Shown in pieces: positions 1 through 64,000 of a DNA stretch of 64,000 nucleotides (the first letter of the stretch is position 1; each line of letters opens with the position of its first letter). The notes under the pieces were generated by a model, which did not search any database, was not told the origin of the DNA, and saw only the letters and a list, made by a program, of their open reading frames with translations. The stretch comes from Nannochloropsis oceanica (taxonomy: Eukaryota; Sar; Eustigmatophyceae; Eustigmatales; Monodopsidaceae): contig CP038126.1 in assembly GCA_004519485.1 (NCBI GenBank), positions 124,001 to 188,000 of the forward strand, given 5' to 3'. Position numbers and translations under genes: made by a program.

Positions 1-126
1 GAGGGAGGGAGAGAGGGATCGGAGTGTGGCACTGTCGCCACTTGGGGCTTCAGCTGGACTCTCTTTGCTTTCGTAATTCTGACTCCTCCCTCCCTCCCCC
101 CCTCCCTCCCTCCCTCCCTCTCCTAG

Positions 127-664
127 CACGTTCAATATTCTCCCTGTTCATGCCTCTCTGGTGGACCCCACCCGAGCGAGACTTAAGAAGGTAAGGCCGG
201 GAGGTAGGGAGGAAGAGAAGGGTGGAAAAAAGGGAGAAATGCCATATTTTCCTCCCCTCCCGCCCTCCTTCCCTCCCCCCCCCCTCAGGTCATCGGGACC
301 TCGGCGGCCTGCACCTTCCTCCTCTACCTCGCGCTCGGACTGAGCGGGTACATGTACGCGCTCGAAGAGACGAAGGCAGGTGTAATCTTCCTGCCCTCCC
401 TCCCTCCCTCCCTCCTGGTGTACTGTGCTGCCCCTCTGGTCCGTCTTCGGGCGAGGAACCTCACTCACTTTCCATCCTTCTTTCCCTCCCTCCCTCCCTC
501 CCTCCCTCAGGACGATATTCTCAACAACTTCCCCTCCTCGGACGGGCTGATCTTCCTGGGCCGCTTCGGGCTGGGGGCCACGCTCTTTTTCTCCTTGCCC
601 ATCTTGCTGCTGCCCATGCGAGAGGTTGGGCGGGGAGGGAGAGAGGGAGGGGAGGCGCGCGCGC

Positions 665-734
<70 letters not shown>

Positions 735-2334
735 CAGCCTCTCAATCAGAAGTGGGACTGTATCTACATCGTCTTAATGTTCCTGTCTCTATGATCCCCC
801 TCCCTCCCCCCCTCCCTCCCTCCCTTCCTCCCTGCCAGGTCACGATCGAGCTACTTGGGAAGCTGTACCGTTGGACGCAAGGCAAGAAACGGAGAAGCGC
901 CAACAGCAGCAACAGCAGCAGCAACATCAGCACCAGCAATCAAATAGGAGGTGGAAGTGGAGGAAGGGAGGGAGGGAAGGCGGGCGGCACACCTCGTCCG
1001 GTGGTCGTCGCCGTGGGGAATGAAAGTGGGGAGAAGGAGGGAGGGAGGAAGGAGGAGGAGGAGGGAGAGAGGCAGCCATTGTTGAATAATGGGTGAGTGC
1101 GATTGGAGGGAGGGAGGTGGAGAGGGAGGGACATAGAAGTGTGTAAGCAATGAGCACTCACTTCGAGCTGTCCTTCCAAACTCCCTTCCTTCTTTCCTCC
1201 CTGCAGTCAAGACAGGAAAGATCCTGTCTTCTACGATGCCCGTAACGCCTGCACCCTCTCCCCCCCCCATTCCTTCCTCCCTCCCTCCCTCCCTCCCTCA
1301 ACCGCCATCGCCGAGAGGCAGACGGACGGCCAACCCCTTTTCTCCGTTCCATCCTCCCAACCTCCTTCCCTACTGCCTTCCTTCCCTGCCATGGATGATT
1401 ATGAATTGAGCTCGGCATCGATCGAAAGGGCGGAGGCGCTGCAGGTAGGGAAAGAGGAAGGGGGAAAGGAGAAGAAGGAGGGATGACAAGAGCAATAGAG
1501 GAAAATGACGTAACACACATTTGTTGATGCTTCCTCGCCCTCTCCCTCCGTCGCTCCCTTCCCAGGCCCTCAGGCACTTTCTGGTGACGCTCTTCCTCCT
1601 CATAGGCGGATATCGGGCCGCCATGTCCGCGCCCGGGATCTCGGTAAGGGGGGGGTAAGACCAAACGGACAGACAGGAGAAGAAGGGGGCAAACCGGGCT
1701 TGATTCGATTGATTGGTTTATTGTCTTGTTCAATTTAAATTGATTTCCCCCGATTTGGTCGGTCTCGCGTCTCTCACTTTTCTCTCATTATCCCGGCACG
1801 ACGGCGACATGTGTGCAGTTGCTCACCCACTCATTCGCCCACCTTTTATTTATACAACGCGTGCGCTTCCGCCGCGAACGAATCCATTAAACAGTTTATT
1901 TGGAGCCTGTGCGGCTCGAGTATGGGATTTTTGCTTTGCCTGACCCTGCCGTGCGCCTTCTATCTCAAGGTACGAATGGGAAGTGGGGGGGCAGATCGGA
2001 AGGGGTAAGGGGGGTGCGAGGGAGACGAGGAGGAGAATGAGATAGAAGGGCCTTGCCTCCTGCCTTCTACCTCGAGGCATGGGCTAAATCGGCGGGGGGA
2101 CGGAGCGAAAGGAGCACGAGTCATCATTTTAGCATGAGGGAGGAGAGAACACTTACACCATCCATCCATCCTCCTTCCCTCCCTCCTCTCCTCCCTCCCA
2201 AGATCCGGCATCGCAAGCAGCACGTGCTCAATAAAACCTCCTGTCATATGGTGCTAGTGGGGAGCACCCTTAGCATTCTTCTGTGCACATCAGCGACCCT
2301 CCATTCCCTCTACCTCGCCTCTCGCTCCGAGTAA
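127..2334 (+). CDS. Amino acid transporter (AAAP/SLC38 type), 3' part
   Basis: This is the C-terminal part of a multi-pass membrane transporter, cut by the window start; positions 1-126 look like an intron. Exons inferred by frame and splice sites: 127-190, 289-375, 511-624, 839-1092, 1207-1444, 1566-1643, 1895-1969, 2203-2334. All phases join. The first exons read FNILPVHASLVDPTRARLKK, then a TM helix, then DDILNNF...RFGLGATLFFSLPILLLPMRE, which resembles the N-I-L-x-N-F...RF motif and the P-R segment of AAAP amino acid transporters (vacuolar/plasma membrane, proton- or sodium-coupled). Between two late TM helices lies a Ser/Gly/Glu-rich loop (839-1444) that is much longer than usual for the family. 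Three more hydrophobic segments follow in the last exons, ending at a TAA. The intron at 376 appears to use a GC donor. Substrate cannot be told from sequence. Confidence 0.72.
667..731. repeat. (GA)n microsatellite in a transporter intron
   Basis: An uninterrupted dinucleotide GA tract of about 65 bases lies inside the intron 625-838 of the amino acid transporter. The intron starts G-rich and ends in a CCCT-rich tract, so the GA run extends its purine-rich half. Confidence 0.95.
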
Positions 2335-2955
2335 AAATGGAAACGAAGTGGGTTGTGAGAGGACAGGAAAGAAGCGTGTATAGAGCATTATTTTACAATA
2401 AAGCTGGACACGTATACACACGTACACACCCCTCACACCACGCACAAACGGGGGTTTAAATTGTTATACGATAGAATGGTGATCAGACATACTTGCTTTT
2501 GGTAGAGGAGTGCCTGTAATTAATTGTTCTTCCTTTGCAGTTGCTGATTGTGCTTTGGCTTCTTTCATCCTTCCCTTAGTGAAAGTCCAATACATTCATA
2601 GAAAGGGAAAATAACAAGTCTAAAAAACTCTCAAGCAAGCTAATTCACTTATTTTCCTTCTGGCTTTGATTTTTTGAAGCCCTCACAAAAATGCCTGCCC
2701 CTTTATTTGTTTAGAAACGCACAAAGTTTGCTTTGGCAATCCTGATTATGCGCCCTTGCTCTCTCTTTTTCCTCCACTTGCATCCCTCGTTCTTTCTCAA
2801 AAAGTGTCTTAGAGTATATCGAAAAAGATAGAAATTCCTCAATTAGCTTCACAGGACAGGCAAAAGTGTTGAAACGTGACGCCCGGATGTATGTAGGCGA
2901 ATAGAAGAGATGGTTGCATTGGACGTCTTTCTCCTCTCTCCTTCCATATCTTCAT
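2335..2955. other. Convergent intergenic region, no gene seen
   Basis: This AT-richer stretch lies between the converging ends of the amino acid transporter (+) and the SLC35B1-type transporter (-). It holds their 3' untranslated regions, including an AATAAA-type sequence near 2397. No open frame with protein-like composition is visible. Confidence 0.6.
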
Positions 2956-4107
2956 CTACTCCTTCTTTACCCCCCCCGCAAGTGCCTTGGCGTGCTGGGC
3001 CTTCCTCTTCTTTTCGTATTTGTCGTAGACCTCTCCCGACAAGCCGAAGAAGACGAGCAGCACCGCCAGCCACTGTTTATTGTTCAGGCTATGGCCGTAC
3101 ATGACCACACTCACCAAGATTGTGAAGAATTTCCTTGTCGTCGTCACCGTCGTCAGGACCAAAGCATCAAAAAATTTGATTGTCAAAAAGATGAAGTTTT
3201 GGCCCAGCGCCGAGGTGAGAGAGAACCAGCACATGGTGCTGAACAGGGCGGGGTGATCCATGCAAAAAGATAGCCCCTCGGAGAACTGCCCCGTGGCCAC
3301 CACCAGGACCGAACAGACCAGCACACCCGCCGTGTTGGTGTAGAACATGAACTCATGCACCGTGGGCTTGCACAGCGTCTTGAGCTTGTCTTGGACCGCG
3401 CCCGTCACCCCATCCATCACCAGCGACAGCAACAGCAGCAGCACCCCGTAAATCGAGTCCCCTCCCTCCTCCTTCCCTCCGTGACCCCCCACGGCAGGAG
3501 CAGCCTTCTTCTTTCCGCCATACATCTGAAACATCGTGATACCCAGCGTCACCAAAAACACACAGAAATACTCCACCGGCCGGTATTTCTTTCCGCGAAT
3601 CAGCACCCCAAACAGCATGACCGGCACCATCTTGCAGCTCTTGCCCAGGGCCTGTGTCGGATACGATACATACTTCAGCGCCTCATTGGAAAAGAGCATG
3701 GCCAGAATATAACTCGTGCCAGTCAATCCGAAATTGAAGAGGGGGATTTTCTGCTTGCTCCTCGAGCCGCCCACCATAAAGCAAAGTGCAAACAAGGCAT
3801 TCACCAAACACTGAACCCACAGCAAAAATAAAGTCGCCGTGAATCGCTCCCCCTGCGGCCCCCGGTATTTAAAAATTTGCTCCTGCAACACCCCAAACGT
3901 CAAATAAGACGCGTAAATCCCCCCGGCACAAATCAGGAGCTTGAGCTCGCTCGGCAGGGCCTCAAGGCTGAATCCTGCTACTTTCTTCCCGTCCTTCCCG
4001 CCTAGGCTTTTATTGGCCCGTTTGTACAAGGCCCAGTCCGCGTAGACAGCCACCAGGGCCACCATCGCCCCTCCTAGGAAAGGAAGGAGGATCTTGGGAC
4101 CTTTCAT
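2956..4107 (-). CDS. SLC35B1: SLC35B1/HUT1-type nucleotide-sugar transporter
   Basis: A 383-residue multi-pass membrane protein of the drug/metabolite transporter superfamily. It matches the SLC35B1 (HUT1, UDP-galactose transporter-related) family, which acts in the ER membrane to exchange nucleotides or nucleotide sugars. Seen in sequence: GVLQEQIFKYRG near residue 70, NEALKYVSYPTQALGKSCKM, PVMLFGVLIRGKKY, a hydrophobic run followed by SLVMDGVTGAVQDKLK, and ALGQNFIFLTIKFFDAL then TTTRKFFTILVSVVMYG, all landmarks of SLC35B1. A Gly/Lys loop (KKKAAPAVGG) sits mid-protein. The C-terminus is Lys-rich but not a strict KKxx signal. I chose the first in-frame ATG (4107). The frame is open for 89 codons upstream without another ATG, so a spliced N-terminal extension is possible: a minus-strand ATG at 4630 is followed after 37 bases by a good GTAAGT donor. 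Confidence 0.9.
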   Translation of the reverse strand: MKGPKILLPFLGGAMVALVAVYADWALYKRANKSLGGKDGKKVAGFSLEALPSELKLLICAGGIYASYLTFGVLQEQIFKYRGPQGERFTATLFLLWVQCLVNALFALCFMVGGSRSKQKIPLFNFGLTGTSYILAMLFSNEALKYVSYPTQALGKSCKMVPVMLFGVLIRGKKYRPVEYFCVFLVTLGITMFQMYGGKKKAAPAVGGHGGKEEGGDSIYGVLLLLLSLVMDGVTGAVQDKLKTLCKPTVHEFMFYTNTAGVLVCSVLVVATGQFSEGLSFCMDHPALFSTMCWFSLTSALGQNFIFLTIKFFDALVLTTVTTTRKFFTILVSVVMYGHSLNNKQWLAVLLVFFGLSGEVYDKYEKKRKAQHAKALAGGVKKE

Positions 4108-5891
4108 TTGTCGGGTTATGTTGGATGGTGTCGGAGAGAGCGTGAGAGTTGTCGTAATCCAAAAAATCACAAATGTTTTTCCCAGACGGAGGGAGAAAAT
4201 ACCCGCAAGTCCGGGTGAGGATGAGGGAGATCCAATCATATGGCCTTTAAGGCCTTGTTTGTGTGGTAGAGAGGGTGTGTTGGTAAATGTGTGCATGTCC
4301 GCGTGTCGTGGCCTCCGCAGCAGTCCAGCAGCCCGGCCGTCCCCAACCACCACGACTTTTGTCCCCGATCCCAACCACTAGCTATGCCCACGCACAACCA
4401 TCGCTGCATGCTTTCAAACCCTGGCTTGCAACAGGCTCCAGCCACATCAGGCTCCAGCACACCAACACATCCACCAAGCGTGCAGGCAGCAGTGCTGGTG
4501 CGGCTGTTGCTGCAGTGGCTGCCATGCAAACTTCAATCCCTCCCTCACACAGCAGCTCATTGATGGAGTGAGAGCATTTGACTTGAGACTTACCGCAAAA
4601 ACACAAGTCCGTGAGGCTGGTTACAGCCATGGCTTCCTGATTTTCTCGAGAACGAAGTGTCTGTGCGTGCGAGAGTAGGGTTGGGTTACCGCTAAGAGTT
4701 TGGGAAGCAAAGGTCGAGAAGGATGGAATGTTGAGGTTTCCGTGCTGCGTTTGTCAAGCGGTCGCTTGTTGGCTGGCTTGGGTCTTCATCCCCATGGGCC
4801 AGGGTGGCCGGATGGAATTACTCGCGGCTTGTCCAGTTTTAAGTCAAGGGTGGGGGCTACATTGCCAGATGATGTCGGAAAAGACCAGGACATAACAACA
4901 GAGACAATGGTTGGCTTTCCAGAACCACAAGGCGCGGCGAGCAGCAAGCAAGCCAAAATAGCCACAGGACCCTGGACTCCAACCCCGCGTGGAACAAAAC
5001 AAAGGACACAAGACACAAGCGAACCAAAAGTAAGCGAGAGCGAGAAAAATAGACACAGGAAACAAAACATCAAAAGGACGGGGATGCGATCATGAGGATA
5101 TGTCTCGGATGGACCGGAGGTGACTATGTGGGCGAGGGGCACATGTGCGTCGAAATACCTTGGAGAGGGTATGGCCCGGCCTTTTCCCTTTTTTATATCC
5201 CTATTTTCTTCTTGTACTTCACCCTTATAATGTGACAACTCAAGCTCCCAAAAAGACTTCATCAAACTAAGCGGAGACTATATTTTGTGGTGTTTTTGCC
5301 TTCTTCTTTTTCTCCCAGTCCTATTTCTTGGTCGCCGCTTTTCGTCGCTGCTCTCGCGTGCAGTATCGGTTTTCCTTGTACACTGCTTTGCTACGAGGGC
5401 CCCGATGCCCCTTCACGATCTTTCTCTCCTCTCCAAACCTCTATTGTTTTCCAGTTCTTTTCCTATTTCTTCTTCGTTCTCCTACGATATATATATTTAT
5501 GTATCAAAAAAGCCATCATGTCAAGGCTCGCACCCAAATATAACTACTACCGCTAGAGATGGAGAAGACATAGAGATGCTTTTCAACCCTCTCCTTTCCT
5601 CTTGGTGATGTTACTTGTGGGTGCTGCCTCTTGTCCAGTCTTTTCTGTTTCGCTCTCTGAACTCATCTCCCCTCTCTTTTTTCTATCTGTCTTTTTGTGG
5701 CCCTCTTTCTTTCTCTCTATCTGCAGCCTGACCAAAAACAACACACAGGACACGCCCATTAATGAAAATTCATAAAGGGCTACAATGCCCCCCCCCCACA
5801 CACACAATCAATTATAAACACACATAAAAGCACCCTCTCAGTCATCCAGTTTAACTCTCTCCAACCCTCTTTAATTCTCTCCCTCCCTCCC
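4108..5891. other. Long intergenic stretch, no confident gene
   Basis: About 1.8 kb between two minus-strand genes: the 5' leader of the SLC35B1-like gene and the 3' region of the desaturase gene. The only coding hint is a minus-strand ATG at 4630 followed by a splice donor (GTAAGT at 4593), which could be a 5' exon of the transporter. Open frames at 4700-5095 (+) and 4786-5265 (-) overlap on opposite strands and look composition-driven. Confidence 0.5.
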
Positions 5892-7385
5892 CTAGGCCAG
5901 AGACCTGTAGTACTTGGCGGTCTCCCACGCTATCTCACTCATACTATTGTAGCTCTTGTAGTTTACCCCAAACTCCTCGCAGGCCGCTTTAACCACCGGC
6001 TGGACCCTCCACAAATGCTCGTGGTTAATCCCGGGAAACAAATGATGCTCAATTTGATAGTTTAACCCGTTTGACAACACAAACCACACCCACGAATGAG
6101 TCGCGAAGTTACTGCTTGTCTCCACCTGCTCCTTCGCCCACGACCTCCCTCCCATGTTAGAAACTGGACGAAAACTCTCTCCCTGCCTACCTCCCTCCTT
6201 CCCGTACTCCTTCATTGCCTCCCCCCCTCCCCCCCCGGCACTGGCGATACTCTTTTCATTTAGGTGGTTGATCTGCGAAAATATCCCGAACAACATCCCA
6301 CATATCGAGACGTACACCACGGGGAACATCCACCACTTGCTCCCTCCCTCCCTCCCCAGCTTACAGCCCGGCACCCAAAACACCAACAGCACGTACAACA
6401 GGAAGTGCGTCACCGCCCTCCCCGCCCCCCTCCACCCCAGGTTGGGAAAGGACATGACGCCGTGCAGCGTCCTGAAGCATAGCAATTTGAGCGGGATCCA
6501 CACGCACTCCCCGAAGGCCACCAGCGAGTACTGCAGGAGGACATAAAGGCGGAATTGCTGCCAGAAGTGCAACTTCTCGATCTTGGCCTGTCTGGCGTGA
6601 GGGCGCGTTAGGACGAAATGGTGGAGGTCCGGGTCGTGGTCGAAGTTATTTGTGAAGGAGTGGTGCGCGAACGTGTGCTGGTGATACCAGAGGAAGGGGG
6701 AGGCGATGAGGGAGATGCCCAGACCGCACAGCCGGTTCACCCAGGGAAGGTGGGAGCAGGCGAAGTGGGAGCCGTCGTGTCCCATGGCGCCCAGGAGCCA
6801 AGAGGAGAGAGAGAAGATGAGGAGGGCAGGGACACTCCCCGAGAGGAAGCCACGGTATGAAAGGAGGACGACGAGGAGGGTGAGGCAGTAGTAGAAACGC
6901 CGCTTCCACGACGCCACTACGTCCACCCCCGCCATCACTGTCTTTACCCTCTCCTTTAAAACCTCGTAAAACAAATCTTCTTCTTCTTCTTCCTCCTCCT
7001 CCTCCTTCCCCTCCTCTTTCTCCTTTTTCACTCCTTCTCCCACTCCTTCCTTCCTCGAGCCCCCCCCCCCTTTCCCTCCCTCCTTCCTGGCCACGCAATA
7101 CTGGTCAAGCACCTCTTCCTCCACCTCCACCCGGTATTTCCCCAGCACCAGTTTATGCTTTCGGGTAAAGGGATGGTAGCTCTCGAACAATGCCGTGCAA
7201 TCCCTCCCTTGTCCCAGGCTTAAAGCGTGAGCTCCACCTGGATGGAGGTGGAGGAAAGCTTCGAGGTCGTAGGCCCTCCCATGGACGTACCAAAGGAGGG
7301 AGGGAGGGACGGAGGGAGGGATGGTTGTGATGGAGGAGGAGGATGGAATGGAGGAGAGTATTTTTCGTTGTGGCTGTTGTTGTTG

Positions 7386-7416
<31 letters not shown>

Positions 7417-8606
7417 TGTTTTTGTTGTTGCTGTTGATGGTGTGTCAGGATCCACGCACGGAGGAAGGCGGGCCAAAAAAGAGACGTGACATTCGAAGCA
7501 TTCAACATGAGCAGCAGGGTAGTCATCACCCTTGTTGCCCACCAGCTAGCCAGCACTTCTCCCGACGGGGAGGACGGGGGGAGGGAGGCGTTGAGGGAGG
7601 AAGGGGCGGAGGAGTAGATGGACAGGAGGTGCCAGGCGAGGAGGGCGGCGTGAGGGAGGAGGCGGGCGGGGAAGACGAGGACCGTCTCGAGCATTTGGGT
7701 GGTGAAGAGAATACCAGAGCACTCAAGAGCGAAGAGACCAACGAGGTCATGGATGGATTCAGAGAGGAGGTGAAAGGCTGGAAGGACTACGAGGAGGTCG
7801 GCGTTGAGAGGGAAGCCCTTGCAGATGGCGGTGATGGAGAGTACAAGGGTGGTGGCCCCCTGGAGGGCGTAGGGGATCCCGCGGGTGTATCGGTAGGGGG
7901 GAGAGGTGTAAAGGCGTTTCCAGGTCTTGTCCCAGAGGTCGAAGAGGAGGAAGCCGCATGTCATGGTGAGTTTCAGGATGGCAGAAGCCCCGAAGAGGGC
8001 CGCGAGGCCCATGGCCAAAGAATGCGCGATGCACACCAGGCCATTCGACAAGCGGGCGGTCTGATTCGCCTTGAGCGGTCCGTTCCAATACGGGGGGATG
8101 GCCACCACGTCCAGCATGAAGCAGAAACAGGCGTAGGCGACCAGTCCCGCTAGCACCACCCAGAGCTCCTGCTTGTTCACGACGAGCGCCAAGAACAGCA
8201 GAGCCCACAACGCCGCCAAAAGTGCCGTCCACCGATCTGTGCCCACCGTCAACTCCCTCAACCGAGCCACCAAGGCCTCCTCTTCAGCTGCTGCGGCGGC
8301 TGCGGCGGCAGAGGAGGAGGAGGGGGATGGTTGGATCCTTCCTACTATGCTACCGTTGCTGAGCTCCGCACCTGCTGCTGCTGCTGCTGCTGGGATTTTC
8401 GAGAGCTCCTCGAACTCCTTTGGCAATCCTGATATCACAGTCCGTACCATCTCCAAGTCCTCCTTCTGTTGCTGTACACCAGATCCGCCACCGCTGCTGC
8501 TGCTGCTGCTGCGTGGCGAAGCGATAGGCGGCGACGTGCAGCAGGTACTGCTGGTGCGTGTTGTTTGAGCCGGCCGTCGACGCCGCAACAAGGCCCCGAG
8601 CACCAT
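5892..8606 (-). CDS. Fusion: TLC-like membrane domain + cytochrome b5 + front-end fatty acid desaturase
   Basis: A single uninterrupted frame of about 904 residues. Order: a low-complexity N-terminus; a multi-TM segment (about 165-390) with SNGLVCIAHSLAMG, a following F-D-L-W motif and a late L-E-C-S motif that resembles TLC (TRAM/LAG1/CLN8) domains; a poly-Gln tract (about 392-412); a cytochrome b5 domain with heme motif HPGG at about 455-458; a Lys/Glu-rich linker; and a desaturase domain with the three His boxes HDGSH (about 610), HTFAHH (about 644) and QIEHH (about 851). The b5 domain plus Gln in the third box is diagnostic of membrane front-end (acyl-lipid delta-4/5/6/8) desaturases, which act in the ER using b5-delivered electrons. 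Regiospecificity cannot be assigned. Ordinary family members are about 430-520 residues, so the N-terminal membrane half is extra. The ATG at 8606 is the best-placed start; the frame continues upstream without a convincing ATG. Confidence 0.85.
7373..7434 (-). repeat. CAG/CAA tract coding poly-Gln in the desaturase fusion
   Basis: A run of CAG/CAA codons, interrupted by one Lys codon, separates the last helix of the TLC-like half from the cytochrome b5 domain. It looks like a repeat-expanded linker. Confidence 0.85.
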
Positions 8607-9250
8607 GCTTTGAGTACCTGTGCCGATCGTGAGGGATGGTGTGTTGCGAGAGAGAGAAAGAGAGAGAGAGGTGAAAGGGGAGCGCCACAGGCCGCCTGGC
8701 GTATGAGATGACGCGTGCGTGTGCTCTTTCGGCTCTTCCGTAAGCAGTAGCCGGGACATACACCTACAGCCAGCCGTGTTCATATGCAAACATAGTCCCA
8801 AATCCAGCAGGGATTATTCAGAAGCGTCGTGCATCTGTTTCTTGGCCTTAGTCCCTCATGTTGGTTTTGCGGTGTGTGCGGTCGTACGTCTCCGTGCGCG
8901 TCGCCCGCGCCACCTCACGCATCTTCGGCCGACAAGGGCAAAGTCCATAACGACAAAATAAATTGGGGTGATCTTAAGCATACATCTACAACCAGTGCCT
9001 GGGCTTTAAGCGGAGGAAAATTGCATTCATAAGTGACTGTATGGCACATTAAAGGATGCCCAAATCGAGTGCTAGTGATACGGTCTTGCTTCGGTGATGA
9101 GGCACGCACGTTCATGTCGACATACATGGTTCTCGATTTCTAATGAGTAATCCCAAGACGGGAAGGAGAGGAAAGAGTAACGAGGAGGGCAAGAAATTTC
9201 CATTCAGCTGTTATGTCTTCTTATCCTCAGTACTTTCGAAGTCATCGGCT
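8607..9250. other. Intergenic region upstream of the desaturase gene
   Basis: Contains the 5' leader of the desaturase fusion gene and the short 3' region of the RRP45 gene, both on the minus strand. It includes a short GA-rich tract near 8650-8672. No supported gene seen. Confidence 0.5.
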
Positions 9251-11071
9251 TCACCTCTTCCCTCCTTGTTTGCCCTTGCCCTTGCTGATTGCACCACGGG
9301 CCTTCTCACCACCTCTGTTCATGCGGGGCTTCTTGACAGCCGCCCGCAAGTCATCCCCTACCCCGTCATCCTCGTCCTCCTCATTCTCCATATCTTCGAG
9401 CGTCACCTTGGCTCGTCGGCTAGCGAGGGATGCACTGCCTTTAGATGCCGCTGCTTGTCCTGGAGATGCTGCTCCTACTCCTACTCCTACTCCTTTTCCC
9501 GCTGCAGAGTCGTCGTCTCCCTCTGCAAATTCAGACATCATCACCACGGCCGTCTCCTCCTCCTCCTCCTCGTCTTCACCGTCACTATCCTCTTTCTTCT
9601 TTCCCCCTTGCTTCCTCATCTTCCTCTCGGCTGCTCCTCTTGACGCTACAGTGTCTCCTCGTTCCCCACCCTGCCCAGCCTTGCCTAACGGGCTACTAGA
9701 CTTGAATCCTCCTTCCTTCTTTTCACCCACCACTCCATCCTCTTCAACGTCCACGTCCATTCCTCTGTTATCTGCCGCTACTGTCGCCGCACCTCCTTCT
9801 GCTGCTGTTGCTGCTGCTGCTGCTACTGCCGCTGCAGCTACTTTCTCTCCCGCCTTCTCTTCCTCCTGCTCCTTCCTATACCTCTCCGCTTCCATCGCCG
9901 CCTGCTCCAACAGAGACAAACTTCTTGTCTCTTCCTCCACGTTCACAGGTGGCTTCTCTGACCCCTCCCGCACTTTGATTGGCACGTGCAACTCCGCAAA
10001 AGCCAAATGATCAATCCCCGCAGGCATCGGCCCTCCTTCCCCTCCTCCTCTTCCTCCCTCTCCTCCTCCTCCCGCTACGATTTCCGCCTCTGCTCTTGCA
10101 GGTAATACGTCCACGGACGCCGTCCCCCTTACAAACTTCAATCTCTCCTCCTTCGCCTGTCTGTCTGCTGCCTCCAGCGAGTTTTGCAACAGCGCATGCC
10201 ACTCACTCACCTTCTCCGACGCGACCTCCGCCCACTCCACTAGGCTGGAGGGCGGAAGTGGCAACCCCCCAATTTTCTGCAAGGCACACAATTCCTTGTG
10301 TACATTTATGCAATAGGTGAGCCTACCACCCATGACGGCTTCTTCGCGATGGGTAGGGTCTACTGCGGCTAGCACCGGAGAGTCAGAGAACAAACCGAAG
10401 GTCACGCAAATGGGGACATGATGGATAGGTAGGGCCGACGGCTCCTTCTCAAAAGAATGATGCACGATCACGCTAGCACTGGCCATGCCTGTTTCGCCTT
10501 TGCTGCTGCTGCTACTACTACTAATGCTGTTGATACTGTCACCAGTTAAGACAGTCACTTCAGGCAGGCGGAAGTGGAGGAGGGCGGCAACAGTGGCTAG
10601 ACAGGCAGCATCGACCACATTCCCACAATCATCCAAGATCCTCACATCACACCTCAAACTCCAAACCTTGTTCCCAGCAATCACACACAAAGCCTCCGTG
10701 TCCAACGCCCTACTTTGCCTCAAACATCTCTCAATAACACGATCGACCTCTACTAACGTAGGATTACTCCTGGCGTTATCAATCCCCAATGTCGCCATAG
10801 GTGAATACTCAATATTTAAGTTCAAAAAACCTTCAGTTGGTCTGTCAGGATAAGGAGGGGTCAGCTCGCTAGTCACGACCGTCAGAACCCTTGTCTTGCC
10901 TAATTGAATCTCGGCGCTGGCTTGACCCTCAGCTCGTGCATAGGTGACTCGAAGGGGGCGAGTGTCGAGGGGCGTGCGGCCGTCAGCTCTGAATTCGGAA
11001 TCCTTTAAGGCGGTGAGTATGAAGGCGCGTTCATTGAGGCTCATGTCCTCGCCTTGTTTGATGACGGACAT
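9251..11071 (-). CDS. RRP45: Exosome complex subunit RRP45 (EXOSC9), RNase PH-like
   Basis: A 606-residue single-exon protein. Residues about 1-300 form an RNase PH-type domain: MSLNERAFILTALKDSEFRADGR at the start, RVTYARAEGQASAEIQLGKT, NLNIEYSPMATLGI, VIERCLRQSRALDTEALC, and VRILDDCGNVVDAACLA. These are characteristic of EXOSC9/RRP45, a structural, catalytically inactive ring subunit of the nuclear and cytoplasmic exosome that handles 3'-5' RNA processing and decay. The remaining half is a Glu/Ala/Ser-rich low-complexity tail ending in a basic Gly-Lys cluster that may act in nuclear localisation. The length exceeds human EXOSC9 (about 440 residues) through this tail. The start ATG at 11071 fits the family N-terminus. 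Confidence 0.93.
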   Translation of the reverse strand: MSVIKQGEDMSLNERAFILTALKDSEFRADGRTPLDTRPLRVTYARAEGQASAEIQLGKTRVLTVVTSELTPPYPDRPTEGFLNLNIEYSPMATLGIDNARSNPTLVEVDRVIERCLRQSRALDTEALCVIAGNKVWSLRCDVRILDDCGNVVDAACLATVAALLHFRLPEVTVLTGDSINSISSSSSSSKGETGMASASVIVHHSFEKEPSALPIHHVPICVTFGLFSDSPVLAAVDPTHREEAVMGGRLTYCINVHKELCALQKIGGLPLPPSSLVEWAEVASEKVSEWHALLQNSLEAADRQAKEERLKFVRGTASVDVLPARAEAEIVAGGGGEGGRGGGEGGPMPAGIDHLAFAELHVPIKVREGSEKPPVNVEEETRSLSLLEQAAMEAERYRKEQEEEKAGEKVAAAAVAAAAATAAEGGAATVAADNRGMDVDVEEDGVVGEKKEGGFKSSSPLGKAGQGGERGDTVASRGAAERKMRKQGGKKKEDSDGEDEEEEEETAVVMMSEFAEGDDDSAAGKGVGVGVGAASPGQAAASKGSASLASRRAKVTLEDMENEEDEDDGVGDDLRAAVKKPRMNRGGEKARGAISKGKGKQGGKR

Positions 11072-11882
11072 GGTGATTTACGGGTAGATGTAAAGTGGAG
11101 TGGCAGTATGGGAAGTAGTATCTGCTCGCTTGCTTTGGATGGGTAGGAGGCCGAGGCTAGCGGACGGCAGGTCAGGAGGAGAGGTTACTGGTCCTTGTGT
11201 GTATGTGAACATAGGTGCAAGTAAGTGTGGCTGGGTGTTGGTACGAGCTGAGCGAGAGGTGCAATGGGAGGGCTCGGCAACCGAGAGGGTATGTTGCCTT
11301 AGAAAAGACGGGTGGTGAACTCGCCAACGACGAACACGCGACGCGCAAACGTTAGCACCAAAACCAAACGCCTTATCATGCGCAGCCAAATACACTCACG
11401 GTCCGCCACATTATTCTCATCGTTCTTACCGCATTCTTTGGAAAGTACCGCGGTTTAATGCATTACCACCAAAGTTGTTTTTTTTCTGTGGCTTTTACAG
11501 GGCAATCTTACAGCCACAGGACCCAGCAGTCGCTACATAATTAGAGTTTTCCTCTCATCTTTTTTTTGTATGTGAGATTCCTTCTTGTTTTCTTGTGTAC
11601 AAACTCGAAACACCCCTCTAATACCACCTCTGTAGCTCGGCCCATTCCTTCCATAACCACACCACCTCCTGCCCCTCCCACTCAAAATATCCAGTACTCA
11701 GCATAATAATTAAGCAAGCAAAAGGTGATGTCATAATCCCTTCTATACCTGATTCTTCCTTTACTTACCTACTGTTCATGCCATACTCTCGAAAACTACC
11801 GTTTCTTCTCCCCTACTTGTTTGTCTCCACATATATATATCTTTCGACGCACAATCCCCCCTATCTCTCTCCCTCCTTCCCC
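11072..11882. other. Intergenic region between RRP45 and Josephin genes
   Basis: Holds the RRP45 5' leader and the 3' region of the Josephin gene. It is AT-richer than its neighbours and no protein-like frame is evident. Confidence 0.5.
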
Positions 11883-12890
11883 CTATCTTTCCTTCAAGCT
11901 TATGGCAATCGCCCGCGCCATTTCCTCATCTTCTGTCATTCCTCCTCTCCCTCCATCACCCCCTCCTCCTGCCAACGTCTGACCCGCATCCATCAACGTG
12001 GACCAAAAATTCCTCTTCTCGCCTTTTCCCCTTGCTGTTCCTTCTCCAACGACTTCTTTCTTCTTCCCCTTCCCTTTTATCAATTCACTCACTCGAAACC
12101 ACTCCCCCCCCCCTCGTCCTCGTAATCCTCCTCCTCCTCCCTCACCACCATCATCAGGAGTTCCCATTCGAGGCAAGCCCTCCCCGGTCACCACGAACAC
12201 ACTGTATCCGTCCATCATCAACTGCCCTATAAACGCACTTAAGTAGAACCTTCCCACCTCCTCCGGCTTTCCCCCTTCCAAAGTTGAATTCAGATTCCAC
12301 CATCTCTCCCCTATCCTCCTCAATGTAAACCAGTGCTCTGCCTTATTCACGATGAATCCCTCTTCTTGCGTCAGGTCATCCTCTTTCTCCTCACCCTCCG
12401 TTCCCCCATCCTTTCTGGCATTGAAAGGAACAAGCTCAATGCTCCCGAAACGGGAAAGGGCAAGACGCAACACTTCCACCGAGAAGAAGCCGCTGGGTTG
12501 CGTAATAAAAGGAGAAGAGGGAGGGAGAGAAGAAGTCAGTCAGTTTGATGAAGAATGCTAGAGGGCAAAATGTTAGGGGAGAGTGCAACTGAAGCTTGAT
12601 ACAGTCACCTAGATGTACCTGGCGTTTACATTCCCACTGTCCTCCGCCAGGAACTTCAGAGCCTCCTCAGTCTCCCCCGCGGCAAGCATCAACTCTCTCT
12701 CTTTCGCGTCCAGCTCCGCGGCAATCTCAGCGAGGTCACCCGGTGTAAAATACGGCCCGATTAGCAAGGCATTCAATGCGTGTTGCCCACAGAGGGAGGA
12801 TTCTTGTTTTTCGTAGTATATGTATGTGTATGCGGCCTCGTCGTTGTCGTCGTTGTCGAGAGCATGGGCGGGTGTGGTGGGAGAGGTCAT
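11883..12890 (-). CDS. ATXN3: Josephin-domain deubiquitinase (ataxin-3 like)
   Basis: Two exons, 12890-12619 and 12492-11883, joined in phase across a 126-base intron, give about 293 residues. Exon 1 carries YYEKQESSLCGQHALNALL with the catalytic Cys. Exon 2 opens with GFFSVEVLRLAL, then has KAEHWFTLRRIG with the catalytic His and WWNLNS with the Asn, followed by an SAFIGQLMMDGYSVFVV segment, all as in the Josephin domain of ataxin-3. The C-terminus has DEEMARAIAISL, a ubiquitin-interacting motif. The family cleaves poly-ubiquitin chains in protein quality control. It has no poly-Gln tract, unlike human ATXN3. The ATG at 12890 (MTSPTTPAH) starts just before the domain. The divergent dihydropteridine reductase gene begins 422 bases away. 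Confidence 0.93.
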
Positions 12891-13312
12891 TACTTGCTTA
12901 TGCAATAGCTGGATTAGAAAGGACGGCGTGAAGGTGAGGTTGGGATAAAACAACCCCTCTGGAGACGATTAGGTGCACAGGCTTGAGGCGACTTGCGGCT
13001 TGGCTTGTGCGGGCAAGGTAGGGGAGGTTTTGGCTGGGGGGAGATTCTGGGGAGATTGGCTGTTCTTGACCTTTGGCAGCAGCAGCAAGGGGACTGTGGA
13101 CGTTACAGTACGATGTAGCGGGTATAGATGATATCATTAGTGGCCTGGTTCGCTTTCTTTGTCTGGTGCATCATCTTGCCCTCCTCCCCTGGAGGTTTAG
13201 AGCTCGCTCCGTCTCGAGCAAAATCGCTTAAATTCGCCGCCCTCCCTTCTGTCCAATTGATACCATTCTACACGCCTCACATACTAGCGCACAGGCCACA
13301 CAAGCAAGAATT
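12891..13312. promoter_or_regulatory. Divergent intergenic region (Josephin / QDPR)
   Basis: A 422-base gap separates the starts of the minus-strand Josephin gene and the plus-strand dihydropteridine reductase gene, so both promoters must lie here or in adjacent leaders. I see no specific motif I can name. Confidence 0.4.
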
Positions 13313-14469
13313 ATGGCCGCTGCAGCCATTGCCGCAAAGCAAGCTGTCATTGTCGTGGGCGGTTCGGGAGCCTTGGGCAAAAGCGTGGTTCAACGCCTCC
13401 TTTCGAACAATAATCCATTCAATGTCATCAACATCGATTACCTACCCAATCCACACGCCACCCACTCCGTCCCCCTGATGTCTGCGACCGCTACCATGGC
13501 CTGGCATGAGGCTGCTGCGCATGCCTTGACAGAAGTTCGGGCACTGTTGCGTTTGGACAGCGGACCTGCCCTTCAATGTCGGGCAGTCTTACACGTGGCA
13601 GGGGGGTGGTGTGGGGGTGGAATGAGCGATGCGGGCTTCCTAAAGAGCGTGGATAGGATGTGGAGATTTAATGTGCAAAGTGCGGCATTGGCAGCGCATA
13701 TGGCGGAGGTCTTTATGACTCCTTCGATGTTGCCACCGACGGTGCCAAATGAAATGAGAAGCAGCGGCAGCAATGGGACAGTAGGTGGCTTGGTCGTCTT
13801 GACAGGAGCAGGGGCTGCGCTTGACCCAAGCACTTGCACGGGTATGGTGGGTTATGGTTTAAGTAAGAGTGCAACACACTTCATGGTTAAGACGATGGCG
13901 GTGGACCCGGGATTGAGGGAGGGAGGGGTGACGGCGCTGTCCCTGTTGCCGAGCACGATCGACACGACTGCGAATAGGATGGCCATGCCAGACGCGGATT
14001 TTGGGGCATGGACGAAGGTGAGTCTTTTCCCTTATGAAGCATTATGGTTTTTCTTGTGAGCGTTCCCCCTTGGTTGCATTAATCCGCTTCGAAGACAAGG
14101 GAGGGAGGAGCGGAAGGTGTGAGGGTAGAGGAGAAAGAGGAGAGGAAAGAGATGACTATGGCTCATGATAACCGCAAAAAGATGTATGCACCAAACACCA
14201 ATACAATAACAGCCGGAGGAGATCGCGGACAAGCTGGCGACATGGGTGGAGGATGCGACGCAACGGCCGCCCTCGGGCTCCTTGGTCAAGGTAAGCTTTG
14301 AAGGTAGGGAATGTGCGTCCCCCTCCCTCTCCATCCCCCCGTCTCACATGGACAGAACCAGTGAGCTCAAGCGTCTCTAATTGGGGTCTACGTTTAAATT
14401 GTTTTTCTTATTCTTTAAAATCTACAGGTGGTGACGTCGCAAGGCAAGACTTCGTGGATGCCACTATAA
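13313..14469 (+). CDS. QDPR: Quinoid dihydropteridine reductase
   Basis: Three exons (13313-14017, 14213-14290, 14428-14469), all in phase, give about 274 residues. It is a short-chain dehydrogenase: VVGGSGALGKSVVQRLL is the N-terminal dinucleotide-binding motif and GYGLSKSATHFMVK carries the catalytic Tyr-x3-Lys. AVLHVAGGWCGGG, LTGAGAALDP and LLPSTIDTTANRMAMPDADF are specific to dihydropteridine reductase, which uses NADH to regenerate tetrahydrobiopterin from quinonoid dihydrobiopterin. The last exons read PEEIADKLATWVED...SGSLVK and VVTSQGKTSWMPL, matching the family C-terminus. If translation ran past 14017 unspliced it would stop shortly after, so the splice is well supported. Human QDPR is 244 residues. 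Confidence 0.93.
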
Positions 14470-15133
14470 GTGTAGGTTGCCGGGGAGGGAAACTGATGAA
14501 TGGAAATAAATACAGGCAAAGGGTGTGTTAGAGAAGTGTATAGAAAAGAGATAACTGGGAGCACGGACAGAAACGTGTGCGTGCGAGAAGCGACGGGTCA
14601 TGAAGCAAGGAGGAATAGACGAGGGTGCGGAAGTAGCAAGGGCTATACACTGGAGGGGCAGAAGCAGCGTTCCAAAAGGAATCATCCTAATTCGGGGATA
14701 ATAAGGAAATGACGGCTGGTGTTGCAGTGTTGTTCGTTGAGAGTGGAGGAGGGGAAGGTAGTGATAGAATGTGGAGCAGCGCAACGGCCGAGCTTTTCAT
14801 TCGCGTCGGCGAGAGGATGGGTCGAAGGGTAGACTGTTATTGTGTAGAGGAGTAGAGAATGAACCAGCAGCAGGGTTTTGTGTGTAAGTACAAAGAATCG
14901 CACGCCAGCGAGGAAGAAATAGAGCAATGCATCAATGGGTTTTGAACCACGCCCCCTTAGCATTTACTTGACGTTTTGGTGTAACCCCAGGTCCGTGTTC
15001 TGTTTTTGCCCGCGGCCGGGTCATTCGAAGACTTCTTTTGGGGTACTGTACATTCTATCTTTCTTCCCTTCTTGATTCATGCGCTTCTCTTAATCGCTTT
15101 TTCCACTCATGGCCGCACGGATCTACTTTATGT
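14470..15133. other. Convergent intergenic region, no gene seen
   Basis: Lies between the 3' ends of QDPR (+) and CRIPT (-). Overlapping frames on both strands have no recognisable content. Confidence 0.5.
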
Positions 15134-15585
15134 TCACTTGCTGCTCATCTTGTACAGCTTCGTGTTTCCCACCTTCTTCCCGCACATGGCACAAATTGCT
15201 TTCTGTTCGTCGGGAAGGGAGAAGGTGGGTATTCGCATCCAGGTGTTATAATGCGAGCATTTGGGGGGGCAATAGTGGTAAACTACTCCCCTTCCTCCCT
15301 CTCTCCTTTCCTTAACCTCACCTTGTACGCACATCCATTGCAGTAATGCCGCTGTACATCCATCACCCTCACTTTACAGATACGACACTGCCTTCCTCCC
15401 ACCCCTCCACCTCCTCCTGCTTCTGCCAGCCGGGCCTTGCGCTTCTCAGAAAGCTTGTTGATCGAACCGGGCGGACCACCACCACTTCTGGCAGCACTAG
15501 CCCCCGTCACATTCCGGCTGCCTTCTTTCCATTTGTCGGGCACGCAGAGCTTGCTGAGTTTCTTTTCGCACGTATCGCACACCAT
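15134..15585 (-). CDS. CRIPT: CRIPT, cysteine-rich zinc-binding protein
   Basis: Two exons (15585-15322 and 15202-15134) separated by a 119-base intron give 110 residues. The N-terminus MVCDTCEKKLSKLCVPDKWK and the second half with CRICKVRV...HYCNGCAYK, KAICAMCGKKV and NTKLYK match CRIPT across its whole length (human 101 residues). Eight cysteines in CxxC pairs form zinc sites. CRIPT was first described as a PDZ-binding protein in animals; outside animals it is a conserved eukaryotic protein linked to the minor spliceosome, so the second role is the more relevant here. The exon junction falls exactly between CAYK and KAIC, where the human protein reads CAYKKGIC. Confidence 0.95.
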
Positions 15586-16257
15586 TTATTCTGATGAATG
15601 AGGAAGGAGGTAATTTTTATCTAATGAGGGGACGCCGACGGTTAGGGCATTTAGGCGGGGGAAATGAATGGACACTGTTCTTTTCGTCCTGTGCGGATGC
15701 ATCACACACCTGATTGAGAGGCTAGACAAGTCGTTATTTCCGTAGTAGGGTTATTGCTGCTGTTGATGCTGTTGTTGCTGCTGCGCCGCCGCGGCCGCTT
15801 GCTGATGTGCGGTTCTGATGACGTGACTGGTGCTGTCTGCTTACGCTGAGATGCCCTGTGATTTTGTGTATGTGACAAAGCAAACTCGAGCGTCGTTATT
15901 TCAGGGTGGAGACGGCCGCCGCGTGTTGATGCGCGTGTCATTTGGCATAGTATGGAAGGCACGTCCACATTATTGCATGCATCAGCGAAGCAACGACCTG
16001 TTGAAGTGGGCTGAGAACCGCATGATAGGAACTTCCTCTTTGCCGTCTCTTTGTGCTGTGACTGCACTCAACAAACTTACTTGCAGATCCCAATAGTACA
16101 AGGACAACGAGCCCAAGCTAGTTTTACTAGTGCGTGCACCCTCACATCCACTTTAATTGTCCTCTCATCCTGCCTCCCACCCCCAACACAGGCACACAAG
16201 GATCATCACCTCCCTATTCAGCATCTAGCAGCAGCAAGCAAAAGCAATCTCAAAACG
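15586..16257. promoter_or_regulatory. Divergent intergenic region (CRIPT / Ubl gene)
   Basis: A 672-base gap between the divergent starts of CRIPT and the Ubl gene. It includes a short GCT/GTT-rich run near 15748-15790. No gene or named motif seen. Confidence 0.4.
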
Positions 16258-17789
16258 ATGGCGGCCAAGAAGAATATCACCACGACCACATTCCTGCTTG
16301 TCTTGACCCTCTTCTGCTATTGTTTTTCCTATGTGTTTGGCGCTGCGGTACGTTTTCTTCGGGGAGCTGTTCGTCTGTGAAGATAGGAACCAGGGAAGGG
16401 GTCCTCGTCCTGCAGTTGCTGTAGAGATGGGGATGGTGCTCCTTTATCAGTGACTCGGTGTTCATTTCCTGTTATCTTCATCCTTATGTACTGTTCGTTG
16501 TTCGTTGTTCTGCTACTTGTAGGGCACGATTCAATCCGTGTCCATGTGTGTAATCGGAGGCAATGCAAGCGAAGGTGTTGGTCCCAGTACAATATGAGGC
16601 GAAGCATGATTCACTTTGACCTCGCCCTTTCCTCCTTCTTTCATCACCTTAGGCCCCTGTCAACATTGTCGTCACCCTACGCGGCAAGAAGTATGACCTG
16701 ACTGCCAGCAGCGTGCAAGATATCCAGTCTCAAATGGAGGGCAAAAGCGGGCTCAAGCCTACCCAGCAAGCCATCCTTTTCAAAGGCAAGCAGCTCTCTT
16801 CCACCGAGGAGCTCCTGGCCGCCGGTGTCACGGAGGGAGACACCCTCAACATAGTCCCCACCAAAGGTGATGCCCCCCGCGCCCCTCCTCCCTCCCGTCC
16901 TCGCCCTCCCCTTCCTACGGACACGGACCTGTCCGAGTCCGCCCCAGCTGCTCCTGCTGCCCCTGCTGCTTCTGCTGCTGCGGGCCCGTCTACACCTGAT
17001 GAGCTTCTGTCGATGCTCAATGGCATGCTTGGAAACAGCGGTCTTGGTAAGCGATTTCCTCTTTCTCCCCCCTTGCCGCCTCCTTGACTAACCTCTTCCT
17101 CCTCCCTCCTTTCCCCCTCCCACATCAGGCGGGCTAGCGGGCGCTGGGTCCCCCGAGGACGCCGCGAAGATGTTCCAGGGGATGGACATGGGTAAGGTGG
17201 CGAAGATGTACCAAGCCTTCATCTGGAAGCTTGTCCGTTCCCCCATTGTGGCGCGTTACCTTTCTTCTGAAGAGGACATGGAGATGCTCCGATTGAAGCT
17301 GAAGGAGAGCTTCGAGAATGTGTCGCAGGACCCCAAGGTGGCGGCCCAGATGGCTCCCTTCTTGAACGATGACTTCAGGGCCATGATGGAGGACACCCAG
17401 AAATTCAGAGAGGTAGGGAGGGAGGGAGGAAGGAAGGGAGAGAGGGAGGAAAGGAGACTCAAAGCAATGAAATACCTGTGTTCCTATGACAGAGGCGCAC
17501 AGGCGCACACACATACGAATACAGGCACACACGTTCTTCCGACTTTCTGACCCCACATTTTCTCCTTCTCTTCTTTTTCCCTTGCAACTTTTTTTCTACT
17601 CCCCTACAGGAAATTCAAAAAGTGGTGGATTTCTACATGAAGATGCCTGACCCGGACGTGGACGGCTCGGCTTTCAGTGGCTTGGACATGTCAATGTTCG
17701 AAGGGCTGGCCAAGAGCCCCGATGAAGACGCGAGTGATGATCTGGATAATCTGGCGGATGATGATGATGAAGATGGAGGGGAACTTTAG
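16258..17789 (+). CDS. Signal-peptide-bearing ubiquitin-like domain protein
   Basis: Four exons in phase (16258-16347, 16653-17046, 17129-17412, 17610-17789) give about 315 residues. Exon 1 encodes MAAKKNITTTTF followed by a strongly hydrophobic stretch ending VFGAA, a textbook signal peptide or anchor. Exon 2 begins APVNIVVTLRGKKYDLT and continues with DIQSQMEGKSGLKPTQQAILFKGKQL and AAGVTEGDTLNIV, a ubiquitin-like beta-grasp fold without a C-terminal diglycine. A Pro/Ala-rich linker follows, then a helical region (KMYQAFIWKLVRSPIVARYL, then Met/Glu-rich helices) that I do not recognise, and an acidic Asp-rich tail ending in GGEL. Location would be ER, secretory path, or, in algae with red secondary plastids, the periplastid compartment that carries ERAD-like machinery; that last idea is inference. 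No ASAFAP-type Phe is present at the predicted cleavage site. Confidence 0.8.
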
Positions 17790-18684
17790 GTTTTCTAGAG
17801 AGAGGGAGAGAGGGAGGGTAGGAGGGGAGAAGAAGGAGGAGCTGGAGGAGCAGGAGTAACCGGAGCAGGAGGATAATCAAGACAAAGAAACAAAAAAGAC
17901 ATTTGTAAAGAATGCGATCGACTGGAATGAAAGGTATTTCTTTGTTGTATTTTCCATTCTGAAAATACCAAGGCAAAAAAAGAACGACGGCCTCAAGTCA
18001 AGGTTCAAAATCCCACTTTTTGGCAGAAGCTCAGAAAGTTGTACTCGTCATCATTCGCCGCCCCACGCAACCCCCCTTGCCCTCTGCCGCCTCGTTGCTC
18101 TGAATCGCCTCTGTTGCCTTGTCAGCACCCTTGCCCGAAGCCCATCATACCTGTAGATAGCTTGCTAGAAGCCAGCATCCTGTACAGGCTCTTTAGAATC
18201 CACGGACTATTAGTCTTCCTCAAGTCACATGTCCTCTCTTCGAGACCCTCATTTTTTTTACAACCAGCATCACACTCTACATCTATCGACACCGTACAGA
18301 AAGCTCGCCTTGTCAACTCTTTCGCCGGCGGCAGCGGCGGTAGAGACCCCAAGGGCTCGCCGCCGCCTCTTCAGGCGTGCGCAGCTTGGGCTGCTCTGGC
18401 TGGTGTCCTGGAGACACGCCATAGTAGCACGGAAGACAAGGCTGTCTGCTTCTACCACTCCCACTACAATACCGCCTTCTCTGTCGTAAGGAGGAAGATT
18501 ATTAGCTTATTTCTCAAAGCTAGGAAGGGACTCCGGCAGGCAGCAGCTAAGGCACCAAGCGCAAGGACACACCATCATCCCCCATCCACGCCACCGCTAC
18601 ACAACCACCGAGCTCGAGCTAGCACTTCAAAATACCGAGCCATCACCACACTGTCTGTGGAAATTTACATAAATCGTCGTCAAC
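17790..18684. other. Intergenic region before PPP4R1
   Basis: About 0.9 kb between two plus-strand genes. Frames exist on both strands (18039-18734 + and 18122-18464 -) but none has recognisable domains and they overlap each other, so I call no gene. Confidence 0.45.
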
Positions 18685-21600
18685 ATGAGAGAGGAACCGC
18701 AAATGGCCACCTTCGAGGACCTCTCCATCGATGACTCTCTCGACCTACTCTCCCGCGTCCAACAGTACGGCACCAGCAACATCGCCCTCCAACGTCTCGT
18801 GCATGTGAGTAAGATTCATTCTTTCTTTCTCTCCTTCCAAAAGGGGGAAGAGATTTCCAGGTTGACCCCTCCTCCCCCCCTCCTGTCCTCCCCACCCCCC
18901 TTCCCTCCCCAAACAGGTCAAAATGCTCACGGAAGCCGCTGATTCGGTTCCATACGACGCGCTTCACGACCGTCTCCTTCCCCTCCTCCGCATCCTGGCC
19001 ACCGACAACGAGTGGGTTGTCAGGCAGCACCTGGGCGAGCAGCTGGGTGGGGTGGCACGGGCGTGTGTGAAGCCGCAGGGAGAGGGCAGGCTGGAGGAAG
19101 GGCCTGAGGGTCGAGGAGGGCAGGGACCTGTGGGAGGGGAGGGGGGGAGGGAGGGGCCCGGGTACAGAGGAGTATTGGAGTTGCTACTCCCTCTAGTACA
19201 TAAATTATTGAACGATAACCAGGAGGAAGTGAGGCTGAGCACGGGGGTCTCGTTGTGCGAGATTTGTGCCTTGCTGAAGCAGGAGGACCGGGGGAAGCAC
19301 GCCCTGACCCTAGTGTTGCAGCTGGCGCATGACGACGAGCAGGAGGAGCTGAGAATGACAGCTGCCAAGCTCTTGAATGATATGGTGGAGTCTCTAGGTG
19401 TGTGGCTTCCCTCCCTCCTTCCCTCCCTCCCTCCCTCCGTCCTTCCATCCCAATCCCCTCTGAACGTGACGTCTCACGATTGCCCTCCCTCCCTCCTCCC
19501 TCCCTATCCCCCTCCTTCAGGTCCTGATCTTTGCCACCAATTTATCTCCCCCGAGCTCGTCTCCCTAGCGGAGGACCCCGTCTTTCGGGTACGAAAAGCC
19601 GCTGCCCTCTCCCTTCACGCCGCCTGTGCGACTGCTGGCGAACCCGACACCACCGACCGCCTCCTTCCTGCATTCATCAGGTAATAATATTCTCCCTCCC
19701 TTCCTCCCTCCCTTTCTCCCTACCCCCCCCCTCCCTCTTAAATGCCTCTCCTCCCACTTCACCCCCGAAGAAATCCCGCCATAAGTTTCACTCCCCCTCC
19801 GCCCCCCCCTAGGCTGAGCAAGGACGACATCTACCGCGTGCGCAAGGCTTGTGCCGAGGCCCTCGTGGACCTCTCCAAGGCCGTGTCCACCGACTTACGG
19901 GGAGGCGTCCTCCTCGAAGTGTTTTCCCGCCTCTCCACCGACAGCAGCCAGTTTGTGCGCCAGGCCGCGCTGCAGCAGCTCGGGCCTTTCCTCACCACCC
20001 TGCCGCCCGAGAAGGTGAGTGCCGAGCTCCTCGGCCTCTTCACGGCCATGGGCCTGGGGGAGGGGGAAGGGGGGGAGGGCGGGGTAGGGGGGGGGGGCAT
20101 GCTGAGTGGGAACGAGGTGCGTTTATGGTGTGCGTTTTCGTTCCCAGGGGTCCTGTGGAGGGTGGGCTGGAGGAGGTGGAGGGAGGGAGGGAAAGAGGGG
20201 GGGTTGCGAGGGGCGTACGGACGGTTGGTTAGGGATGGACACTGGATGGTGAGGAAGACGCTGGCGTGCTCACTGCATGAGATGGCCAAGGTGATGGGAG
20301 GGGGGGGGGAAGAGGGAGGGGTGCCGCTAGTGGGCAAGGGGAAAGAGAGGAAGGCGAACGCAGAGGCAGAGGGAGAGAATGAGGGCGGGTTGGTGGGGGG
20401 AATGGTGAGAGTGTCGATTGCTGGGGAGAGAGGGAGGGTGGAGGGTAAGGAGGAGGAGGGTGCGGAGGAGGAGGAGGAGGAGGAGGTATGGCAACGGCTG
20501 TCCGGTCCAGCGCGAGTGGCGAAAGAGCTTCAATTTGCCTTTGATTTCTTCTTGCGGGACGTGGAGGAGGTGCGTATGGGCGTGTTGAACAACATGGCCT
20601 CCTTTCTATCCTCCCTCCCCGCCTCTTCCCGACGCGTCTACCTCCCCCTCCTCTGTGAGATCGCCACTAGAACTGCCCCCTCCCAGTGGCGGCCCAGGGA
20701 AACGCTCGCCAAGCAGCTCCCTGCCCTCCTCCCGCTCTTCCCCCTCTCTGCTTTGCACTCGGTCTTCTTGCCACTGTCTTTTGCCTTGTTGGAGGACCCC
20801 GTGGCCGTGGTGAGAGAGAGGGTGTTTCTCGCTTTTGGGCCCTTGTACGACGCGTTTGCCAAGGAGGAGGAGGAGGAGGAGGAGGAAGAGGGGGGGGAGG
20901 GGAGGGAGGCGCTGCTCCGGCGGCTGGCAGGGATGGCGAACGCGGAGACGTATGTGAAGAGGCAATTATTCGTCCATGTGGCCCTCGCCCTTCCCTCCAC
21001 CTCCCGCACCCTCCCCCGGGACCTCTTCCTCCGGCAAGTCCTCCCTCGGCTCCTGCTTCTTGCCAGGGACAGGGTCTCCAACGTCCGCATTTCGTTTGCG
21101 AGGGACGTCAGGTTGTTGCCCGAGTGGGTATTTCAAGCGGCTGAAGCTGCTGCTGCTGCTGGTGCTGATACTGCTGCTTCTACTGGTGATGGTGGTGGAG
21201 CAGCGACTGAAAATGATGACGTGAAAGAAATCAGTGGAAATGACGAGAGGGAGGAGGATAGCTCGTCTCCCCTTTCCATCTCCTCCTCGTCATCCCCCTT
21301 CCCCTCCTCCCCCCTAGCCCTCACCCTCCTTCATCTCCTCAACGACGACCCCCACAGCGACGTCCGCCTCTACATGGGCAAGTGCCGCAAGGAACGGGCA
21401 GACTTGGCGCCTCTCTTCAACTCCCGCCGCGCTGTCCCTCCCTCCCTTCCTCCTCCTCAAACTCTACCTCCTTCACTAATATCGGAGGGGGAGGGCGAAG
21501 GGGAGGAAGGGAGCGAGGAAGGGCAGAGGAGCCCGCACGGAGGGTCTATGGTAGAGCTTGTCGCACCTCTTTCTCCTTCACATGCGGTAGCCCTTCCTCC

Positions 21601-22216
21601 CTCCCTTCCTCCTTCTTCCCTTCGTCCTTTCGAGGCCGGCAACTCGGTCTTCCCTTCTTCTTCTTCTTCTTCTTCTTCATGTTCCCACCCTCTTCCTCCT
21701 CCTCTTCCTCGACCTCTTTATCCTGCTTCCTCCCCTCCTCCTCCTACCACAGCCTCCTCCTATCTAGAGGACGAGATAACTCGGCTCTCCCCTCCTCCTC
21801 CCTCCCTCACCACCACCTCCTCTCTGGTGGACATGGCCTCCCTCCTTCTCCCCCCTATAGCCACGGCGAGCTCTTTCTTTGGAAAAGGGGAAGGTCTAGA
21901 AGAGGGAGGAGAAAGAATTGGAGAAAAGTCGCCTCGTTCCCATCGTTCTGTCCTCCACCCCTCTTCCCCCCTGGAAGAAGAAATTGCTCTCCTCTCCTCC
22001 CCTGCAGCCGCTGCTGCCGAAGCTCCTCCCTCTCCTCTCTCTCCGGGTTTTCGTCCTTTTCCTCCCCTAACCTGCTTCTTCTCCGACGACTCCTCCTCCC
22101 TCTCGGACGATCCCAACGCTGCTGTGGACCCCCATCATATACACGACATTCTCACACACCTTACCCACGATCAAAATTACTGCCAATCCCACACTGAACA
22201 CCGAAAGAAGGATTAG
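18685..22216 (+). CDS. PPP4R1: Protein phosphatase 4 regulatory subunit 1 (HEAT repeats)
   Basis: Four exons (18685-18804, 18917-19397, 19521-19680, 19813-22216), all in phase, give about 1054 residues; a second ATG at 18703 (MATFEDLSID) may be the true start. HEAT repeats run through most of the protein: NEWVVRQHLGEQLGGVARA, NQEEVRLSTGVSLCEICALL, DEQEELRMTAAKLLNDMVESL, DPVFRVRKAAALSLHAA, DIYRVRKACAEALVDLSKAV and SSQFVRQAALQQLGPFLTTL. The last two closely resemble PPP4R1, the scaffold/regulator of PP4. Human PPP4R1 is about 950 residues. Gly/Glu/Arg-rich inserts from GGGA tracts and Pro/Ser-rich stretches from CCCT tracts split the repeats. The C-terminal 250 residues are mostly low complexity. 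The stop at 22216 is followed by 88 further open codons in the same frame. Confidence 0.85.
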
Positions 22217-23094
22217 GAGGAAGATGACGAGGAAGGCGTCGAGGACGAATCAGCCGCAGTAGTGGCAATGAATAAAGTACCCCCCACTCAGGAAAGGACA
22301 GGAAGAAACGACGAGAACGAGGTCAAGGATGAAATACAAGGTAAATTAAAGGAAGAGGCAGGAACAAAGAAGAGAGAAAATGGTAAAAGAGCGAAAGAGA
22401 ACGAAAAGGAAGAAGCGCATGAGAAGTTGTATGTACCCATTTTGTGTCCTTTGGTCAGTCAGAGAGGCCGTGGAAAGTAGCAGTCTTCCTCCCTTGTTAG
22501 GGAATGGAAAAGGATTCCCTTTGTGGAAGAGAGACTCGCTTTAGGTCAGGAAAACAACAAGTGTGTCCCCTTCGAAAAGCACAAATTTGTTTAAAGAAAG
22601 AAGTGCTTATATAGTGCGGCGTGTACTTAACACAAGGTTCTTGTCTCCAATCAATACATTCTAAGGAAATCACTTCCAACCCCTAGTGCCTTACCTTCGT
22701 ATTATCGATTATCAAATATTATAATATAGTCCATCTTTTTTCCTGTCAAAAGACAAACAAAGGACGCTCTCCTGCTCTGCATGGTAAAATGAAAAGAAGC
22801 ATTGAGGAGGAGGAGAGTAGCAACCAGGAAAGAGCGACTTTAATATGGGAAATTCATTTTTCAGAATTTGTCGAGCATAATTTAGTGTCAGCAACACACT
22901 CAGATGAAGATACTGTCAGTGGTGGTCTCGGTGGTGGCATATAAATTAACCTCCCCCCGAACTTCGAATGTCCGAGTTGAAGCGTTTCTTCAAAAGCAAC
23001 AACAGGCACACAACACACAAGCATCGACATCCCTCAACTATCACATCCAGTACTCTACAGCGCAGCCCTGGCTGAGCTACCACCTTCCGACGCC
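22217..23094. other. Intergenic region PPP4R1 to VWA8
   Basis: The first 264 bases stay open in the PPP4R1 frame after its stop and would encode an acidic, Lys/Glu-rich segment. The rest is AT-richer spacer and the VWA8 5' leader, with no supported gene. Confidence 0.5.
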
Positions 23095-26000
23095 ATGCTT
23101 GCGCGGCGGCGCCTATTCTGTATGAGCGGTCACCTTTCCCGCAGGCCTCTCTCATCTCCATCATCAGCACCGTCGGGCGGACGCCTCATTGACTTGGGTG
23201 GAGGCATTCAAATCGTCAAGCGACAGCCAAAGAATCCCGAACTTGTTCCCAAGGGATACCTGGGCGATATGTCACAGCTTTCTGAGGTAGGACTAGATTA
23301 AGAGAGGACTGCAAAGGGGAGAATACATTCGGAGGGAAAGGAGGCGGCGGCAGAGCCTCCTTGATTCGATTGTTGTGAGCGCCGACAAGACCCTTCCTGA
23401 CGTCAACCTTCGTTTCCTTGGTAATCTCATGACAGGAAACCCTTGCTCACCTCCGATGGATGGCACAGAAAGACCTCCTGGGGCAAGACATATTCCTCCT
23501 CGGTGGCCCCGGGCCCGTGCGCCGTTGGCTAGCCTTAAGCTACTGCGAGCTAACAGGCCGTGAAGTCGATTTTCTTTCCCTCTCGCGTGATACGACAGAA
23601 TCAGACTTAAAGCAACGGAGAGAAATCTTGAACGGGGGGGCTTATTTTGTGGACCAGCCACCAGTGAGGGCAGCGGTGGGTGGACGGGTGTTGATTCTGG
23701 AGGGGATTGAGAAGGCGGAGAGAAATGTGTTGCCCACGTTGAATAATTTATTGGAGGATCGGAGTATGGGCTTGGAGGATGGACGCTTCATTATGAAGGC
23801 TAGCGGTAAGAGGGAGGGAGAGTGGGAGGGAGAAAGGTTTTTTTAATCGCTTCCCGTCTCGATTTCTTACACTTATTCTCACCACAACAACCACCACCAT
23901 TACCGCGTTCTCAAACCACATGCACAGCGTATGACAAACTAGACAGCGACCTACAGGCCCACCGCCTCCGTCGTTGCCACCCAGACTTCCGCGTAATGGC
24001 CCTGGGCCTCCCTGTTCCTCCTTACAAGGGCCGCACGCTCGATCCTCCTCTCCGGTCCCGCTTTCAATGCCGCGTGGTCGAGCCCGAGTTAACTGGCGCA
24101 GATTGTCTTTCTAGGCCACCTGCCTCCATCCTCTTGCCATGGTCCCCTCCTCCCTCCCTCTCTTCCTCCCTCCATCTTTCCCCTCCTCCAACGAACCCAA
24201 AAATCGCCCTCTTTGTCGAAACTCTTCGGCAAGTCCGTTTGAATGGAGGTGGGGAGGGAGGAAGCGAGAGAGGAAGGTTTGGGAGTTTCCCTATCTTCCC
24301 TACCTGGGTTTTGCCCCACACACATCACTTATTGAAAGCTTTTCCGGGTTGTGGGCAAGGGCAGGCACTCGCACGCGTGTACCCTTTTTTGTACCAGTAT
24401 CAGCAGCAGCAGCAGCAGCAAAAAGGGAAGGAGATGAAGAACAGTACAAGTAGTAGCAGTAGCAGCGACAATGACAGCAATAGCAGTGGCTTGGTGGGCC
24501 TGGTGAGGAAGCTGGGAGTAGATAACCTCTCCGTCGGCCCTCCTTTTCAAGGCGTCCGACCCCTCCTCCCTCCTCCTCCTCCTCCTCCTTCTACAGCAGC
24601 ACCGGTAGCAACAGTAGCAGCAGGAGCAGCGACGACAAAAGCAGCAACGACAGGAAGACAAGTTCGCCTGCTCTTCGAGGGAGGGATAGAGGTCACGGCA
24701 CAGGGCGGGGAGCACGAGCCTTCCAATGATCCCTTGCCTCTCTACGTTTCTTCCGACAGAGGAGAGGGAGGAGGAGGGGAGGGAGCCTTTTTCGTCGAAA
24801 CCCCCACGACACTCGCGACGCTCACAGCCATGCTCCAAGAGCACTCCCTGGGGCGCGACATCTGCCTGTTGGGTGGGAAGGGGGTGGGGAAATCCAAGCT
24901 CGCGGAACTGTTCTGTCACCGGTTGGGATATCGCCCTGAGATCTTTCCCATGTTTAAGGACATGACGCCGCGGGACCTGGTGCAGCGGCGGGGGACGGAC
25001 GAGAGAGGGAACACTCGGTGGGAGGATTCGCCTTTGGTGAAGGCAGCGAGGGAGGGGGTGGTGGTGGTCCTGGATGGAGTGCATCGGCTGCACACCGACA
25101 CCCTAAGCACGTTGCAGCGGGTGTGTGTGGACCGTGAGATGGAGCTGATGGATGGCGCGCGGTTGGTGAAAGGAGGCGGGGGGGAAGGAGAGAGGGGGGA
25201 GGAAGAAGGAGGAGGAGGAAGAGGGAGGGAGGGAGGCCTGACGGAGGGTGCACAGCGGATTCTACCCCTTCATCCCTCCTTTCGTATAATCGCCTTGGGC
25301 GAAGTCGAGGTGCCAAAGAGCCCCTCCTCCCTCCCAGCATCCTCCTCCACCTCTTATTCCTTCAGCAGCCCGGCCCCTTGGCTGCACCAAGACGTACTTC
25401 CCCTTTTTAGCTGGCTCGTCCTCCCTCCCCTCTCCTCAGTTGAACACGACCTGGTCCTCCGCCGATCCTTCCCCTCCCTCCCTCCCTCCCTCCGTCGCAC
25501 CCTTCTGGACATCGAAGCAGGGCTAAGCAACAAGGAGGAGGAAGGGGAGGAGCTGTCCCTCTCCACACGACAGCTGATGCGTCTCGCGCGAAGCCTGGCT
25601 GTGATGAAGGAGGGAGGGAGGGAGAGAGGGAGGGAGGCATTGTCGGGCTTGGTGCATGATGCTTTGATGACTGCGTTTGCGACAGGGCAAGTGAGAGATG
25701 TGGTGGAAGATGTGCTGCGGAATGTCGGTTTGAGCAGCAGCAGCAGCAGCAGCAGCCATAGCAGGAGCCACAGCAGTAACTGGAGTAGTGCTAGTGAGAA
25801 TTTGCCTATCGTGGTCACATCTGGTACGTGCCCTCCCTCCCACCCTCCCTCCCGCCCTCCCTCCCTAAATTTCCATTTGCCATCGCTCTAGTCCTACACC
25901 TTATACATCCACAACTTCCCTCCCTCCCTCCCTCCCTCCCTCCAGAAACGGTCCGAATAGGCGACGTGGAGGCCCGTCGACGCACCCCTCTCCGACCCGA

Positions 26001-28650
26001 CCTCGTTCCTCATCCCTCGCCCTTCTTCGAGAACCCGCGGCACGTCCAGCTGCTGCAGCGCTTGCTTTTGGACGGGGTAAGGGGGGAGAAGGCGATGCTC
26101 CTCGTAGGAAACCAGGTACGTCCCTCTTGCTTCCTCCCCTTTTTCTCACCCTCCCTCCTACCCAATACCCTCACCCTCTTTCCCTCTTTCCCTCCTTCCC
26201 TCCCTCTCTCCCTCTCTCCCTCCCTCCCACCTCTCTCCTTTCCGCGCGACAGGGCGTGGGCAAAAACAAGCTCGTGGACCGGCTTCTGCAACTGTTGAAT
26301 GCCGAGCGAGAGTACATCCAGCTCCACCGCGACACCACCCTGCACTCTCTCACCCTCCTCCCCTCCCTCCAGGACGGAAAGATCGTCCACGTCGACAGCC
26401 CTTTAATCAAAGCCCTCAAGCACGGGCGTGTGCTGGTGATTGATGAGGCTGACAAGGCGCCCGCCGAGGTTGTGGTACTCTTAAAAAGCTTGGTCGAGGA
26501 TGGGTATATGCTGCTACCCGACGGCCGGAAGGTCGTGCGAGGCGATTCCGCCCTCCCTCCCTCCCTCCCTCCCTCCACTCCAGGAGGAGGAGCTGCTGCG
26601 CCAGCCCCAAGTTATAACAACAACATCAACAGCAGCATCCCCCCGGGCCCTCTACCGAACATCACCATCCATCCCTCCTTCCGCCTCCTCGTCCTCGCCA
26701 ACCGCCCCGGATACCCGTTCCTGGGCAATGATTTCTTTTCTCTCGTCGGCGACGTGTTTTCCTCCCACTCCATCGCCAACCCCGACCTCCCCTCCGAGAT
26801 CGCCCTCCTCTCCTCCTACGCTCCCTCCCTCCCCGCGTCCCTCCTTCATTGCCTCGCATGCTGTTTCTCGGACCTGCGAAAATTGAACGAAGAAGGCTTG
26901 CTCTCGTACCCGTACTCAAGCCGAGAGGCCGTGGCGGTCGCCAAGCACATGGAGGCATTCCCTCAAGACGGGCTGGGACGGGCTCTCACCAACATCCTGG
27001 AGTTTGATTCGTTCCTAAACCAAGAAACGAGGAACTTAATCGAGAATGTGTTTCGACGACGGGGCGTGCCCCTCTCGCTGGAGATGGGGAGGGAGGGAGG
27101 GAGGGAGGGTCTGCGGGGCATGGGGAACCTTCCGGCGGTAGAGCTAGGGGAGGTGAGGATTTTGAAAGGGGGAAAGGTAATGGGGGGATGGGAGGAGGAA
27201 GAAGGGGGAGAGGGAGGGGTAGAGGTGCGGAGGGAGGGGTGGGAAGAGGGGAAAGGGAAGGATGGAGGGAGGAAGAGATGGAGGGTGCAGGGGGTGGGAT
27301 GGGGCAAGTGGGAGATGGAGAGCAGTAGGTTGAAGAAATTTAGTGAGGAGGTAGGACGCTTGAGTTTAATGGGAGGAGGAGGGGAAGGGAGAGAGGGAGG
27401 AGGGGGGAAGTCGATGGTGGTGACGAGAGAGGGAAGGAGGGAAGACGTGCATGTATTGATGGATGGGCCGTTGAGGGTGATGAGTCTGTATGGGATTGGA
27501 GGGGGAGGCGAAGGCGGAGAAAGAGGAGGGAGTGTAGAAGGAGGGAGGGGGGAGGCCAGGAGGGTGGAGCTGCTGCCGAGTCCGTGGGGGAATTACATGG
27601 ATGATAATCCTTACCTCGTCCCCGTCAGAAGTAGCAGTAGCAGCAACACGGAGAATCATATTATTGTTATTTTCCCTAGGAAAAAGTACGCGGTCGTCCT
27701 TCCTGCTTGTGGAGGAGAAAGAGAACTCTCGGCGCAAGCTCAGCGGATCGACCTCCCCTACTTCCCTTCCTCTTCCTCTTCCTCCTCCTCCTCCTCCTCC
27801 TCCTCCTCCTCTACGTCTTCCTGGGGTGGGCAAACGGCGAGTGCATGGAGAATAGTGATGGGGGGAGGGAGCAGCATTGGAAGCAGCAGCAGCACCAGCA
27901 GCAGCACCAGCAGTGGGTTGATTGAAGTGGTGGAGGAAAGTAAGGGGACGTCTCGACTTCTTTATTTCACGAAGGGCGGATCCTCCTTAACGGTGATGGA
28001 TCTGGAAATAGGGGAAGAGGAGAAAGAGAGATGGCCGGCGGGAGGGGAAAAGGGGGGGAAGAAGGGAAGGAGAAATACGACGCATGTGTTTTTGAAGGAC
28101 ACACAGACTGGAAGCCCGTTGAGGATCGAGAGAGTGGGAGTGACCCCGACTGGAGAATTGATCGTTTGGTCGGGAGGAGGGGGGGAGGAGGGAGAGAAGC
28201 AAGAGGCTGTGTATGTGGTAAAAGGGTTGAGGTTTGTTCCTGAGGTAGGAGGACGAGGGGGAGGGAGGGAAAGAGGAAGTCGGCTGATGTTCGAGAATGA
28301 AGCCGATCCAGGGGCGGCTCTGAGCTTGAAGAAGCTCCGTGTCTCCGGCCCTCCCTCGTACGGGAATTTCGCTCGACAGATTCCCTCACCCTCCTCCCTC
28401 CCTCTCTCGCCTTCATCTTCGTCTGCGTCCTCATTTTTCTTGACGACTTTCGGGTCGCATTATCAGAAAGTTGGCCCGTGGGAGGAGCGGGAGGGGCGGG
28501 AAGGAGGGAAGAAGAAGGAGGTTTGGGGGGTACCTCGAGGAGGAGGAGGAGGAGAGCTGGGGGTGGAACAGCAGCATCTTCGTGCTCTCACACGCCTTGG
28601 CCATCTTATATCTGTCTTGTCGGCAACTCCTTCAAACAACACCCACCTCG

Positions 28651-28703
<53 letters not shown>

Positions 28704-29028
28704 GCCACCCTCGAGCTGACTAACCCCATCAGTAACACCTCTAAAACCATCACCATCTCTTCCCTTCCCTCCTTCTCTTCCTCCTCCTCTCGGCCTCGTC
28801 GCTCCGCCTCTCCCCCTCTCCGTGTCCTGGCCATGGAAGAACTGGGGGGGAGGGAGGGAGGGAAGGAGGGGGGAGGGCGAGTGGTAATATTGCTGAATGA
28901 CGACACATTGCGCATTATTGAAACAGAGGAAGGAGCGCTTACGAGACAATTACAAGAGTGGAAAATGATGTTCCCAGGAGGGGTTGAAGGGAGGGAGGAG
29001 CTTCTCTCCCTCAAACAGCAGCTGCACC

Positions 29029-29080
<52 letters not shown>

Positions 29081-30299
29081 GCAGCAGAGGGAGGGTGGAA
29101 AGGAGAGCATACCAAAGACGGGATTGAATAAGCCGAAACATGGGAAGGAAGACGAAAAGAATGAGGAGCATGTCGGGGGAAACACGTGGGCGGGAGGGGT
29201 GGGAGGGAGTGACACTGCTGGGTTGGGGGGACGAGGGGGGCCATACCGATTAGATAAAGGCCACGTTGTTCATCAAGTGTCAGAGGAGATGAAAAACCAG
29301 GTAGGGGAGAAAGCGAGAGAGGAGGCTGCAAGGATGGGGAGGGAGGCCTTGGCGCAGAGGCTGAGGGAAATAGGGATGTCGGAAGGCGATTGGTCTTTAT
29401 ATGAAGGGATCATGAAAAGAGTTAATCAGCAAGTGGGACAACTGAGGGAGATTCTGAGGGAGGGAGGGAGAAAGGGCAAGGACCGTGGGAAGGAAAGGGT
29501 GTGGAGGCGGAATCAGGCGCAAGGTGAATTGGATGATAGCAAATTGGTCGATGGTATGGCGGGCGAGAGGTTGGTTTTTAAACGTAGGGCAGATGTGGAG
29601 GAAGAAAAAGATGAGTCGTGGAAGGGGAGGAGGAAGGATGGAGAGACGAAGGGGAAAAAGAAGAGGAGGATGTTGTTTGTGATGGATACAAGTGGGTCTA
29701 TGTACCGCTTCAATGGCGAGGATGGCCGCTTGGATCGAATGCTCGAAGTGGCGACAATGATCATGGAAAGCTTCGATTATGACGAGGGAGGGAGGGAGGG
29801 CGAGGATGACGACGAGGTGGAATACGCGATTCGGGCGCATTCAGGCGACTCGGCTAATTTGTCGTTAATCGAGTTTGGGAAACCTCCCAAGACAAGGAAG
29901 GACAAATTGGCAGTGTTGGAAAAAATGGCTGCCCACGCTCAGTATTGCCTCGCTGGAGATAATACTTTGCGTGCAACAGAAGAAGCAGCGGCTGAACTTG
30001 CGGCACATCAACAGCAGCAAATAGGGGAAGGGGGAGAGGGAGGGAGTTATTCGTCTTATCTATTTGTTGTCTCCGACGCGAATTTCGAACGATACAGAAT
30101 CCCGCCCAGGAGGTTAGGAGAGGCGTTAGTGAGACATGGGGCAAGTGTGAGAGGGCATGTATTTTTGATCGCGAGCTTGGGAGAAGAAGCAAAGGAGGCC
30201 GTCCGGCAGATGCCTGTCGGGAGAGCACACCTTTGTCTGGAGGTTGCAGCGTTGCCAAGAGCGATGAAGAAGATATTTGTTGAGGAATTGAATCGATAA
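23095..30299 (+). CDS. VWA8: VWA8, AAA-ATPase with C-terminal von Willebrand A domain
   Basis: Five exons in phase (23095-23286, 23436-23805, 23928-25823, 25946-26115, 26253-30299) give about 2224 residues (human VWA8 is 1905). The N-terminus is Arg/Ser-rich without acids, like a mitochondrial presequence, which fits the matrix location of animal VWA8. AAA modules follow: GQDIFLLGGPGPVRR with SLSRDTTESDLKQRREI and LILEGIEKAERNVLPTLNNL; then DICLLGGKGVGKSKLAELF with FKDMTPRDLVQRRG; then AMLLVGNQ-GVGKNKLVDRLLQLL, IQLHRDTT, VLVIDEADKAPAEVV and LVLANRPGYPFLGNDFF. The first module lacks a standard Walker A (GGPGPVRR), as in the human protein. The last 250 residues are a VWA domain with the MIDAS motif DTSGS (MLFVMDTSGSMYRF). 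Between the ATPase and VWA parts lie long inserts of poly-Ser, poly-Gln and GGGA-derived Gly/Arg/Glu. The precise molecular role of VWA8 is unclear. Confidence 0.93.
28652..28702 (+). repeat. (CAG)17 tract read as poly-Ser in VWA8
   Basis: Seventeen uninterrupted CAG units, read in the AGC frame as a poly-Ser run in the VWA8 mid-region insert. Confidence 0.95.
29031..29078 (+). repeat. (CAG)16 tract read as poly-Gln in VWA8
   Basis: Sixteen CAG units, this time read as Gln, only about 330 bases after the poly-Ser CAG tract of the same exon. The two tracts therefore sit in different reading phases. Confidence 0.95.
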
Positions 30300-30492
30300 T
30301 TGGTGTAAAGATATATCAATAAAGAAATTTAAGAAGAAATAAATAAATCAGTAAAAATACATACGTTTTTTTTAATTTTGGTTTCTAGTTTTGTAGAGAC
30401 AAAAGAGGCCGTGAATCATATAGGTGGGTAGGGTACATTTGTAATTGTTTGCCTTTTTCGGTACAACTCTGCGCATGTTACTCTTCAAGTTC
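30300..30492. terminator. Convergent 3' ends with AATAAA signals
   Basis: The VWA8 (+) and DNAI1 (-) coding ends converge with only 193 bases between them. A plus-strand CAATAAAG motif near 30317 and AAATAAATAAATC near 30336 are candidate poly(A) signals for VWA8. Confidence 0.45.
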
Positions 30493-32682
30493 CTACTTCC
30501 CAGTCCCCTTGTTCATGCCCACGACCGTTGCCAATAGTTTCTCTGCGTTATTATATTGTAGGCGGACCGCGTCGTGCGGAAGGACGTTGCCGACATCATC
30601 CTTTGGCTCATGCCAGTTTCGCAGATTGGGGGAGAGCTTCAGAGACGTCACCTCGCCCCGGTCGTCCCCGACAAGCAGAATCGGCTCGTGAGCATTGAAC
30701 GCGACGTGAGTGAGCTTGGCACGCCTCACCACCTTTTGTACGCACAAGGGCTCGTGCTTATCGGCCGTTAGGTCGAAGACATGTGCTCGGCCGTCACTGG
30801 TCACGGCGGCAAAAGTAGTTGAAGATACGGGGGACCAGTCCACACCACAAACCGCATTACCCAAGTCAAACGACAAGAGAGGTGCGCCGGGTCGGGTTTG
30901 ATCCCAAAGCTTGACCGTCCAATCGGCGGAGCAGGAAAGGAAGAGCTTGGGGTGAAATGGATTCCAACGCACCGCGTACACGGCCATCATATGCCCCCCC
31001 TCGTAGGTCGCGAGGTACTGTCCTGAATAGGCTTTTGAGCACTTATGCAAGGTTCCTTCCTCCGTTCCAACCAGAAACAGATGGCCTTGTCCAGGCAGCG
31101 GGCAAAAGTCAAAACAGGAGCCGCTGGCAAGGCCTGTTAGGCTTGTGAGCAGGTTGGGGGTTTCGTCATCGAGGCCACTGAGGTCGCTGCTCACGCCGCT
31201 GTTGCTCTGGCCAGTGGGGGCTGATGAAGAGATGAGAGATGACACACCCTTTCCCGCCATCAGTTTCAATTGCATCACCGGCTCCATCCTTAACTCGTTC
31301 TTGGACAAGAGCCACGAGATAACATGGCCATCGGATGCCACAGAATAAAAGCAGAGCTCTCGGTCGGCCAAGCTGATACAGGTTCCAGCCAACAATCCTT
31401 CCTCCAGCGTCTGCCACCGCACCTTCCACACTGGATCAGTGTGCTTACCGGTCGTAACTGTTGAAGCATAGATGGGGCAATTAGCCTTAAGGCGCATGTC
31501 AAATACCAGGACATTGCCATCGTAGCAGCCAACCGCCAGCAAGTAAGGATGCTCAGGGTGGAAGTCCAGGCACATTACACCTGCCTCCGTCGAAAACGAA
31601 TATTGCGGCGTGGTAGTGTTCTTCAACGTAAAACAGAAAATTAGCCCGGTATCTTGTCGGAGAAAGTCATAACTTCCGTATCCCACCGCAAATAAGTCAT
31701 GGTAGCGCGGGTTCCATGCTAATGCCGTTACTTGCTTCCTCTTTGTCCGCTCCGTCACAAACTGCCAAAGCTGCAGCAAAGACCCCTGCGCCCGCGACAA
31801 ATCGGCAGTGTCGTCCCAATACTTGAAATTATGGAACACCTCATCCTCTGCATTCTGAGTGAGCATCCGCTCAAGCACCTCGAGGGACTTGCCCAGTTTT
31901 TCCGAGTGCACTGTCTGAGTGCCTTCGCCACCAGGCCCGCTCCTACTGCTCTTGCTGCCGCTGTCCTGCTGCTGTTGCTGCTGTTCCCGATGCTGCGCTA
32001 GATATGCATCGTAGATTTCCCATTGATTGCAATTGGCTGTAAATGTGAGGACGGGAGGAGGCTCCGAGCCGACCGCCTTGTCTTTGGTTGGCCGATTGAA
32101 CGTCTGAGCTGCCCGGTCGCAGTATTTGAAGCCACCCCGCATGCCCTTCTTCTCTTCATCTTCGACAAAGAACGCTTCTTCACCCGCCTGCACCGCTTCC
32201 TCCAATGCTAGTTGTCGGTCTCTTTCCATGTCATCCTTGCGCTTTCCTTCCCATTGCGCTTGCTGCTTGGCTTCGACGCTGTCCTTGTGTAAGGTGTTGC
32301 CCTCGACTGCGAAATGAATCGTGAGCAGGTCTGCCTGTTGCAGAGGGGGGTCAGGTTTGTATGCCCTCTCCTTATAGCTATAAGTGACCAAATTGCTAGG
32401 TAATTGCGGGTCCATGGCCGTCAAGACTCGATTGACGTCTTCCCTGAGCTCGGCCTCTGAAAGTTGGAGCTGATGCAGGGGCTTCACATAGGTGATTGGC
32501 ACTTTTTCCGGGTCCGCAGGCGCTTTAGTGCTATTGCTACCGGTACCACTGGCCGTAGACGGCATATTTTTTGCTACTTCCGCCGGCGAGGCAAGGAGGG
32601 ATGCCGCTGCATTGATGCTGGTGGTCGCGGCCGTGCTTGGCTTTTTGGTGGCGCTCTTTTTGAGCACCGTCGTCCTTCCCAT
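30493..32682 (-). CDS. DNAI1: Outer-arm axonemal dynein intermediate chain (DNAI1/IC1)
   Basis: A single-exon WD40 protein of about 729 residues from the ATG at 32682 (MGRTTVLKK); an in-frame ATG at 32736 would add 18 residues. The N-terminal half matches DNAI1: LSEAELREDVNRVLTAMDPQ, NLVTYSYKERAYKPDPPLQQ, LTIHFAVEGNTLHKDS, CDRAAQTFNRPTKDK, and ANCNQWEIYDAYLAQ. The beta-propeller carries TALAWNPRYHDLFAVGYGSY, GVMCLDFHPEHPYLLAVGCY, CSADWTVKLWDQTRPGAPLL and PILLVGDDRGEVTSLKLSPN. DNAI1 (Chlamydomonas IC78/IC1) anchors outer dynein arms to axonemal doublets and is found in organisms that build motile cilia. The APC2 gene diverges 225-280 bases upstream. Confidence 0.93.
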   Translation of the reverse strand: MGRTTVLKKSATKKPSTAATTSINAAASLLASPAEVAKNMPSTASGTGSNSTKAPADPEKVPITYVKPLHQLQLSEAELREDVNRVLTAMDPQLPSNLVTYSYKERAYKPDPPLQQADLLTIHFAVEGNTLHKDSVEAKQQAQWEGKRKDDMERDRQLALEEAVQAGEEAFFVEDEEKKGMRGGFKYCDRAAQTFNRPTKDKAVGSEPPPVLTFTANCNQWEIYDAYLAQHREQQQQQQDSGSKSSRSGPGGEGTQTVHSEKLGKSLEVLERMLTQNAEDEVFHNFKYWDDTADLSRAQGSLLQLWQFVTERTKRKQVTALAWNPRYHDLFAVGYGSYDFLRQDTGLIFCFTLKNTTTPQYSFSTEAGVMCLDFHPEHPYLLAVGCYDGNVLVFDMRLKANCPIYASTVTTGKHTDPVWKVRWQTLEEGLLAGTCISLADRELCFYSVASDGHVISWLLSKNELRMEPVMQLKLMAGKGVSSLISSSAPTGQSNSGVSSDLSGLDDETPNLLTSLTGLASGSCFDFCPLPGQGHLFLVGTEEGTLHKCSKAYSGQYLATYEGGHMMAVYAVRWNPFHPKLFLSCSADWTVKLWDQTRPGAPLLSFDLGNAVCGVDWSPVSSTTFAAVTSDGRAHVFDLTADKHEPLCVQKVVRRAKLTHVAFNAHEPILLVGDDRGEVTSLKLSPNLRNWHEPKDDVGNVLPHDAVRLQYNNAEKLLATVVGMNKGTGK

Positions 32683-32961
32683 CTCTTGAATGAAGAAGGT
32701 GGTGTCTAAATGAGATGGGATTTCAAGTGCCAGCATATATGAGAGTAATTACATGTGACCAAAATTGTATCGTGGGTTCCTGACCACAACTATTGATTTT
32801 GTGGCAAGGACACGCAAAAAGAAAAGCTGGGGGGGAGGAGGGGAGGTTTTGAAACGGCTTTCAGCGGATGAGTTGTCGCTCGATAGTCAATGAATGTCCC
32901 CCCACATGACCACACCCTCTCGCGGCACACACATACACAAACCGAGACAGGCACACAGCCC
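32683..32961. promoter_or_regulatory. Compact divergent promoter region (DNAI1 / APC2)
   Basis: Only 279 bases separate the chosen starts of the minus-strand DNAI1 and plus-strand APC2 genes, so a shared or overlapping promoter is likely. No named motif is seen. Confidence 0.4.
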
Positions 32962-35900
32962 ATGGCTCCAACTGCAGTTTCGTTCACTGGTGCATCGTCT
33001 GCTGCTCCTGCCGCAGAAACCAGCATCACGGAAGCCGTCAAGGACGCTTGGGAAGAATTGTACCAAGCGCTGGACCAATACGTCCTCTTGCCGTCCTCGT
33101 CATCCCCGCAGCGGCATCAGTATGAGCAAGCATGCCCCCTCCAAAAAGCGTGGTTGCAGTCGGTATTGCCTGCTCAAGCTTTGCGGGTCGTACTGGACTC
33201 GGGATTGGGTAGCTTGGTCTTGGAGTATGTTGCGGAGGGGCTGGATCAAGAGCTCGTCAAGGTGGTCCGACCAGCGTTCTGGCGGCACTTCCAGCAGGAA
33301 AAACCTCAGCATGCGAAGAATGTCGACGACGAGGAGCATGATGAACAGCGGCAATGCCAGACAGGCTTCCCTGAATGGGTTTACACACGGATGCGTGCTG
33401 CCTTGACCTGTGCTAGCCAAGCTCTACAAGAACGAGACCGAAAACTCGCCTTATTAGGAGAGTTTCTTCGCCTGCCACACCAGACGCGGCAAGAGTGCGC
33501 AATGTTGCATACGAGGTTTGCGGCAATTGTGTTCAATACTGCTCCGAAGAAGGAAGGAGTAGTTTTTTGGGAGAGGTGGTGGGTGATATTTTTTAGGACG
33601 TCGTTACGGGCGTGGCATAAGGCATGGAGGGAGCGAAGGCAAGGACGAGAACGAGGGGAGAGGAGGGGACGAAAGGAGGGTGACATGATGAGCGTCGAAG
33701 ATGTAGAAGAGGAGGAAGAGGAGGAGGAGGAGGTGGTGGAGGAGGAAGAGGGGGCTTGTGTAGTGAGACAAGAGGAGGTGGAGGTCGCGTGGCGGGCCTT
33801 GAGGAGACTGGGATGGTTGCCGTTGGTCCAGTCTGCCGTTACTCAAGTCATGAAAGGAGAGACGGAGAGATACATAGAAAGAACGTGTAAAGGTGTGTAT
33901 GATGTGCCCAGACTGGGACAGGTTGGTGCGTGGAAGGACGCAGTGTTGATGCCGTGGTTGGAGAGATTGATGGAAGGAGGGGAGGAGGGCGGGGAGGAAG
34001 GGTCCAACATGGTAGTCACTCCCTCTTTCAACAGCAAGAGCAAAACTGCTTCTAGCTCTTCTTTCCAGGAATGGCGGCTTCGACATGCTTTTAGTGTGTA
34101 CGAGAGTTTTGCCGGGGTGCGGATGTTGGAGATGTTTGATATTATTCGGGATTTTCCGGATTCGTTGCCCGCGGTGTTGGAGCTAAGAGAGGCCTTAGAG
34201 GTGACACAGCAGCATGGGCAGCTGGCGGGGCTGCTGAGGGAGAGCATGCGGAGTAGGTTGTTGCACAATGGTGCGAATACCATGCAGATCATCGATGTGT
34301 ACATTGCCACGATCAAGGTGGGCCTCTTTCTTTTTTTCATTTATTAGACACTTTTGATGGTGTTTGAGTCGGCTTTTTGTTGATCGTGACATAACCTGCC
34401 ACGCGATGGAAAAAACAATTGCTCATCCCTGCACCCTCCATCCCTCATTCCTCCCTCCCTCCCTCCCTCAGGCCCTCCGCGAGCTGGATCCCTCCGATTC
34501 CATCCTCGAGGCCGTCGCTCATCCCATCCGCGCTTATCTGCAGGGTAGAAAAGACACAGTGAGGTGCATTGTCAGCAGTCTCACTGATGAGGAAGGAGGC
34601 GGAGATTTGTACGAAGAGTTAAGGAGGCAAGATGGGAGGTTGTTGGAGGAAGAGGGAGAGGAGAGCGGGGGGGAGGACGGGGGGGGAAGAGAGGAGGAGA
34701 AGGTTTGGATGCCGGCAAGAAGGGAAGCAGGGACGATGATGTCGGAGAGGAGGAAAGGGGAAGGAAGGGATGCAGGAGGAGGGGGGGGAAGAGACATTTT
34801 GTGGATGCTAATTTCGATTTATGGGAGTAAGGATTTGTTTGTGTCTGAGTATCGGCTGATGTTAGCGGAGAAACTGCTAAACTTGAATTTGAATGCGAAA
34901 TCGTGGAGTGACTATGATACAGACAAGGAGGTGATTAAGCTGGAATTGCTCAAGAAGAGATTTGGGGAGGGAGGAGCCTTGCAGCCGTGTGAGATCATGA
35001 TCAGGGACGTGGAAGATAGTAAGAGGGTGAATGCTTTGGTGGCGGCTAGGTTGAGAGAGAAGGCCCGGGGGAGGGGGAGGGGGAGGAGGGGATGGGGGTG
35101 GTTTGGAAAGGGAGGAGTGGGCGGAGGAGACTGGAAGTTGAAGGTGGAAGAGGGGTTAAAAATGGACAAGGCTCAATCCGCAGCAGCAGCTGTAGCAGTC
35201 GATAGAAGACCCTTGGGAGGAGGAGGAGTGAGTGGAGGAGAAGGAAGTGGTGGAAGAGAAGGAGAACGAGAAGGAGAAGGGCCGTCTGACATCGAAGTAG
35301 CCATGGCGGCAGCTAAGGCGGAGGAGCAGCGAGCAGCGACGTGCGTAGATGCCACGATTGTCTCGCACCATTTCTGGCCGCCGCTGCAAGAGGAGGAGTT
35401 GGTCCTTCACCCAACCATGGCGGGGAGAATGACGGACTTCGCCTCTGCATATTCCGTGCTGAAGAACCCGAGGAAGTTGGAGTGGAAGCCTCAGCTGGGC
35501 TTAGTCACTTTGGATCTTGAATTTGATTGTTTGGAGGTAGAAAGGGAGGAGGAGGGAGGGAGAGAGGGAGGGATACAGGAGTGGGACGAGGAGGCGGAGA
35601 AGGTAGTGAAGGCCTGGAGGAAGGAGGAGAGGAGAAAGAAGCGGGTGGTAGCTCGGTCATTCACCGTAAGTCCCGTGCATGCCACGCTGATCATGCATTT
35701 TGGAAAAGAAGAGGACGACACTGGCAGTGGTTTGGAGGAGGAACGAAGCCAGACAGAGCTAGGGCAACTCACGAGCTTACCCTTGGAAGTCGTGGCCCGC
35801 AAAATGACTTTCTGGGTCAACCAAGGTATCGTCTCCCTCTCCTCCACCCCTTCCCCCATCCCTTCCTTTGCCTCGCCCTCGGCGGCAGCAGCAGTGGAAA

Positions 35901-36352
35901 TGGCAGGAGGAGGCTTGACGTCGCCGCCCAATTTTTATCTGCAGCAGCAGCAAACACAACTTCAGCATCAACCACATCGACCAGGGGAAGTCTACTATAA
36001 ATTGATCACGAAGCAAGATCCCGATGGACCAGATGGACAAGGACACGGAGGAGGACGAGGAGGATCGTTTGAAGATGATGATTTGGAAGCGGCTGTGTCG
36101 TCTGACGCGCAAGAAGCGAAAGAGACTGACGTGTACATTTCATATGTTTTGGGGATGCTTGGGACGTATGGAGGGAGGTCAGCGAGGGCAATTCATGACA
36201 CGTTGAAGATATGGGCAGGGGGGGATCAACAGACTTATAGCTTGCACCTTGGAGAGGTCGAAAGGATTCTGCAGAGGCTTGTGGGGGAAGAGAAGCTGGA
36301 GATGGTGGATGGGGTGTACCAGTTGGCGAATCGACCGGCGCACCATCGCTAA
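32962..36352 (+). CDS. ANAPC2: Anaphase-promoting complex subunit 2 (cullin family)
   Basis: Two exons (32962-34317 and 34472-36352) joined in phase give about 1078 residues (human APC2 is 822). Exon 1 ends IIDVYIATIK and exon 2 opens ALRELDPSDSILEAVAHPIR, followed by YLQGRKDTVRCIVSSLTDE, the APC2 signature where the cullin repeats end. The cullin-homology part then shows MLISIYGSKDLFVSEYRLML, ELLKKRFGEGG, CEIMIRDVEDSKRVNALV and VSHHFWPPLQ. The C-terminal YISYVLGMLGTYGGRSARAI...VERILQRLV is the APC2 winged-helix domain. APC2 with APC11 forms the catalytic core of the APC/C ubiquitin ligase, which drives mitotic exit. Several acidic and Gly/Glu-rich inserts explain the extra length. Confidence 0.93.
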
Positions 36353-36825
36353 ACAGGCGTTGAGACGAAAAGGGCGAGAGCGAGAGCTATCGAAAAGCGA
36401 TAAAGAGTGCATGTAAGTGGGACCAATTCACTGACAAAATAAAAGCAACAACAATGACACAAGTAATGTCACGACTGAGTATGAGCGGCTTTGCCTCGCG
36501 CAGTGAGGAAAGCGAAAGGAAGCGGTGCTGCTCCATCAAGCACAAGGGGTTTATACCATGTAATAAGGAGGCTGACGTACGCGTCTAAAAACGAGCGGGA
36601 AGCCTATCAATATTCATTTTGCTTTTTCATTGCCACGTCTCATACGCAACAAGTCTTGACCATGCCTTTGTGCCACAGGCGATGACGTCCAGGGCATACT
36701 AGTGGCAAGCGTGCTCACCTATTTCCCGCATCCCCTACACACATCATGGGCAGACAAGCCAGGGCCACAACCCTACCGACAGCATTTTCCTTTTCTTTCC
36801 TTTCCACCAAACAGCTTGTGTAGCC
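36353..36825. other. Intergenic region between APC2 and Kelch genes
   Basis: A 473-base spacer between two plus-strand genes, holding the APC2 3' region with an AATAAA-like motif (ACAAAATAAAAG near 36436) and the Kelch 5' leader. No gene seen. Confidence 0.5.
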
Positions 36826-39051
36826 ATGGGAGGCACCACAAGGCCTCTGCCCCCCACCAACACGACAATTAATTACCACGGCACAAACATTGAGCTAAGT
36901 GCACTTCCCGAGGTGGAGTTCCTGGCGGATGGGAGTTTGTGTCTGTCCTTCACCAACTACACAGGGTCCATTGTCCTCCGCCCCTCCGCGGCCGAGGCTG
37001 CTGGTACTGCACCTGCTGTCCACATCATTAGTACTACCAGCACCAGTGGTGGGGGTGGTGGTAAGAGAGGAAGTAATGCAGCGAAATTCACACCTAGCCC
37101 TGCTGCAGCGGGGGCTCGTGCGTTGATCTCTGCTGCTGCAATTCCTGCGGCTGCAACAACAACGGGAAAAATAGCCACAACGAAAGGCGGAAAGGGGAAG
37201 AAGGGACAAGTGGAGAAAGCCAAGAAGCAGAATAAATTGCAGCCACAACACCAGCCGCTCACAAGGGAAGACCTTCAAGAGCTCGAAGATGAGGACGAAG
37301 ACGACGACCTAGCCGTCCCTCTCGCACAGCCCGACGAGAAGGAAAACCAGCGTCCTCCCCACCCTTCCTCCTCCTCTTCCTCCTCCTCTCGTCCTAACCC
37401 TCGCAGCAATACTAGTCAGAAGATCGCGACATCATCAAAGAAACGGGGGAAGAAGCAGCGGCAGCGCGACCAAGAAGATAGGAATGAAGGAGACACCAGC
37501 GACGGTATTCAGAAAGATCAGAACGAGGATGATGACCCCTTCAAAGGCATAGAGGAACTCTTGGCCTCATCTTCCTCCTTTCCCTCCTCCTCCACCCCCA
37601 CGGAGCTTAATAACCGCAAGCCCTCCTCCTCTTCCCTGTCCACTACCTCCCGCCGAACTAAGAAGGCCCGCCCTTCCTCCTCCCCTTCGTCAACCAGCAC
37701 CCTCTCCTCCCTCCCTCTCCCCCCCGCCCTCACCCACGGCAGCACTCACCGGCCTCAAGGCGCCCCTCCCCAGGGAAGGTGGGGACATACTGCTACGATG
37801 GTGGGAGGGAATAGAATGGTGGTGTATGGAGGGGAAGGTGATGACGTGGACGGGAAGAGCCACACATTCGGGGATCTATTCGTGTGTACTTTAGTACCGG
37901 TAGCCCCTACTCCCACTGCTGATGCTGTTGCCGGCGATAAACAAGAGCAGCAGCAGATGCAGGTGCGGTGGGAGAAGCCGATAAACTGCGACTCGATCCC
38001 CAGGACCTGGCACTCGGCCACGTTTCTGAAGGATAAAAACCTTCTGGTGTCTTTTGGGGGGGAACGAGTGGAGATGCCCAAGCTAGTGAGGGAGGAGGGA
38101 TGGAAGAAGGAGGCGTTGGTGGAGGTGCTTGACGATATAATGGTTTTAGATACAGAGCTGTTCTTGTGGTACCCACCTGCAATTTCGGGAAAGCCGCCCT
38201 CGGCGCGGTCGGGACACACAGCCAGTTTGGTGGGAGGAGGAGGGGAGGGAGGAGCGGGAAATGAGATTGTTATTTTTGGGGGCAGCAGGGGAAGGGGGTG
38301 GCAAAATAATGTGTGTGTGCTGGATGTGGAGAGGTGGCATTGGCGTACTCCAGTAATTGCGGGCGTGGCTCCTCCTGGGCGCTCTTATCATTCCGCGGTG
38401 GTGGTGGTGGGGGTGGAGGAAAGAAGGAAGGAGGGAGGGAGGAAGGGGAGGAACTTATCGGTGGGGTCTTCGCCTACTTCTGCTATGAAGGAGGAGGAAG
38501 GAAAAGAGGGAAGAGGGGTTGGGGGGGGGCAGAGGACATCGATTGTTTATTTTGGGGGGAATAATGGGGAGACATGTTTCGATAAGGTCCATGTGTTGAA
38601 GGTGGCAGAGGGCGGGAGGGAGGGAGGGAGGGACGACGGGTGGGAATGGTTCCACCCGGAGGTGGTGGGGAAGGAGAGGCCTAAAAAGAGGACGGGCCAC
38701 GCGGCGTGTTTGCTGGAGGATGGGAAATCGATTTTGATTCAGGGAGGATGGGACCCACAGGACGAAAGAAGCGACGATACGATCATGTATGACGATGCCT
38801 TTGTGCTGGACACGGAGAGTTGGGAGTGGAAGAAGGTGGAGGTGGAGGGGACGAAGGAGGGAGGGAGTGATAAGGGTCCTGGGGTGGTGGTAGGGCACAC
38901 GGCGGTTTTGGCCAGGGTGGGGGGTTATAGAGGAGAGGAGGAGGGGGAGGGGGAGGGAGAGGAGGGAGTAAGGGAGACGAGGGTTTTGATGTTTGGGGGA
39001 CAGGATCCGGGTGGGGTGCGGAAGGATGATCTGGTGGTGCTGGCGGTGTGA
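36826..39051 (+). CDS. Kelch-repeat protein
   Basis: A single-exon protein of 741 residues. Residues 1-300 are low complexity (Ser, Ala, Lys/Glu/Asp runs) with basic clusters such as KKRGKKQRQR that could be nuclear signals. From about residue 315 Kelch repeats follow with their Gly-Gly and Tyr/Trp landmarks: GRWGHTATMVGGNRMVVYGG, RTWHSATFLKDKNLLVSFGG, SARSGHTASLVGG...IVIFGG, GRSYHSAVVVVG...IVYFGGNNGETC, KRTGHAACLLEDGKSILIQGG and VLMFGGQDPGG. Six repeats suit a closed beta-propeller that binds other proteins. I cannot assign a specific family or partner. GGGA-derived inserts lengthen several blade loops. Confidence 0.85.
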   Translation: MGGTTRPLPPTNTTINYHGTNIELSALPEVEFLADGSLCLSFTNYTGSIVLRPSAAEAAGTAPAVHIISTTSTSGGGGGKRGSNAAKFTPSPAAAGARALISAAAIPAAATTTGKIATTKGGKGKKGQVEKAKKQNKLQPQHQPLTREDLQELEDEDEDDDLAVPLAQPDEKENQRPPHPSSSSSSSSRPNPRSNTSQKIATSSKKRGKKQRQRDQEDRNEGDTSDGIQKDQNEDDDPFKGIEELLASSSSFPSSSTPTELNNRKPSSSSLSTTSRRTKKARPSSSPSSTSTLSSLPLPPALTHGSTHRPQGAPPQGRWGHTATMVGGNRMVVYGGEGDDVDGKSHTFGDLFVCTLVPVAPTPTADAVAGDKQEQQQMQVRWEKPINCDSIPRTWHSATFLKDKNLLVSFGGERVEMPKLVREEGWKKEALVEVLDDIMVLDTELFLWYPPAISGKPPSARSGHTASLVGGGGEGGAGNEIVIFGGSRGRGWQNNVCVLDVERWHWRTPVIAGVAPPGRSYHSAVVVVGVEERRKEGGRKGRNLSVGSSPTSAMKEEEGKEGRGVGGGQRTSIVYFGGNNGETCFDKVHVLKVAEGGREGGRDDGWEWFHPEVVGKERPKKRTGHAACLLEDGKSILIQGGWDPQDERSDDTIMYDDAFVLDTESWEWKKVEVEGTKEGGSDKGPGVVVGHTAVLARVGGYRGEEEGEGEGEEGVRETRVLMFGGQDPGGVRKDDLVVLAV

Positions 39052-39776
39052 GGAACGAGAGCGGGAAGGAGGGAGAGAGGGAGGGGCCGGAGTGTCTTTA
39101 AAAGAAGGGAAAGGGGAAGTTGTATGTGAGAAGGAAGTGAAACGCGTTTATAACAATGCGAGCAAGAACGATAAGGAAAAGAAGATGATGGAAAGGGCAG
39201 CAGATGCTCGAGGGGGGAAAACGAAGCGATGTGACAAGCAGAGGTACATAAGCAGATGTGAAAGCGAAGGTTGGACATGAAGGAGGCCAAGGCGTGAGGG
39301 CGCGACAAAAATAAGAGAACTATTGACGATGACAATGATATGAACTAGATGCCTCCTTGTGACTGTTATCATCGTCAATATTAACTCACCTGTCTCAAGC
39401 ACCGGAGGGTGGCAGTCACAGAGGAGGATAGAACAAGTGAAAGGGTGAGAATCCCAGACTCCTTACGTTCCAATCTCAGATAACCACACAGCCACGGTGT
39501 GAGCAAAGCACACGGTGTGAATAAGCAAACAGTGGACCACACATGTATTCACGATATTTTTTTTCGTTCTTCCATGGCTCGAGGCAGGCACACCCCGTCT
39601 CACACGCGTTTTCACAGTCCAGGTTTTGGCTCCTACCCGGCACACACCAACAAGCAAAACCACGACAAAGCCGCACAAAGAGCTGTCTCGGCTCACAACC
39701 TCAGCCTCCCTGACACCGGTGATGGAGAGAAAGCAATCAGAACCCCCTTTACTGGCACACTTTCTCGCTACGCTAA
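39052..39776. other. Convergent intergenic region with a small inverted repeat
   Basis: Lies between the 3' ends of the Kelch (+) and RPN9 (-) genes. An 11-base perfect inverted repeat (39322-39332 with 39369-39379, ATTGACGATGA) is the only structure noticed. No gene seen. Confidence 0.5.
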
Positions 39777-40919
39777 TTAATTGAACAACTCAGGCGTCTG
39801 CCCCTCCACGTAACCCAATGTCTCCGACACCTTCCCACTCCAGCCCGCCAGCCTCCCTGCCAGCTGCCGCACCTGCTCCTGGTTCAGCACCCGCGGCTGC
39901 ACCCACGACACGCTCACCTCCTGCGCGACTTCCTCAATAACCCCCTTAATTAAGCCCAAGGACATGGCCCGCATCAACAACCACTCTACCTGCTCCACCC
40001 CAATCCGTCCTCGGGTCGCCACCGTGGTAAACGGAATCGTCCTCTCATGAGACGGAGTCTCAAACACCAAATTCATCAACGAGAGCAGCACCACCTTCTC
40101 CTTGATGAATTCTTGGCGATTCGCTAGAGCCGGCTGCGAGAAGTAAGCTTCCCGGTGAGTCTCCACCAATTGAGCGAATTTATCGACATCCCCCGCATCA
40201 AACACTTGCAGCAAGTCAGACAACCACGCATGCGGCGTCTGGGACAACACACTCAAAATAGGCGTCGCCAAGACCTCCCCAAAATTAAACACGCCATCCC
40301 CCGTCAGTGCCGCGAGAGAGATGTCTACGGCAAGCGTGTATTGCTCTTCCACCGGCAGGCTTTCCAGAGGCGTGTAAGCCAAGAACATCAACGCATCCTT
40401 GTAAAACGCCTCGGGCGGGCCCACGACCTTGTGGTACTCCGACGCTGCCTTATAATAGGATGAATATACAATGGCATCCGCACCTGCCAGGCCCTCCAAC
40501 ACGCTTTTGGCTGCCTTCAAAGTCGCCTCTACCTCGGACATATCTCCCTGTCGAAGTTTGAGCATCACAATCTCCATATCGATTAGCAAAGCAGCCTCTC
40601 GCCCCAATCGCTCACGTTTTTCCGCCACGTTCTGCAAGAAGGTGCGGGCCGCATCCACATCAGGCAAGAGGGCCTTGGCGACAGCGGCGGTCACAGCGGC
40701 AAGACGCAAAGGGTTGAGCTTCGTTTCGAACTTGCAGATAAAATTGTCATATAAGCCCCGGCAGTCCACTTGCTGGGCACGACTTGAGTCCTTCAAAAAG
40801 GTGAGCAAGGCGTCCGTGAGCTGGTGCCAGAGCTTGCGGGCGTGCAAGTCCCCGAGCTGGCTCAAGGGCTCTTGCAAGTCCGGGGCGGCGGCGATGGCTG
40901 TTTGGATGTACTCCGTCAT
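39777..40919 (-). CDS. PSMD13: 26S proteasome regulatory subunit RPN9 (PSMD13)
   Basis: A single-exon protein of 380 residues from the ATG at 40919 (MTEYIQTAI); human PSMD13 is 376. It reads LGDLHARKLWHQLTDALLTF, LYDNFICKFETKLNPLRLA, EVEATLKAAKSVLEGL, SSYYKAASEYHKVVGPPEAFYKDAL and FLAYTPLESLPVEEQ, then a PCI domain with TPHAWLSDLLQVFDAGD, VVLLSLMNLVFETPSHERTI and IGVEQVEWLLMRAMSLGLIKG, ending with the Trp-rich strand VSWVQPRVL. RPN9 is a non-ATPase lid subunit of the 19S regulator. The frame remains open upstream through a (CAG)12 tract without an ATG, so I place that tract in the 5' leader. Confidence 0.94.
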   Translation of the reverse strand: MTEYIQTAIAAAPDLQEPLSQLGDLHARKLWHQLTDALLTFLKDSSRAQQVDCRGLYDNFICKFETKLNPLRLAAVTAAVAKALLPDVDAARTFLQNVAEKRERLGREAALLIDMEIVMLKLRQGDMSEVEATLKAAKSVLEGLAGADAIVYSSYYKAASEYHKVVGPPEAFYKDALMFLAYTPLESLPVEEQYTLAVDISLAALTGDGVFNFGEVLATPILSVLSQTPHAWLSDLLQVFDAGDVDKFAQLVETHREAYFSQPALANRQEFIKEKVVLLSLMNLVFETPSHERTIPFTTVATRGRIGVEQVEWLLMRAMSLGLIKGVIEEVAQEVSVSWVQPRVLNQEQVRQLAGRLAGWSGKVSETLGYVEGQTPELFN

Positions 40920-40935
40920 TGCTTGCTCTTGCTGC

Positions 40936-40937
<2 letters not shown>

Positions 40938-40973
<36 letters not shown>
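40938..40973 (-). repeat. (CAG)12 tract just upstream of the RPN9 start codon
   Basis: Twelve CTG units on the plus strand (CAG on the coding strand) end about 18 bases before the chosen ATG. They would be untranslated leader unless an upstream exon supplies a start in the same frame. Confidence 0.85.
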
Positions 40974-40976
<3 letters not shown>

Positions 40977-41581
40977 GTAGAGGCGAAAAACGAACGAGCC
41001 CGGGTTCAGTCGTGACAAAGTACTGTTTCAAGTGGTGGAAATGAGGGCAGGGCGTAAGTCTCCTGAGTGTGGTGTGGTGGTGCTGCTACGGATGAAAAAG
41101 GCGGCGGGTTCCTCGAATTCTCCGCACGCACGTTTTCAGCGACTGCTCTGCGTTGCCCGGTGCCCGCGCTTTCCCCGCAAGTTTCAGGATGTCGATGGCT
41201 TGGAAGTGTAGAACAAAGTGGGGAGCATGTACGTGATTTGGGATTTAAGCCTGCGTGGGGCAACGGTCAGGGGCCTCGAGTTGGGTGAAGCAAGGCCTGC
41301 TTCTCGCGCCTTGAGGAGGACGCTCTTGCCTAGAGCCTCTGTACGTCTAACCTTGCATGTTTTGGCACGCTCTCTCACATCTTCTCCTCCGCCACTCATG
41401 CACACAGGAAGCTAGAGCTGAAAAAGTAGCAACAAAACGACCGAAATTACTGCTTTGCCGGCAGGCTCTATTCGAAAAGCATTTCGGACGCTGCTGCTCC
41501 ATCCTCCGTCAACCTCCTTCCCATCGTGCGGCCCTCTTCCTGCGGCCGTCATACACCACTTCATAAGTGGCCGCACTAGCC
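40974..41581. promoter_or_regulatory. Divergent intergenic region (RPN9 / sulfotransferase)
   Basis: About 0.6 kb between divergent gene starts. Short frames overlap on both strands and none is convincing. Presumably it holds both promoters. Confidence 0.4.
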
Positions 41582-43141
41582 ATGAACAAGGATGCGTACT
41601 CCTCCTCTCCACCTTCCTCCTCATTTTGCTCCCCACCGTCCTCGAATAAACCTTCTCCCTCTGCTCCTTCAGTCTTCCCTCCGCCCATGCCCCTTCTTCC
41701 GATCACCTCGCCCGTTACCCTCCACAAGTGCAAGATGTATCCCGCTCGAGGCCGGGACATTTTCATTGCATCGTATCCGAAAAGTGGAACGACTTGGACG
41801 CAGAATATTGTCTACCAATTGTTGGTCGCGGAGGCAGAAGTGAAAAGAAGAGCAAGGAGAAAAGAGAGAGGGTTGTGCAAGACGAACGCGGGACAAAAAA
41901 GAGGAGGAGGCAGTAGAAGAGGGATCGAGGACGGCATACACAATTCCAATGGCGAAAAAGATGAGAAGGGGGATGAATATCCTCCGCCCTTTAAAATAGA
42001 GCATATAAGTGAAATAGCGCCTTTCTTTGAAGTGAACCGGACCTGGCAACAAGAAAGAGGAGGAGGAGAAAAAGAAAAAGAAAGAAACGGACAAGATTTA
42101 GATGTAGAAAGTGGAGTACAAGGAAGCCAAGAAAGAGGAGAAGGATGGGGAGAGATTGCACTCCTCTATCGACAGAAACAAGGACAGCTCGGTCGACGTG
42201 TTTTTAACACGCACTTACGCTGGGAACAGATGCCCAAGCCGATACCGCAGGTCAGGGAAGAAAGGGAGGGAGGGGGTGACGATGGGGTACTTGTTGTTGG
42301 TACTGCAGATTCTAATAAGCAAAAGGAGGAAGTGGACGACGAGGATGAGGAGGAGAAAGCCGAACCGTGTTACCTCTATCTCGTCCGAGACGGTCGTGAC
42401 GTCTGTGTCTCGTTCTATCACCATTTGAAAAGCATGGCGAGTGACGATGGTGGGTATCAAGGGGAATTCGCGGATTTTTTCGAGGAATGGATAGAGGGAA
42501 GGCTGCCTTATGGGAGATGGATGGATCACGTTGTTTCCTGGTTGGCGAGGGAGGGAGGGAGGGAGGGAGAGGAGGAGGAGGAAGAGGGGAAGCGGAAAGA
42601 GCATGATAGCAATTATGAGAAGGAGGGAGAGAGGAAGGGGAGGGTGTTGGTGGTGAGGTATGAGGATTTGAAGAAAGATTTGATGGGCGGTTTGAAGAGG
42701 ATTGCGAAGCACTGTCGGATCTCGTTGAGGACGAGGGGGAGGGAGGGGGCCAGGGAGGGTGAGGTGGAGAAGTCGACAGGAGATATGAAAAAAGGGCAGG
42801 AAGGAGCGAGGACGAAAGAAGAGGAGGAGAAGAAGGAGGAGGAGGAGGATAGGATGTGGGAGACAGTTAAGGAGAAGTGTTCATTTGAGTACATGGTGGA
42901 AAACAGGAAGATGTTTGAGCCGCGAAGTGTGACCTGGACAGACCCCGCCTTTCGATTCATTCGGAAGGGGGAGGTTGGGGACCATAAAGTACATTTCACG
43001 GAGGAGCAGCTGAGGAGGTTTGCGGGTTCGGTAAAGGAATGGTTTGGGGAGGAGGGGGGTGGGGGAGAAGGGGAGAGAAGGAGGGCACCGGTGCATGTGA
43101 CCCAGATGTTGGAGAGTTGGGAGGGGTTTTTGGACGTATAA
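41582..43141 (+). CDS. Sulfotransferase (PAPS-dependent, cytosolic family type)
   Basis: A single-exon protein of 519 residues from the ATG at 41582. IASYPKSGTTWTQNIVYQLL (about 62-81) is the 5'-phosphosulfate loop that binds PAPS. LYLVRDGRDVCVSFYHHLKS is the 3'-phosphate-binding region, and EDLKKDLMGGLKRIAKHC and FIRKGEVGDHKVHFTEEQ (the RKGxxGDWK-like motif, here with His in place of Trp) complete the family pattern. Members transfer a sulfonate group from PAPS to small alcohols, phenols or lipids; the acceptor is not predictable. Typical length is about 300 residues. The excess comes from Arg/Glu/Lys-rich inserts between core strands (about 85-215 and 320-350), many from GGGA or GA-rich DNA. 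In NTHLRWEQMPKP the His after Thr is the likely catalytic base. Confidence 0.9.
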   Translation: MNKDAYSSSPPSSSFCSPPSSNKPSPSAPSVFPPPMPLLPITSPVTLHKCKMYPARGRDIFIASYPKSGTTWTQNIVYQLLVAEAEVKRRARRKERGLCKTNAGQKRGGGSRRGIEDGIHNSNGEKDEKGDEYPPPFKIEHISEIAPFFEVNRTWQQERGGGEKEKERNGQDLDVESGVQGSQERGEGWGEIALLYRQKQGQLGRRVFNTHLRWEQMPKPIPQVREEREGGGDDGVLVVGTADSNKQKEEVDDEDEEEKAEPCYLYLVRDGRDVCVSFYHHLKSMASDDGGYQGEFADFFEEWIEGRLPYGRWMDHVVSWLAREGGREGEEEEEEGKRKEHDSNYEKEGERKGRVLVVRYEDLKKDLMGGLKRIAKHCRISLRTRGREGAREGEVEKSTGDMKKGQEGARTKEEEEKKEEEEDRMWETVKEKCSFEYMVENRKMFEPRSVTWTDPAFRFIRKGEVGDHKVHFTEEQLRRFAGSVKEWFGEEGGGGEGERRRAPVHVTQMLESWEGFLDV

Positions 43142-43480
43142 ATGATCGGGAGATTGTTGCGGAAGATTTTTTCAAGTCTTCACCAGCACAAGCCCGTACG
43201 TAAAGAAGGTGAGAATTGGAAGGGCTTCGGGGGGGAAAAGGGAGGAGGGCGGCAGGGGGGCAGGGGTTGGAAGCAAAATTTGAAGGACAATGGAAGTGTA
43301 ATTTATAGATGATAGCTAATGTAATTAAATTTGAAACCATACTGTGATGGAGTCTATATGAGATATATTATTGTTGTCTTTCTTGTTCATGTCGCTGTTG
43401 GTGCCTAGCTAAATTACATGTGATACTATCTCCCCATAAGTTGAAAGGCCTGGAAGCCGCTGATTCTTTCGCATGCTTGA
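43142..43480. other. Short convergent spacer
   Basis: A 339-base spacer between converging 3' ends of the sulfotransferase (+) and the PAS-like gene (-). It is AT-rich and no gene is seen. Confidence 0.5.
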
Positions 43481-44548
43481 TCATTTTAATTTTGCATGGG
43501 CAGCCGCTGCCTTCCTTTCATCGCCCTGAGGCCACAGCACGTACACTATGATCATGTCGCCTGTATCATTTCCGCGCTCTCCCTCCCTTTCCGCGCAACG
43601 CAAAGGCCGTTGCATAATGTGCCATAAGGGTATTTGTTCTGCCTCCCCTCGTTGCCCCTCCCCATGTTGCCTTGCTCGTCCTCTGTCTCCTCGACCCAAC
43701 GCAACGTTGCTCCGTTCCAATATCTCCCCCGGCACTGCAAACGAGTTAAGGCCGAGGAGGTACTTGTCAACAGCTGTCCCTCCGCCTCCCTCATTCTCGC
43801 TTGCGGCTGCAGCAGTCGCAGTCTCAAGAGAGCCAAACGCATGGTGATAGGCCCGATTCTTCAAAAGGATTGCCGGAGGGGAGGATGAGAAGGAGGACGA
43901 GGAAGAAGGAGACGACGATGCCCCCGATACTACCAGCACGGGCACAGGCAAATGCTCCAAAGCCTCAGAAAAAAAATAAGACGCGGGGCGCGCTGGAGCC
44001 TCCGACAGAGGCAGTAGCACGGGACGCCGTTTCTCTTGAACCTTTCCTAAGTGCACATCGTCCACAACCAAAAACGTCCCAAGCATGTAAGCATCCCCCA
44101 GGTTCTTTTTTCGCGTGTGATTCACGTGTTTCCCTGTCGGGACTACCCAAGGCTCGTAAATTTTAAAAACAGCAGCCTCTTCGTCTCGATTCGGAGGGAG
44201 AGCCATGACTTGTCGATCGTCTACAAAATACTGCTGGGCATCGGTGGGGTTGAAATGGTCGTAGGCATTCTGCCCGATCATGTCCAAGCGCTTCAGGCCG
44301 CTCGCATGGTCCATCAAGGCATTGAAATAGACATAGCGAAAGCCAAGGCGATCGTCATGGCGAGTTTCGGGTTGGGCATCTTTGGAGAAGATCATAGTAG
44401 GAAACCCCTCGATGACAGCGAAGCACAAGGCTTCCTTTGCGTCCGGGTCTTGTTCAAGGACGACGAAGCTCAAGGATTCCTTCTTCAAGTCTTGGTGCTC
44501 TCGCGGGCCGGCGGAGGGAGGAGAAGAAGTGTCGGGAGTGCCGGTCAT
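43481..44548 (-). CDS. PAS-domain-like protein of unknown role
   Basis: A single-exon protein of 355 residues (ATG at 44548, MTGTPDTSS). The region FPTMIFSKDAQ, then FRYVYFNALMDHASGLKR and MIGQNAYDHFNPTDAQQYFVDDRQVM, and finally HVNHTRKKNLGDAYMLGTFLVVDDV has the layout of a PAS sensor fold (Y-x-N...G...D-x-F-P/H...D..V, then a strand with H/R and a final G-T-F-x-V-x-D-D). No output domain is seen. The C-terminal half is Ser-rich and less ordered, with a possible second PAS remnant around PVPVLVVSGA and ILLKNRAYHHAFG. Such single PAS proteins may sense ligands or redox state, but the function here is unknown. Confidence 0.6.
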   Translation of the reverse strand: MTGTPDTSSPPSAGPREHQDLKKESLSFVVLEQDPDAKEALCFAVIEGFPTMIFSKDAQPETRHDDRLGFRYVYFNALMDHASGLKRLDMIGQNAYDHFNPTDAQQYFVDDRQVMALPPNRDEEAAVFKIYEPWVVPTGKHVNHTRKKNLGDAYMLGTFLVVDDVHLGKVQEKRRPVLLPLSEAPARPASYFFSEALEHLPVPVLVVSGASSSPSSSSSFSSSPPAILLKNRAYHHAFGSLETATAAAASENEGGGGTAVDKYLLGLNSFAVPGEILERSNVALGRGDRGRARQHGEGQRGEAEQIPLWHIMQRPLRCAEREGERGNDTGDMIIVYVLWPQGDERKAAAAHAKLK

Positions 44549-45087
44549 CGTGTGGGCGCGCACACAAGGTATGAGACGTAATATTCTTATTCCCTGTGCA
44601 GGTGGAGTGATGTATATAGAGAGGCGGAAGCTTAGAGATTGTTACGATCACACACAAGCCTGCAATAAGTGAGCCGACTCTTGACATGCCTATCTTTAGG
44701 ACTATGGCGAGCAGCATATCGCCGGAACAAGCAAGGTTCTCTCTCTATCGCTCTCATGTACATACAAAGTTGTCATCGTGTCATGCGTAATATTCTTCTT
44801 TGTGTGCCTAGGTGTGTCCTTTCTCCTGGTGCTTGTGTTGGTTTTGTGATTCTTTTCGTGCGAAACTCTCTTTCTCTTTTTCTTTCTGCTCTACTCAACT
44901 TTTTTCTCTGTGCACTTTCATTTCTTTACAAATGCACATCTTTACATGCCTATCTCGCTTCCCTGTTTTTCTCTCACATATTAGTACATCCACGCCGCAG
45001 ACGACCATGCACACCCAGTCACCTTCCTTTCTTCCCTCCACGCTCTCCCCCTGCCGGCCCTCTCTCCTCCCACCAAATTAATTTCGT
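44549..45087. other. Intergenic region, no supported gene
   Basis: A 539-base spacer between two minus-strand genes. A plus-strand frame spans it and continues antisense to the next gene, with Phe/Leu/Ser-rich composition typical of a pyrimidine-rich strand, so it is not called. Confidence 0.5.
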
Positions 45088-45135
45088 TTACAACCACCAT
45101 TGTCCCCCCTGCTCAGGCCCTGCTGATCGTCGCTC

Positions 45136-45169
<34 letters not shown>

Positions 45170-46149
45170 TGTGGTCGACGGCGGTACTGCAGCTTGGCAG
45201 CACCACCACAATCAATGGTCTCCGTGAAAGGGCCTATCCGAATACTCCCGAAGTTTTGGCTCCAGAGGTACGCATTCACGGTGCCTGTAATCGAATTAGA
45301 TGGATGTTTGATTGGGGAAAAAAGAATGAATAGGTCGGTATGTTGATCAACGAATGCGTCTCGGAGAGAAGGAAAACATGACTGTGGGGTAGAGGAAGAG
45401 GGGGAAAGAGGGAGGGACGGTGACAACGAGGGAGGACTTACCGTAGGACGCCAGGGTGACGTAGTTTCGATCTGCACACTGCTCCTTGATGAGAGGCGCC
45501 AAGTCGGAGAAAGCAGCAGTAATCGTGATATTCACACCCGCGGAACGGGAAGAAAGGGCTCGAACGGGAAAACTCGTATTGTGCCAGCCGTAGCCGAGAG
45601 GGGTATTGGTGTCTTGGTCTTCGACTTGGATGTGAAGGTTATTCCATTGCCTGAGAAGAAGAGAGGGAAGGAGGGATGGATGTGATAAGAAACATTCAGT
45701 CGTCCCGGGTCACATCCCTCCCACAATTCCCAGAGGGTACCCACTTCAAGACAAAAAGGAGAGACATAGAGGGCTGCGCGTGCAAAAGGTACAGACACGC
45801 CATCTACGTACACAGTATAATAATTCGGGTTGTAGTAGGAGAAGAGCTGGGTCAAGGTTGCGCTCGACGTCCCCTCATCCAAGGACAGCGTCGAGCTCTG
45901 ATACCTCACAATAGGCCGGCGGGGTACCAGAAAGAATAGCAAGAGCCCCAGAAGCAGGATGAGGAGACAGCCGCTGCTCAAGCCAAGGCAGCGGCGCTTG
46001 GTCCGCACGACGCGTGAGGAAGGGGAGGAAGAGGATGGGAAGCCAGCGCCGGCGGCAGCGGCTGTTGTACTGGCGCTGGCAGTGCTGGTGGTGGAATCAG
46101 CAGGCAGAGCCACGTAGAAATGGGAAGAGGAGTTGGTGGAGGTTGACAT
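45088..46149 (-). CDS. Membrane-anchored LEA2-like protein
   Basis: Three exons give about 276 residues: 46149-45725, 45650-45442 and 45284-45088. The donor of exon 1 is weak and chosen because it keeps the phase; a stronger GTACGT donor in the same phase lies upstream and would remove about 30 residues. The protein has a Ser/Thr/Ala-rich N-terminus, basic residues VRTKRRC, one strong TM helix (LLILLLGLLLFFL), then an extracytosolic beta-rich domain: YYNPNYYTVYVDGVSV, WNNLHIQVEDQDTNTPLGYG, VNITITAAFSDLAPLI and VNAYLWSQNFGSIRIGPF. NPNYY and the alternating strands are typical of LEA2/water-stress-hypersensitivity (NDR1-like) domains. The C-terminal tail has a poly-Gln run from a CTG repeat. 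Function is unknown; related plant proteins act at membranes in stress. Confidence 0.62.
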
Positions 46150-46810
46150 GCTGTGCTTGTGATGTTAGGGTGGGAAGCCGGGAGAATTTGATGATATGAT
46201 GGGCGGGTGGGAAGCAGTGGTTGACTTGAATGAAGGAGCGCGCAGCCTCGACTGCTAAACACCACCTGCGCTTGATGGTGGAGGTTGTCCCTATACCCAG
46301 GGGTCCTTGGCTGGGTTGTTTGTGTTGTAAGGATGTGGTGGTCACATGCGGGCACGCGAGAACGTCATCATCATTCCGGATAAATGATGTTCCGGAGTCC
46401 AAGTGGCATATATGCATTTCTGCCGCACATACGATCACATAATATAACATAAGTATACTCTACGACCCATACATCGCGCACAACACACACGAACAGCTTT
46501 TCCACAGTACCTCAGACTCGTCGTCCTCCTCTGCCAGGGATGTCCGCTTGCCTGAGCGCTTGCGCCGACATATCTCTGCCTCCTTCCTGACCTCTTTCAC
46601 ACCTTGGTCTCGCTTTCCTTGCCGAAGCCCCGTACCCTAGCCTCCCCTGCATCTCAAATTATGCATGTGATAAGCCGCGGCCGGATTCCTTAACGCCATC
46701 GCCAACATGAGTCGCAACGCGTGCGATAAAAGCCATTGCGCTTCACTTACTCGTCCCTCTCTTCTTCCCCGTCCACCTCTCCCTCCCGCCCCGTCACAGA
46801 CAGAAGAGCC
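46150..46810. promoter_or_regulatory. Divergent intergenic region (LEA2-like / KIN17)
   Basis: A 661-base gap between divergent starts. No gene or nameable motif seen. Confidence 0.4.
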
Positions 46811-48329
46811 ATGCCCAAAGCCGCGGCCGGCACGCCCAAGGCCATTGCCAACAAAGCCAAAAGCAAGGGCCTGCAACGTCTGCGATGGTACTGCCAAATG
46901 TGCGAGAAGCAATGCCGGGATGAGAATGGGTTCAAGTGCCACACCATGTCCGAGAGCCATTTGCGACAGATGCGGGTGTACGCGGAGAATCCCACGCAGG
47001 TACGTTGCCACCTTCCCTCCCTTCCGTTCTCTCTCCCTCCCTCCTTTCTTCGCTCTATCCTTGCTTGTGTGCGTGCATGCGTGAAGGGCACCATCTCCCC
47101 CGTCCACGCGACACTCAACATCTCCCCTCGCTTCCACCCTCCCTCCCTCCCTCCCCTAGGTGATGGAAAAATTTTCTTCAGAGTTCGAGGAGAATTATCT
47201 CGAGACCCTCTCTCGGCTACATGGCACCAAGCGCGTCCCGGCTAACCAGGTCTATCAAGAACTGATCTGCAACAAGACACACATCCACATGAACGCGACC
47301 AAGTGGGACGCCCTCACCACTTTCATCAAGTACCTAGGGAAGAAGGGCCTGTGCCTGGTAGATGAAACGGAAAAGGGTTGGTTCGTCCAATGGATTGATC
47401 GGGAATACTTGAAACGAAGGGAAGAAATCGAGAAGGCCAGGAAGGAGGAGGTAGAGGAAGAGGTGCGATTGCAAAGGCTCATGGCGGCCAGGGCAGCAGC
47501 GGCGGCAGCAGCTACGGGGGGGGAAAGGAAGGCAGAGGAAGAGGAGGAAGGGAAAAGGGAGTTGAGGAGGGGGGAGGAGGAAGGGAGGATCGTGATTGGC
47601 GCGGGAAGGTTAGGTGGAGGAGGAGAAGGAGGAGGACGAGGAGGTGGGGGTATTAAGAGACCAAGGCCAGTGGCGGCGACGGGCAATGTGTTTGGGGGTC
47701 AGGAGGAGGAGGAGGAGGGGTGGAGGATGTCCATGAAGAAGAAGATGGTTGTGGGTGGTAATGGAGTAGGAGAGGGGGGAGGAGGGAAGAAAAGTGAACT
47801 GGAGAAACTGATGGAACAGGACACGGCGCGCAAGGCGGCAGAGGCGGCGGCTAGGAAGAAAAGGGAAGAAGTGGAGGAGGAAATGGGGGATGGCGGGATG
47901 GAGGAGGGGCGGACAGAGAACTGGTTGATGGAGGGAATAGTTGTAAAGATTGTGAATAAAAAGATAGGAGGTGGAAAGTACTACAAGCAGAAGGGTCGGG
48001 TTGAGAAGCTACTGGAGGGAGGGTTTGTAGGCGAGATATGCCTGACGGGGGAGGAAGGAGGGAGGGAGGGAGGAAGAGGAGGAGGAGGGGTGAGATTGCG
48101 GATCGATCAGGAGGAGTTGGAGACGGTGATTCCGGCAGTGGGTGGAAGAGTGTTGATTTTGAATGGCAAGGGGAAGGGGAGGGAAGGAGAAATGGTGGGG
48201 TTGGACGTGGAGAACTATGCATGTGCGGTGCGGGTGCGAGGAGAGAGGGAGATGGTCTTGAAGGGAGTGCAGTATGAGGATGTGTGTAAGGTGGATCGGG
48301 ATTGGCTTCGAGGGGGAGGAGGACGTTGA
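46811..48329 (+). CDS. KIN: KIN17 DNA/RNA-binding protein
   Basis: Two exons (46811-46999 and 47160-48329) joined in phase give 452 residues (human KIN 393). The N-terminus TPKAIANKAKSKGLQRLRWY matches KIN17 almost residue for residue, followed by the C2H2 zinc finger CQMCEKQCRDENGFKCHTMSESH. After the splice comes the winged-helix region FSSEFEENYLETLSRLHGTKR, VYQELICNKTHIHMNATKWD, TFIKYLGKKGLCLVDETEKG and WFVQWIDRE. The C-terminal part has KIN17's SH3-like/KOW segment, here GIVVKIVNKKIGGGKYYKQKG and ILNGKGKGREGEMVGLD. KIN17 acts in the nucleus in DNA replication/repair and is found in spliceosomes. The linker contains Gly/Glu inserts from GGGA and GGA repeats. Confidence 0.95.
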
Positions 48330-48579
48330 TATGCCCGAAAAGGAAGGAGACGAACAGGAATAACGGAATAAAAGACCAAAAATGACATAACGACACGACC
48401 GAGACCTTTGTTTTGTTCAATGCCATGGTGTTCATCGATCTTTATTCTTCTTCGTATCGCGTCACGTTTGCTCGCTTACCCATCGTCTTTTTCGTCTGTC
48501 CCGTATTCCCCCCAAAACAAACTGAAACCCATTTAAAGCCCTCCCTTCTCCACCACCACCACGACCCATCCCCTTCTCC

Positions 48580-50801
48580 TCAAACCAGATCACCTATCTG
48601 CAAAGGCATTTCATCTATAATCGTGCCGAAGAACTGCTCTATATCTCTTAATATACTGATATCATCATTCCTCACAAAATTGATCGCCACCCCCTTCCTT
48701 CCAAACCTCCCCGACCGACCAATGCGGTGAATGTAAAGCTCGCGGTTGTTGGGCAGGTCATAATTGATCACCAAAGACACCTAAAAGAGAAAGTGTGTGC
48801 GTGTGCATGGGGTGCATTAATTTGGCGTGTGTAAGTGTGGACGCATTAGGCCATACAGAGACGGAAAGTGAAGTGGGAAATACGAAATCTAGTCCAAAAC
48901 GAGTATACCTCGCAGTCCTCTTTCCCCTCTCTTACTAAAGCAAGGGTATATATACATATATATACATACATATATTTATACATATATATATGCAATCTTC
49001 TTTCACCTCTATTACCAAAGCAAGGGTGTATATCATATGATTAAAGCAAATAAGCACATAGGAATATTTTTTGATTTAAAAAAAAATAAAATAAGAAAAA
49101 ATAATAAAAAAATGAAATTGAATTTAATGAAGAAATAAAGAAGAGTAAAACAATAATTCAATAATTTTTTTTTGAAAAAAAGGAATGTCAAGAACGTACC
49201 TGTTGCACATCCAAGCCTCGCCCCCACACGTCCGTGGCGATCAACACGCGTGTTGCCCCCGACCGGAACTCCTCCATAATCGCCTCCCGCTCCTTCTGTG
49301 GCATGTCTCCATGCATGGCTGACACCGTGAAATTGGCTTCCACCATCTTGTTTCGCAGCCAGTCCACCTAGACGGGAGAGAGGGAAGGGAAGGAAGGAAG
49401 GGATAGGTGTGAATTAGTATAGAGGCCATGACAATGTAAGAGAGAAAAAGCGGATCATAATCAATACGAAGTGGATAACATGCACTGTCTCCGCCCTTGT
49501 GATTTAAGGCTGGGGGAAAAGATATCCGACCCCTTCCTCCCGTTTTCCCCATCCTTCTTCCCTCCCTCCCTCCCTCCCTGTCGCCCTTGCTACCTTCTTG
49601 CGCGTATTGCAGAATATGACCGCCTGGGTGATGGTGAGCGTGTCGTACAAGTCGCACAAGGTATCGAATTTCCACTCCTCCTTCTCCACCGCCACGAAGA
49701 ACTGCTTGATCCCTTCCAAGGTTAACTCATCGCGTTTTACCAGCACCTTAATCGGTTCATTCATAAATTTTTTGGTCATGTCGAGGACCTCCTGAGGCAA
49801 GGTGGCGCTGATCAACACCACTTGCGTCGTCGGGGGTAGGTACCGGTAAATGTCATAGATCTGTTCCTTGAATCCCTTGTTGAGCATCTCGTCCGCTTCA
49901 TCGATCACCAGCATCTTCAAGCTCTTGGTCTTGAGATTTCGACGACGGATCATGTCAAACACGCGCCCGGGTGTCCCGGACACGACTTGCACTCCATAGT
50001 CCAATCGCCGGATGTCCTCCCCAATACTCTTCCCCCCGATGCAGGCATGACATTGCACGTTCATGTAGTCACCCAGAGAGAGCAGGACCTTCTGGGTTTG
50101 CTCGGCTAGTTCACGGGTAGGGGAGAGTACAAGTGCCTGTGTGTGCGTGTGTTGAAGAGGACATGTATCAGCGAGGCAAGATTTGCTTTGATTTGAGTTT
50201 CTCATACCTCCGCTTGCAGGTGTGTGCCATTGTACGCTAAGTATTTGTCCAAGAAGTTTTAGATTTAACGGTGGCGTGCGCTTATATTTTCATACGGTCA
50301 CAAATACAAGTACAAAGCTAGAAAAAGGCGTACCTGGGTGTCATTACTGGTCGTGTCCAAGCGCTGCAGGATGCCCATCGAGAACACAGCCGTCTTCCCC
50401 GTCCCCGACTGCGACTGAGCAATGATATCATACCCTTTGATGATAGGCAAGACGGCGCGTTGTTGGATGGCGGAAGGTTTTTCAAAGCCGTAGTCGTAGA
50501 TACCTGTGGAAGGGAGGGAAGGAGGGAGGGAGGGAAGGGACGGCGGACCGTTAAAAGCTGAACTCAACACTCTGAAGACTCCGCTGAAAACAGACACAAA
50601 CGCTCAATCCCCTGTGAGCAACGAAGCAACTACTCAATAATCGAAACACCTACCTCGCAACAACTCCGGGCGCAATCCCATGGCCTCGAATGTTGCCTTG
50701 ACTTCCACATCCTTCGTGACAGTGAACTCCACCTCCTCCGTCGCATCATACTGGGTCTCCTCCTTCTCACCGCTGCCGGAAGCGGTGCGTTTCCGGGACA
50801 T
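48580..50801 (-). CDS. EIF4A3: DEAD-box RNA helicase eIF4A-III (exon-junction core)
   Basis: Five exons in phase (50801-50654, 50503-50334, 50136-49594, 49367-49200, 48780-48580) give 409 residues (human EIF4A3 411). Motifs seen: Q-motif region [16 protein letters not shown], motif [11 protein letters not shown], motif Ia PTRELA, GG plus TPGR, motif II DEAD, motif III SAT, then [21 protein letters not shown] and [13 protein letters not shown] (motif VI). The ending [21 protein letters not shown] and the N-terminal [22 protein letters not shown] favour eIF4A-III over eIF4A-I. The protein clamps the exon junction complex on spliced mRNA. The fourth intron (48781-49199) is unusually AT-rich with TATA repeats and an internal duplication. 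The intron 49368-49593 starts with GGGA repeats and ends with CCCT-like sequence. Confidence 0.95.
48912..49033. repeat. 80-base direct duplication with TATA tract in the last eIF4A-III intron
   Basis: A roughly 42-base segment at 48912-48953 (starting GCAGTCCTCTTTCCCCTCT) recurs with several mismatches at 48992-49033 (starting GCAATCTTCTTTCACCTCT), with a period of 80 bases. The space between is almost pure TATA/TACA repeat. It is an intronic tandem duplication in a locally AT-rich island. Confidence 0.8.
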
Positions 50802-51081
50802 GCTTGCGTCCAATGGTAGTGGTGGCGATGGTGGTGATTTGTAGAGGCAAGGATCAGAAGAAGAGAGCTTCCAGTATGGTAGTTGCCGAGAATGGGCGAG
50901 ATCTGCGCGGTATGATGTGAATTGAGGGAGAGAGCCAGGGATAAGCGACGGGAGACCAAGAAATATATGCTCACTTGCTACGCTTCCGAGATGTGTAGTG
51001 TAAGCAGTGGCTCAGCTACGAGCGCAAATGGAAACATAGCTCCCATCCGCTCCCGCCGGCGTGCGGTGGATTATGCTGCTG

Positions 51082-51447
51082 CTACTCCAGATGAAGGATA
51101 GGAGTCAGCAGGGCAACGCTTGCGCACAGCGCGATGCCGATGTATACAAACAGATATTGTGGTAGCAAGTACAGGAGATATGGGAGTGATGCTGTTGCTG
51201 GAGAGCAGCAGTGTGTGATGTTCTTCAGACTGTGCGGTGTGATCAGAGGGAGGCAGGAGGTAAAAAACACGGGTGACCACAGCCAGTGCAAGATCGAGCT
51301 TCTCCGCATACTTGGACTTGTCCACATCATGACGACTCGCCTACGTGGGACAGTGCGTGGGCCGTGTACACTCCTAGTCAAATAATCAGAATCGACGCGC
51401 AGCATGTTAAACGCCGGGTATTGAAAAATCTGCAGGGCCACCGTCAT
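51082..51447 (-). CDS. Weak candidate: small membrane-like protein
   Basis: A 121-codon frame with an ATG at 51447 and further ATGs at 51330 and 51327. The last 40 residues (YLLYLLPQYLFVYIGIALCA, then a short hydrophobic end) would make one or two membrane helices. A second frame from 51325 (MDKSKYAEKLDLALAVVTRV) also looks coding-like at its start and overlaps it, so a spliced gene is possible. I recognise no family and composition alone could produce it. Confidence 0.22.
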   Translation of the reverse strand: MTVALQIFQYPAFNMLRVDSDYLTRSVHGPRTVPRRRVVMMWTSPSMRRSSILHWLWSPVFFTSCLPLITPHSLKNITHCCSPATASLPYLLYLLPQYLFVYIGIALCASVALLTPILHLE

Positions 51448-51599
51448 AATAGCACGCGGTGCTTGTCGTTTCCATTCCCCCCACGTCCCTTTGAAGTGGA
51501 CGCTTATTGGAGTCTTAAGTGTGCAATACCAAGAAACATAAAATGAGAGATAAACAAAAACATACCACGATTGTGTCAGTCACGCCATCAGGTACCAAA

Positions 51600-51663
51600 A
51601 CAAGCAGGGTTGAAAGGTAAGCGAAAGCAGTACAAGCAGGGTTGACAGGTGAGCGAAAGCAGT
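51600..51663. repeat. Two 32-base tandem repeat units
   Basis: Units 51600-51631 and 51632-51663 both begin ACAAGCAGGGTTGA and end GCGAAAGCAGT, differing at two positions. They are not in a called gene. Confidence 0.92.
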
Positions 51664-51957
51664 GCTCACGCATGAGTTGCCCCGTTGAAGCAAGCGATCA
51701 GGAGTGATCAAACAAACATGAGCCCCCCGCCCGATAAGTCATAACTACTAGCACATGCCGTCATGTTCCGTTTATTTTATGTTTCCTTCTAACTGCATCC
51801 TGCAAACCACGGGATAAATCCGACTAATCCCTCCTCTGTGTCCTCCCCCTACACACTAATCCGCTTTCCGTCATATTATTCGTTTTCTACATTTCTCCGA
51901 CAAACTCCCATAATACATTCTACCCCTGTTCTCCACCCTTCTTCACCTCCGTCTTGT

Positions 51958-53402
51958 CTAGAAAGGCACTGGTCCTCCTTTTTGCACTGACAGCCCACAC
52001 GCTTCCGCTATCCGTGTACTGTTCAGACTATCTCCTTTGGTCACCATTGGCTCTTTTTTTCCTTCTATAACGTCAATGAATTCTTCCACTTCCATCCCAT
52101 ATGCCCGTGCGAAACGCTCCGGAAACGAGTTGACCGGAATTGCCTCACTCCTTCCTCCTCCCATTGAACTACACACGGTGTGGGTGGTTAACTCATTTTT
52201 AATTTCCAGAACCCCCTTTGTCCCACACACTTCTATCCGTTGGTCATACCCCCCTATGGGAGACGAACGACTTAGCTCAATGGTAGCAATGACAGCGGAC
52301 TTTTCGAAATGGAGGAGCACATTCGCGGAGTCAAATATTTGGTGGGCACGAAGGGAGGGATGGAAGGAGGAACCGAGGGCGTAGATGGAGGAGGGAGTGG
52401 CTTGCAGCAGGTGCATGATGTAGTCGGCGTCGTGTACCTTGAGAGGAGGGAGGTAAGGAGGGAGAGGTTAGATTTCAGCGATAATTTTCAAAAGCTGTTG
52501 TTAGGGAAAAGGGGAAAGGAAGAAGGAAGTGAAGAGGGAGAGGGATGGGGAAACGGAGGGAGGGATGAGGGGAAAAGGCTTTCCTTCCAAACTACTATGC
52601 CATAGTACTACTTCATCCTTTCAGTCATGTTCTCCTCATACCATTCACCCTCCCTGTCTCCCTTACTCCCTCCCTGCCTACGTACAACCAGATCATGGAA
52701 TATATCGCCGCCAAGCTTCAGAAACTCCAACGACGGCACGGGATGGTCTCGAAAAACCGCATGCACCGACCTCACCTCTCCTATCTCCCCGTCCCTCACC
52801 CTTTTCAATAGATTCACATAGCTCGGATCTATCCTCCGTTGAAATGAGCAGTAGAGGGGGACATTTCTCCCCGTTTTTCCACCTCTTCTTTGTTCTGCAG
52901 CCGCTGCCGAATCATAACATTCGTGGATCTCCTTCTGGCTAGTTCCCACTGGCTTCTCGATCCCCACGGCCAGACCCGCGCCTATCACCTCCTTTAAACT
53001 CTCTCTATGACAAGGCGTGGGGGTACATATCCATACCCCACTCAACTCAGGCAAGGCTCGCAGGGCAGAAGTGACGTCGGAGAAAAATGGAGTGTGATAA
53101 ATGTGAGCTAATTCTTGGGCCTTGACGGGGTCTGAATCCACGATGCCAGCCAGAAGGGATGAGCGGGAGCCATAAAAGGCAGCGGCACGGATGTGGCCCA
53201 TACGACCGGCGCCGACGACGAGGATTTGGTGGCGTTTTGGCTGCTTTTGGAGGGAGGACGAAGTGGAGGATAAAGCATGACGCTTGGGAATGAAGGAGGG
53301 ACGGTAGGCTCGGAGCACATAGCGATGCGTTAGCGCGGTGCTGACAGTCGCGTTTGCGGTGCGGGTGAGAGTACAGAGGAGGGAGGAAAATGTGCGGACC
53401 AT
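51958..53402 (-). CDS. Gfo/Idh/MocA oxidoreductase (inositol 2-dehydrogenase like)
   Basis: Two exons (53402-52686 and 52437-51958) in phase give 398 residues. After a 60-residue Ser/Thr/Arg-rich N-terminus without acidic residues (MVRTFSSLLCTLTRTANATV) comes the Rossmann motif ILVVGAGRMGHIRAAAFYGS with the acidic residue at SDP. GVWICTPTPCHRESLKEVIG, GLAVGIEKPVGTSQKEI (the EKP motif with catalytic Lys) and FQRRIDPSYVNLL follow. After the splice, HDADYIMHLL, then IELSRSSPIGGYDQRIEVCG and GTKGVLEI complete the C-terminal beta-sheet domain. The pattern is that of myo-inositol 2-dehydrogenase-type enzymes that oxidise polyols or sugars with NAD(P). The N-terminus suggests organelle targeting, probably mitochondrial. 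Substrate is not proven. Confidence 0.87.
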
Positions 53403-53938
53403 GTTGGAGGGGTGAGTGGCTGCAGAAGCGGTGGAATGGGCTTGGACGAGACGGGCTTTTTGCCGCTGCCTATATATATGTATGGAAAAAGAAAAAGGAG
53501 GTGCGCGTTTAAAGAAAGGCGGGGCAGGGAGACAGACTGAAGGAGCAGGAACAGGGTGGGTCGTGGCAGGGTAATTTGTTAGACCTGTGGTGACTTACAG
53601 GCTGCGGGCTGTGTGAAGCAACCTCATCGTCATTATCGACAGCATGGCAACGGGCTTGAGACAGGCATGGGTTTCATGCTAGTCATTGCGACCACACCCC
53701 TCTCCACACACACACAGCAGAGTTTTCAACCACATATACACCATGCACACACAGACAGACGTACATGGCAAAAGCCACTTCATAGCTGCCGTGCCCTTGT
53801 GCGTGGTGGTCATGATGCTCTGGTTGCTCGAAAGCTTGAAGCTCCTCCGGCGAGAGGCGATCACCTTTCGACCCTCCCTCCCTAAGCCTAGTCCCAACTC
53901 TCAACCACACACAGTACATACAGATACAGCTACATACC
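53403..53938. promoter_or_regulatory. Divergent intergenic region (oxidoreductase / Aurora)
   Basis: A 536-base gap between divergent gene starts. It includes a short TATATATAT run near 53471 and CA-rich stretches near 53700 and 53910. Small overlapping frames are not convincing. Confidence 0.4.
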
Positions 53939-55808
53939 ATGGACACCTGTGAGGAATGCGAGGAGGCGCAGGCGGCCTTGCGGTGTGAGGATTGCGACTT
54001 GCTATACTGTCACCCGTGCGGCCAGCGCTTTCACACCAAAGGCAATCGGGCAAAGCATACTCTCCACTCCCTCCTCCCCTCCGCCGCGCCCTCCGATGGA
54101 GACGATATGGTCTATACCGGTAACGACGAGATGCTGCCCCCATCTGCGGCTTCCTTGTCGTCTCGACGCACCAGCAGCAACGGCGGTAGCTTGCTGGGTC
54201 CTCCCCTACGACAGACCACCCCACAGTCCCAACAAAAACGTCCCCGGTCACGCATTCCTAGAAGCAATAGCAGTAGCAGCAGCAGCAGCAGTAGCAGCAG
54301 CATGAATCCGATGATGATGATGACGATGACGGCCGAAGGAGGAGGAGGAGGAGCCTTCCCGCCACAACCATCACAGGCCGCAGCGGCAGGAGCAGCCTTA
54401 GCTCAACCACCCCCGCCTCCGGGTGTGCTGACCGTGAACCAAAATATTATTTCCTGCAATAATACGGAAAAGAAAAAGAGCAACAATTTTCACCCCCGTG
54501 CCTGTGGCAGCAGCATCGGTCTCACTGCCGATTTTAAAAAATCCACCACCACAACCACCACTACTAGCAAAGCCGTCTGCACCTCGACCTCCTCCTGCCT
54601 CTCTCTCGCCCACCCCCAAATGAAATGGAGCACCAACGATTTCACCGTCGGTCGTCCTCTGGGCCGTGGGAAATTCGGGAACGTCTACATGGCCAAAGAA
54701 AATCGAACGTCCAAGCCTGTGGCCCTCAAAGTCATCTTCAAGAACACTCTCACTTCCTCCAAGAGCTATAATCTCCTCCGACGAGAAGTCGAGATTCAGA
54801 TCAGGTGCGCCTTTTTCAAATCTCCGTCATTGTCCTCCATCCCTTTTCCCTTGTATTCACACCCCCGCACAACACACTCTCAATCAATCACTAATCTTCC
54901 CTTCTTGCCCTCCCTCCCTCCCTCCCTCCCCAAGGCTGCGCCATCCAAACATTCTTCGACTGTACGGGTATTTCCACGATGCCAAAAGCTGCTACCTAGT
55001 CCTTGAGTTGGCGCCTGGAGGAGAGCTCTATAAGATTCTGAAGAGGCAACCAGAGGGTCGGTTTGGGGGGGGAGAGGAAGGAGGGAGGGAGGGAGGGGGG
55101 GAGGGGGTGGCCAGGGCATACGTCAGGCAGTTGGTGAAGGCCGTGCAGTACATACATAATTGTAGCGTCATCCATCGCGACATCAAGCCGGAGAATCTGC
55201 TGGTATCCTACCCCTACGATCCTCCCTCGTCCTCCCTCCCTTCCTCGTCCTCCGTTGGTGACACCCGACGGAATAGCAGCCTAGGGGGCGGAGCAGGGAG
55301 GGAGGGAGGGAGGGAGGGAGGGGAGGCTGTCATCAAGATCTGTGACTTTGGATGGAGTGTGCATGCACCCAAACCAGATTTTCATCTGAGATCGACGCTG
55401 TGCGGGACTCCAGAATATATCGCACCTGAAATGGTGGGGGGGAGAGAAGGAGGAAGGGAGGGAGGGAAGGGGAGGTATGATGACCGGGTTGATGTGTGGG
55501 CGGTGGGTATCTTTGCGTATGAGTTATTACAGGGACAAACGCCCTTCTATGTCGGGGAAGGCGAGAAAGAGGAGGGTGGGCGGAAGGAGGAAGGAGAAGG
55601 GGAGGACGGCGAGGGAGGGGGGGAGGAGGTGAAGAGGGGACGGGAAGAGATTTACAGACGGATTGTGGCATTTGAAGGCGTGCTGAAGTGGGTGCATCCA
55701 GTGTCGGAGGAGGCGGGAGATTTCATCACGAGGTTGGTTTGTCCGGATCCGAGGGAGAGAATGAAGTTGGAAGACGCCCTGTGCCACCCTTGGTTGGCGA
55801 CGGAGTGA
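53939..55808 (+). CDS. Aurora-type protein kinase with N-terminal B-box zinc finger
   Basis: Two exons (53939-54804 and 54935-55808) in phase give 579 residues. Residues 4-40 form a B-box-like zinc finger: C4, C7, C16, C19, C24, C27, H32, H40 (CEECEEAQAALRCEDCDLLY then CHPCGQRFH). A low-complexity linker (poly-Ser, Met, Gly) leads to the kinase from about residue 225: GRGKFGNVYMAKE (Gly loop), VALKVIF (Lys), LRHPNILRLYGYFHD, HRDIKPENLL (catalytic loop), DFGWSVHAP (Aurora hallmark), RSTLCGTPEYIAPEM (activation loop with the Aurora-type T in STLCGT), VDVWAVGIFAYELLQGQTPF, and a C-lobe ending DALCHPWLA. Aurora kinases drive chromosome segregation and cytokinesis. GGGA-derived Gly/Glu inserts split loops between the N- and C-lobe motifs. 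The B-box is in the same exon as the Gly loop, so the join is not a splice guess. Confidence 0.92.
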
Positions 55809-57298
55809 GTGACGGTGGAGGGAGATGAGGGCAGGAAGGGACGGGGGGCGGAAGGGTGTGGAAATGCACACTTTGGATGGGACGGCGCTGGTCAAGGTTG
55901 TTCTGAGGATAGGAGAGAGAGGAGGTGCAGGGAGGGAGGAGGGGTCAAGAAAATGGATTAAAAAGAAATCTGTGCTTCAAAAGCGAGGGAAGGGAGGAGG
56001 GGGAAACAAATTCAGATGGTAAGTGTAGAAGGCGATTACAACGGTAGAGGAGACAGCGACATAACAAAAGGAAAAGTAGACCCTCCAATGTTGACGAGAA
56101 GTACTGCATATTTGTTCATCATTTTGTGACCTGTCGGTGAGGGAAAGGGTTTTGGCGGCGCGGTGTTGTTTTGGCTGCCCGACGTAAGTCAATTCACGTG
56201 ACGTCTTCCTAACATGAATCTGTGTCTCTTCTTCTTTTCTTTTCCAGCTCTTTGTTTTCTTCGTTGTGTCGATTTACCCCCTCACTTTCCCTCTCACTTC
56301 ACTCCTGTCTTGTCGAGCTTTTGGTCCTTCCAACTGCTTTCCTTTCGTGTCGTCGTTTCGGTTTCTCCTCTTTCTATTTCGAGTCTCCATTTTCCGTCTC
56401 GCCCACATATTCAAGGGATATCATCCTTCGTGCTGCTGTGCAACAACGAACGACCATCCCTACATTCCTTCTTATCTGAGAGAAAGGAGGAGAACGTGGC
56501 CTTTTTTCTGTGTGCTAATGTAAAATGTCTTGTGATCAAACGGGATTTCAGCTTTCTCTTACTTTTATCTGTCTCCTCTCCCTTCTCAGACATTCATCTC
56601 TCCTTGTTTCTTGAGTGCTGTTTCCTTCGGTCGTAAATCAAAATTTTCAAACACAAACTCGGGGAGGTGTCATATATCTCCTCGCTTTTGTTTTCCCCAA
56701 ACACGCATGCAGGTTCCTTACACTCTCTCTCACTCACTTCCTCGCTTTCTCATTCACACGAACTATCCCACACTCGACTTGTTCAAGACAGAGAGGGAGG
56801 CAATCAGCCCAAGCACTCATCCCTCTTTCCTTCCTTTCCTTCTCTTCCTCTATGTTGACGAAGTGAGGACAAACAAAGGAGCCGGCGGGCAGGTTTTACT
56901 CTGCAACTGCTGCTGCTGCTGCTGCTGCTAAGATTACTTTTGTACATATTATATTGCTGCTATTGTTGTTGGTATGGAAGTGCTCTTGTTGTTGTTGTTG
57001 CTCTTTTACCGCAGCTACAGCTGCTGCTACTGCTGCTATAGCTGCTGCCACTGCGGTGCTGCTACTGCTGCTCCCCATCAGCCTTTCCCCTCGATATGGC
57101 GCCTTTCTCCCTCTGCTCGTTCTCATATGGGGCTCCTTCCCTCCCGCCCTCCTTGTCCTTCTCTCTCCGTCAAAACGTCATCGCACGACGACGACATTTT
57201 AATTTCTGTTCATTTATCTGCTTCTAATCTAAGAAGCGTATACTTTCCAGCACTCCCTCCCTCTCTCCCTCCCTCCCTCCAAACCTCCCAACCTCCCT
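55809..57298. other. Convergent intergenic region, no gene seen
   Basis: About 1.5 kb between the Aurora gene (+) and Sm-E (-). It is pyrimidine-rich on the plus strand between about 56200 and 57300, giving Phe/Ser/Leu-rich frames of no recognisable family, with CTG/GCT-rich stretches near 56908-57075. Confidence 0.5.
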
Positions 57299-57565
57299 CT
57301 ATTCCTTCGGGGCATGTTGAATCAACGTTATAGCATCACCCTTCAACAAAATCCTTCCCAAGGCCTTACGTGTCCCTTTCTTGCTATCCACCTCCTCCGC
57401 TTCGTCCAACACTACGTTCATGTACTCGTCAAAGCCAATCAACTTCCCTTCCATCCTCACAGAGGACTGCTCGTAGAGCCACACTTGCAGTCGCTGCTTC
57501 CCTTGTAGCATCCGAAAAATGACCGAGATGGGCTGGGTCATCACTTTCTTCACCTTGCTGCTCAT
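57299..57565 (-). CDS. SNRPE: Small nuclear ribonucleoprotein E (Sm-E)
   Basis: A single-exon protein of 88 residues (human SNRPE 92). [56 protein letters not shown] and [15 protein letters not shown] cover Sm motifs 1 and 2 with the F-D-x-Y-M-N-x-V-L-x-x-A core typical of Sm-E. It is one of the seven Sm-ring proteins of spliceosomal U1, U2, U4 and U5 snRNPs. The start ATG at 57565 gives the expected short N-terminus. Confidence 0.96.
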
Positions 57566-59086
57566 TTTTGTAATGTCTTGCGCTTTGAAGGGGTAGAAGA
57601 AGAAGAAGATGATGATGATTTAGGGAAAAAGGCTGCTGCTGTTGTTGTCGCTGCTGCTGCTGCTACAACTTCTCTTGCGAAGAGAAAGAAGAAAAAAGTG
57701 GTGAGGAGGACGTAAACGCGATCCAAACACTCCACGTGGGGTAGTGAAATGGTGAAGGCCTGTGAAGCGGTGTTGTTGAGAGGGTGGGGAGAGAAAGGTG
57801 CATCCGTGTGGGAACTGAAGTATATATGTATCAAACTGAAGAGGCGCTGGAGGCGAGACAACGCCGCGTGTATAATGATATATGGTATGATGATGGTGAT
57901 TACGGCACACGCGCACATTGAAGGAAGAATCCTTTCATAAAAGCACAAAATGCGCGCGACTACTCTGGTGAGCACTGGGGCCAAGAACGGAATGCGATGG
58001 CGCGCCCGACCCAGACTCCTCCGTTCTCTTTCTATCTCGGCCGAGCCGCGAAAGGAACCAAGCCACACGCACCCACCCACGGCGGCCTATCTGGCTAGGC
58101 TACAAGCAGCGCTGCACTGACGCTTAGCGAGCCCAAATAAGAGAGACATGTCATCACCATCAGCCGCTGCCCAGGCACATGTTGCCGAGGAGCCTCCGCA
58201 TGATGAGATAATATCCGGCGAGTCCTCCTCCCCCTCCCGGCCAAGGCGTGTGTATGTGTCTAATCACCGCATCCAAGCCCCGCTTCCGACACAAGAGTAT
58301 GCCGGCTTTATTCTGTCTTGTGTGAGAATGTAGGTGTGGGGTTGAAAAAGGCAGATTGAGTGCCCTTGATCGTGTGGAAGGGAAGAAGTGATGGTACACG
58401 CGTCACCCAGCGCAGAGCGCCTCAAAGCAAGCGAGCGCCGCACGAGCAAAGCCCTCAACCCATTCCACCCACACCAGGTCCAAACACATACGTACATTCT
58501 AATTTTTTATAAATAGGCTGGTGGATTGACCGATACTTGTAGATGCCTAAAAGGACATGGCTCAGAAGGGATGACTGACGACCATTGCACTGCAAGGAAG
58601 AAGAGAGCGAGGCCGAGGAGGAGGATTACACCTTCCTTGCGTTTTCGATGCCCTTGTGGCATGCTCCTGGTCTCTTTCCTCATCGTTGCACACCAAAAAG
58701 TCACGTACATCATAATCACCTGGTTGGAACGCAGGCACATTTTCCCTGTCTTGTAATGTGACATTATTTCCGTCCCTACAATTGGATCAGCGTCCATTTG
58801 ACCCAGCAGAAAAGAGCGAAGAAGGCTAGTCCTACGTGTTTCATAGGTCTTGTTCGGCACCTTTCTCGTTCAACGTCTGATCTACCACGTGTGGTATGTA
58901 GTACTAGAAGCACATGGCGAAACGCTGCTGCGTTGGTCGGACGTGGTCCCTTTATTGGGTCCGTCAAGTGGTGTCTCTCTCACCTTTTCTGCGGCACGAA
59001 ATTCTGCGACTCGCTCACTCCCGACAAGCACTCATACATCTCCTACACTCCCTTCCGTTCCACTCAAGGCTCAGCTCGAATTAAGC
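57566..59086. other. Divergent intergenic region with weak ORFs
   Basis: About 1.5 kb between Sm-E (-) and the DP gene (+). A 61-codon plus-strand ORF at 58148-58333 (MSSPSAAAQAHVAEEPPHDE) and a minus-strand coding-like frame around 58565-58780 were examined; neither matches a family I know. Promoters of both genes probably lie here. Confidence 0.4.
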
Positions 59087-60559
59087 ATGGCGAAATTAAC
59101 GAAGCGAGAGATAGAGCGTGCCGCCGCTGCAGCGGCAGCAGCAGGAAGCACTCCTTTGCCAGCGCCACCAGCTGGCGCCGCCTCCTCGGTTTCTGCTTCT
59201 CCATCGTCGACGTCACAATCCTACGACCATCCGCCCTCTTCCGAAGAGATCGCGAGTTTGTTTACGGACGCGGCAGCTTTTGACGTTGGAAGTAGTTGTG
59301 GTGGTGGTAGTGGTGCCTCGAGAACACCAGCAGCCGCAGCAGCAGCAGCAGCAGCAGCAGGGGCGATAACGGGTGTTATGAAAAAAGAAGTGGTAGACGA
59401 GGGAGGGAGGATGACGACAGGGCAGGTTATGCCTGCGGGTAATGGGGAGAGAGGAGGGGGAGGGGGGAAACGCAGCGCAGATGAAGCGTTCAGTGCTGCT
59501 GCCACAGGAGGAGGAGGGTGGGGTGGGGATGCAATGTCAGTTGCGAGCAGCACGACCGATGGCTGGGATGAGGCAAGCCGAAGCTCCACTAAATCTACAA
59601 CGGCTACTGCTGGTGGTCGCCCCCGCAAGACCCCCACCCGTCCCTCGAGCAGCAGCAGCAGTAGCAATAGTAGCACTGCCACGCCTGGGAGCGCTGATAA
59701 AAATCTGAAGGGCCTGCGTCATTTCTCCCTGAAAGTCTGTCGGAAGGTAGAGGAGAAGGGGACGACGAATTACAACGAGGTGGCGGATGAGCTGGTCGCC
59801 GAAGTATTGAATAGTAAATGTGATCCTGGCACGGGCTCGGTGCCTGTGGAGGGGTACGATGAAAAAAATATACGCCGGCGGGTCTATGACGCCCTGAACG
59901 TGTTGATGGCCATGGACATCATCAGCAAGGAGAAGAAGGAGATTCGGTGGAGGGGGTTGCCCAGCAGCTTGGGCGAGGGAGGGGATGGTGGAGGAATGGG
60001 GGGGAGGAGGCGGTTAGGGAGGGGGGAGCCGGAGGAGGAGATGGAGAGCTTGAGAAGGGAGAAGCGAAGGGTGGAGGCGGCTGTGGGAAAGAAGAAGGAG
60101 GTCTTGCAAGAGCTGATTCGGCAACGGGTGGCTTTCCAGAAGCTCGTCAAGCGGAATGGAGATAGGGAAGCGGAGCTTGCCGCTACAGCCACCTCTACCG
60201 CAGCAGCCGCAGCAGCCGCAAACGCCGTCTCGTCCTCCCGTTCATCTGCTGGTGCTACTGCTGCGGCGGCGACGGCAGCAGCGGCAGCAGCAGAGGCGGC
60301 TGCTGCGATAGAGAATGAGGAGCAGCGCAAGATTCCTTTGCCGTTTATCATCATCAACACGCACATGGTGACTGTCATCCAGTGTGAGATGACTGAGGAT
60401 CGCAGTGATGTGTTTTTCAACTTTTCGAACCAATTTGAGTTGAAGGATGACAATGATATTTTGAAGCGGATGAGATTGCAGCAGGCAAGTGGGGAGGAGG
60501 TGGAGAGCTTTGTCCCAGCAACTGTACGAAAGTATGTACCAGAGAGCATATATGGATGA
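59087..60559 (+). CDS. TFDP: DP-type transcription factor (E2F dimerisation partner)
   Basis: A single-exon protein of 490 residues from the ATG at 59087 (MAKLTKREIE). The first 200 residues are Ala/Ser/Gly-rich with poly-Ala runs. The DNA-binding winged helix follows: NLKGLRHFSLKVCRKVEEKG, TTNYNEVADELVAEV and EKNIRRRVYDALNVLMAMDI, with the R-R-R-V-Y-D-A-L-N-V-L signature of DP, then ISKEKKEIRWRGLP. The coiled-coil dimerisation segment (MESLRREKRRVEAAVGKKKE) and the DP-specific IPLPFIIINTHMVTVIQCEM, then DVFFNFSNQFELKDDNDILK complete it. DP proteins dimerise with E2F to control S-phase genes in the nucleus. The frame is open upstream with no ATG. Confidence 0.94.
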   Translation: MAKLTKREIERAAAAAAAAGSTPLPAPPAGAASSVSASPSSTSQSYDHPPSSEEIASLFTDAAAFDVGSSCGGGSGASRTPAAAAAAAAAAGAITGVMKKEVVDEGGRMTTGQVMPAGNGERGGGGGKRSADEAFSAAATGGGGWGGDAMSVASSTTDGWDEASRSSTKSTTATAGGRPRKTPTRPSSSSSSSNSSTATPGSADKNLKGLRHFSLKVCRKVEEKGTTNYNEVADELVAEVLNSKCDPGTGSVPVEGYDEKNIRRRVYDALNVLMAMDIISKEKKEIRWRGLPSSLGEGGDGGGMGGRRRLGRGEPEEEMESLRREKRRVEAAVGKKKEVLQELIRQRVAFQKLVKRNGDREAELAATATSTAAAAAAANAVSSSRSSAGATAAAATAAAAAAEAAAAIENEEQRKIPLPFIIINTHMVTVIQCEMTEDRSDVFFNFSNQFELKDDNDILKRMRLQQASGEEVESFVPATVRKYVPESIYG

Positions 60560-61188
60560 GGAGGGAGGGAGGGAGAAAGAGATGGAGGGGAAGAGGAAGG
60601 AGATTAGACGAGGTCAACGTGGAATGTATCGTACAAAGAGAAATAGAGTATTTATAAGCGCAAGTGACGACGGATAATTTGCAGAAAAAGAAGAGAGTGA
60701 AAGACAGCGGAAGCAATGAGAAGACGATGAAGTAGAACGAGAGGCAGTACAGAGAGACAAAGAGAGGTTAGACCGGCACACCCATCTAAGCCACGACAGG
60801 TCAAAAGAAAACTGTGACAGTAAGAGTAGACTTCATTTAAGAAGTTTGACTACAATACGAAGGCGGGGAGAGAGATTAAAAAATGTATAAGTGGAAGAAG
60901 AGAGTGACAGCAACAAAAGTAAAGAGCAGAAAGTAAAGGAACGACGCTAGTATTGATCGGTGGTGCTATAGTTTGCTCTGCATTTTCAATTCTAGATTTA
61001 TTGATTTCGCAAAACTGCTCTTACTTGCATCTTTTTCGCTGTGGTGTGGGTATAGGTGTGAGCCTTACTTTTTTACAGAAAGGATGGACGTCCTGAGTCG
61101 TGATTGAATAGAAGCAGCCCATCTACTACGCCACCATTTCTCCTCATACTAAGACCTAGTCGAGGCGACAAAATTTTCATACAAAAAT
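60560..61188. other. Intergenic region downstream of DP
   Basis: Purine-rich, then AT-rich spacer. No gene seen. Confidence 0.5.
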
Positions 61189-61193
61189 TTATT

Positions 61194-61616
61194 TCACAGG
61201 GCGAGCCTTGACTGGGCGCGGCGCTGGCAGAGCTTGCGGAAAATACTCAGAAAGGCAATGGGGTTGAAGAATTCGTGCAAACAAAGCAATGTAGAGAAAA
61301 CCAGGAGGATGAATGTGCTTATTGAGTGGGCGGAAATGTACACATGCAGCAGTAGGGGCACCACACGCACGAATAGCCCTTGGAATTGAGAGACGAGAAG
61401 GAGGAAGCCAACGACTTACCGATGGACGACGCACTACTAAGACTGAACCAGCTAGAGTGATATATAGAAAGAATAGATCCAGAAAGCAAAACACAAGCTC
61501 AATGAACCCAAACACCTTCGCGCGTGTCCATCTCTTAAATCTCCTTACTTTCTTTTTCTCTCTTCTTTTTCCAAGCAGGGTCTCTAAGGGCTTTATATTT
61601 GGAAATTTCTTTTATC
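61194..61616 (-). CDS. Weak candidate: small spliced membrane protein
   Basis: A minus-strand segment from about 61616 reads a very basic stretch (ending VRRFKRWTRAK) followed by a membrane-helix-like segment (FGFIELVFCFLDLFFLYITL) and meets a good GTAAGT donor near 61422. Downstream of a CCAAG acceptor (near 61380) one frame is again strongly hydrophobic (LFVRVVPLLLHVYISAHSIS, then a second helix and a basic tail) and stops just before an AAATAAAT poly(A)-like signal near 61190. The strong donor and the hydrophobic second frame do not share a phase, so either a weaker donor is used or the second frame is chance. No start codon was located and no family is recognised. Confidence 0.25.
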
Positions 61617-62164
61617 GTTTCGTGACACAACATTTTTGCAATATCTTTCTTCTTTTCTCTTTTCCAGCTTCATGCGTAATGACAGGGGTGTGCGTGTGCT
61701 TGATGGTCGTTTCATCTGTCTCTCTTCCTCGAGGTTATCTGTGTCAGCCCTTTCTTTTCCCACTCAAGCGTGAGAGCGTGCACTTGCAGGTGATCTTCTT
61801 GCCATTCAACTTAGCCTGGCTCGTTTGCTCCCTCACATCGTCTTGTGTGACTGCATCATGACACCTATTAGAGCGCCTTAAGGTTCGAATTTCCCATAAC
61901 ACACAATAAGCGCTCCGCGACACTGCAAACACACCAACATATGCCTAATCCCCACAAAATTGTCGACAATGAATAATTTAAATGTGTAAGAATGATTTTA
62001 TAACTATTTTTATGAGTTAAACCCTTTTATTTCGTGTCATGGCTGGTGTTCAAAATCCCTCGTCTCTTTTCACGACCCCCTTCTTTTACTCATCGCTGCT
62101 CCTCCTCCTTCTCTTCCTTTTCCTTCTTCTTCTTCTCCTCTATCTTCCCCTCCCCCTCCCGCCG
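61617..62164. other. Intergenic region, no gene seen
   Basis: AT-rich stretch upstream of the weak membrane-protein candidate and downstream of the Lon-like gene. Nothing recognisable. Confidence 0.45.
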
Positions 62165-64000
62165 TTATCCCGTTCCCCCATCCACCACCATCATCGACAC
62201 CTCCCCCTCCCTCCCTCCCTTCCTTCCCTCCACCATCTCCCTCCCATACGCACGACTACTACTCCCGTTGCCCGTCCTTCCCTCCCTCCCTCCACCTTCC
62301 CTCCCCTCTTCCTCCCCTTCCTCCTCCCTAGGAAATATAAAAAGCTCTTCCAAGACGTCGAGCAGGCGCACGGTGCCCACGACCCGGAGGCCTTTCCTCA
62401 TCTCCTCCGGAACCTTTTCTATCTGCCTCACATTATCCTGGAAAGTATGAGGGAGGAAGGGGATGAGATGTCAGCTTCTCGGTGAAAAAGGAACTCACAT
62501 CCAAGGAAGGGAGGGAAGGAATGACGGAGGGAGGGAGAGCTTACCATCGGGAGGATGAGGAGAGAGATGTTGGCGTCTATGGCCGTCCGGACCTCGGCCT
62601 CGTTCACTTGTTCGAGGGGCCACAAGACGCCTGACAGGGTAATTTCTCCCAGCACTGCTACGTCTGGAGGGAGGGAGAGAAGGAGGGAGGGTGGATTTGG
62701 GTCAGTTGCGGCAAGAACGACTATCCACATAAGCACACGTGGCCATGCCTTGACACCTATATACAGCCAGTGCACTCCATATCGAGCCATTCCAGACATG
62801 TGCATGGCATTTAAATTGCATTTTTTAGGTGAGTGAGAGGGGAAGGGAAGGAAGAAGGGAGAGGAAGGAAGGAGAGAGGGAGCAGGGGAGAGAAAAAGGG
62901 AGGGAGGGTGTACCACATACCTGGACGAACAGCCAAGCCCGTCATGACGGCAATCAAACTCACTGCAGCAGCCGCGCCATTGATTGATACGTCCTTAGCC
63001 ACCTCCGTCTCGGGAAGGTGCACGTGCATATCCAACTGCGGCGCGGGTAGAGGTGAAGAGGAAGGAGGATCCTCCACACCAAAGGAAGAGGGAGGGAGAA
63101 TCGTACCGTTTGCACTCCTACCACCCGTCCCATACCCCGCCTTCCCTCCTCCTCCTCCTCCTCCTCCTCCTCCTCCTCCTCCCCCTTCTCCTCCTCCTTC
63201 TTCTCCATCTTGCCCCTTCCCATCCACCCCCCTCCCCCTCCACTCGGGACCCAGTCCCTTCAACGCACACAATTCCACACGTACCCGTGCCCCTCGTCCC
63301 AGCCGGGCCACAATGCTCGCCGCGTGGCGCCTCACCCACGTCCGCGCCACCAGCACCGATCCTCTCGTGCCTTCTTGCACATTCCCCGTGATGTGCCAGT
63401 CACCCCGCCCGAAGGTCGCGCAGCACTCCACCCACTGCACCTTCCCCTTCACATGGCTGCATGCCAACGACGCCGTGGTCCCCATTTTCTCCACTTTCCT
63501 GACGCAATGCTCGTACCGACTCACGTATCCGCCCCGCCCTCTCCCAGGAGGCTCCACTGCGTGCTTTAAAACCTCCACCATGTGATCGGCCTTGAGGGCC
63601 TTAACGGCGTTTCGGGCTTTCGTCGGCAGCCGTTTGAACTGCTTGATGTTCGCACTTGAGAGGACAATGTGCGTAATCCCTTGCCGGGCAGCCGCCGCCA
63701 CCTTCTCCTTGACGTTTCCGATCGGCAACAGTTCTCCCCTCAAATTAATCTCCCCCGAAATGGCCACATTAGGCCTCAGCCTCGCCCCTGTCATCATCAG
63801 CACCAAACTCGTCGCCACCGTCGCACCCGCGCTCGGCCCATTCTTCTCCGCTTCACAGCTCGGGAAATTAATGTGCACGTCCATATCCGGCCGGAGCAAA
63901 TCAATCAACAAGCCCCCGGTGCCCTCCCCCTCCCTTCCTTCTACCATCCCCATCCAACGCACCAAGTCTCGATTTTTCGCCTTGACCCACGTCAGAGCCA
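62165..64000 (-). CDS. Tandem Lon-type (S16) protease-domain protein, 5' end outside window
   Basis: Exons visible: 64000-62921, 62663-62545 and 62437-62165, phases joining; the 5' part lies beyond the window. The first S16 domain shows DMDVHINFPS, AEKNGPSAGATVATSLVLMM with the catalytic Ser (codon 63833-63831), ARLRPNVAISGEINLRGELL, then PIGNVKEKV with the catalytic Lys (63710-63708) and ITHIVLSSANIKQF. It is a complete Lon catalytic dyad. A second S16-like domain follows: VQWVECCATFGRGDWHITGN, LDMHVHLPETEVAKDVSING, AAAAVSLIAVMTGLAVRPG, VAVLGEITLSGVLWPLEQVN, ending near VRLLDVLEELFIF. There the Ser position aligns with Ile and the Lys position with Asn, so it is probably inactive. A Gly/Glu insert from GGA repeats splits it. 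Whether an ATPase domain precedes cannot be seen. The 3' end past LFIF is low complexity and less sure. Confidence 0.8.

Follow-up and report, generated by a model that had tools for sequence, protein, structure and literature searches.

A likely fusion of a membrane module to a cytochrome b5 front-end desaturase in Nannochloropsis oceanica

Introduction

Does a gene of Nannochloropsis oceanica, a model for making EPA, provide a front-end desaturase with a multi-pass membrane module of its own, and does that module belong to the TLC family? The question is raised by an open frame that shares with b5 front-end desaturases of the Delta5/Delta6 type the order of b5 domain with HPGG, HxxxH, second box and QxxHH, but that differs from them in having about 390 residues, a hydrophobic module and a poly-Gln tract, ahead of b5. 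Such an enzyme would hint at how substrates reach front-end desaturases.

The N. oceanica EPA pathway comprises Delta12, Delta6, Delta5 and omega-3 enzymes according to excerpts of PMC5785352, and the EPA enzymes named in the excerpts of two papers on this alga are Delta9, Delta12, Delta6, Delta5 and omega-3 (PMC5785352, PMC3499364). Among the literature matches listed, judged by titles and the openings of abstracts, no fusion of a TLC domain to a desaturase was reported.

Results

One open frame with a b5 front-end desaturase at its C-terminal end

The window, that is, the whole 64,000-nucleotide stretch analysed (contig C28:124001–188000, in a searched genome of 29.26 Mb and 32 contigs), has a G+C content of 49–59% across 4-kb segments. 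On its reverse strand, at 5892..8606, a frame of 904 amino acids runs from an ATG at 8606 to a stop at 5892 with no in-frame stop between them, as the initial annotation had stated in describing one unbroken frame through module, poly-Gln, b5 and desaturase. The same frame is open 5′ of 8606 and holds additional in-frame ATGs at 8759 and 8783; the real start is therefore uncertain. The same-strand neighbours, an RNase PH-domain gene (9251–11071) and a gene for a UAA-family nucleotide-sugar transporter (2956–4374), are neither of them directly relevant to lipid chemistry.

From the N-terminus, and all on the reverse strand, the parts of the protein are a low-complexity stretch (residues 1–108, 8283..8606), the hydrophobic module (residues 109–392, 7431..8282; hydrophobic over about residues 120–390) with three strictly called membrane segments (126–144, 150–168 and 189–207), a His-His and poly-Gln stretch (residues 389–411, 7374..7442), the cytochrome b5 domain (residues 439–488, 7143..7292), a linker rich in Gly, Lys and Glu that joins b5 to the desaturase (residues 500–560, 6927..7109), and a desaturase domain of front-end type (residues 594–886, 5949..6827).

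Both C-terminal domain assignments made earlier were upheld: the Pfam FA_desaturase profile matched residues 594–886 with E 9.8e-30 (104.6 bits against a cut-off of 29.7), and Cyt-b5 matched residues 439–488 with E 4.7e-10. The three His boxes read HDGSH (610–614), QHTFAHH (643–649) and QIEHH (851–855), the first His of the last being replaced by Gln; excerpts of PMC5785352 give this substitution as a property of front-end desaturases and cytochrome b5 as their electron donor. Box two is HxxxHH, unlike the usual front-end type, and has the same form in the paralogue L014. Candidates for the heme-binding His residues lie in HPGG (455–458) and at H478. The b5 match spans profile positions 16–65 of 74, the first 15 being without a match, and this unrecognisable N-terminus sets the domain apart from those of other b5 front-end desaturases and counts against the single-gene explanation favoured below; L018, another b5-desaturase of this genome, also matches the Pfam b5 profile only from position 15. 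The b5 domain is N-terminal to the desaturase, yet internal to the protein as a whole. By analogy with enzymes of this type, the C-terminal half should act as an ER acyl desaturase. Sequence searches found no PDB match to the desaturase part at E≤10, and no relative of the whole protein in IMG/VR in a scan reaching close relatives.

FA_desaturase matched the genome 14 times at E≤1, this gene included and some matches being fragments of one gene, and four front-end-type loci were compared with it. The closest of the four was L016 on contig C3 (32% identity over 486 residues, E 4e-72), followed by L014 (E 2e-20), which we take to be the Delta5 desaturase, L013 (E 1e-10), presumably the Delta6 enzyme, and L018 (E 1e-10). 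The alignment with L016 begins at LWY(V/I)HG(R/K)AYDL, and L016 (C3:298296–302126), in exons read by hand, starts shortly before b5; to that extent it agrees with the earlier remark that known front-end desaturases start near this domain. An intron after HPG splits the b5 domain of L016, whereas the same intron is absent from the 904-residue gene. Upstream of L016, over 3 kb, tblastn with residues 1–392 returned a single 8-residue match (E 0.85), and four hydrophobic segments were scattered over three sense frames, with no module detectable.

L018 (C7:608952–612797) has HRLHH as its third box, in place of QxxHH.

Sequence and structure tests of a TLC identity

The most probable of the alternatives is that the module is a true but divergent TLC domain, TLCD/CLN8-like and without a His-His pair, that couples acyl-chain handling or phospholipid remodelling to front-end desaturation. 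It is attractive, which is no evidence in itself, because TLCD1/2 and, in the worm, FLD-1 restrict phospholipids that contain PUFAs (excerpts of PMC6279351), a role which would make the pairing biologically sensible; it is possible, but somewhat on the unlikely side. The initial annotation had likened the module to TLC proteins by motif resemblance, and a profile search did not bear this out: Pfam TLC (PF03798), searched with HMMER's filters switched on, matched neither the whole protein nor its sub-segments at E≤10. The same profile had 10 matches in the genome, seven of them above the family cut-off and several being exons of one gene; the module was absent from all 10.

More specific comparisons used the alga's own TLC proteins, an alignment of which (A1) finds CLN8 in PDB with E 8.4e-12, so that the family yardstick is sound; in IMG/VR and in GTDB contigs, scanned to the depth of close relatives, A1 found no relative. 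With hmmsearch, the module scored 0.7 bits against a profile of six members, a value equalled or exceeded by 289/1000 shuffled sequences, and 4.0 bits against a profile of five members (43/1000 shuffles). By hhalign the corresponding counts were 27/200 and 7/200, at a probability below 1%, and the best match fell on the stretch with the His and GFLLFD, on which the block search also landed; this peak speaks for a TLC domain, the probability against one.

Six sequence blocks drawn from the genome's TLC proteins and CLN8, and searched for in order, gave the module a total of 20.8, compared with shuffle means of 7.4–11.1, in favour of the TLC reading, although the blocks had been picked after a by-eye look at the sequence, a bias in the same direction. 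Against that reading, shuffles reached the total in 90, 72 and 28 of 1000 cases (block sizes 8, 15 and 30), the reversed module scored 17.8, and three true TLC members, each left out in turn, scored 52–95. The matches follow the family order (IAHS, GFLLFD, YALQ, LLSES, FPAR and the sixth place), two of the six (YALQ and LLSES) scoring below zero; the sixth falls on SWWATR rather than on the LFWP (376–379) that had been matched by eye only. The resulting weak trail of TLC-like motifs from the block search is RLSNGLVCIAHS (185–196), GFLLFD (218–223), HLLSES (279–284) and FPAR (312–315). Pairwise z-scores between the module and six of the genome's TLC proteins ranged from −1.31 to 1.51, as against 4.1–7.6 in four of five true TLC pairs (1.38 in the fifth). 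Judged by sequence, then, the module lies within, or only slightly above, the shuffled controls in all four tests.

Ceramide synthase activity depends on a His-His pair. This pair was present in 5/5 proteins or fragments compared (four from this genome, plus the PDB CLN8), whereas the corresponding position in the module reads YALQ (aligned block YALQGATT); because the pair is absent, a ceramide-synthase-like role is less likely. Set beside the TLC family (PF03798: TRAM, Lag1, CLN8, TLCD), the module thus shares weak motifs in order and a helical, hydrophobic character, but has neither a significant sequence match nor the His-His pair.

A single-sequence AlphaFold model of the module was all-helical and of low confidence (pLDDT 47.6, pTM 0.28). 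The b5 domain, modelled in the same way as a control, was equally poor (pLDDT 47.4), and the fold test is therefore without power either way. Of the 259 Foldseek matches to the poor module model at E≤10, none reached E≤0.001, and the titles of the best 50 included no TLC protein. What stands of the earlier description of the module is a hydrophobic region of several segments that may or may not be a TLC domain, the sequence tests having fallen short of significance and the structure prediction being no better than that of a known domain. The fuller proposal, in which a TLCD/CLN8-like domain lacking His-His and a b5 front-end desaturase make one protein that would both select or sense and desaturate acyl lipids, is unlikely.

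Elsewhere in the genome, a single open frame at L004 (C10:747191–750733) encodes a TLC protein resembling CLN8, whose PDB sequence it matches by phmmer with E 3.9e-06.

Continuity between the module and the b5 domain

A further alternative is that the locus makes two products, an upstream membrane protein and a b5-desaturase started separately at an ATG at 7526 or 7508. Both ATGs are in frame, and a start at either would keep b5 and drop most of the module, which weighs against the single-gene explanation; the product would have an N-terminal hydrophobic stretch and the poly-Gln ahead of b5, and the lack of a module in L016 points the same way. Against two products, no stop codon closes the upstream part, and none of AATAAA, ATTAAA and TGTAA occurs before the desaturase, the sole such signal being a TGTAA at 6365, with the proviso that the alga's own signals may differ. 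Production of two separate proteins is, overall, decidedly unlikely.

In the 904-residue gene, the LW of LWYxHGxAYDL runs straight on from a Pro/Ser-rich linker. From the end of the poly-Gln to this LW there is no AG, hence no splice acceptor dinucleotide, nor does any frame contain an ATG there; the first in-frame one further on, at 6935, is past b5. Donor-like sites were sought by the rule GTRNGT, derived from five introns read by hand (in L005, L006, where it is presumed, and L008, and two in L016). The stretch from 8606 to the b5 core has a single such site, at 7459, which lies about 85 bases from the last CAG of the repeat; introns of N. oceanica CCMP1779 have a mean of 230 bp (excerpts of PMC3499364). 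The background density of GTRNGT is 1.88 per kb, at which its scarcity in this stretch is by itself unremarkable. Sites that fit the donor rule less well, lacking its last T (GTRNG), occur at 8447, 8371, 8345, 8246, 8208, 8036 and 7542, and acceptor-like sites at 7861 and 7779 as well as in the CAG repeat. Because these weaker donors and acceptors are present, an intron may lie inside the module or run from 7542 to the CAG repeat, and they count against the single-gene explanation to that degree. No strong donor is paired with a suitable acceptor between the two halves.

Coding status of the module

Chance is unlikely to account for the open frame of the N-terminal region. When residues 109–396 (288 codons) were shuffled with dinucleotides preserved, 14/5000 sequences stayed open and 5/5000 matched the real count of membrane segments (three or more), three of them at the strict cut-off; for residues 109–330, 38/3000 stayed open and none had three segments. 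The coding case for residues 250–396 alone is weak, 242/3000 shuffles being open and the real sequence having no segment above the cut-off.

Codon statistics had too little power to decide on coding. With a Markov coding score, for which 46 long ORFs served as training set, the gene's frame came top in 22/33 sliding windows (8801 to 5741, a few of them beyond the ORF), though in none of the five starting at 7991–7631. A synonymous-codon score, of weak power in that it ranked the true frame best in 177/357 training segments, placed residues 109–225 at the 79th percentile of training segments and residues 215–330 at the 1st, with an antisense frame higher there; it was also low (4th percentile) in residues 586–675, a stretch that is certainly desaturase. 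The codon statistics thus give the middle of the module no support, a point against the single-gene explanation. In L007 and L010 (contig C6), CT-rich stretches between the exons of a TLC gene translate as long PPSLPPSL frames, and since introns such as these can be read as open frames, an open frame says little by itself about coding in this genome.

Searched for at E≤10, relatives of the module were absent from the rest of its genome, where it occurs once, and none appeared in IMG/VR in a scan that reached close relatives only, which again counts against the single-gene explanation; NCBIfam had no match to the module, and PDB, searched by sequence at E≤10, none to the N-terminal region. Taken together, the module is probably coding.

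It is decidedly unlikely that the assembly is falsely joined where the CAG repeat lies, or that the module region codes for protein only in part or not at all: the join does sit at a repeat, codon scores are poor in mid-module and CT-rich introns can mimic long frames, but the window holds no Ns, the frame is preserved across the repeat, the module is single-copy, an open frame with membrane segments is rare in shuffles, and the candidate splice sites are only weak.

Discussion

It is likely that a membrane module of unassigned family is genuinely fused to a front-end desaturase. We favour, as probable, an explanation in which one nuclear gene gives rise to a three-part membrane protein, consisting of an N-terminal multi-pass module, a tethered b5 domain and a front-end acyl desaturase, which we infer to be expressed as a single polypeptide. 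The protein would reside in the ER membrane, where its b5 domain would accept electrons from NADH:b5 reductase and hand them to a di-iron centre bound by the three His boxes; the desaturase is predicted to introduce its double bond between an existing one and the carboxyl end of the chain. The module may be a substrate-binding, substrate-presenting or membrane-sensing part within the membrane, with the poly-Gln as a flexible tether that keeps it close to the desaturase.

A TLC-like module would tie desaturation directly to a class of proteins linked genetically to PUFA-containing phospholipids, and a fusion with a TLCD/CLN8-like domain in particular would form a built-in link between the synthesis of polyunsaturated fat and membrane remodelling.

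One minor observation concerns the b5 core, which on the reverse strand is flanked at 7290–7239 by a donor-like GTACGT and an acceptor-like CCATCCAG. An intron here (donor-like site 7290, acceptor-like site 7239) was considered and rejected, the stretch being conserved as protein in L016. The acceptor-like site stands at the position where the L016 intron ends, and is perhaps the trace of a lost intron.
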